Of a stretch of 33,638 nt of DNA, positions 1 to 33,638 are shown one piece after another. The DNA is from an uncultured Clostridia bacterium (GTDB lineage: Bacteria > Bacillota > Clostridia > Oscillospirales > CAG-272). A program made the position numbers and the translations under genes. The stretch is from NCBI GenBank assembly GCA_946404035.1, contig CAMJCC010000008.1, positions 1 through 33,638 on the forward strand. The letters run 5' to 3'. Below the pieces are notes generated by a model. It ran no database searches. It worked only from the letters and a program-made list of their open reading frames with translations, and was not told where the DNA came from. How positions within the stretch are numbered: the first letter of the stretch is position 1; every line of letters starts with the position of its first letter.

Positions 1-2619
1 GGCGGTCAGATCGCCGTCCTCATACTCTTGTTCTTGCTCTGCGATCTGATCCGGCTGTTCCGCTTCGGTCGGAGCGGTCGGCTCCTCCCCGAACAGTTCG
101 TCCATCCCGGACAGCCGTTCCTCCTCCGCTCGCTTGGCGTCCTCCGCCGCGCGGTGTTCCTCCTCCGTTTCGGGATAATCGATCCCGGGCAGAAGCGTGG
201 TCGGAGCAGGTTGCTGTTGCTGTGCGTTCGCGGCTTCTCTTGCCGCCTCCGCCCTGGCGCGGCGGCGCTCCTCCTCGGCTTCACGCCGGGCGCGCTCCTC
301 CTCGATCTGGGCAAGCGCCTGGTCGGCGCGGAGTTTTTCGATCTTGATATGGTGATACTTCCGGTCCACCTCGCGCGCGATGGTGGACTCGCGGCTCCGG
401 CAGGTGAAGATCAAACTCTGCACCCCGTCCTCCGCCAGTTCGCGCAGGGCGCGCATCGTGCAGGTCGCCCGGAAGTTATCCTGGTGCGCAAAACTCTCGT
501 CGAAGCAGAGCGGCGGCTTCTCGTTCTTGTAGAGCAGGTCGATATACGCAAGCCGCAGGGCTATGTAGGCAAGGTCGCGCGTACCGCCCGACAGATACTC
601 GGCGGAATAGCGGTCGCCCTCCTCGCGGGCAAAATCCAGAAACAGATCCTGGTTGACCCCGAGCTGACCGTATTTGCCGTCGGTCATCGCGGACATCAGG
701 CGCCCGGCGTAAGCCGACAGACGCGGCGTGATCTCGCGCCGGAGGTTGCCCTCCGCGCCAGACACGGCGGAGTACGCCAGATCCAGCGCGTGCTTCAGTT
801 CGCTTGCCGCGCGGATCCGGTTGCGGAGGATCTCGATCTTCTCGCGGATCTCGACGGGGTTGGACGCCCCCTGCCGCAGTCCGGCGATCTCGTCCTCAAG
901 GTCGAGCCGATGCTTTTCAAGGTCCTGCTTCTTCTGGTTGCGCAGATTGATCCCCTCGAGCAGGTCTTCAAAGGACATATCGCAGAGCGCGTTCTGCAGC
1001 TCGGGAGACAGCGAGTGGCGCAGATGCTCCTCGTTCTCGCCCGACAGTTTCCCGCGCAGAGCGTTCAGTTCGGCTTCCAGCGTCTTTTCGTGTTCGGCAA
1101 ATTCCGCCTCGGCGGCAAGGATCGCGTCGATCTCCTCGACCATCTTGTCGATCGCGGCGACGACCCCGCCCTCGGGCAGGGTGCGACCCCAACGGGCGGC
1201 AGTCGCGGACAGCGAGGAGTAGGTCGCGAGATAGGTCTTCTTGGTCCTGTCGACCACGTCGTCCGCGTGGCGGAGCGCCTGTTCGCGTTCGACGATCGCC
1301 GCCCGCCGCTCGGCGTTTCCGGCAAGGAACGCGGCGAACGCCGCCGCCGTCTTGAAATCGTATTCCGCGGCGAGCGAGCGCGCGTGCAAAAACCGTCCCC
1401 GGTAGATCAGGGCGAGCACGCCGCCCCCGATCAGCGCGACCCCCGCCAGGATCCAGTAGAGCGCCGCGGCGGGCTTCCAGCCGACGATCGCCCCGAGGAT
1501 GGGCAGAAAGACCGCAAGCCCGAAAGCAAGGATCATCAGCAAGAGGGCCTGCATCCCGCTCTTGCGCGCGTCGCGCACTTCGCGGGTCACCACGGCGTCG
1601 CCGCCGTGCCGGTCGATCCGGTGCAGCAGTTTTTCCTCCTCGCGCTCGTTTTCGATCTTTTCTTTTAATTTTTTCCATTCCTCCTCCGCCCCGCGATAGG
1701 TGCGGTAGGCGTCCGCCGTCACGCGGAGGTTGATGGTCAGTTCGGTGCGGTAGGAATTGTCGGGCAGGAAGCCGTTGCCGGTGTGCTTCATCCGGAACTC
1801 CGCCTCTTCGGCGTGCAGGATGCGTTCCTCCTGTTCGAGCGTGTGCAGTTTATCGAAACTGTTGAGCAGGGCGATGGCGCGGAAACTGCCTTTCAGTTTT
1901 TCGAGTTTGGCGATCTCGCCCTCGATCTTCTCGCGTTCCTTTTGGTTCTTTACCAGTTCGCTCTCGCGGTCGAGCAGGGTCTCGGTGATCTCGACCGACC
2001 GCCGTTCCTCAGCGAGCAGTTCCTCCGCGCGCGCGAGCAGCGTGCGCGAGCCGACCCCGTGTTCCTCGGTCTCGGCGACGCGGCGGGCGTTGATGGCGGA
2101 CGCCGCCTTGTCCACCGACAGCTGTTCGTTCCCCGAGAAAAGCAGGTTCGAGATGGTCTCGCGCATCTTCTCCTCGCCGACGTGGGTATCGTCCATCTGG
2201 CTGATGTACGCGGAGGACGTGAAGACGTCGGACGGCACGCCGAGAAAATACTCCCCGGCGTTCTCTTCGGTGACCAGACTTCCCTCCTCGAGGTTGACGA
2301 CGCGGGTCCGGTCGCGGAAGACCTCGTGCCCGTTCTCTTCGACGATCGCGGAATAGCGGTCGATGCGGTAGCGTTTTCCTTTGACGAGGACGGTCATTTC
2401 GCCCTCGGCGGTCCCGGTCTCCCAGCTCGTCCGCTTGCGCCGCTCCTCCAGCCCGGCGGGGTCGGGGGTGAAGCCGTAAAGCATAAACCGGATAAAGGCG
2501 GCAAGCGTACTCTTCCCGGACTCGTTCGAGCCCTCGATGACGTTCAACTTGTCGCCGAACTTGACCTCGAAATAGTCAAGCAGACCGAAGTGTTTGACTT
2601 TGACTTCCAGTATCAGCAC
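1..2619 (-). CDS. AAA-family ATPase, YhaN/SbcC-like (C-terminus runs off left edge)
   Basis: Minus frame open from GTG at 2619 to base 1; N-terminus VLILEVKVKHFGLLDYFEVKFGDKLNVIEGSNESGKSTLAAFIRFMLYGF carries Walker A GSNESGKST; hydrophobic segment encoded near 1400-1560; overlaps upstream gene by 7 nt. Missing from ORF track because no stop lies in the window. Confidence 0.8.
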   Translation of the reverse strand, partial: MLILEVKVKHFGLLDYFEVKFGDKLNVIEGSNESGKSTLAAFIRFMLYGFTPDPAGLEERRKRTSWETGTAEGEMTVLVKGKRYRIDRYSAIVEENGHEVFRDRTRVVNLEEGSLVTEENAGEYFLGVPSDVFTSSAYISQMDDTHVGEEKMRETISNLLFSGNEQLSVDKAASAINARRVAETEEHGVGSRTLLARAEELLAEERRSVEITETLLDRESELVKNQKEREKIEGEIAKLEKLKGSFRAIALLNSFDKLHTLEQEERILHAEEAEFRMKHTGNGFLPDNSYRTELTINLRVTADAYRTYRGAEEEWKKLKEKIENEREEEKLLHRIDRHGGDAVVTREVRDARKSGMQALLLMILAFGLAVFLPILGAIVGWKPAAALYWILAGVALIGGGVLALIYRGRFLHARSLAAEYDFKTAAAFAAFLAGNAERRAAIVEREQALRHADDVVDRTKKTYLATYSSLSATAARWGRTLPEGGVVAAIDKMVEEIDAILAAEAEFAEHEKTLEAELNALRGKLSGENEEHLRHSLSPELQNALCDMSFEDLLEGINLRNQKKQDLEKHRLDLEDEIAGLRQGASNPVEIREKIEILRNRIRAASELKHALDLAYSAVSGAEGNLRREITPRLSAYAGRLMSAMTDGKYGQLGVNQDLFLDFAREEGDRYSAEYLSGGTRDLAYIALRLAYIDLLYKNEKPPLCFDESFAHQDNFRATCTMRALRELAEDGVQSLIFTCRSRESTIAREVDRKYHHIKIEKLRADQALAQIEEERARREAEEERRRARAEAAREAANAQQQQPAPTTLLPGIDYPETEEEHRAAEDAKRAEEERLSGMDELFGEEPTAPTEAEQPDQIAEQEQEYEDGDLTA

Positions 2620-3329
2620 GGTTTGACCTCTCTTCCCTCCAGTCCGGATAATCCTTTGACGGCGCGCTCGACGGCGGTCTTCTGCTCCTCGGTCAGGGGT
2701 TCTTCGGCGCGGTAATCAAACGAGCGGCAGAACGCCGACACGTCGCCGGAGAGCGACGAGAACCACCTTTCTTCGACCTCTCCGATATCGCGGTTGAACT
2801 CCGCCCGCATCTTTTTCCCCAGTCGGTCGCGCGCGACGGCGAGCAGCCGGCGGTAATGCGGCAGGCAGAAATGGGGTTGCGCCCGGAACTTTTCGCGGAA
2901 CGACGCGTCCTCTTCGTAGAGGAGCACCACGGTCTCCGCCATCCGGGACAAACTGAACTCGATCCGCGAGCAGACGTAGCAGTCCCCCTCCAGTTCCGCG
3001 AGCCGCGAGACCGTCTTCTCGCGTCCCCCGAGGGCGGCGAGCCCGTGGGGGAAGAGCGCGGGGGCAAGTTCGGCGAGGTGACTTTCGAGCATCAGAGCCA
3101 GCCCCAGACGGTTCTTGCGTTTCAGCATCGCGGTAAAGTGCGTGGGGCAGAACCCCTCGCGGTTGGTGCGGACGCGGACGTCGGGTTCCATCATCGACGC
3201 CCCGAGGATCAGGGACAACTCGTCCTCCTCAAGTTTGCGGTAGAGCGTGCAGAGAGGACAGCCGACGTCACGATGATCCCGCGAGTCGTCAAACGCCTCG
3301 TTGACCGGGATGGTGTAGATCCGTTCCAT
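2613..3329 (-). CDS. DUF6062-like family protein
   Basis: 238 aa, MERIYTIPVNEAFDDSRDHRDVGCPLCTLYRKLEEDELSLILGASMMEPDVRVRTNREGFCPTHF; CPLC and FCPTHF motifs resemble DUF6062 proteins. Confidence 0.7.
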   Translation of the reverse strand: MERIYTIPVNEAFDDSRDHRDVGCPLCTLYRKLEEDELSLILGASMMEPDVRVRTNREGFCPTHFTAMLKRKNRLGLALMLESHLAELAPALFPHGLAALGGREKTVSRLAELEGDCYVCSRIEFSLSRMAETVVLLYEEDASFREKFRAQPHFCLPHYRRLLAVARDRLGKKMRAEFNRDIGEVEERWFSSLSGDVSAFCRSFDYRAEEPLTEEQKTAVERAVKGLSGLEGREVKPC

Positions 3330-3416
3330 GGCCGCCCTCCTTATATTTTTTGCGCCCCACGCCCGCGAGCGTATAGTACGCGCATTCTATTTCATAATAC
3401 AATTATACAATATGTC

Positions 3417-3451
3417 AAAAAGAAATGCAAGGGGAAAATCACTCCCCTTGC
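3417..3451 (-). terminator. Intrinsic terminator downstream of SPOCS/LysM gene
   Basis: GCAAGGGG-N9-CCCCTTGC stem with T-rich tract on minus strand (TTTCTTTTT). Confidence 0.75.
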
Positions 3452-3470
3452 AGACTTTTTTGCACGCGGA

Positions 3471-5030
3471 TCAAGAGATCAGAAGTCTGACCACGCCGTC
3501 CAGCGAATTCGGCGCGTCGGACGCGTCCTTCGCCCCGTCGGGCAGGTCGTTTTGCCGGGCGACGGTCTCGGGCGATACGCCGTACCGTTTGGCGATATCC
3601 CAGAGCGTTTCGCCCCCCTCGGGATAGACCGCGACGATCTCCCCGGGCGCGCGGGCGGGCAACTCCCCCTCCCCGCGTTCGACGCTCTCCACCACCGTCA
3701 CCTCGTTCTCTTTCGCTATCCGGACGGTGATCGCCGTTTCGACCGACGCGAGCAGGCGCGAGGGGTCCAGCCGCACCGAAACCGACAGCGGGATCGCCGA
3801 AATGTCGGCGCGCCCCTCTCCCCGACACGCGGCGGGGACCGGGAGCGTGACCGAGAACGGAAAACGGAAGTTCACGGCGGAGTAGACGGTTCCTCCGTCG
3901 GGCTCTCCGGAGGGGGAACCGACCGTCGCCGTCACCCGACACTCCCCCGTGACCGTCGCCCCGTCGTCCCCGACGGAGGCGCCGAAGACCGAAACGGCGG
4001 CGCTCTCCCCGAGGACCGTCATCGCGTCCTCGCAGTTACACTCGCTCCGCTCGGCGTCGCCCTCGAGCGCAAAGACCCCGCCCCCGCAGAAACAGACGTC
4101 GGTCACGCCGATCTTTTCGGTCCTGACCGCGGTCGGTTCCTTGATCGAAAGCATATCGACCAGCGCCGCCGCCTCGTCGGGGGCGGTCGCCTCGGCGAAG
4201 AGATCCAAGGTCAAGTCCAGCGCGATCCCGTCCCCCGCGTCGCCATCCTTTTCCGTGACGTCGAGCGCCGAGACCGTCGCCCAACCCGCCGCGCTGCCCC
4301 CGGTCAGGGGTTCGCCTTCGTACGGGATCACCTCGGAAAACGGGATCCTCCGCCGATGCGTCCTCGGCACGCCGTCCCCGCGGTCGAGTTTCAGAACGAC
4401 CTCCGCCTCGCCGCGCAGATCCACCCCGGCGGGCGTGACCGTCGCCTCCCGCACGCACGCCGTCGCCTCGGCGGCAAGCACCTTTTCCGCCCCCTCGGTC
4501 CGGATCACGTCCCCGATCCGCACGTCGCGGAGCGAGAGGACCTCTGCGACGTGCCCCTTGACCGGATGGATCAGGAGGACGGCGTCGGGGTCGGCGGAAA
4601 GGGTCGGGAGCGCGGGGGAACTCTCCCGCGCCCGGTAGCACCGGGCGGACGCCGAAAGCGGCGTTTTGATCTGGATCCGGCGCGGCCCCGTCAGCCGGCA
4701 GACCGGGACGTCCGCGACCACCGGGAAGAGGACCGGGTCGCACCCATCAGGACAGGGGAACGAGAGCAGATAATCCCCGGGGAGCGACAAAACCGACACG
4801 CCCCCGTCGGCGTTGCCGCACAGCACGGTGTGAACGACCGTCCCGGCGAACTCCGCCTTGCCGCCCGACACGTACTTCCCGCTCGGCCGCACGTTTGCCG
4901 ACGCCGAATAGATCCGTCTGATCTCGGGCTGATAGTCGGGCAGCGTGACGTCGATCACGCACTCCCCGCGCACCTGCTCGGGAGATACGTCCTTTACCCC
5001 GTGAAAACCCGTATATAGTTCCTTTTCCAT
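3471..5030 (-). CDS. DUF3794 (SPOCS domain) and LysM domain-containing protein
   Basis: 519 aa; N-terminal VKDVSPEQVRGECVIDVTLPDYQPEIRRIYSASANVRPSGKYVSGGKAEFAGTV typical of DUF3794; C-terminal LysM VYPEGGETLWDIAKRYGVSPETVARQNDLPDG. Confidence 0.85.
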   Translation of the reverse strand: MEKELYTGFHGVKDVSPEQVRGECVIDVTLPDYQPEIRRIYSASANVRPSGKYVSGGKAEFAGTVVHTVLCGNADGGVSVLSLPGDYLLSFPCPDGCDPVLFPVVADVPVCRLTGPRRIQIKTPLSASARCYRARESSPALPTLSADPDAVLLIHPVKGHVAEVLSLRDVRIGDVIRTEGAEKVLAAEATACVREATVTPAGVDLRGEAEVVLKLDRGDGVPRTHRRRIPFSEVIPYEGEPLTGGSAAGWATVSALDVTEKDGDAGDGIALDLTLDLFAEATAPDEAAALVDMLSIKEPTAVRTEKIGVTDVCFCGGGVFALEGDAERSECNCEDAMTVLGESAAVSVFGASVGDDGATVTGECRVTATVGSPSGEPDGGTVYSAVNFRFPFSVTLPVPAACRGEGRADISAIPLSVSVRLDPSRLLASVETAITVRIAKENEVTVVESVERGEGELPARAPGEIVAVYPEGGETLWDIAKRYGVSPETVARQNDLPDGAKDASDAPNSLDGVVRLLIS

Positions 5031-5038
5031 AGCGTCTC

Positions 5039-5216
5039 TCCTTCGGTATTTTGGTATATTCTATGCACCGCCCCCCCGGAGTAGAACGAAGGAATGAAGT
5101 CGCCGCGCAAGCGCGGCTAATGAAGTCGGCAGCGCATTCCGCGCTGCCTAATGAAGGCGGTGCAAGCGCCGTGAAGCGTTTGCCGCGAGCGGCAAACGTG
5201 ACGGGGCGTGGAGAAC
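5039..5216. repeat. Hairpin array A (modular hairpins with conserved TAATGAAG/GTGAAG linkers)
   Basis: Stems GCCGCG/CGCGGC (5102-5117), GGCAGCGC/GCGCTGCC (5128-5148), CGGTG/CGCCG (5158-5171), CGTTTGCCG/CGGCAAACG (5177-5198), separated by TAATGAAGTC, TAATGAAG, TGAAG; preceded by TCCTTCG...CGAAGGA; ends GGCGTGGAGAAC. Confidence 0.75.
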
Positions 5217-5230
5217 GCCGCGGCGGAACA

Positions 5231-5268
5231 AAAAAAGAAAAGACAGGGCTCTTGTGTACCCTGTCTTT
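5231..5268 (-). terminator. Terminator downstream of rplL (possibly bidirectional)
   Basis: AAAGACAGGG-N10-CCCTGTCTTT with U-tracts possible on both strands. Confidence 0.8.
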
Positions 5269-5287
5269 CTTTTTGCCTTGCGGCAAA

Positions 5288-5668
5288 TTACTTGATCTCG
5301 ACGGTAGCGCCGGCAGCCTTGAGCTCTTCGGCGATCTTGTCGGCTTCCTCTTTGGAAACGCCCTCTTTGATAGCCTTCGGAGCAGCCTCGACGAGGTCCT
5401 TCGCCTCTTTCAGGCCAAGACCGGTGATGCCGCGGACGGCCTTGATGACGTCGAGCTTCTTGTCGCCGAAGTTGGCGAGGATGACGTCGAACTCGGTCTT
5501 CTCTTCGGCAGCGGCGGCTGCGGGAGCAGCGCCGGCGGCGCCGGCAACGGCGACGGGAGCGGCGGAAACGCCGAACTCCTCTTCAAGCGCCTTCACGAGG
5601 TCGGCAAGTTCGAGAATGGTGAGACCTTTCACAAGGTCAAGGATCTGAGTGGTCTTTTCGGTAGCCAT
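5288..5668 (-). CDS. rplL: 50S ribosomal protein L7/L12
   Basis: 126 aa; Ala/Gly-rich hinge and C-terminal [70 protein letters not shown]. Confidence 0.98.
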
Positions 5669-5720
5669 TGATAAATTCCTCCGTTTTCTTTCTTTTCAAA
5701 ATGTGGTTTTGTCGAGCAGA

Positions 5721-6254
5721 TCAAGCCTCTGCCGCGGCTTCGGCGGGCGCGCCGCCGTCTTTGTCGATCTTCGCCTGAAGGACGCGTGCGAACGAGTAGA
5801 GCGGAGCCATCATGGATCCGAGCATCTTCGCGATCAGCGTTTCCTTCGACGGGATGCTTGCAAGGGTATCGACCCCTGCCGCATCAAGCAGTCCGCCGTC
5901 CACGAAACCCGCTTTGATTTCAAAGGTTTCGATCTTGTCGGCATACTCCTTGATGATTTTTGCGGGCGCGACCGGGTCTTTCGCGGAAAGCGCGATGGCG
6001 GTCATCCCGCTGAGATACTGCTTCAGGTCGCCGTATCCCACTTCCTCGCAGGCGCGGCCGGTGAGCGAGTTCTTCATGACGCAGTATTCCACGCCTGCGG
6101 CGCGGAGAGCGGCACGGAGTTTCGTGTCATCCTCAACCGTGATCCCCTCGTACTTGACAAGAACGCCGGCGGCGCTGCCGCGGATCTTCTCGGCAAGATT
6201 ACGGACGATCTCCTGCTTGGATTCCAGGATCTTCTGACTGGGCATTGAGTTCAC
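5721..6254 (-). CDS. rplJ: 50S ribosomal protein L10
   Basis: 177 aa; MNSMPSQKILESKQEIVRNLAEKIRGSAAGVLVKYEGITVEDDTKLRAALRAAGVEYCVMKNSLTGRA. Confidence 0.97.
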   Translation of the reverse strand: MNSMPSQKILESKQEIVRNLAEKIRGSAAGVLVKYEGITVEDDTKLRAALRAAGVEYCVMKNSLTGRACEEVGYGDLKQYLSGMTAIALSAKDPVAPAKIIKEYADKIETFEIKAGFVDGGLLDAAGVDTLASIPSKETLIAKMLGSMMAPLYSFARVLQAKIDKDGGAPAEAAAEA

Positions 6255-6418
6255 CTCCGTAAAGATTATTCGCTAAGAGGCGGAAGAAAAGAAAAAATCC
6301 TTTCCCCACAAGACGGGAAAGGACGAATAAACCGAAAACGCAGTTTTCGTTAGGGTCAATTCTTCTCTCCTCGGCAGGGTGGCTTTCGCTTTTACTGTAA
6401 CCTGCTGTCTTAGGAACG
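6255..6418 (-). ncRNA. Ribosomal protein L10 leader (autoregulatory 5' UTR)
   Basis: Minus-strand leader contains CCTAAGACAGCAGGT...ACCCTGCCGAGG, characteristic of L10 leaders, followed by an attenuator terminator, upstream of rplJ. Confidence 0.85.
6285..6323 (-). terminator. L10 leader attenuator (intrinsic terminator)
   Basis: Minus strand TCCTTTCCC-N8-GGGAAAGGATTTTTTCTTTT upstream of rplJ start. Confidence 0.85.
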
Positions 6419-6424
6419 AGCAGT

Positions 6425-6453
6425 ATTATAGCGTACCGTGCCGGATTTGTCAA
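6425..6453 (-). promoter_or_regulatory. Consensus SigA-type promoter of rplJ-rplL
   Basis: Minus strand TTGACA-17 nt-TATAAT (-35 at 6448-6453, -10 at 6425-6430). Confidence 0.9.
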
Positions 6454-6656
6454 GAGGTTTTTTATATAAAGATGAAAAATTGCTCCGGTCGAGCAAAAAG
6501 GCACGGTACGCTGTGATGTGTTGCGCCGGGCGCAACGTGATGTTGCTCTTTCGGAGCAGTGATGTTTTTACCGTCCGCAAGCGGACGGCAAAAGTGAAGT
6601 GTTGACCGCTCCTTTCGGCGCGGTCAACGTTTTGTTTTACAAAAGGCGGGGAGAAC
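6430..6656. repeat. Hairpin array B (modular hairpins with conserved GTGATGT/GTGAAGT linkers)
   Basis: 13-bp IR 6430-6442/6500-6512; stems GTTGCGC/GCGCAAC, TGCTC/GAGCA, TTTTaCCGTCCG/CGGACGGcAAAA, GTTGACCGC/GCGGTCAAC, TTTTG/CAAAA; 7-nt linkers at 6513-6519, 6537-6543, 6559-6565, 6594-6600; ends GGCGGGGAGAAC. Confidence 0.8.
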
Positions 6657-6715
6657 TGTTGAAGGCAGGGCTATAGAACCAAGGCGCGGCGGAGCGCGGA
6701 GCGAGCCGTGCCGAT

Positions 6716-6758
6716 CAAAAAACCGAGAGGGCGCACGATCACGATCGTGCGCCCTCTC
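6716..6758 (-). terminator. Terminator downstream of methyltransferase gene
   Basis: Perfect 16-bp stem GAGAGGGCGCACGATC/GATCGTGCGCCCTCTC, minus-strand TTTTTT tract. Confidence 0.85.
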
Positions 6759-6862
6759 AAACAATGCGAATTGTTTTCAGATAGTGAACCTTTTTTCAAA
6801 AAATGATGAAGTTCTTTGCCCCGCTTTCTTACAAGAAAGCGGGCGCACCCCTCGTTCTCCCC

Positions 6863-7438
6863 CTACTTCTTCTCCACGATGAAGAAATACGGCGACGTCG
6901 GCGAATTGACGATCTGAAAACACGAGCAGCAGATCAAGCGGCGGTCGAGGGTGGCAAAATACTCTTTCAGCATCTCGCCCTCCAGCCGTCCCTCCTCGTG
7001 CCCGGGATACACCGCGACCAGAAGGATCCCGTCGTTTGCGAGCAGCTCCACCGCGCCAAAAACCGCCTCCATCGTGGTTTCCCGCATCGTGGTCACCTGC
7101 TTCTTCCCGCTCCCCGGCAGATAGCCGAGGTTGAACATCACGGCTTTCGGCGCCTCGTGTACGTATTCTTTAATAAGGTGATGCGAGGCGTGGATCAGCG
7201 TATAGTTTTCGGGACATCCGACGGCTTGCAGGTGCGCGCAGGTCGATGCGACCGCCGCCTCCTGGATATCAAAGGCGTACACGCGCCCCGTCGGACCGAC
7301 GGTCTGTGACAGGAACGCGGTATCGTTCCCGTTCCCCATCGTGCAGTCCACCGCCACGTCGCCGGGGCAGAGATGCGCGAGGATAAACCGCTTCTGGAGT
7401 TCCAGAAGATCCACCATATGATTTAACCCTTTTGCCAT
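6863..7438 (-). CDS. Class I SAM-dependent methyltransferase, MnmM/YtqB-like (rRNA_methylase family)
   Basis: MVDLLELQKRFILAHLCPGDVAVDCTMGNGNDTAFLSQTVGPTGRVYAFDIQ...VMFNLGYLPGSGKK; start at 7438 or 7417; overlaps rqcH. Confidence 0.8.
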   Translation of the reverse strand: MAKGLNHMVDLLELQKRFILAHLCPGDVAVDCTMGNGNDTAFLSQTVGPTGRVYAFDIQEAAVASTCAHLQAVGCPENYTLIHASHHLIKEYVHEAPKAVMFNLGYLPGSGKKQVTTMRETTMEAVFGAVELLANDGILLVAVYPGHEEGRLEGEMLKEYFATLDRRLICCSCFQIVNSPTSPYFFIVEKK

Positions 7439-9180
7439 TCCCCGATCCTTTCCGGCTGAACGTACGCCGTATAATTGGTCTTGTAGATCACGAACCCCGG
7501 CCGCGCGCCCGCGGGCTTCTTCACGTTGCACACGCGCGTATAATCCACCGGCACCGTCGCGCCCCCGGCGGCGTTGGCTTTCGAGTACCCCGCCGCGAGC
7601 GACGCCGCAAAGGTGTAGTCCTCGGCGGAGGGTTCCGCCCCGTCGCAGAGCAGGATCACGTGAGACCCCGGCACCCCCTTCGCGTGGAACCACAGATCGT
7701 TCTTCGCCGCGACCCGGAAGGTCAGATGATCGTTTTGCAGATTGTTCCGCCCGATCAGCACCCGGTACCCGCCCGGCGTCACCGTTTCGGTCGGGCGCGA
7801 CGGCTTGCTCTGCTTTGCGGGCGCGTAGTTCTTCATCCGCGAGGCGTACCCCGCGCGATACAGCTCGTCGCGCAGGTCGGTCAAGTCCTGCTCGGTCTCG
7901 GCGCGGTCGAGGAAGCTCTCCACCGTGTCAAGATACGCGAGTTCGTCGCGGCAGTGCGCGATCTGCTCGGTGAGGATCGTCTTCGCCGTCTTCGCCTTGC
8001 GGTAGTGTTTGTAGAACCGCTCCGCGTTGTCCGCGGGCGAGAGCCGCGGGTCGAGTTCGACCGTCACCTCAAGCGGCGGATCGGCGGTATAGTCGATCAG
8101 AGAAACCACCCGATCCCCGCGCCGCAGTCGGTACAGGTTCGCGATGATCAGGTCCCCCGTGCGGCGGTACTCCTCGCCGCGTTCGGTGTCGGCGAGTTCT
8201 TCGGTCTGCGCGTCGAGTTTCCGCATCAGCCGCCCCTTCGCCGCGGAGAGCAAGCGGATCAGGTCCTGCGCCCGCTGCCGCGTGCGCTCCACCCGGTCGC
8301 GCTCGGCAAAGAACGCGTCGAACAACCCGGCAAAATCGGGATAGACCCGGTTCCCGTACCCCGCGCCGCGATAGGTCTCGGCGGTATAGGCGAAATCCAC
8401 CGGCGTCCCGTCGGGACCCGTCACCAGGGTCGGGGTCACCCGCCCCGCGTCAAGGTCGGCAAACCACCCGGAAAAGACCTCCCACAGCGCGTCGGCGGCA
8501 ACGTCGCGGCAGAGCGCGCCGGCGCCCCCCGCCCGGTACGCGATCTCCTGCGCCGCCTGGCGCGACGTACCGAGATAGGTCGAGAGGATGAACTTATCGA
8601 GCGGCAGTTCCGGGGGGTATTCCCCGAATTTCTTAAAAAACCCCTCCCGCGTTTCGGTCAAGGGCGACGCCTTATCCTGCGGGGGCGGCAGTTCGTACTT
8701 CATCCCCGGCAACACCTGCCGCACCCGGCTGGTCGTGAAATCGACCGGGCGCAACACCGCCGTGATCTTATCCTCGGCGTCCAGGAGCATCAGGTTGCTG
8801 TACTTCCCCATCACCTCGGCGACCAGGGTCTTTTCAACGGCGTAGCCCATCTCGTCGTACCCGGCGAAAACGAACTTCGCCGCGCGCTCGAACCCGATCT
8901 GCTCGCAGCGGAGCAGGCGCGCCCCGGCAAGATGCTTGCGGAGCAGCATGCAGAACATCGGCGCGACCGCCGGATTTTCGCGCGTCAGATCGGAGAGGCA
9001 GACCCGCGGAGAGGAGGTCCCGGCGTTGATGACCAGCCGACGGATCGCTTTCCCCAGCCGGAGGGTCAAGGTCACCTCGTCCCGCGCCGGCTGATAGATC
9101 TTTTCCAGTTTCGCGCCGTCCCCGATCGATAAATTGATCTCCCGGAGCACCGCGCGGAGCATCCCCGCGTCGTACGCCAT
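7423..9180 (-). CDS. rqcH: NFACT-family protein, Rqc2 homolog RqcH
   Basis: 585 aa; N-terminal NFACT-N MAYDAGMLRAVLREINLSIGDGAKLEKIYQPARDEVTLTLR and C-terminal NFACT-R GGYRVLIGRNNLQNDHLTFRVAAKNDLWFHAKGVPGSHVIL. Confidence 0.92.
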   Translation of the reverse strand: MAYDAGMLRAVLREINLSIGDGAKLEKIYQPARDEVTLTLRLGKAIRRLVINAGTSSPRVCLSDLTRENPAVAPMFCMLLRKHLAGARLLRCEQIGFERAAKFVFAGYDEMGYAVEKTLVAEVMGKYSNLMLLDAEDKITAVLRPVDFTTSRVRQVLPGMKYELPPPQDKASPLTETREGFFKKFGEYPPELPLDKFILSTYLGTSRQAAQEIAYRAGGAGALCRDVAADALWEVFSGWFADLDAGRVTPTLVTGPDGTPVDFAYTAETYRGAGYGNRVYPDFAGLFDAFFAERDRVERTRQRAQDLIRLLSAAKGRLMRKLDAQTEELADTERGEEYRRTGDLIIANLYRLRRGDRVVSLIDYTADPPLEVTVELDPRLSPADNAERFYKHYRKAKTAKTILTEQIAHCRDELAYLDTVESFLDRAETEQDLTDLRDELYRAGYASRMKNYAPAKQSKPSRPTETVTPGGYRVLIGRNNLQNDHLTFRVAAKNDLWFHAKGVPGSHVILLCDGAEPSAEDYTFAASLAAGYSKANAAGGATVPVDYTRVCNVKKPAGARPGFVIYKTNYTAYVQPERIGEWQKG

Positions 9181-9248
9181 AACGTCCCCTCCTTTCTGCC
9201 TCGTTCTTTATGTAAAGTTTTGTTTACTTTCCGCCGGATACGGTCGGA

Positions 9249-9944
9249 TCACCGACCGCGTTTGCGCAGCAAAAGCGAGCACGCCTCCCCGACCTGTACG
9301 TATCCCGCCGCCCGCGCGGTCCTCGCCGACGCGGCGTTCGAGTAGGTGCAGCGGTATTCGGGGATCAGCCCGTGTGCAAGGATCATTTCGGTCACCCCGG
9401 ACAAACACGACGCGGCGTAGCCGCGGCGGCGCGCCGCGGGGATCGTCTCCACCCCGATCTCGAGCGTCCCGCCCGGATCGCGTTCGTCGGGCGACGCGTG
9501 GGTCACGGCGACCGATACGACCCGTCCGCCGTCGATCTGCCCGAAACAAAGCCGCCCGTCTTCGACGCTCGCGACGATATCAAAGGTCGTTTGGTTGTAC
9601 TTTTCGTCGGCGGCGGTCAGTTCCCGCCCGCCGGGGAGCGGCGGCGTCGGCGTTTGTCCCTCCGGGAACCGGAGGATGCGGCAGTGCCGGGTCGAATAGC
9701 GCGTGCGCAGGTATCCCCACGCCTCGCCCGTCGGCGCGATCTCGCCCCAGAGCCACCCGATCGCCTCGTCCGAGAACGGGCGGTCGGAAAAGAGTTTCAA
9801 AAACCGTTTGCCCACGGTTTGAAGCCGGGGGATCACCGTCACGGAAAGCCCCCGCTCGGGAGTGACCGACCATTCGACGGGGATCAGGACGTCCCAGTCG
9901 TTTTCGAATACGAACTCCTCGCCCTCGCGGTCAAGTTTCAGCAC
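9249..9944 (-). CDS. GNAT-family N-acetyltransferase
   Basis: C-terminal GGTLEIGVETIPAARRRGYAASCLSGVTEMILAHGLIPEYRCTYSNAASARTARAAGYVQVGE matches the GNAT acetyl-CoA motif. Confidence 0.8.
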   Translation of the reverse strand: MLKLDREGEEFVFENDWDVLIPVEWSVTPERGLSVTVIPRLQTVGKRFLKLFSDRPFSDEAIGWLWGEIAPTGEAWGYLRTRYSTRHCRILRFPEGQTPTPPLPGGRELTAADEKYNQTTFDIVASVEDGRLCFGQIDGGRVVSVAVTHASPDERDPGGTLEIGVETIPAARRRGYAASCLSGVTEMILAHGLIPEYRCTYSNAASARTARAAGYVQVGEACSLLLRKRGR

Positions 9945-10590
9945 CGAACAGCACCTCCTTCACCGCAAACAGGTCGGAAAGCACGCGGCAATCGAGTTTG
10001 TCAAGGTCGCCGTCGGAGGTATGCCCGCCCCGAACGAGCAGGCAGTCGAACCCGGCGGCTTCGGCACAGGCAAGGTCGTGTTCGGTGTCACCGACAAGAA
10101 GACACCGCCCCGGCTTCTTTTCCTCCGCCCAGCGGCGGGCGAGCGCGGTCTTGTCGGGGGCGTAGATATCCCCTCTCCCCGCCACCTCGTCGAAATAGCC
10201 GAGGATGCCGAGATCACGGAGTTGCTCGCGGAGCATCCCCGCCTCGGTCGCGGAGAGGATCGCCTGGCGGACCCCCGCTTCTCTCACCGCGGCGAGCAGG
10301 TCGACGGCGCCGTCGCGGAGCGGGACGTTCCGCTCTCTTGCCCGGTATTCCGCGATCCATTCGTGCGCCAGCACCTCGTAGGGCTCGCGCGAAAAATCGA
10401 ACCCGAGCCGGCGGTAATAGCCCTCGATCGGGAAGCCGAAGATCTCAAAATAGCGATCCCGGTCGGGGATCAGGGGCAGACCGCGCCGGGAGAGCATCAC
10501 GTTCGCGCATTCGATGCCGAGATCGACGTCGTCGAGCAGCGTCCCGTTGAAGTCCCAGACCAGCGTATCGTAGCGGCTGAGAATACCCAT
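9931..10590 (-). CDS. HAD-family hydrolase (phosphoglycolate phosphatase-like)
   Basis: YDTLVWDFNGTLLDDVDLGIECANVML (motif I), LSATEAGM, DKTALARRWAEE, LLVGDTEHDLACAEAAGFDCLLVRGGH. Confidence 0.88.
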   Translation of the reverse strand: MGILSRYDTLVWDFNGTLLDDVDLGIECANVMLSRRGLPLIPDRDRYFEIFGFPIEGYYRRLGFDFSREPYEVLAHEWIAEYRARERNVPLRDGAVDLLAAVREAGVRQAILSATEAGMLREQLRDLGILGYFDEVAGRGDIYAPDKTALARRWAEEKKPGRCLLVGDTEHDLACAEAAGFDCLLVRGGHTSDGDLDKLDCRVLSDLFAVKEVLFGAET

Positions 10591-10617
10591 TCCGATCCCC
10601 CTTTCCCGTTTTTGTCT

Positions 10618-10646
10618 ATTGTATCACACATTTCCCGAAATGTCCA
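10618..10646 (-). promoter_or_regulatory. Putative SigA promoter for HAD gene
   Basis: Minus strand TGGACA-17 nt-TACAAT. Confidence 0.6.
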
Positions 10647-10701
10647 CCGGAACTTGATTTTTTTCGCCTGCTGTGATAAAATGAAACAAAGCGGCGGAAC
10701 G

Positions 10702-10734
10702 AAAAAGAACGCCGCACCAAACGGTGCGGCGTTC
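10702..10734 (-). terminator. Terminator downstream of 10760-11098 ORF
   Basis: GAACGCCGCACC-AAAC-GGTGCGGCGTTC followed by TTTTTC on minus strand. Confidence 0.8.
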
Positions 10735-10759
10735 TGCGCCGAATACGGCGGTCCCCCTG

Positions 10760-11098
10760 TCAGGCGTCGTCGTCCTCGTCCTTGATGTATGCGCTCTGCC
10801 CCTCGTCCTCGGACTGTGCGGCGCGTCCCGGGATCACGATCCCGTGGCTGAAGCACTTTGCCTCCTCGCGGCGGCGCGCGTCGGACTTTTCTTTTTCGCA
10901 TCTCCCCGCGTCAAGGTCGATCTCGACCTGCTTGGCGAACGCGGGATCCGAGGCGGTCAAAAACTTGCCGAACGTGTCGGGATAAACGAAGGTCTTGACC
11001 CCGCATCCGAACCGGATGGACAGATATCTGCCCTCGGCTTTCTCCACCGTTCCCTCGCCCAGCGTTTTATGTGTGACGATCTGACCGATCATTTCCAT
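10760..11098 (-). CDS. Conserved hypothetical protein
   Basis: 112 aa MEMIGQIVTHKTLGEGTVEKAEGRYLSIRFGCGVKTFVYPDTFGKFLTA; followed by a terminator. Confidence 0.65.
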   Translation of the reverse strand: MEMIGQIVTHKTLGEGTVEKAEGRYLSIRFGCGVKTFVYPDTFGKFLTASDPAFAKQVEIDLDAGRCEKEKSDARRREEAKCFSHGIVIPGRAAQSEDEGQSAYIKDEDDDA

Positions 11099-11293
11099 TT
11101 CTGACGGATCTCCTTCCGCTTCCCGGGGCTGTCCGCCCCGTTAGGAATGAAACGAATTGTAGCAGTAATATATGAATTGAGTGTGAATATACTTGGAATT
11201 CTTTTTTAACGATTTGTGGAACTCGTCGCTTTTTCCGTTTGTATTCTATGCCGGGACGGCAAAACCTGCCAATAAATAAGGGGAGGAAGACCG

Positions 11294-11983
11294 ATGTTTG
11301 CTGTAATGGTCGTTGAGGACGACGCGGTCACGCGCCGCCTGATGTGTCAGGTGCTGCGCCGCGGCGGATACGACCCCATCCCCGCCTCCGACGGGGCTGA
11401 GGCGCTCGAGCTGATGGACCGCTACCACGTCGACCTGTTCCTGCTCGACATCATGATGCCGGGGATCGACGGCTTCGAGTTCATCCGCACCGTACGCGGG
11501 AGCCGGTTCGAGACCCCGATCCTGATGACCACGGCGAAAGGGTCGCTCTCCGACAAGCGCGAGGCGTTCCGCGCGGGCGCCGACGACTATATGGTCAAGC
11601 CCATCGACGAGGAGGAACTGCTGCTCCGCGTTTCCGCCCTGCTCCGGCGCGCAAAGATCGCCACCGAGCGGCGGCTGACGGTCGGGGCGTACACGCTCAA
11701 CTACGACGCGCTCTCGGTGTCCGACGCCGCCGGGAACGAACAGATCCTGCCGCAGAAAGAGTTTCTGCTCCTGTTCAAGCTGCTCTCCTACCCCGGCAAG
11801 ATCTTCACCCGCCGTCAGTTGATGGACGAGCTCTGGGGCATGGAGTCCGACACCGACGAGCGGACGGTGGACGTGCATATCAAGCGGCTGCGCGACCGGT
11901 TCCCGGACTGCCGGGATTTTGAGATCGTGACCATCCGCGGGCTGGGCTACCGCGCCAACCTGACGGGGGAGGACAAGAAATGA
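11294..11983 (+). CDS. Response regulator, OmpR/PhoB family
   Basis: Receiver VVEDDAVTRRLMCQVL...DLFLLDIMMPGIDGFE...MTTAKG...MVKPID and winged-helix C-terminus DERTVDVHIKRLRDRFPDCRDFEIVTIRGLGYRA. Confidence 0.95.
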   Translation: MFAVMVVEDDAVTRRLMCQVLRRGGYDPIPASDGAEALELMDRYHVDLFLLDIMMPGIDGFEFIRTVRGSRFETPILMTTAKGSLSDKREAFRAGADDYMVKPIDEEELLLRVSALLRRAKIATERRLTVGAYTLNYDALSVSDAAGNEQILPQKEFLLLFKLLSYPGKIFTRRQLMDELWGMESDTDERTVDVHIKRLRDRFPDCRDFEIVTIRGLGYRANLTGEDKK

Positions 11984-13077
11984 CGGTCGGCGGCTTCTTC
12001 TCCGGGCTGAAGCGGCGGATCGGCGCGATCCTGCACTCTTTCCGCTTCACGATGATCGGCTCGGTCTTCCTGATCATGCTGACCTCCGGGATCATCGCCG
12101 GGGGCATCACCTCGGCGCTCTACAACGCCAACCCGGGCGGGTTCACGCGCTATACGCCCATCCTGCTCGTTTTGATCGCGCTGCCGGTCAGCGTCCTGCT
12201 CGGCACCGTCTTCTCGATCGTCGTTTCCAAGCAGATCCTGCGCCCGGTCGACGACCTGATCCGCGCGACCGAACGGATCGCGCGGGGCGATTTCTCGACC
12301 CCGGTCCCGGTCCGCTTCCGGAAAAACCAGTTCAGCCAGCTCATCACGTCGTTCAACGAAATGGAGCGCGAGCTGTCGGGGATCGAAATCTTCCGCAAGG
12401 ACTTTATCGGGAACGTTTCGCACGAGTTCAAAACGCCCTTAAACGCCATCCGCGGCTACGTCCGCGAACTCTCCGACCCCGCGCTCTCGGACGCCGAGCG
12501 CGCCGAGTACATCCGGATCATCACCGAGGCGTGCGACCGCCTGACCGGGATGACCACCGCGATCCTTCTGCTCTCCAAACTCGAGAACCAGCGCTTCATC
12601 TCCGACCGCGAGGAGTTCGACCTGACCGAGCAGCTCCGCGACGCGATCTTGATGCTGGAGAGGGAGTGGACGAAAAAAGAGATCGAACTTTCGCTCGATC
12701 TCGACGAAACGGTCACCTATTCCTCCAACCCCGAAATGCTCTTCCACGTCTGGGAGAACCTGCTCGGGAACGCGATCAAGTTCTGCCCCCGAAGCGGCGG
12801 GGTCGTCCGGGTCGCCTGCCGCCGTCTTGACGGGGGGGTGCAGGTCGTGATCTCGGACAACGGCTCCGGGATGAACGAGGAAACGAAAAAGCATATCTTC
12901 GAGGCGTTCTACCAGGGCGACACCTCCCACAAGGCGGAGGGGAACGGACTGGGGCTGCCTCTTGTCAAGCGGATCGTCGATCTGCACGGCGGGCGCTGCG
13001 ACGTAACGTCGAGCCCCGGCGAGGGCGCGACCTTTACCGTCACTCTCCCCGACGAGGTCAGATCTTCCGATAGGTAA
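11980..13077 (+). CDS. Sensor histidine kinase (HAMP, HisKA, HATPase_c)
   Basis: FIGNVSHEFKTPLNAIRGYVREL (H-box), NLLGNAIKFCP (N-box), ISDNGSGM, GNGLGLPLVKRIVDLHGG; 4-nt overlap with regulator. Confidence 0.95.
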   Translation: MTVGGFFSGLKRRIGAILHSFRFTMIGSVFLIMLTSGIIAGGITSALYNANPGGFTRYTPILLVLIALPVSVLLGTVFSIVVSKQILRPVDDLIRATERIARGDFSTPVPVRFRKNQFSQLITSFNEMERELSGIEIFRKDFIGNVSHEFKTPLNAIRGYVRELSDPALSDAERAEYIRIITEACDRLTGMTTAILLLSKLENQRFISDREEFDLTEQLRDAILMLEREWTKKEIELSLDLDETVTYSSNPEMLFHVWENLLGNAIKFCPRSGGVVRVACRRLDGGVQVVISDNGSGMNEETKKHIFEAFYQGDTSHKAEGNGLGLPLVKRIVDLHGGRCDVTSSPGEGATFTVTLPDEVRSSDR

Positions 13078-13897
13078 GAAGCAGGAATTCCGCCCCGATG
13101 GTCAACTCGGACAGCGCGGCGAGCCGCGCCTTGCCCGCGGGCGGGGTGCGGTAGCCGTACGGGGTCATGTGGAACAGATCCGCGATCTCGGAGGGGGTTT
13201 TCAAGGCAAACGTGGTCCTGATCTCCTCCGCGCCGCAAAACTCGAACCCGTCCGCGTCAAACGGCGCGACCTCGTTCTCGTAGGGCTGATCGTACAAGAC
13301 CTCTTTCAGAGCATAGAGGTGCCTGCGGTCGGGGATCGCCCGGAACAGGTACCCGCCCGGACGCAGCACGCGGAGAAACTCCTCGCCCGCGTAGGGCGAG
13401 AACGCCGAGATCACTCCGTCGAGCGACCCGTCCGAGAGCGGCAGACGGTAGACCCCCGCCACCAGCGGAAAGATCCTGCCCTCCCGCGCCTCCTCACGCC
13501 CCGCGCACGCTCTCACCGCCTCGGGGGACAGGTCGAGCGCGACCAGACGGACTGACGGCAGTTTGGCGACGGCGGCGGTGTAGTACCCCTCGCCGCACCC
13601 CGCGTCGAGCAGTACGCCTCCCGCGGGCAGTCGGCGCCCCACCTCGTTTGAGAGCGCCTCGCAGAGCGGCGCGTAGTGCCCGAGGGACAGAAAACGGCGG
13701 CGCGACGCGATCATCTCCGCGTCGTCCCCGTGTTTTTTCCCGGCGGCGGGCGACAGGTTCAGGGTCCCCTTTGCCGAGAGATCGAAACTGTGCCCCGCGG
13801 GACAGCGCACCGTCCCGCCAAAGCGTGACAGACCCGCGCCGCAAACGGGGCAGGTCAGAACGGGATAGACCCAATCAAAAAGCGAAAGATCGCGCAT
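13058..13897 (-). CDS. RlmA-like 23S rRNA (guanine-N1)-methyltransferase / putative RNA methyltransferase
   Basis: N-terminal zinc site CPVCGAGL...CPAGHSFDLSAKGTLNL and SAM motif VLLDAGCGEGYYTAAVAK. Confidence 0.82.
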   Translation of the reverse strand: MRDLSLFDWVYPVLTCPVCGAGLSRFGGTVRCPAGHSFDLSAKGTLNLSPAAGKKHGDDAEMIASRRRFLSLGHYAPLCEALSNEVGRRLPAGGVLLDAGCGEGYYTAAVAKLPSVRLVALDLSPEAVRACAGREEAREGRIFPLVAGVYRLPLSDGSLDGVISAFSPYAGEEFLRVLRPGGYLFRAIPDRRHLYALKEVLYDQPYENEVAPFDADGFEFCGAEEIRTTFALKTPSEIADLFHMTPYGYRTPPAGKARLAALSELTIGAEFLLLTYRKI

Positions 13898-13950
13898 CGT
13901 TGCCTCCTTACCCGGGGAGACCCGGAGAAATCAAGAAAGCGGTATCCAAA

Positions 13951-14385
13951 ATGAACGGAAAAATGATCGGCGTGGATTACGGCGACGTCCGGACGGGCAT
14001 CGCCTCGTGCGACGTGCTCGGGATGATGGCGTCGGCTGTCGGCGCGATCAAGCCGGGCGGAATGCGCAACACCGCGCAAGAGGTCGCCCGCATCGCGAAA
14101 GAGCAGAACGCCGTCGGGATCGTCGTGGGGCTCCCGAAGAATATGGACGGCAGCGAGGGTCCGCGCGCCGACGTGGTGCGCGCTTTCGTCGACCTGCTCA
14201 AGGCCGAGACCGATCTTCCGATCTTCTTTGAAGACGAGCGCATGACCACGATGGAAGCCAACCGGTTCCTCACCGCGACCGAGACCTTCGGCAAAAAGCG
14301 GAAAGAAAAGGTCGACGCGCTCTCCGCCGAGCTCATCCTGCAAAGCTGGCTTGACCGCAAGCGGCGGGAAGAGGCGGCGAAATAA
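13951..14385 (+). CDS. ruvX: Putative pre-16S rRNA nuclease / Holliday junction resolvase RuvX (YqgF)
   Basis: MNGKMIGVDYGDVRTGIASCD...VGIVVGLPKNMDGSEGPRADVVRAF...FFEDERMTTMEAN; ATG at 13951 chosen over the longer ORF start. Confidence 0.93.
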   Translation: MNGKMIGVDYGDVRTGIASCDVLGMMASAVGAIKPGGMRNTAQEVARIAKEQNAVGIVVGLPKNMDGSEGPRADVVRAFVDLLKAETDLPIFFEDERMTTMEANRFLTATETFGKKRKEKVDALSAELILQSWLDRKRREEAAK

Positions 14386-14403
14386 GACCGATACGATCCT
14401 GTC

Positions 14404-14441
14404 AAGCGACCCGCGGAGCCGTCCGCGGGTCGCTTTTCGTT
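14404..14441 (+). terminator. Terminator downstream of ruvX
   Basis: AAGCGACCCGCGG-N6-CCGCGGGTCGCTTTTCGTTT. Confidence 0.85.
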
Positions 14442-14529
14442 TGCAAACCGAACGTCTCTCCCCGTTCCCGGCGCCCGAAAGCACGGGCGTAAAGAATTCT
14501 TTACATCCTGCAGCGGCTTCGGCTGCGGA

Positions 14530-15549
14530 TCAGCCGATCGGCTCTTCGTCCGAGGGAAAGACGATCCCGGCGGCGCGTCGGATGGCGTCGAGCGTGAGGG
14601 CGGTCTGCCGGCTGATCGCAAGGAACGGCGCGGGGTCGAGTTCCCCCCGGATCGCGTCGCGGAAGTCCGCCGTCTCGAAGATCATGTTGTTTTCCGCCGG
14701 GATATAGGGCACGGTCTCGATCTTTCCGTCCGCCGCCGCGACGTCCAGCCGGGTCGTGCCCGAGAGCCGGTCGATCAAGATCGTCCCGTTCTCGCCCGTG
14801 ATGACGCTCGGGGAGGTCGCGTCGGCGATCTTCGACCAAACCAGATTGGACGAAAAGCCGTCGTAGTCAAGCGTCGCGGTTCCGGCGCCCTCGAACCCGT
14901 TGTGTAAAAACGTACTTGACGCCGCGATCTTTTCGGTCGTGCCGAAGAGCGCGACGTTCAGGGCGACGGGATACACGCCGATATCCATCACCGCGGCGTT
15001 GGAGAGCGAGGGGTCGAACGCGTTCAGGACGATCCCCTCCTTGAACTTGTCGTAGCGGGAGGAGTACTGGCAGTAGATGAGGTCGGCGCGTTTGATCCGT
15101 CCGATGCGGTCCATCTCTTTCCGGATCAAAGCAAAGACCGGATCGTGCAGGATGCGCATCCCCTCCATCAAAACCAGTCCGCGCGCCCTCGCCTCGGCGG
15201 CAAGAACGTCGAAGCGCGCCGTGTCGGACGTCAGCGGTTTCTCGCACAGAACGTGTTTGCCCGCCCGGAGCGCGTCGAGCGCCTGACGGAAATGGACGCT
15301 GTTCGGCGTGGCAATATACACCGCGTCGACAAGGGGATCGGACAGAAACCCCTCCCAGGAAGCGGCCGCGGAAGCCACCCCGCACTCGGCGGCGTACCGC
15401 TCTCCGGTCCCAAGATCGCGCGAAAAGACCGCCTGCGGGAGCACGCCCGGGGTCGCCCGGACCGCCGCCGCAAACTGTCGGCTGATCTTTCCCGTTCCGA
15501 CGAACCCGATCCGTAGATCGCGCCGTCCTCCCTCCGCCGTTTCGTTCAT
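14530..15549 (-). CDS. Gfo/Idh/MocA-family oxidoreductase
   Basis: LRIGFVGTGKISRQFAAAVRATPGV...VDAVYIATPNSVHFRQALDALRAGKHVLCEKPLTSD. Confidence 0.93.
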   Translation of the reverse strand: MNETAEGGRRDLRIGFVGTGKISRQFAAAVRATPGVLPQAVFSRDLGTGERYAAECGVASAAASWEGFLSDPLVDAVYIATPNSVHFRQALDALRAGKHVLCEKPLTSDTARFDVLAAEARARGLVLMEGMRILHDPVFALIRKEMDRIGRIKRADLIYCQYSSRYDKFKEGIVLNAFDPSLSNAAVMDIGVYPVALNVALFGTTEKIAASSTFLHNGFEGAGTATLDYDGFSSNLVWSKIADATSPSVITGENGTILIDRLSGTTRLDVAAADGKIETVPYIPAENNMIFETADFRDAIRGELDPAPFLAISRQTALTLDAIRRAAGIVFPSDEEPIG

Positions 15550-15687
15550 CCGTTTTCCTCCGTGGCGCTATTTGGGTGTGTTTTGCAAAAAAGCCGCCTG
15601 TTTGACCGATAAATCGTGATTTTTCTTATTGACAAACTACTATCACAATGTTAAAATAGTAGCTAAGTTATTCATTCGGCTGACTAT

Positions 15688-16506
15688 TTATTCAGCGTAC
15701 GTAAGCCCGAGCAGCCGCCGGGCGTTGCCCGAGCGGATCAGGGCGAATTGCTCCTCCGTCAGGGGCAGTTCGGAAAGCGCCCGGTCGACGTCGGCGGGAT
15801 CCCGCCACGGGTAATCGGAACCGAACACGATCTTCTCCGCGCCGTGGCGCGAAATGATCCGATACAACTGTTCTTTCGGCAGATCGCGGATGCCGTAGGA
15901 GAGATCGAAGCAGGCGTCCCCGCCGACCAACATCTCTTCCACCTCGTCCCAAAGGCGGTAGCCCCCGATGTGCGCGACGATCACCCGACCGTCCCCCTCG
16001 CCGAGCGAGGAGAGCAGCCGCGCAAGCCGCCTCGGCGTCGCGTGCACGTCGTTCGGGAACGCGATATCCACCCCGCCGTGGAACACGGTATGCAGTCCCA
16101 GGCGCTTGGCTTCGCGCACCACCCGGATCACCCCGGGGTCGTCGGCGTAGCACCCCTGGTAATCGGGGTGCAGTTTGATCCCCTTGAACCCGTCCCTCGC
16201 CAACTCCTCAAGCTCGCGCTCGGGTTCGGCGGTGCGGGGATGGATCGCGCCAAAACTCATCACCCGACCCCCGCGCCGGTTGATCTCTTTGGCGAACCGG
16301 TTGATCGACGCCGCCTGTTCGGGGCGGGTCGCGACCGGCAGATTGACGGCGACGGTCACCCCGGCGCGTTCCGCGACCTTTTCAAGATCGTCGAGCGTTC
16401 CCGTCCCGCCCTCGGGCGAGGTACCCCCCGCCGCGGCAAGATAACGGACCGTCGCGTCCGCGATCTTATCGGGGTAAACGTGGGTGTGAAGATCGATCAG
16501 TTCCAT
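15688..16506 (-). CDS. Amidohydrolase family protein (TatD/ACMSD-like metal-dependent hydrolase)
   Basis: MELIDLHTHVYPDKIADATVRYLAAAGG...GFKGIKLHPDYQG...LHTVFHGGVDI...KIVFGSDYPWRDPADV; ATG 16506 with upstream GGGAG. Confidence 0.88.
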   Translation of the reverse strand: MELIDLHTHVYPDKIADATVRYLAAAGGTSPEGGTGTLDDLEKVAERAGVTVAVNLPVATRPEQAASINRFAKEINRRGGRVMSFGAIHPRTAEPERELEELARDGFKGIKLHPDYQGCYADDPGVIRVVREAKRLGLHTVFHGGVDIAFPNDVHATPRRLARLLSSLGEGDGRVIVAHIGGYRLWDEVEEMLVGGDACFDLSYGIRDLPKEQLYRIISRHGAEKIVFGSDYPWRDPADVDRALSELPLTEEQFALIRSGNARRLLGLTYAE

Positions 16507-16547
16507 TGCTCCCTCACGGCGCCGCGCGCCTTGTGAAATCATCAATC

Positions 16548-16576
16548 AGTATACCGTATCCGACCAAAAAAATCAA
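16548..16576 (-). promoter_or_regulatory. Putative SigA promoter for amidohydrolase
   Basis: Minus strand TTGATT-17 nt-TATACT. Confidence 0.65.
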
Positions 16577-16611
16577 GTGCTCCCGGGAATAATTCGGGCA
16601 GGAGGACAGTT

Positions 16612-17919
16612 ATGTTTTTTCAAAAAGAGATCGAAACCATGCCGAGAAAGGAACTGGAGCGGCTGCAGCTGGAGCGCCTGCGTCATCAGGTCGACTACTG
16701 CGCCAGAAACGTTCCGTTCTACGCTAAGCGTCTTGCCGAGGCGGGCGTGACGGCGGAGAAGATCAAGACCCTCTCCGACGTCAAGTACATCCCGCTGACC
16801 ACCAAGGCGGATATCCGCGACAACTACCCCTACGGGCTGTTCGCCGTCCCGATGAAAGAGATCGTCCGCATCCACGCCTCGAGCGGCACGACCGGGAAAC
16901 CGACCGTCGTCGGCTACACCAGAAACGACCTCGACAACTGGTCGGACTGCGTGGCGCGTCTGATCCGCGCCGTCGGCGTCGACGACGGGGATATCGCGCA
17001 GGTGTCGTTCGGCTACGGGCTGTTCACCGGGGCGCTCGGGCTTCACTACGGTCTGGAAAAGGTCGGGTGCGCCGTCATCCCGGTCTCCTCGGGCAACACC
17101 GAAAAACAGGCGATGCTGCTCAAAGACTTCGGCACCACGGTCCTCATCAGCACGCCGTCCTACGCCATGTATATGAGCGAGGTCGCGAAGGGGATGGGCA
17201 TCACCCGCGACGAGCTCAAGCTCCGCATCGGGCTCTTCGGCTCGGAGGGCTGCACCGACGCGCTCCGCGACAAGATCGAACAGGGCTTCGGTCTGTTCTC
17301 GACCGACAACTACGGGATGAGCGAACTGATGGGCCCCGGCGTTTCGGGCGAATGCCACCTGCGCTGCGGTCTGCACGTCAACGAGGACCACTTCCTGCCC
17401 GAGATCATCGACCCCGAGACCGGCGAACCGAGAGAACGGGGCGAGAGCGGCGAGCTGGTCGTCACCACGCTGACCAAAGAGGGCATCCCGCTCCTGCGTT
17501 ACCGCACCAAGGACCTGACCCGGCTCAACTACGAGCCCTGCGCCTGCGGACGGACCTTTGCCCGGATGGACAAGGTGCGCGGCCGCTCGGACGATATGCT
17601 GAAGATCCGCGGCGTCAACGTCTTCCCGTCCCAGATCGAGAGCGTCATCGCGGCGATCAACGGGATCGCGCCGCACTACGAACTGATCCTGACCCGGCAG
17701 AACTACACCGACTACCTCGAGGTGCGGGTCGAGCTGACCGACGCCTCGCTGCTTGAAAACTACGCCGCCCTCGACGGTCTCCGTCAGACGGTGGTGGCAA
17801 AACTCCAGACCGTCCTCGGCATCAAGGCGAAAGTCACGCTCGCCGCGCCCTCCTCTCTGAAACGCTACGAGGGCAAAGCCAAGCGGATCATCGACCGCCG
17901 GAACGAAAATCCCGATTAA
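16612..17919 (+). CDS. paaK: Phenylacetate--CoA ligase family protein (copy 1)
   Basis: AMP-binding motif IHASSGTTGKPTVVGYTRNDLDNW, DNYGMSELMGPGV, LLRYRTKDLTRL, GRSDDMLKIRGVNVFPSQIE. Confidence 0.92.
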   Translation: MFFQKEIETMPRKELERLQLERLRHQVDYCARNVPFYAKRLAEAGVTAEKIKTLSDVKYIPLTTKADIRDNYPYGLFAVPMKEIVRIHASSGTTGKPTVVGYTRNDLDNWSDCVARLIRAVGVDDGDIAQVSFGYGLFTGALGLHYGLEKVGCAVIPVSSGNTEKQAMLLKDFGTTVLISTPSYAMYMSEVAKGMGITRDELKLRIGLFGSEGCTDALRDKIEQGFGLFSTDNYGMSELMGPGVSGECHLRCGLHVNEDHFLPEIIDPETGEPRERGESGELVVTTLTKEGIPLLRYRTKDLTRLNYEPCACGRTFARMDKVRGRSDDMLKIRGVNVFPSQIESVIAAINGIAPHYELILTRQNYTDYLEVRVELTDASLLENYAALDGLRQTVVAKLQTVLGIKAKVTLAAPSSLKRYEGKAKRIIDRRNENPD

Positions 17920-17935
17920 ACGAAAGGAAACGAAT

Positions 17936-19681
17936 ATGAAACGACTGATGATCGGGAACGAAGCGGTCGCGCGCGGTCTCTACGAGGGCGGCGTGACGGT
18001 CGTATCGAGTTATCCCGGCACCCCCTCCACCGAGATCACCGAATTCCTCTCGGAATACCGTGATATCTACACCGAATGGGCGCCGAACGAAAAGGTCGCG
18101 ACCGAGGTCGCTTTCGGCGCGTCGCTTTCGGGCGTGCGCTCCGCGACCTGTATGAAGCACGTCGGGCTGAACGTCGCCGCCGACCCGCTCTTCACCCTCT
18201 CCTATACCGGCGTCAACGGCGGGATGGTGATCTGCGTCGCGGACGACCCCGCCATGCATTCCTCCCAGAACGAGCAGGACTCCCGCCACTACGCAAAGGC
18301 GGCGAAGGTCCCGATGCTCGAGCCGGCGGACTCGGCGGAGTGCTACGCGTTCGCTAAAGAAGCGTTCAAGATCTCCGAAAGTTTCGACACCCCGGTCCTG
18401 TTCCGGCTCTGCACCCGCATCGCGCACTCGCAGAGCGTGGTCGAGACCGGCGAGCGGGTCGTCCCCGCCCCCATCCCCTACGAGCGCAAGGGCGAAAAGT
18501 TCATCATGATGCCGGGCAACGCCAAGAAGCGGCATCCCGTCGTCGAGGAGCGGTTCGCGAAGCTGACCGCCTTTGCCGAGACCACCCCCCTGAACCGTGT
18601 CGAGGCGGGCGGCAAGCACGTCGGGATCATCACCTCCGGCACCTGCTACCAGTACGTCCGCGAGGCGCTCGGGGACGAGGTCAGCATCCTGAAACTCGGG
18701 ATGGTCTGGCCGCTTCCGGTCGAGCTGATCAAGTCGTTCGCCGCCTCGGTCGAGCGCGTGGTCGTGATCGAGGAACTCGACGGGTTCATTGAGGATCACT
18801 GCCGCAATATCGGCGTCAAGGTCGACGGCAAATCCATCTTCTCGCCCGTCGGAGAGTACAGCCAGTCGGTGATCGCCGCGGCGTTCGGCGTCGAACCCAA
18901 GCCCCACGTCGTGCTTGAAAATCCCATTCCCGCGCGTCCCCCGATGATGTGCGCGGGCTGCCCGCACCGCGGGATGTTCTACACCCTGAAAAAGAATGGC
19001 GTGACCGTCCTCGGGGATATCGGCTGCTACACCCTCGGCGCACAGCCGCCGCTTGCCGCCATCGACAGCACGCTCTGTATGGGCGCGTCGGTGTCGGGCC
19101 TCCACGGCTTCAAGTGCGGACTTGCCGCGACCGACCGGACGATGAAGACCGCCTGCGTCATCGGGGACTCCACGTTCGTACATTCGGGCATGACGGGACT
19201 TGCCGACGTCGCCTATAACGGTTCCAACTCGATCGTCGTGGTGCTCGACAACTCGATCACCGGCATGACGGGGCATCAGGAGAACCCGACCACCGGCTAC
19301 AACATCCACGGCGACCCCGCCGGCAAGATCGACCTCGAGGCGCTCTGCCGCGCGATGGGGATCAAACGCATCCGCGTGGTCGACCCCTACGACCTCGCCG
19401 CGACCGATGCGGCGGTAAAAGAGGAACTGGCGGCAGACGAGCCGTCGGTCATCATCTCGCGCCGTCCCTGCGTCCTGCTCAAACGGGTCAAGACCAACCC
19501 GCCGCTCGAGGTCAAGGTCGACCTCTGCCGGAGCTGCAAGAAGTGTCTTTCGCTCGGTTGCCCCGCGATCAGTTTCCGCGATGGGCACGCGACGGTCAAC
19601 GACACGCTCTGCACCGGGTGCGGCGTCTGCGCCGGGCTCTGCCCGTTCCACGCCATCGGCGATAAGGAGGTCAAGGGATGA
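17936..19681 (+). CDS. iorA: Indolepyruvate:ferredoxin oxidoreductase, alpha subunit
   Basis: MKRLMIGNEAVARGLYEGGVTVVSSYPGTPSTEITE; TPP region VLGDIGCYTLGAQPPLAAIDSTLCMGAS; C-terminal ferredoxin CRSCKKCLSLGCP...CTGCGVCAGLCPFHAI. Confidence 0.95.
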   Translation: MKRLMIGNEAVARGLYEGGVTVVSSYPGTPSTEITEFLSEYRDIYTEWAPNEKVATEVAFGASLSGVRSATCMKHVGLNVAADPLFTLSYTGVNGGMVICVADDPAMHSSQNEQDSRHYAKAAKVPMLEPADSAECYAFAKEAFKISESFDTPVLFRLCTRIAHSQSVVETGERVVPAPIPYERKGEKFIMMPGNAKKRHPVVEERFAKLTAFAETTPLNRVEAGGKHVGIITSGTCYQYVREALGDEVSILKLGMVWPLPVELIKSFAASVERVVVIEELDGFIEDHCRNIGVKVDGKSIFSPVGEYSQSVIAAAFGVEPKPHVVLENPIPARPPMMCAGCPHRGMFYTLKKNGVTVLGDIGCYTLGAQPPLAAIDSTLCMGASVSGLHGFKCGLAATDRTMKTACVIGDSTFVHSGMTGLADVAYNGSNSIVVVLDNSITGMTGHQENPTTGYNIHGDPAGKIDLEALCRAMGIKRIRVVDPYDLAATDAAVKEELAADEPSVIISRRPCVLLKRVKTNPPLEVKVDLCRSCKKCLSLGCPAISFRDGHATVNDTLCTGCGVCAGLCPFHAIGDKEVKG

Positions 19682-20256
19682 AAACCGTCAATATCATGAT
19701 CGTCGGCGTCGGGGGACAGGGCTCCCTCCTCGCCAGCAAACTGCTCGGTCGGGTGCTGCTCGACGCGGGCTACGACGTCAAGGTCTCCGAGGTGCACGGC
19801 ATGAGCCAGCGCGGCGGATCGGTCGTCACCTACGTCCGCTTCGGCGACAGGGTCGCCTCCCCGATCATCGACCTCGGCGAGAGCGACTTCATCCTCTCGT
19901 TTGAAAAACTCGAGGCGGCGCGCTACGCCGAATACCTGTCCCCGAACGGCAGGATCATCGTCAACACGCAGGAGATCGACCCGATGCCGGTCATCGTGGG
20001 CAAGGCGGTCTACCCCTCCCACGTCCTGAACGAACTCGAGTGCAAGGACGTGACGATCGACGCGATCGACGCCCTCTCGCTCGCCGAGCAGGCGGGGACC
20101 GCCAAGGCGGTCAACGTCGTGTTGCTCGGTCGGCTCGCCCGCTCTCTCCCCGCCGTCCCGAAAGAGGCGTGGCTCGACGCGATCAGGTCGTCGGTCAAGC
20201 CCAAGTTCGTCGACGTCAACCTCCGCGCTTTCGAGCTCGGTTTCGCGCTCGACTGA
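19678..20256 (+). CDS. iorB: Indolepyruvate:ferredoxin oxidoreductase, beta subunit
   Basis: MKTVNIMIVGVGGQGSLLASKLLGRVLLDAGYDVKVSEVHGMSQRGGSVVTYVRFG; 4-nt overlap with iorA. Confidence 0.95.
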   Translation: MKTVNIMIVGVGGQGSLLASKLLGRVLLDAGYDVKVSEVHGMSQRGGSVVTYVRFGDRVASPIIDLGESDFILSFEKLEAARYAEYLSPNGRIIVNTQEIDPMPVIVGKAVYPSHVLNELECKDVTIDAIDALSLAEQAGTAKAVNVVLLGRLARSLPAVPKEAWLDAIRSSVKPKFVDVNLRAFELGFALD

Positions 20257-20295
20257 CCCCCGTCCCACCGTATTTCTTATAAGGAGAATATTTCT

Positions 20296-21609
20296 ATGTC
20301 CGACCCCAAACGCTACTGGCAGCCCGAAGCCGAGACCGCCTCGCGGGATCAGATCACCGCGTGGCAGAGCGAACGCCTGGTCTCGACGGTCAAACGGGTG
20401 TATCAGAACGTCGCCCCCTACCGCGACCGGATGGACGCGGCGGGCGTCAGACCCGAAGACATTAAGAGCGTCGACGATATTCGCAAACTTCCGTTCACCA
20501 CCAAACAGGACCTCCGCGACTTTTACCCCTTCGGGCTCTTCGCCGTCCCGATGGAGCAGATCGCCCGGCTCCACGCCTCCAGCGGCACGACCGGGAAACA
20601 GATCGTCGTCGGCTACACGCAGAACGACCTGGATATCTGGGGCGACATCGTGGCGCGGCAGCTGACCGCCATCGGTCTTTCTCCGCGCGACAAAGTGCAC
20701 ATCTCCTACGGCTTCGGACTGTTCACCGGCGGTCTCGGCATCTTCGAGGGCGCGCGCCGGATGGGCGCGACCATCATCCCGGTCTCCTCGGGCAACACCG
20801 AGCGGCAGATCACCATCCTGCAGGATTTTGAACCTGCCTGTATCGCCTGCACCCCGTCCTACGCGATGTACATTGCCGAAACGATGGAAAAGATGGGCGT
20901 CGACGCCAAGAAACTCCCGCTCCGCTGCGGCGTCTTCGGCGCGGAACCCTGGACCGAGGAAATGCGGCGGCAGATCGAACAGAAACTCGACATCAAGGCG
21001 TACGACATCTACGGGCTGACCGAGATCATGGGTCCCGGCGTCGCCTACGAGTGCGAATGCCAGGCGGGGATGCACGTCAACGAGGACCACTTCATCATCG
21101 AGGTGCTCGATACCGAGACCGGGCTTCCCGTCAAAGACGGCGAAAAGGGCGAGATCGTCTTCTCCTGCATCACCAAAGAGGCGTTCCCGATCCTCCGCTA
21201 CCGCACCAAGGATATCGGTGCTGTCACGCACGAAAAGTGCGCCTGCGGCCGCACCTTCGTCCGGATGTCGAAACCGATGGGCAGGACCGACGATATGCTG
21301 ATCATCCGCGGCGTCAACGTCTTCCCGTCCCAGATCGAGACCGTGCTGCTGAAGACCGGGCACTCCCCGAACTATCAGATCGAGGTCGACCGGGTCAACA
21401 ACCTGGACACCATCGCCGTCCGCGTCGAGATGAACGAGGCGACCTTCTCGGATACCGTCTCGGAGATCTCGCAGCGCGAACGCGCCCTCGCCGAAGCCAT
21501 CAAGTCGCTGATCGGCGTCGCCGTCAAGGTGATCCTCGTCAGCCCCGGCTCCATCGAACGCTCCACCGGCAAGGCAAAACGCGTCATCGACCACCGTAAA
21601 CTCCACTAA
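20296..21609 (+). CDS. paaK: Phenylacetate--CoA ligase family protein (copy 2)
   Basis: LHASSGTTGKQIVVGYTQNDLDIW, DIYGLTEIMGPGVAYEC, ILRYRTKDIGAV, GRTDDMLIIRGVNVFPSQIE. Confidence 0.94.
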   Translation: MSDPKRYWQPEAETASRDQITAWQSERLVSTVKRVYQNVAPYRDRMDAAGVRPEDIKSVDDIRKLPFTTKQDLRDFYPFGLFAVPMEQIARLHASSGTTGKQIVVGYTQNDLDIWGDIVARQLTAIGLSPRDKVHISYGFGLFTGGLGIFEGARRMGATIIPVSSGNTERQITILQDFEPACIACTPSYAMYIAETMEKMGVDAKKLPLRCGVFGAEPWTEEMRRQIEQKLDIKAYDIYGLTEIMGPGVAYECECQAGMHVNEDHFIIEVLDTETGLPVKDGEKGEIVFSCITKEAFPILRYRTKDIGAVTHEKCACGRTFVRMSKPMGRTDDMLIIRGVNVFPSQIETVLLKTGHSPNYQIEVDRVNNLDTIAVRVEMNEATFSDTVSEISQRERALAEAIKSLIGVAVKVILVSPGSIERSTGKAKRVIDHRKLH

Positions 21610-21639
21610 CCGAACGACAAGAAAGAGAGGAACACAAGA

Positions 21640-22071
21640 ATGGCAATCAAACAGGTCTCCATCTTCGTTGAAAACAAACCGGGTACGCTCGTTGCGATCA
21701 CCGACGCCATCGGCGCCGCCGGCGTCGATATCCGCGCCATGTCCATCGCCGATACGCAGGACTTCGGCATCCTCCGCCTGATCGTCAGCGACGCCGAAAA
21801 GACCAAACAGGCGGTACGCGAGATCGGCTGCGTCGTTTCGATCACCGAGGTCGTCGCCGTCGCGGTCTCCGACCGTCCGGGGGCGCTCAACGACGTGATG
21901 CACATTCTCTCCGAGAACGGCGTCAACATCGAGTATATGTACGCGTTTCTCACCAGCCGCGGACACAACGCCTACGTCGTCCTCCGCGTCGCGGACAACG
22001 ACAAAGCCGCCGGGATCCTCGCCTCCAAGGGCGTCAAGCTCGTCTCCGAAGACGACATCGCAAACCTTTGA
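21640..22071 (+). CDS. ACT domain-containing protein
   Basis: 143 aa, two ACT-like repeats: IKQVSIFVENKPGTLVAITDAIGAAGVDIRAMSIADTQDFGILRLIV and VAVAVSDRPGALNDVMHILSENGVNIEYMYAF. Confidence 0.93.
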   Translation: MAIKQVSIFVENKPGTLVAITDAIGAAGVDIRAMSIADTQDFGILRLIVSDAEKTKQAVREIGCVVSITEVVAVAVSDRPGALNDVMHILSENGVNIEYMYAFLTSRGHNAYVVLRVADNDKAAGILASKGVKLVSEDDIANL

Positions 22072-22079
22072 TCACAAAA

Positions 22080-22140
22080 GCGGGCGCGCAAATCTGCGCG
22101 CCCGCACAATATAAGGGCGCCGGATCGCTCCGGCGCCCTT
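22080..22140. terminator. Tandem terminator hairpins between convergent genes
   Basis: GCGGGCGCGCA/TGCGCGCCCGC (22080-22105) and AAGGGCGCCGGA/TCCGGCGCCCTT (22113-22140) followed by GTTTTG. Confidence 0.75.
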
Positions 22141-22165
22141 GTTTTGTGTGTGAAAGACTTGATCG

Positions 22166-24199
22166 TCAGTTCTCGACAAGTCGGTAGTAGATCGGCGCAG
22201 GGATTTCAACGCCGTCTTCAACCTCGAAGAGGACCTCTTCGGGATCTGCCACTTTTTCAACTCTCTGCACGAAGTCCTTGCCGCAGGTCACGTTGATGTC
22301 CGCGAGCACAATGTAGGCGGTCTTTTCCGGCATGGCTCTCGTTCTGTTGATATGGAACGCGATGACCGAAGCGTTTCCGTCCGTGTAGGTGATGCCGCCG
22401 TTGCCGTCGGCCTCAGCCAGGAAGAGGTTGTTTTCGATATTCTGCAGACCCTTGGTGCCGGTGGAAAGTTTGAACGCCGCGGTACCGTCGATATAGACGG
22501 TGACGGTCGCAACGTAGTCTGACGCATAGGTGCCGCCGGCAACGCCGGACTTCACTGCCGCCTCATCTTTCAGCGCCTGATGAACGCGGATCTGGATGCG
22601 GTGCCAGCCCCACTCGGGGTTATCCGGATCGGCGCCGCCGATATTCGGATAGTCGGAGTAGTTGGGATTGACGCCGCACATCGTCGCGGGAGTGGTCACT
22701 TCGGCGTCGGAGATAGGGGTCGAGAAGTTGCCCATCCACTCAAAGCCGCCGGCGTATTTACAGTCGCTGTAACCGATGTTGTTCGCAGGCGACCAGTACA
22801 GGATCGGTTCCGACCGGAAAAGGCGGGCGGTGATATAGGGGGCGTTGTTTGTGTCCTCATAGAGATCAAGCATCGTTTCGTTGAAGAGGACCGAGTACTC
22901 GATCAGGAGGTCGTTGCCCGTGGGATCCTCGTTGGTCGGATAAAAGTGCTTGTCGCCAAGAATATCCGCGAAAGCAACGCCCTCGGTCGCATAAGCCGAA
23001 CTGGTCGTATCGGTGCAGACCAGAACGGTCGGCTCGAACGTAAGCACTTCGTTTACCGGGTCGTGGCAGACCGTGCATTCGCCGGTCCGGGCGCCGGTCT
23101 GGTTGAACATCGTGACGGGGGTGGTCACGGTCCACTCCTCAACGACGTGACGGCTCGGATCCGCGTCGATGACCTCGATGGTCTCGGTGCAGATCGCGCC
23201 GCAGACCGTGCAGTGCTTGGACTTGTAACCGACTTCCGTGCAGTTCGGCTTCAGATCGATCGTATAGTTGTCTGCCGGAGTGTGCGGAAGTTTAGAGATC
23301 CTGGTTACAGACATAGGATCCTGTGCGTGGCACCTGGTGCAGTATCGGGATTGAGAACCGAAAGAGGAGCAGGTAGGTTTCGTGTCGACGACGACGTCGC
23401 CCCAAACGTGACTTGCCGGGATCTCGGTCACCGAAGTGGGATCCTTTGCGCCGCACCTGGTACAGTGATACGATTTAGAACCGGGGACGGTACAGGTCTG
23501 CTCTCTGTCGACCGTATATTCGGTCGACCAAGTATGTTCAGCCGTCCAGTTGGCTGTCACGGTTAGATCGCCCGTAACGGGCAGGGCAAGATCGACGTCC
23601 CATCCGGCGAAAGCGTGACACGTACGGGTTGGATCGACGGGCGGAACGATCACTCCGTCCTCTTCCACTTGTGCGGGGTCCACGGCGTTTCCGCCGGCGG
23701 TGTTAAAGGTAACGGTGTAAATCGGTCTGCGCCGGATCGAAACGAGATAAACCGAGATCGTTTCATCGTTTTTCGCCGAAACGATCAGATAAAACGTGTT
23801 GTCCCCTATCTCCAACGGAACGGTTTTCGTCAAACTGTGCTGAAGACCGAATTCGTCAAGGCAAACGGACCAAGTCGCGCCCTCGCTGACCGTGATCTTG
23901 TTCAAAAAAGAATACGACGCGGTCGCGTTTGGAACGGACAGGGACAACGTGTTTTCGTTGACCGTGAACCCCTCTGCGGAAACGAGTTTTGCTTCTTGGT
24001 TTTTCGGGATCGGATCGCTCTCCTCCGTATCGGTCGTTGCAGTCGTCGTGGTCGTCGCGGTCGTTGCGGTCGTCGTGTTCGTGGTCGCCGCGGCGTCGTT
24101 CCCGGGGGTGGGCGATGCGGTCTCGAATTCGCACGACGCAAACGCCAACGCGAGGAGCAGGAGCAAAAGAGCAAGGGCAAAAATGCGGATTTTTTTCAT
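22166..24199 (-). CDS. Putative secreted lipoprotein with Listeria-Bacteroides (InlB-B-like) repeat and Cys/His/Trp-rich repeats
   Basis: Signal peptide with lipobox LAFAS-C; Thr-rich linker; YTVTFNTAGGNAVDPAQVEEDGVIVPPVDPTRTCHAFAGWDVDLALPVTGDLTVTANW; four CxxC units. Confidence 0.85.
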   Translation of the reverse strand: MKKIRIFALALLLLLLALAFASCEFETASPTPGNDAAATTNTTTATTATTTTTATTDTEESDPIPKNQEAKLVSAEGFTVNENTLSLSVPNATASYSFLNKITVSEGATWSVCLDEFGLQHSLTKTVPLEIGDNTFYLIVSAKNDETISVYLVSIRRRPIYTVTFNTAGGNAVDPAQVEEDGVIVPPVDPTRTCHAFAGWDVDLALPVTGDLTVTANWTAEHTWSTEYTVDREQTCTVPGSKSYHCTRCGAKDPTSVTEIPASHVWGDVVVDTKPTCSSFGSQSRYCTRCHAQDPMSVTRISKLPHTPADNYTIDLKPNCTEVGYKSKHCTVCGAICTETIEVIDADPSRHVVEEWTVTTPVTMFNQTGARTGECTVCHDPVNEVLTFEPTVLVCTDTTSSAYATEGVAFADILGDKHFYPTNEDPTGNDLLIEYSVLFNETMLDLYEDTNNAPYITARLFRSEPILYWSPANNIGYSDCKYAGGFEWMGNFSTPISDAEVTTPATMCGVNPNYSDYPNIGGADPDNPEWGWHRIQIRVHQALKDEAAVKSGVAGGTYASDYVATVTVYIDGTAAFKLSTGTKGLQNIENNLFLAEADGNGGITYTDGNASVIAFHINRTRAMPEKTAYIVLADINVTCGKDFVQRVEKVADPEEVLFEVEDGVEIPAPIYYRLVEN

Positions 24200-24241
24200 C
24201 GGCTCGTCCTCTTTTGTGTTTGATGGGTCTCATACGTTTCC

Positions 24242-24270
24242 ATTATAATACATTCTTTGCATAAAATCAA
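24242..24270 (-). promoter_or_regulatory. Putative SigA promoter for lipoprotein gene
   Basis: Minus strand TTGATT-17 nt-TATAAT. Confidence 0.75.
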
Positions 24271-24297
24271 GAATGTTTTTCACGCGTGTGCCGACAC

Positions 24298-24325
24298 GCA
24301 AAAAGCGCCTGTTTTCACAAGCGCT
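24298..24325 (-). terminator. Terminator downstream of sugar isomerase-like gene
   Basis: Minus strand AGCGCTTGT-GAAA-ACAGGCGCTTTTTG. Confidence 0.7.
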
Positions 24326-24344
24326 CTTTGGGTTGTTCCTTGGA

Positions 24345-25313
24345 TCAAGCCCAGGAAATGGTCGAGGGCTTCGGATCCTTGATGATCGACTGTTTGAGGA
24401 ACTCGACCGCGTGGCGCAACCCCTCTTCCGGCGTCATCAAGCTGTCCTCGTGCTCGATGCTCATCACCTTGTCGTAGCCGACGAGGCGGAGCGCCGAGAT
24501 GATGTCGCGCCAGTAGTCCAGCCCGTTGCCGTAGCCGACCGAACGGAAGATCCAGGAGCGGTGGGCTTCGTCGCTGTAATGCTTGGTGTCCAGCACGCCG
24601 AACTTGGCGACGTTGTACTTATCGAGTTTGGTATCCTTGGCGTGGAAGTGGTAGATCGCGCCCTCCAGCGCCTTGATCGCGGCGACGGGGTCGATGCCCT
24701 GCCAGATCAGGTGCGAGGGATCGAAGTTGGCGCCGAGCGTCTCGCCGACCGCTTCGCGGATGCGGAGCATGGTCTCGGGGTTGTAGACGCAGAAGCCGGG
24801 GTGCATCTCGAACGCGATCTTGGTCACGCCGTGGTTTCTTGCGAACTCCGCGGTCTTCTTCCAGTAGGGGATCAGCACGTCGTTCCACTGGTAGTCAAGG
24901 ACGGAGAGGAAATCGTCCGGCCAGGCGCAGGTCGCCCAGTTCGGGGTCTTGTCCTCGGGAGAACCGCCGGGGCAGCCCGAGAAGGTAACGACGGTATCCA
25001 CGCCGAGTTTCTCGGCGAGCAGGACCGCGTCGATAAAGTCGTCGTGGAACGCCTTGGCGATCTTCTTGTCGGGGTGGACGGGGTTGCCGTGCGCCGACAG
25101 GTTGGAGAGTTCGATATGGTGACGGGCAAGCGTCGCCTTGAATTCGTCCAGCGCCTTCTTGTCGTTGAGCAGGACTTTCGGGTCGCAGTGCGCCTTGCCG
25201 GGATAACCGCCGCAGCCGATCTCCGCCGCCTCGATGCCGAGCGCCTCGAACTTGGTGAGCGCCTCTTCCAGCGACATTTTGCCGAACAGGTTGGTCAGAA
25301 CGCCGAGTTTCAT
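24345..25313 (-). CDS. Sugar phosphate isomerase/epimerase family protein (xylose isomerase-like TIM barrel)
   Basis: MKLGVLTNLFGKMSLEEALTKFEALGIEAAEIGCGGYPGKAHCDP...KIAFEMHPGFCVYNPETML...GANFDPSHLIWQGIDPVAAIKAL...YHFHAKDTKLD...MSIEHED. Confidence 0.93.
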   Translation of the reverse strand: MKLGVLTNLFGKMSLEEALTKFEALGIEAAEIGCGGYPGKAHCDPKVLLNDKKALDEFKATLARHHIELSNLSAHGNPVHPDKKIAKAFHDDFIDAVLLAEKLGVDTVVTFSGCPGGSPEDKTPNWATCAWPDDFLSVLDYQWNDVLIPYWKKTAEFARNHGVTKIAFEMHPGFCVYNPETMLRIREAVGETLGANFDPSHLIWQGIDPVAAIKALEGAIYHFHAKDTKLDKYNVAKFGVLDTKHYSDEAHRSWIFRSVGYGNGLDYWRDIISALRLVGYDKVMSIEHEDSLMTPEEGLRHAVEFLKQSIIKDPKPSTISWA

Positions 25314-25348
25314 AGGAATAATTCTCCTTTTTATTGTTTTTCGCTTCT

Positions 25349-25377
25349 ATTATACCCGTTTGCCCGCCGATTTGCAA
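25349..25377 (-). promoter_or_regulatory. Putative SigA promoter for sugar isomerase-like gene
   Basis: Minus strand TTGCAA-17 nt-TATAAT. Confidence 0.7.
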
Positions 25378-25481
25378 GGGGGTCGCCATCCTTTTTTCTT
25401 TCTCGTACGCGTGCGCCCGCATAATCCCCGCCCCCGGGGGCATCCTATCCCTCGCCGGGACACGTACCGGCGGAGGTTTTT

Positions 25482-25886
25482 ATGGACGAATTGCGCGCCG
25501 ACGCGTCGGTCTTTTTATTCGGAGCGCTCGGCTACCCCGCGCTCGAGATCCTCTGGCGCGGATACACCCACCCGACGATGGCGCTGGCGGGAGGGCTCGG
25601 CGCCGTTCTGCTCGCCGGCATCAACCGGCGCCTTGCCCGCGGCTCTCTTTTCCTGCGGCTCCTTGCCTCGGGCGCGGCGATCACCCTGACCGAGCTGCTC
25701 TTCGGCGTGGTCTTCAACCTCGCCCTCGGGATGGAGGTCTGGGACTACTCGGACCTGCCCCTCTCCCTGCTCGGGCAGATCTGCCTCCCCTACGCGCTGC
25801 TCTGGTGTCTGCTCTCGCTGCCGTTCTGCCTGTTCTTTGCGCGCGCCGCGCGGCGGCGACGCGCCCCGTATACCGGACAGGAATAG
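25482..25886 (+). CDS. Small polytopic membrane protein, CmpB-type 'putative ABC transporter permease' family
   Basis: 134 aa, several TM segments; motif VWDYSDLPLSLLGQICLPYALLWCLLS typical of this family. Confidence 0.65.
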   Translation: MDELRADASVFLFGALGYPALEILWRGYTHPTMALAGGLGAVLLAGINRRLARGSLFLRLLASGAAITLTELLFGVVFNLALGMEVWDYSDLPLSLLGQICLPYALLWCLLSLPFCLFFARAARRRRAPYTGQE

Positions 25887-25909
25887 GGGCGGGACGACCT
25901 TTTTCGGTC

Positions 25910-25938
25910 TTGACAGCGCTCCCGCTTTGTGCTATACT
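25910..25938 (+). promoter_or_regulatory. SigA promoter for NUDIX gene
   Basis: TTGACA-17 nt-TATACT. Confidence 0.85.
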
Positions 25939-25967
25939 CTTCGTGTATCAAGGTACGGGAGGGCGCT

Positions 25968-26567
25968 ATGAAGAACGCCGATGCGGACAAGCCAAACGGT
26001 CTGTTTCAGACCGACCCGGCGGAACTGACCGAGCGCAAACTCGAGAGCCGCCGCCTCTTCACGGGCGCGGTGTTCGATCTGGAGGTCGACCGCGTCGCGC
26101 TCCCGAACGGCAAACCCTCTACCCGCGAACTCATCCGGCACAAGGGCGCCGTCGCCGTCATCCCGGTCTTTCCCGACCATACCGTGGCCGTCGAGGAGCA
26201 GTACCGCTACGCCGTGGACAAGATCCTGATCGAGATCCCGGCGGGCAAACTCGACGCCCCCGACGAGGACCGTGAGGAGGCGGCGAAGCGCGAGCTCCGC
26301 GAGGAGACGGGGCTTATCGCCGGGAAACTGACCTGCCTCGGCGACTACTACGGCTCCCCCGCCATCGTCGACGAGCGCATCACGCTCTACCTCGCCACCG
26401 ATCTTTCCGAGGGCGAACGCGACCTGGACGACGACGAGTTCCTCTCGGTCCGCCGGGTCCCGCTCTCAGACCTTGCCGACGCGATGCTCGCGGGCAGGAT
26501 CACGGACGGGAAAACGCAGGCGGCGATCGGGCGCGTGTGCCTTATGGTCGAGCGCGGACTGCTTTGA
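25968..26567 (+). CDS. NUDIX hydrolase (ADP-ribose pyrophosphatase-like)
   Basis: Nudix box GKLDAPDEDREEAAKRELREETGLIAG; ATG 25968 follows promoter and GGGAGGGCGCT. Confidence 0.93.
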   Translation: MKNADADKPNGLFQTDPAELTERKLESRRLFTGAVFDLEVDRVALPNGKPSTRELIRHKGAVAVIPVFPDHTVAVEEQYRYAVDKILIEIPAGKLDAPDEDREEAAKRELREETGLIAGKLTCLGDYYGSPAIVDERITLYLATDLSEGERDLDDDEFLSVRRVPLSDLADAMLAGRITDGKTQAAIGRVCLMVERGLL

Positions 26568-26606
26568 TCAAATCGATTTCCGAACGTTTTTACGGAGGTA
26601 CATAAT

Positions 26607-28184
26607 ATGGATATGATCCTGAACAACGGCCCCACGATCCTCCTGATCCTGGCGGGCGTCCTGATCGTGATCGGGGCTCTGCTCGGTCTGCTTCGCGGGT
26701 TCAAGCGGGCGTTCATCCGGTTTCTGACCGTTCTGGTCGCGTTCTTCGGTTCTCTCTTCGCCTGCAAGTATTTCCTCTCGAACACCGAAAAGGTGCTGAA
26801 CCACCCTTGGACGCAAAAACTGCTGGTCATGATGAAGGTCACGTTCCTCGACCAGCTGAAGGAGCAGGTCCCCGACGCCTACGATCTTCTGATCGGGCTG
26901 CCGGTGGCGATCCTCTCCCCCATCTTCTTCACGCTCCTGTTCCTTGTCGCCGCGTTCGTGCTTGAGATCGTGTCGATGATCATCGGCTTCTTTGCCGGTC
27001 CGAAGCACAGCTTCCATCTGCTCGGCGGCGTGATCGGCGCGGTACAGGGCGCCGTCTTCACCGTGGCGATCATGGTCCCGCTCTGCGGTCTTCTCACCAA
27101 CGCGGTCTCGGCGATCGACACCATCGAGGAGGAGAAGAACGAAAACTACAACGTCGCGGCGATCGAGCAACTCTCCGACTACAAGCAGCAAATGATCGCC
27201 ATCACCGACGCGCCGATCTACCAACTGGTGGACAAGTACGCCGGCACCCCGATCTGCTCCTCCCTGATGCGCTACACCGTCGACGGCAAAGAGGTCAATA
27301 TCAAGGAAGAGACCGACAACGTCGCGCGGCTCTACGCGCATATCTTCCCGCTGATGGGCACCGAGCTGAAGAACTATAAGCAGGATCAGGTCCAGGCGCT
27401 CGGAAACGTCGTGGGCGACCTCGACCGCTCCGAACTCTTCCCGCTCCTGATCACCAAGGTGCTGAACGCCGCGGGCAACGGCTGGCTGGGTCCGAATAAC
27501 GAGGGCGGCGGCACTTTCCTCTCGATCAAAGCGCCCCAGACCGACAGCAAGTTTGACGACGTTCTGATCGAACTCTTCAAGGTCATGGCGACCACCAGTT
27601 CCGATCCGGTCAGCGACGAGCCGAACGCCAAGAAAGTCATCGCGGCGGACCTGCAGACTATGGTCGACCTGTTCGATATCCTGGAAAAGCACGGCATCTT
27701 CCCGATCATCGACGACTCCGACGCCCTGCAGACCAAACTGGCGACCGACCCGACCCTGTTCCCCGAGATCCGCACCAAGCTGAGATCCAACGAACGGTTC
27801 AAGCCGGTCTGCGACGCGATGGAACGCGCGGTGATCTCGTCGGTCGTGTCGATCCCCGAACAGGGCTCGCCCCAGTACGCGGAATTCCACGATATGACCG
27901 AGGACGTCGCGAACGCCCTGAACGGTCTTTCCGACGAACAGCGGCAGGCGTTCTTCGACGATCCGACCCAGTTGCTCGAGGGCACGGCGTACGCCGATCA
28001 GCTCCATACGGCGCTCCAGAACTACGACGTCAACAGCGGTATGGTGGAACTCTCGAAAGAACTGCTCTCCGACATTCTGAACGACGGCTTCGGCGAAAAG
28101 CTGAAGAACGGCGAGGACGTCACGGCGGACGACGTCGAAACGTTCCTGCGCGACTACACGTCAAACTCTCTCGGGACCGATTGA
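26607..28184 (+). CDS. CvpA-like membrane protein with long C-terminal region
   Basis: N-terminal TM segments ILLILAGVLIVIGALLGLLRGFKRAFIRFLTVLVAFFGSLFACKYF resembling CvpA; 525 aa. Confidence 0.65.
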   Translation: MDMILNNGPTILLILAGVLIVIGALLGLLRGFKRAFIRFLTVLVAFFGSLFACKYFLSNTEKVLNHPWTQKLLVMMKVTFLDQLKEQVPDAYDLLIGLPVAILSPIFFTLLFLVAAFVLEIVSMIIGFFAGPKHSFHLLGGVIGAVQGAVFTVAIMVPLCGLLTNAVSAIDTIEEEKNENYNVAAIEQLSDYKQQMIAITDAPIYQLVDKYAGTPICSSLMRYTVDGKEVNIKEETDNVARLYAHIFPLMGTELKNYKQDQVQALGNVVGDLDRSELFPLLITKVLNAAGNGWLGPNNEGGGTFLSIKAPQTDSKFDDVLIELFKVMATTSSDPVSDEPNAKKVIAADLQTMVDLFDILEKHGIFPIIDDSDALQTKLATDPTLFPEIRTKLRSNERFKPVCDAMERAVISSVVSIPEQGSPQYAEFHDMTEDVANALNGLSDEQRQAFFDDPTQLLEGTAYADQLHTALQNYDVNSGMVELSKELLSDILNDGFGEKLKNGEDVTADDVETFLRDYTSNSLGTD

Positions 28185-28206
28185 TCCATTCGCAAACCGT
28201 TCCGCG

Positions 28207-28239
28207 GCGGGCGCCCCTTTCCCGGGGCGCCCGCTTTTT
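28207..28239 (+). terminator. Terminator downstream of CvpA-like gene
   Basis: GCGGGCGCCCC-N6-GGGGCGCCCGCTTTTT. Confidence 0.85.
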
Positions 28240-28321
28240 ATGCAAAATCTCGGTTTCGGCGAATTCGACAACTATATATGGACGAAAAGCGGAAGAAAGC
28301 AACAACCTGTGGCAAAACCGC

Positions 28322-28350
28322 TTGACACCGGGCGAGAAAAACTGTATAAT
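28322..28350 (+). promoter_or_regulatory. Consensus SigA promoter for topoisomerase operon
   Basis: TTGACA-17 nt-TATAAT. Confidence 0.9.
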
Positions 28351-28397
28351 AATATCTTGGAACAAAATCCGGTAAAAACGGGAGGGGACTGGGCTTC

Positions 28398-30371
28398 ATG
28401 GCAAAAAACGAATACAATGCAAGTTCCATCACGGTACTTGAGGGTCTGGAACCGGTCAGACGGCGCCCGGGCATGTACATCGGGGACACCGACGTCAGGG
28501 GATTGCATCACATGGTCTGGGAGATCGTCGACAACGCGGTCGACGAGGCGGCGAACGGATACGCCGATAAGATAGACGTGACGATCCACCAGGACGGATC
28601 GCTGACCGTCACCGACAACGGGCGCGGGATGCCGGTCGACATCCACCCGGGACAGCAGGTGCCGGGCGTGGAACTGATCTTTACCAAACTGCACGCGGGC
28701 GGAAAGTTTGACGGAAAGAGCTATTCCTACGCGGGCGGTCTTCACGGCGTGGGCGCGTCTGTCGTCAACGCCCTGTCGCGTTGGCTTGTCGCCGAGGTGA
28801 TCCGCGACGGCAAACGCTACCGCATCGAGTTCGAGAGCCCCGAGGACGAGGAGGGGAACGTCCGCTCCGGGGTCATCAAGCGCAAACTCCGCACCGTCGG
28901 CCGCGACGTGCCGGGACACGGCTCCTCGGTCACGTTCATGCCCGACGACCGGGTCTTCAACACCGTGCGCTTCGATTTCAACACCATCCAGAACAAGCTC
29001 CGCGAACTGGCGTTTCTGAACGCGGGGCTGACCATGACGTTCAAGGACGAACGCAAGACCGACGGCGAGAACTTCTTCGTCTACAGCTACAAGAACGGGT
29101 TGATCGACTATATGAAGTTCTTCCACCAGGGGAAGAAGGTCCTCTACGAGGAGCCCATCCTGATCTCCGGGGAGAGCGAGGGCATCCGGCTGACGGCGGC
29201 GATCCAGCACACCGACGGCTACAACGAGACCATCCTCTCCTACGTCAACAACATCCGCACCACCGAGGGCGGCACGCACGAGACCGGTTTCAAGACCGCC
29301 CTGACCAAGGTCTTCAACACCGCGGCGCGCGAACTCGGCGTGCTGAGGGACAAGGACGACAACTATATCGGCGAGGATCTTCGCGAGGGGATCACCGTCA
29401 TCCTGTTGGTCAAGATGAAAGAGGCGCAGTTCGAGGGACAGACCAAGACCAAACTGGGCAATATCTCGGCGCGCACGGCGGTCGAGACCATCGTGACCGA
29501 ACAGCTCGGGCGCTACACGCAGAACCGCAGTAACCAGACCGTCGTCAAGGCGGCGCTCGAAAAAGCCAAAGCCGCGCGCGGCGTGCGCGAGGCGACCAAA
29601 AAAGCGAACGACCTCGCCCGCCAGAAGAACAGTCTGGAGGTCACGGCGCTGGTCGGCAAGTTCGCCGCCAGCATCGGGCGCGACTTCTCGAAAAACGAGA
29701 TGTTCATCGTCGAGGGCGACAGTGCGGGCGGCTCGGCAAAACAGGGGCGCGACCGGAACTTCCAGGCGATCCTTCCCCTGCGCGGCAAGCCGGTCAACAG
29801 CGAGAAACGCCGCCTCGAAGCCCTGCTCGCAAACGAGGAGATCCGCTCGATCATCACCGCCCTCGGGACCGGGGTCGGGCGCGATTTCAACATCGCCAAC
29901 CTCCGCTACGACAAGGTGATCATCCTGGCGGACGCGGACCAGGACGGCGCGCACATCCGGGCGCTGCTCCTGACTTTCTTCTACCGCTATATGCAGGAAT
30001 TGATCCTCGAGGGTCACGTCTATATCGGGATGCCGCCGCTCTACCGCATCGAGCGCAAGTCCGACGGCAAGGTCTGGTTCGCCTACGACGACGCCGAGTG
30101 CGAGAAGATCACCGCTCAATTTGAAAAGAGTTCCGCGTATACAATCTCCCGCTACAAGGGGCTTGGCGAAATGAACCCCGAACTGCTCTGGGAGACCACG
30201 ATGAACCCCGCGCACCGGACGCTGATCCGCGTCGGGATCGAGGACGCGGCGGAGGCGGAGAATATGGTGACCATCCTGATGGGCGACGACGCCGCCCGTC
30301 GGCAGGACTATATCTTCGCGCACGCCGACTTCAACAAAGTGGACACGTTTGCCAAGAAAGTGAGGGTGTAA
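28398..30371 (+). CDS. parE: Type IIA topoisomerase subunit B (topoisomerase IV ParE-like, GyrB family)
   Basis: VLEGLEPVRRRPGMYIGDTDVRGLHHMVWEIVDNAVDEA, GGLHGVGASVVNALS, TOPRIM EMFIVEGDSAGGSAKQGRDRNFQAILPLRGKPVN; 657 aa, paired with a short A subunit. Confidence 0.8.
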   Translation: MAKNEYNASSITVLEGLEPVRRRPGMYIGDTDVRGLHHMVWEIVDNAVDEAANGYADKIDVTIHQDGSLTVTDNGRGMPVDIHPGQQVPGVELIFTKLHAGGKFDGKSYSYAGGLHGVGASVVNALSRWLVAEVIRDGKRYRIEFESPEDEEGNVRSGVIKRKLRTVGRDVPGHGSSVTFMPDDRVFNTVRFDFNTIQNKLRELAFLNAGLTMTFKDERKTDGENFFVYSYKNGLIDYMKFFHQGKKVLYEEPILISGESEGIRLTAAIQHTDGYNETILSYVNNIRTTEGGTHETGFKTALTKVFNTAARELGVLRDKDDNYIGEDLREGITVILLVKMKEAQFEGQTKTKLGNISARTAVETIVTEQLGRYTQNRSNQTVVKAALEKAKAARGVREATKKANDLARQKNSLEVTALVGKFAASIGRDFSKNEMFIVEGDSAGGSAKQGRDRNFQAILPLRGKPVNSEKRRLEALLANEEIRSIITALGTGVGRDFNIANLRYDKVIILADADQDGAHIRALLLTFFYRYMQELILEGHVYIGMPPLYRIERKSDGKVWFAYDDAECEKITAQFEKSSAYTISRYKGLGEMNPELLWETTMNPAHRTLIRVGIEDAAEAENMVTILMGDDAARRQDYIFAHADFNKVDTFAKKVRV

Positions 30372-30374
30372 GAG

Positions 30375-32492
30375 GTGGGCCGCCAGTCTAAAACCGAAAA
30401 GGTGACAGTCGACAATACCGTCATCCTCGAACGCAATATGGAGGACGTGATGCACGCCTCCATGATGCCCTATTCCGAGCACGTCATCCTCGAACGGGCG
30501 GTCCCGCGCGTGGAGGACGGGCTGAAACCCGTACAGCGCCGCGTGCTGTTCGCGATGAACGAGGCGGGCTTGACCCCGGACAAACCTTTCCGCAAATCGG
30601 CGAACATCGTCGGGGAGACCATGGCGAAATACCATCCCCACGGCGACAGCTCGATCTACGATACGATGGTCCGGATGGCGCAGGACTTCAATATGCGCGT
30701 CCCGCTCGTCGAGGGGAACGGCAACTTCGGTTCGATGGACGGCGACACCGCCGCCGCGTTCCGGTACACCGAGGCGCGGATGGCGCCCGCCGCCCTCCTG
30801 ATGATGCGCGACCTCGCCAAGGAGACCGTGCCGTCCTCGCTCAACTTCGACGATACCAGAAGAGAGCCAGACGTGCTCCCCGCGCTCTTCCCCAACCTGC
30901 TGATCAACGGCTCGGCGGGCATCGCGGTGGGTCTGGCGACCAATATCCCGCCCCACAACCCCGACGAGGTGATCGACGGCGTGATCGCCGCGGTCAAAAA
31001 CCCGAAGATCACGCTCGCCGCCCTGATGAAACACATCCAGGGACCCGATTTCCCGACCGGCGGCATCATCGTCAACCCCGAGGATCTCGAACAGATCTAC
31101 AAAACGGGAGAGGGCAAACTCTACGTCCGCGCCAAGGCGACGGTCGAGCGGCTCTCCGACGGACGCTCGAATATCGTCGTGACCGAGTTCCCGTTCCAGT
31201 CGAACAAGGCGGAGCTGCTCGCCAAGGTGCTCGAGCACGCGCAGGCAAAACGCGAGATCATCCAGCAGATCGCGGACGTGCGCGACGAGTCCGACAGGAC
31301 CGGTATCCGCGCGGTCATCGAGGTCAAGCGCGGCTACGACGCCGAAAAACTCCTGACCTACCTCTACCGCTACACCGACCTGCAAAAGACCTTTGCCGTC
31401 AATATGATCGCCATCGCCGAGGGGCGCCCGATGCAGCTCTCGCTTGTCGACGCGGTGAACTACTACGTCGCGTTCCGGCGCAAGATCGAGCGGCGGCGCA
31501 TCAACTACGACCTCAGGGTCGCGCGCGACCGCGAGGAGATCCTCGGGGGGCTCGTCGTCGCGGCGCTGAACATCGACCGCGTCATCGCCGTGATCCGCGG
31601 GTCGAAGACCCCCGCCGAGGCGAAGACGCAGCTCTGCACCGAATTCAAGCTCACCGAGCGGCAGGCGGAAGCCATCCTCGAAATGAAGCTTCGCCGGCTG
31701 ACCGGGCTTGAGATCGAAACGCTGGAAAACGAACTCGCCAAGGTGCGCGAGAACATCGCCGGCTGGGAACGTCTGCTCGCCGACCCGCTTGAGATGGACC
31801 GCGAGATCATCTCCTCGCTGAAAGAGGTCAAAAAAGCTCTGCACTCCGAGCGGCGCACCGAACTCACCTCCGTCGTCGAGGAGGAGACCGTCAAGCTCGA
31901 CGATTTCCGGCAGGCGGAGGACACCGTCGTCTATATCGACGAGGCGGGCAACCTCCACCGCGTAAGCGAAAAAATCTTTGAAAATATGCAAAAATCAGCA
32001 ACCACCCCCGAGGAGCTTTTCGTCAAAACGAGGACCGACGTCACGCTCTATCTCTTCGGCAACCGGGCGGGGGTCTACCAACTTTGCGCCGGGGACGTCC
32101 CCGAGTGCCGCTCGGCAAAGGACAAGGGCGTCATCCCCGAGAAACTGATCCGCGATTTCACCGACGACTACCTCCTCTGCGCGCTCCCCTCGACCTTGTC
32201 CGACGAGGAGATCACGCTGGTCGCGACCGAGCGCGGGATGCTGAAATGCTCGGCGTTCTCCGAATACAAGATCAACCGGAAAAAGTACGAGGCGGCGCTG
32301 CTCCGCGAGGGCGACAAGCTGATCTACGCCGGACTGCTTTCGGGCGCGACCGGCATCGACCTGAACCTCTCGGACGGCAAGAGAAAGATCCGCCGCGATC
32401 CCGTCCCCGTGACCGGGCGGCGCACCTACGGCGTGCGCGGGATCAAGCTGCCCGAGGGCGTCACGCTCCAGTCGATCACCAAACGCAAATGA
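30375..32492 (+). CDS. parC: Type IIA topoisomerase subunit A (topoisomerase IV ParC-like, GyrA family)
   Basis: GTG start; MMPYSEHVILERAVPRVEDGLKPVQRRVLFAM, AKYHPHGDSSIYDTMVRMAQDF, FRYTEARMAP; 705 aa, no QRRGGxG GyrA-box seen in the C-terminus. Confidence 0.78.
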   Translation: MGRQSKTEKVTVDNTVILERNMEDVMHASMMPYSEHVILERAVPRVEDGLKPVQRRVLFAMNEAGLTPDKPFRKSANIVGETMAKYHPHGDSSIYDTMVRMAQDFNMRVPLVEGNGNFGSMDGDTAAAFRYTEARMAPAALLMMRDLAKETVPSSLNFDDTRREPDVLPALFPNLLINGSAGIAVGLATNIPPHNPDEVIDGVIAAVKNPKITLAALMKHIQGPDFPTGGIIVNPEDLEQIYKTGEGKLYVRAKATVERLSDGRSNIVVTEFPFQSNKAELLAKVLEHAQAKREIIQQIADVRDESDRTGIRAVIEVKRGYDAEKLLTYLYRYTDLQKTFAVNMIAIAEGRPMQLSLVDAVNYYVAFRRKIERRRINYDLRVARDREEILGGLVVAALNIDRVIAVIRGSKTPAEAKTQLCTEFKLTERQAEAILEMKLRRLTGLEIETLENELAKVRENIAGWERLLADPLEMDREIISSLKEVKKALHSERRTELTSVVEEETVKLDDFRQAEDTVVYIDEAGNLHRVSEKIFENMQKSATTPEELFVKTRTDVTLYLFGNRAGVYQLCAGDVPECRSAKDKGVIPEKLIRDFTDDYLLCALPSTLSDEEITLVATERGMLKCSAFSEYKINRKKYEAALLREGDKLIYAGLLSGATGIDLNLSDGKRKIRRDPVPVTGRRTYGVRGIKLPEGVTLQSITKRK

Positions 32493-32497
32493 CTTTT

Positions 32498-32533
32498 CCC
32501 GCCCGTCGCACGCGACGGGCGGGCGCCTTTTCG
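32498..32533 (+). terminator. Terminator downstream of topoisomerase operon
   Basis: CCCGCCCGTCGC/GCGACGGGCGGG followed by GCCTTTTC. Confidence 0.7.
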
Positions 32534-32534
32534 A

Positions 32535-32563
32535 TTGACAAATCCGCCCCGGGATGCTATAAT
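32535..32563 (+). promoter_or_regulatory. Consensus SigA promoter for transglutaminase-like gene
   Basis: TTGACA-17 nt-TATAAT. Confidence 0.9.
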
Positions 32564-32599
32564 GAGAGAGAATATTCCTCCTCTGTGAAAGGAGCCGTT

Positions 32600-33638
32600 A
32601 TGATGCAAACCGCCAAACCGTCCGCGTTCCTCCGGTTCGCGGCACTCTTCCTTGCGATCTTTCTGGTCTTCCCCATCGCCGCGCCGTTCACTCGCCGCGA
32701 CGCGTCGAAAACGACCGACAACGCGGTCCCCGCGCTCCTGTCGGGCTCTCCCGGCGACGGACTGCTCACCGAGAGCGACAAGTATCAGTACGTTCTCTCC
32801 GCTTATCTGAACGGTGAGACCGAGATCGACGTCAAGACCGCAAATTTCACGCTGACCAAAGCCGAGGTGTCCCGGATCTTCACCGTGATGTTCTACTCCG
32901 AAGCGGAACTGTTTTTTTCCAGAAACGGTTACCACGAAGCGTCAAGCAATGGTGAGTTTATCAAGATCCTTCCCCTTTACACAATCGACGCCTCCGAGAT
33001 CCCGTCGAAACTCGCCGAGTTCCGGACCCTGACCGCCGCGATCGTAGCCGAAGCCGACCCCTCGTGGAGCGAATGGGAGAAGATCGCGTTCGTCCACGAC
33101 TACATCGCGCTCCACTACGACTACGACCAAAGGGCCAATAACGAAGAAGAAAAAGACCAAGCGATCTACGACGCCTACGCGATGCTGAAAGAGGGGATCG
33201 GGGTCTGTCAGGCGTACTCCCTGCTCGCCCGCTATCTTCTGAAACAACTCGGCGTCGAGTGCGAGTGCGTTTCCTGCGGGGAACTGAACCACGAGTGGAA
33301 CATCGTCAAGATCGGCGGCAGTTGGTACCACATGGACGTGACCTGGGACGACCGGGACGATAAGGGGCTCTACGGGCAGGTGTCGCACGACTACTTTCTC
33401 TCCTCCGATACCCATTTCAACGCGGGCAAGCACAACTGCGCCGGCTGGGACGCCCCCGTCCGGGCGACCAACGGCAAGTTCGACGGCTTCTTCGAGGACG
33501 TGACGACCCCGTTCATTCTGACGGACGGCGCGGTCTACGCCATCAACGACGGCCGCCTCGTGACCTACGATCCCAAAACCGAACAGTTCACCCGTCTCCG
33601 CGACCTCAGCAGTCTGAAATGGAGCACGCAGGGCGGCG
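32600..33638 (+). CDS. Transglutaminase-like domain protein, secreted or membrane-anchored (runs off right edge)
   Basis: Frame open from ATG 32600 to window end; N-terminal hydrophobic segment; YDAYAMLKEGIGVCQAYSLLARYLLKQLGVECECVSCGELNHEWNIVKIGGSWYHMDVTWDD (Cys-His-Asp pattern). Confidence 0.85.
   Translation, partial: MMQTAKPSAFLRFAALFLAIFLVFPIAAPFTRRDASKTTDNAVPALLSGSPGDGLLTESDKYQYVLSAYLNGETEIDVKTANFTLTKAEVSRIFTVMFYSEAELFFSRNGYHEASSNGEFIKILPLYTIDASEIPSKLAEFRTLTAAIVAEADPSWSEWEKIAFVHDYIALHYDYDQRANNEEEKDQAIYDAYAMLKEGIGVCQAYSLLARYLLKQLGVECECVSCGELNHEWNIVKIGGSWYHMDVTWDDRDDKGLYGQVSHDYFLSSDTHFNAGKHNCAGWDAPVRATNGKFDGFFEDVTTPFILTDGAVYAINDGRLVTYDPKTEQFTRLRDLSSLKWSTQGG

Follow-up and report, generated by a model that had tools for sequence, protein, structure and literature searches.

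Arrays of variable, paired hairpins with constant linkers flank rplJ-rplL in a Clostridia genome and probably belong to a dispersed REP/REPIN-like family

The window analyzed here, 33,638 nt in its whole length, is contig C8 of a 1.74-Mb assembly (G000; completeness 97.6%). With moderate confidence, array A, a chain of hairpins between rplL and a DUF3794 gene, is a copy of a dispersed, non-coding, REP/REPIN-like and probably non-autonomous DNA-hairpin family, in which the linker is constant and the stems turn over by paired changes. Such a family exists: its hairpins differ yet stay paired, each array mostly uses one linker, and the intergenic spaces that hold arrays are not divergent. Loop and mismatch types depend on the strand, and TAATGAAG arrays that form pairs do so head-to-head.

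Results

Structure and folding of array A

All pieces of array A that an earlier note had quoted were recovered (Table 1): four hairpins joined by TAATGAAG(TC) or TGAAG linkers, three of them perfect and the third one pair off. No TAATGAAG was found on the plus strand of the window outside array A, and array A itself had no facing partner. Folded as DNA, the 111 nt reached -34.2 kcal/mol on the minus strand and -35.1 kcal/mol on the plus strand (z = -3.6 and -3.7, respectively), and 0 of 200 shuffles folded equally well. When the two strands were folded as RNA, the z-scores were -3.2 and -2.8. Short palindromes are abundant in GC-rich genomes, and the pattern scan of public sequences also returned low-complexity matches that were not hairpins. 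However, it is very improbable that the arrays are products of chance or low complexity, or ordinary terminators, given folding z-scores near -3.6, array hairpins without T-tracts and reversed-pattern controls that were zero in every genome; the controls refuted chance and low complexity. A coding stop-restart function of TAATGAAG (ATGAAG = Met-Lys) was also rejected, since units did not have lengths divisible by three and ATG was missing from other linkers.

Table 1. Coordinates of the arrays and neighboring features in the window
Feature	Position	Strand	Remark
DUF3794/LysM-type spore protein gene	3471..5030	-	Start on the far side of array A; name from the earlier note and the sequence
Array A, whole	5093..5203	+	Linkers read TAATGAAG on the plus strand; family loop and mismatch chemistry favors the minus strand
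Array A, linker 1	5093..5101	+	AATGAAGTC
Array A, hairpin 1	5102..5117		GCCGCG-CAAG-CGCGGC; loop type g(CNNG)c
Array A, linker 2	5118..5127	+	TAATGAAGTC; same string at other loci of G000
Array A, hairpin 2	5128..5148		GGCAGCGC-ATTCC-GCGCTGCC
Array A, linker 3	5149..5156	+	TAATGAAG
Array A, hairpin 3	5158..5171		CGGTG-CAAG-CGCCG; single mismatch, T.G or A.C
Array A, linker 4	5172..5176	+	TGAAG
Array A, hairpin 4	5177..5198		CGTTTGCCG-CGAG-CGGCAAACG
Intrinsic terminator of rplL	5238..5269	-	Between rplL and array A; conserved in G024
rplL (L7/L12)	5288..5668	-	Downstream of rplJ
Ribosomal protein L10 leader RF00557	6283..6432	-	Rfam match
rplJ promoter	6425..6453	-	Consensus TTGACA-17-TATAAT, 12/12 match; array B upstream
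Array B	6513..6600	+	Linkers GTGATG/GTGAAG; G024 counterpart with changed stems
Terminator of the gene upstream of rplJ (methylase-type)	6723..6760	-	Array B between this terminator and the rplJ promoter

Genes around the arrays

Array B, which the earlier note had placed on the other side of rplJ-rplL, was confirmed, with GTGATG linkers and the orientation of array A. Read along the minus strand, the order was methylase-type gene, terminator, array B, promoter, L10 leader, rplJ, rplL, terminator, array A and DUF3794. Each array was thus positioned between a terminator and the promoter or start of the following gene, so that, as far as the predicted terminators and promoters go, both probably lie outside the main transcripts. 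This placement is less sure for array A than for array B, because the promoter scan found none for DUF3794. In an Rfam search of the window the L10 leader was the sole match, with nothing at the array. A second dispersed composite repeat adjoined array B (window 6650-6850), with the form GGCTATAGAACC.. terminator hairpin ..GATGAAGTTCTTTGCCCCGCTTTCTT-ACAA-AGAAAGCGGG. Further copies were present at L163 16863-17203, L172 10583-11469 and in the sister species G024 (L206, L208), and the repeat yielded a spurious ORF at 6803-7309 (MKFFAPLSYKKAG..).

Other copies in the same genome

Across the whole of G000, TAATGAAG-N-TAATGAAG gave 12 matches and the reversed pattern 0; 2 of the 12 sit at C87, a repeat of C64 sequence. 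Arrays at C20, C22 and C64/C87 had the same linker with other palindromes (GCCCG-CAAG-CGGGC, GCCGTC-TGC-GACGGC, GCCCTC-TGC-GAGGGC, GGCGC-AGA-GCGCC, GTCCTC-TGC-GAGGAC and GGCAAC-TGC-GTTGCC), along with a 7-nt insert, GCTGCGC. This recurrence of the linker with different stems supported the proposal of the earlier note that the arrays form a dispersed family whose linkers are conserved and whose stems vary freely. Its statement that arrays A and B share no stem was correct within the window but did not extend beyond it, as individual stems (GTTTGCCG..CGGCAAAC, GTTGCGC..GCGCAAC and TGCTC..GAGCA) recurred elsewhere in G000 and in G024; the hairpin 4 stem GTTTGCCG was found again at C26 of G000 and at the orthologous G024 site. 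A forward and a reverse array faced each other between genes at C20 and again at C22. Extra intergenic arrays, found by an unbiased scan of about 430 kb of G000, had the linkers GTGAATT, GTGATGA/GTTATGA and ATATCGC, and the top enriched words flanking hairpins were GTGAAT, TAATGA and TGAATT. Whole-genome counts are from pattern searches; the remaining counts are from stretches covering about 430 kb of G000 and 500-600 kb of G024.

The end of C64 and the start of C87 (L011, L014) overlapped exactly within an array, and many arrays were at contig ends, including those at the public loci L049, L057, L068, L074, L090, L097, L104 and L109. Arrays break short-read assemblies and are therefore probably undercounted.

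Turnover at orthologous sites in the sister species

Between G024 and G000, rplL was 98% identical, DUF3794 75% and the median orthologue 81%. G024 also had an array at each of the two orthologous places; the stems differed and the linkers were related. At the rplL-DUF3794 site the G024 linkers were GCGAAGT and GTGAAGT; the two flanks had identities of 91% and 89%, and only 78 of 135 columns of the array could be aligned (79% identity there). The comparison of this region had been suggested in the earlier note, and its outcome favored the family proposed there: what it yielded was not an unrelated conserved leader with the linker pattern missing from the rest of the genome. At the site of array B, the leader flank was 92% identical and the array 78%. 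The linkers at a third syntenic site were AATTCAC in G000 and GCGATAT in G024. All three compared syntenic array sites were occupied in both species, with no empty site among them, indicating that the arrays are not a simple insertion polymorphism; array content changes faster than its flanks, which stay 89-92% identical. Other genomes of the genus could not serve as orthologous sites, because no DUF3794 neighbor was detected at their rplL.

About two dozen arrays were found in the sampled stretches of G024, mostly with one linker per array (ATATCG[CA], GTGAAGT, ATGATG, TATGTAAT or GTGAATT). The ATATCG pattern had 77 matches in this genome and its control 0. One convergent intergenic region (L197 1145-1748) held facing TATGTAAT and ATTACATA arrays together with a CGATAT array, so that multiple linker families stood side by side. 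L202 17998-18408 contained three tandem copies of a unit, about 150 bp long, that bears an array; the copies differ slightly in stems and loops, which makes this locus well suited to following how arrays evolve step by step.

Pairing and strand asymmetry of the hairpins

Perfect hairpins made up 72 of the 147 distinct inserts in public TAATGAAG units, compared with a mean of 24 (maximum 37) when 3' halves were swapped between equal-length inserts; these public counts are not independent events, because many of the loci hold related hairpins. The 62 distinct inserts of the ATATCG units in G024 had 51 different 5' arms and 44 perfect stems, and 94.7% of their stem pairs were Watson-Crick. In the arm-shuffle test, 92% were paired compared with 62% after shuffling (maximum 71%). 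The paired excess in both sets shows that pairing is preserved while both arms change.

On the CTTCATTA strand, 51 loops were GNA and 0 TNC, and 56 mismatches were G.A and 4 T.C. The ATATCG family had 20 G.A and 0 T.C mismatches, with a small excess of GNA loops (7 GNA, 3 TNC). The G.A mismatches inspected were tandem, e.g., ACGAGC-GNA-GCGAGT. GNA-loop hairpins in the public loci were flanked by CTTCA in 45 cases versus 1 on the other strand; the flanks were TTCAC/CTTCA in G000 (0 on the other strand) and CATCA in G024 (again few or none). G.T was slightly higher than A.C (15:10, and 6:1 in the ATATCG family), and a GC-skew comparison for the replication strand gave 12 vs 6. GCGAAGC is reportedly the classic extraordinarily stable DNA mini-hairpin (Hirao and colleagues), and c(GNA)g, c(GNNA)g and g(CNNG)c are said by Bevilacqua's group to be stable DNA loops. 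A class of 7-10-nt DNA mini-hairpins has been confirmed (PMC10527192). However, GNA loops and tandem G.A are stable in RNA too, and G.T slightly exceeded A.C, so these features would be compatible with either a DNA or an RNA form.

Organization and distribution

Paired TAATGAAG arrays stood in the head-to-head order TAATGAAG>..<CTTCATTA in 52 of the 54 pairs in public loci and in both pairs of G000 (54/56 in total). Arrays were present in 7 of 44 convergent and 11 of 170 co-directional intergenic regions but in no divergent one (0/93 divergent vs 18/214 other; p ~0.0015, simple binomial). Some began 3-12 nt from a stop codon. The favored strand was sense in 9 of the 10 co-directional cases of G000 and G024. 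A strict sense orientation to genes was rejected, as it fits these two genomes but fails in the public loci, where sense and antisense were 14:12.

These features bear on an RNA element, i.e., arrays transcribed as chains of RNA hairpins that act as 3'UTR stabilizers or as sponges for a linker-binding protein. Avoidance of divergent regions, starts close to stop codons and the sense excess in G000 and G024 would fit such an element, and the GNA/GNRA loops and tandem G.A suit RNA as well. However, the head-to-head pairs place each array antisense to one gene, and the sense excess is missing from the public loci. Neither array A nor array B falls within a predicted transcription unit, wobble pairing is scarce, and the array has no Rfam match. 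On balance, we consider an RNA element unlikely, and DNA hairpins remain the preferred reading.

The strict TAATGAAGWC pattern had matches in 5 of the 59 genomes from the family and in 8 of the 394 from the order; the latter 8 belong to six families (control 0). Among GTDB contigs, its matches were mainly in rumen and gut Clostridia, with chance low-complexity matches in other phyla. Carriage by phages was rejected, as none of the 12 pattern matches on viral contigs had a hairpin insert. Rumen genomes contained a composite block (terminator, array, reverse array, terminator) in several copies per genome with different neighboring genes. One rumen array (L053 221-469) was a higher-order repeat of three hairpins with stepwise linker and hairpin variants. 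The literature searched contained no account of these linker strings or of arrays built in this way, and the string matches listed looked like primers or chance.

Discussion

The arrays resemble REP, REPIN and BIME repeats in being short intergenic palindromes with strand-specific single-strand features, a constant motif beside the stem, compensatory changes, head-to-head pairs and a preference for convergent and co-directional spaces. REPINs are head-to-head pairs (PMC3116915), and inverted pairs predominated here; REPs have the location seen for these arrays (PMC3733652), which were extragenic and mainly convergent or co-directional. In Marinomonas REPs, GTAG is separated by two bases from a perfect stem of 5 bp (PMC8266576). 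These likenesses, together with a constant motif 5' of the hairpins, would be expected of classical REPs/REPINs moved by a Y1 transposase (RAYT) that has been lost or comes from outside, the GAAG 2 nt before the stem serving as the GTAG guide. By contrast, the linkers here are TAATGAAGWC, GTGATG, GTGAATT, TATGTAAT and ATATCG, that is, GAAG or motifs unrelated to the guide (ATATCG, TATGTAAT), with no GTAG or close relative 5' of the palindrome. REP families conserve the stem; here the stems are free, as seen from the 51 arms among the ATATCG inserts and the 147 TAATGAAG inserts, and up to about seven different hairpins follow one another in head-to-tail arrays. The loop chemistry also favors the opposite strand. 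Moreover, Y1_Tnp (PF01797) had 0 matches in G000, G024, G096, G027 and G148, 5 of the 11 array-bearing genomes, while positive controls were detected. RAYT is therefore not a general helper, and Y1 mobilization, an improbable explanation overall, was rejected because the enzyme is absent from these five genomes. Because three defining features fail (RAYT, GTAG and a conserved stem), we regard the arrays as a variant of the REP kind and not as a member of it.

CGTC-tagged REPs, including Neisseria dRS3, have a constant CGTC (or TGTC/CCTC) tag, an 8-9 bp stem with A-T first pairs and a CCA-like tail (PMC3733652). They are likewise palindromes for which no transposase is known, and most form head-to-head dimers; the reverse complement of the linker here can read CGTCTTCATTA. 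However, the tag here is not constant like CGTC, because its third base varies (GWC). The stems are 2-13 bp and usually G-C closed, no CCA tail was noted, and tandem arrays are common here but rare there. The arrays thus do not fall within the CGTC-tagged class.

A linker that is constant within each array and reappears in different families of the order could also point to a BIME-like protein-binding array, in which the linkers are sequence-specific DNA-binding sites and the hairpins mere spacers. This would leave unexplained why the spacers are near-perfect palindromes, why their loops are strand-specific and why one genome has several unrelated linkers, and we give it slightly less credence even than mobilization by RAYT.

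In the preferred DNA-hairpin family, the CTTCATTA strand would form the hairpins while it is single-stranded during replication or repair. Arrays may grow by duplication of linker-plus-hairpin units, and template switching within a hairpin may alter its stem, rewriting both arms together; template switching creates and maintains perfect stems (PMC8794818). Linker uniformity could be kept by a sequence-specific factor or by the duplication process itself. The element would be non-autonomous, its spread helped in trans by something other than present-day RAYT; no mobilizing enzyme was identified for the arrays. Any benefit to the host, such as insulation of neighboring genes or binding of nucleoid proteins, would be secondary or absent.

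Constant linkers with rapidly changing yet perfectly paired hairpins are the reverse of known bacterial palindromic repeats. Those repeats are recognized by conserved stems, and repeat finders would therefore mostly miss stem-variable arrays. A bolder reading, less likely than not, is that gut and rumen Clostridia hold bacterial repeats of a new kind, in which the short linker is both heritable and recognized, the hairpins are constantly being rewritten, several linker families with their own recognition factors act on folded single-stranded DNA, and stems drift while their arms match. Should the pattern prove general, intergenic repeats of this class will have been missed in these organisms, in part because the arrays break assemblies. 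Paired changes beside a constant linker would provide a natural system for testing how hairpins are written by template switching, and the arrays may also be a route to an enzyme that reads linker and structure rather than stem sequence.

Mitochondrial repetitive hairpin elements (sponge RHEs and fungal double-hairpin elements) are GC-rich hairpins in intergenic DNA. To our knowledge, none of them forms constant-linker arrays. Multiple invasions are reported for the sponge RHEs (PMC2800124). Mitochondrial elements share GC-rich intergenic hairpins with the arrays but are organellar, and common ancestry is not suggested. The regular alternation of constant and variable parts also recalls CRISPR. 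No functional relation is implied, and the form is inverted: in the arrays a linker of 6-10 nt stays constant and the palindrome varies.

Follow-up and report, generated by a model that had tools for sequence, protein, structure and literature searches.

Cyanobacterial genomes carry heptanucleotide direct repeats known as STRR, and Nostoc reportedly contains small dispersed repeats (SDR4/5/6), said to have been described by Elhai et al. in Genome Research in 2008 as very small hairpins with compensatory changes that are often embedded in tandem heptamers or minitransposons and that form families of conserved 21-27-nt sequences. The arrays reported here differ from SDRs of this description in that nearly all of their hairpins are unique and in that strings of three to five hairpins alternate regularly with a heptamer. 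Beggiatoaceae and Cyanobacteria carry the heptanucleotide direct repeat TAACTGA, and among long simple repeats with units of 5-11 nt, units of 7 nt are the commonest (PMC4679880, citing Mrazek 2007 for the latter). Such repeats resemble the arrays as intergenic, repeated 7-nt words. However, the words are adjacent there, whereas in the arrays each pair of words is split by a palindrome of 9-34 nt. REPs are tagged palindromes (PMC3733652), and REPs and REPINs are likewise intergenic and dispersed (PMC3733652, PMC3116915), but there the palindrome is conserved in sequence and bears a GTAG/CGTC tag, whereas the palindromes of the arrays are free and the heptamers are of several kinds (GTGAAGT, GTTATGA, GCGATAT). 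REPs and REPINs also come with a RAYT gene, unlike the arrays of the array-rich genomes G000, G011, G016 and G021. With MITEs the arrays share that they are short, gene-free, dispersed and multi-copy (21-38 matches per genome, besides copies in phage contigs) and that the arms of their composite forms are inverted; however, these arms are strings of hairpins, and neither a target-site duplication (at phage copies) nor a parent transposase (Y1 or RVT_1 in the same four genomes) was found. In the literature searched there was no description of a heptamer-hairpin arrangement. The arrays represent a dispersed DNA repeat of a kind that is real, widespread and apparently undescribed; its nearest counterparts are MITEs, heptanucleotide repeats and the SDRs reported from Nostoc. 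We consider it probable, though well short of certain, that the array studied here, array B, represents a single copy of a MITE/REP-like DNA element, dispersed and non-autonomous, which we call the heptamer-hairpin element.

The stretch of DNA analysed (the window, 33,638 nt) is contig 8 of G000, a 1.74-Mb assembly in 132 contigs, and array B sits on it between the rplJL promoter and a putative rRNA methylase gene, with the L10 leader alongside. The four linkers and four stems reported in the initial annotation are all present where it had placed them, and on the + strand the array reads as linker 1 (GTGATGT, 6513-6519), hairpin 1 (GTTGCGC-CGG-GCGCAAC, 6520-6536), linker 2 (GTGATGT, 6537-6543), hairpin 2 (TGCTC-TTTCG-GAGCA, 6544-6558), linker 3 (GTGATGT, 6559-6565), hairpin 3 (TTTTaCCGTCCG-CAAG-CGGACGGcAAAA, 6566-6593), linker 4 (GTGAAGT, 6594-6600), hairpin 4 (GTTGACCGC-TCCTTTCGGC-GCGGTCAAC, 6601-6628) and a T-rich end module (GTTTTGTTTTACAAAAGGC, 6629-6647), the hairpins being flush with the 7-nt words. 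Both dispersed copies and the G024 ortholog have the stem of hairpin 1, hairpin 2 has the homologous form TGCTCC-TTC-GGAGCA in copies, and in hairpin 3, whose TTTTaCCGTCCG/CGGACGGcAAAA stem carries one A-C mismatch, six pairs show compensatory changes among family members. Hairpin 4 is a terminal module common to an array on contig 5 of G000 (L345) and to L426 and L427, and the T-rich end is identical in L345 and similar in L426, L427 and L439. An inverted-repeat search revealed a fifth, longer hairpin (6430-6512, + strand) that directly abuts linker 1 and encloses the promoter: its arms AGCGTACCGTGCC (6430-6442) and GGCACGGTACGCT (6500-6512) flank a 57-nt loop that contains the rplJL -35 box and an inner hairpin (6480-6496). 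The rplJL promoter is a consensus sigma-70 promoter, TTGACA-17-TATAAT, on the minus strand at 6425-6453, its -35 box being the reverse complement of 6448-6453.

Array B was recovered by a search for any repeated 7-mer around end-to-end hairpins, in which the linker was not preset. Arrays of at least three hairpins appeared in 0 of 400 Markov shuffles of the window and in none of 5000 shuffles of the intergenic stretch only, and the folding z-score of array B is -5.4. Rfam 15 holds no match to the array (none at E<=1 over 6425-6720), and in the neighbourhood only the adjacent L10 leader matches. The description of a modular, intergenic element whose stems conserve pairing rather than sequence, while its linkers conserve sequence, is upheld, and further arrays were found both in this genome and in related ones; no outcome that the initial annotation had named as refuting it occurred. 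Within the window, a second such array, array A (about 5090-5200, + strand), lies downstream of rplL with linkers TGAAGT/ATGAAG/GTGAAGC and is matched by the covariance model R1 at 5122-5205 (E 5.6e-7).

The linker had been called invariant, which is nearly true inside an array, but across arrays it is one of several 7-nt words. A scan for any 7-nt linker, run on 446 kb of G000, 237 kb of G024 and, around known arrays, 34 kb of G021, returned GTGAAGT, GTGATGT, GTTATGA/GTGATGA, RTGAATT, KCGATAT and GTTATAT, with GTGAATT and GCGATAT among them; because the scan demanded seven-nucleotide words, the linker length is partly given by construction, and one or two of the listed arrays resemble chance coding matches (e.g. 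L341, ttctccg). Later loci add the word GTGATAT. Comparison of the paralogs array B and L343 suggests that linkers may have changed in concert; the detection rule constrains the within-array linker distance statistic, which is not taken as proof of concerted change.

The modular element survives scrutiny as such, but it forms a family of dispersed DNA repeats rather than a single locus. On contig 4 of G000, a sister array shares three hairpins with array B, in identical order, but has linkers GTTATGA/GTGATGA, and a DNA search from it found more copies in three relatives. At E<=0.001, a covariance model built from six copies gave 21 matches each in G000 and G024 and 38 matches in G021; at E<=0.01 it gave 35 in G336, and other sampled members of the genus had 0-14. 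The E-values are rough, and the counts stand for related arrays rather than one strict subfamily, since the model also catches other heptamer classes. The pairs of the three hairpins in the B family covary: 14 cells carry double changes, where shuffles give 4.8 (0/500). Orthologs after one gene in G024 and G336 (L434, L438) differ in hairpin sequence while keeping the pairing. Altogether, 286 unique hairpins carry 140 unique stems, and several arrays are located at contig ends.

Arrays with three GTGAAGT words occur in 14 of 40 relatives, in which the reversed pattern is almost absent; across the class, 11 of 292 genomes have them. In the named genome collection the pattern also matches Streptomyces, Bacteroidales, Nostoc and others; among the matches listed, the spacers there are not hairpins, tracts of GTGAAGT at Nostoc, Wenzhouxiangella and Planctomycetes loci lack hairpins, and spacers that form hairpins come almost exclusively from assemblies of gut Clostridia, Oscillospiraceae and Christensenella. 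Composites, in which one array faces another across a core, are present in G016, G011 and many others, in the order (GTGAAGT hairpin)x3 GTGAAGT, core TAAGTTTGCCC, (hairpin ACTTCAC)x3, GGGCAAACTTAGTT and a further variable hairpin. The composite of G000 has the identical layout with the core TAAGTGTTCCGC/GCGGAACACTTA. Composites thus bear the heptamer on both strands (GTGAAGT...ACTTCAC), whereas array B has no inverted partner. Two composites lie in gene gaps of an IMG/VR siphophage contig (that behind L260), whose terminase, portal, capsid-like and tail genes were read from translations rather than by family search. Related phage contigs hold elements with a similar core, 28 nt of which match the phage composite at 93% (E 1e-4), and with hairpin-free arms in which heptamers stand directly next to each other, as in (ATTGACA)n. 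These pure-heptamer elements suggest that the linkers are units of tandem heptanucleotide repeats, which are a widespread class; the link rests on one 25-28-nt match and on layout. Heptamer-armed, gene-free elements were observed in several gene gaps of phage contigs (L389-L391, L398, L404-L406), several of them within less than 8 kb in L389, and the phage contig L396 carries at 9-200 a composite with the heptamer GCTAAAT/GCGAAAT.

Orthologous sites differ in occupancy. At the rplJ promoter, one arm of the AGCGTACCGTGCC/GGCACGGTACGCT hairpin is the promoter spacer and the other arm is its inverted copy. G024, whose rplJ product is 97% identical, has the orthologous stem AGCGTACCGCGCC/GGCGCGGTACGCT with a compensatory T-A to C-G change, and it keeps hairpin 1 but not the remaining hairpins of array B. 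G336 has the promoter-arm hairpin with one mismatch and, at array B's spot, an array with a different linker, ATATCGC, while G330 (rplJ product 84% identical) has neither a promoter hairpin arm nor an array there. Array B is thus exchanged more freely between relatives than the promoter-enclosing stem. The rplJ promoter and the L349 locus alike are empty in G330 and hold different arrays in sisters.

The spacers pair from end to end, strictly by Watson-Crick rules. In 269 unique GTGAAGT spacers, the four outer positions pair in 91, 90, 88 and 74% of cases, against 20-28% in 113 non-Clostridial spacers taken as control, and any Watson-Crick pair is accepted, as seen at position 2 of 11-nt spacers (TA 15, CG 15, GC 10, AT 6). 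The 391 array hairpins contain 18 G-T and 22 A-C mismatched pairs against 1673 Watson-Crick pairs, compared with 9 G-T, 1 A-C and 129 Watson-Crick pairs in 20 tRNA acceptor stems; the overall scarcity of mismatches in the arrays is partly due to hairpin selection, but the ratio of G-T to A-C is informative because that selection treats both alike. By simple ORF calls, arrays lie sense to co-directional neighbour genes in 31 cases and antisense in 27, and they occupy 31 convergent against 10 divergent gaps, the divergent ones being avoided. Since G-T pairs are rare and no commoner than A-C pairs, and since gene orientation is unbiased, the arrays appear to be DNA palindromes rather than an RNA fold, so that the choice between DNA and RNA that the initial annotation had left undecided leans towards DNA.

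A dispersed DNA element would accommodate these observations as follows. It contains no gene: 7-nt words follow one another head to tail, with a short perfect palindrome, arbitrary in sequence, between each word and the next, and in several families a core lies between two such series that face each other. Since neither a target-site duplication nor a clean empty/filled pair was obtained, we infer movement: dispersal, presence or absence between species and the phage copies suggest that copies move from one intergenic site to another and enter phage genomes, mobilised in trans by a putative activity. The reason for the pairing we infer as well: the heptamers would probably be a recognised or annealing sequence, and the palindromes would be structure-only spacers that form hairpins when the DNA is single-stranded. 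Units may be duplicated by slippage between direct heptamers, as suggested by 5 of 166 arrays in which adjacent hairpins are identical. Template switches that copy one arm onto the other, of which one case was seen, and/or selection for folding may restore or rewrite the palindromes. If this is right, gut Clostridia and their phages hold a large class of repeats that inherits only spacing, heptamer and folding, and that would account for some unannotated intergenic DNA and metagenome contig breaks. It may also reveal a new mobilising enzyme, and it would offer a natural system in which to ask whether DNA palindromes persist through selection for hairpins in single-stranded DNA or through template switching in replication.

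It is possible, if doubtful, that the hairpins are not selected at all and that slippage-prone heptamers together with template-switching in replication perfect imperfect palindromes, pairing being a by-product. Strict Watson-Crick pairing with no wobble asymmetry would fit this account, as would the related phage elements with pure heptamer arms and the history of one orthologous terminator locus. The hairpin there is CGACCGCGCA-GAAA-TGCGCGGTCG in G024 and G021, CGGGCTTGCA-GAAA-TGCGCGGTCG in G336 and CGGGCTTGCA-TTTC-TGCAAGCCCG in G000; the final 14 nt of the G000 form, loop included, reproduce CGGGCTTGCAGAAA exactly in reverse complement. The inversion of one arm plus loop from G336 to G000 is what a template switch would leave. 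However, loop inversion, which frequent template switching should produce, is not enriched in general: among hairpins that share a stem it was seen in 3 of 220, equal to reversed or complemented controls, and it was rejected as general proof of template switching. Thus, the template-switch route is possible but its commonness is not supported, and the hairpin-generating mechanism proposed earlier retains one clean case and loses the general test. Moreover, heptamers and hairpin order are conserved across dispersed copies and species, which argues against a mere by-product, and the hairpin-free GTGAAGT tracts of other phyla, among the matches listed, indicate that slippage alone does not make hairpins.

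A more elaborate scenario, which we regard as unlikely, is that a putative machinery recognises the heptamer and writes or maintains arbitrary palindromes between heptamers, by snap-back or template-switch synthesis coupled to mobilisation. Folding and spacing, not sequence, would then be inherited, and each heptamer class would have its own factor. It counts against the dispersed-element reading itself that no linked transposase or other mobilising gene was found when Y1 and RVT_1 domains were sought in G000, G011, G016 and G021. RVT_1 (PF00078) gave no match in these array-rich genomes, several assemblies being incomplete, and a reverse transcriptase was rejected as mobiliser on this ground. 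No target-site duplication was seen by eye at the phage copies, and empty sites in phage relatives were rejected for defining the ends because these relatives are too divergent.

It is still less probable that the arrays function as RNA, with transcribed hairpins and single-stranded linkers forming a terminator, a 3'-end protector or a protein-binding array akin to CsrA-titrating RNAs. The strong fold and the covariation of the B family would agree with such a role, and B-family copies often lie 0-15 nt after stop codons and have a T-rich end, so that some of them may act as transcript ends. However, the mismatch ratio, which is so different from that of tRNA stems, the balance of sense and antisense positions, the composites with the heptamer on both strands and the lack of an Rfam match all speak against it, and the RNA structure reading was rejected for want of a wobble excess and of an orientation bias. 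In some composite hairpins (L024, L015, L080) a tandem pyrimidine mismatch of the type TACTCGC..GCTCGTA is kept, possibly a recognised internal loop.

A REP/REPIN-type element mobilised by a RAYT (Y1 HUH) transposase, with the heptamer in place of the GTAG/CGTC tag, would explain the short tag directly 5' of palindromes and the intergenic dispersal but is very improbable, since Y1_Tnp (PF01797) does not track the arrays, having 0 matches in array-rich G000 (97.6% complete), G011, G016 and G021, several of these assemblies being incomplete, and being present in G005 and G012, both without strict GTGAAGT arrays, and since the palindromes are not conserved in sequence and several different 7-mers take the place of the tag. 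A CRISPR array was rejected because the repeats are only 7 nt long and the spacers are palindromic. The arrays are also found in the company of other repeats. In L031, L033 and L035, another repeat (GGGGTTCCCCGAA...) is inserted in the loop of a hairpin of a GTGAAGT array. A dispersed repeat, TGAAGTTCTTTGCCCCGCTTTCTTACAAGAAAGCGGGCG, adjoins array B at 6795-6850 of the window, and in G021, G024 and G336 the part of L343 that matches it recurs some 30 or more times.
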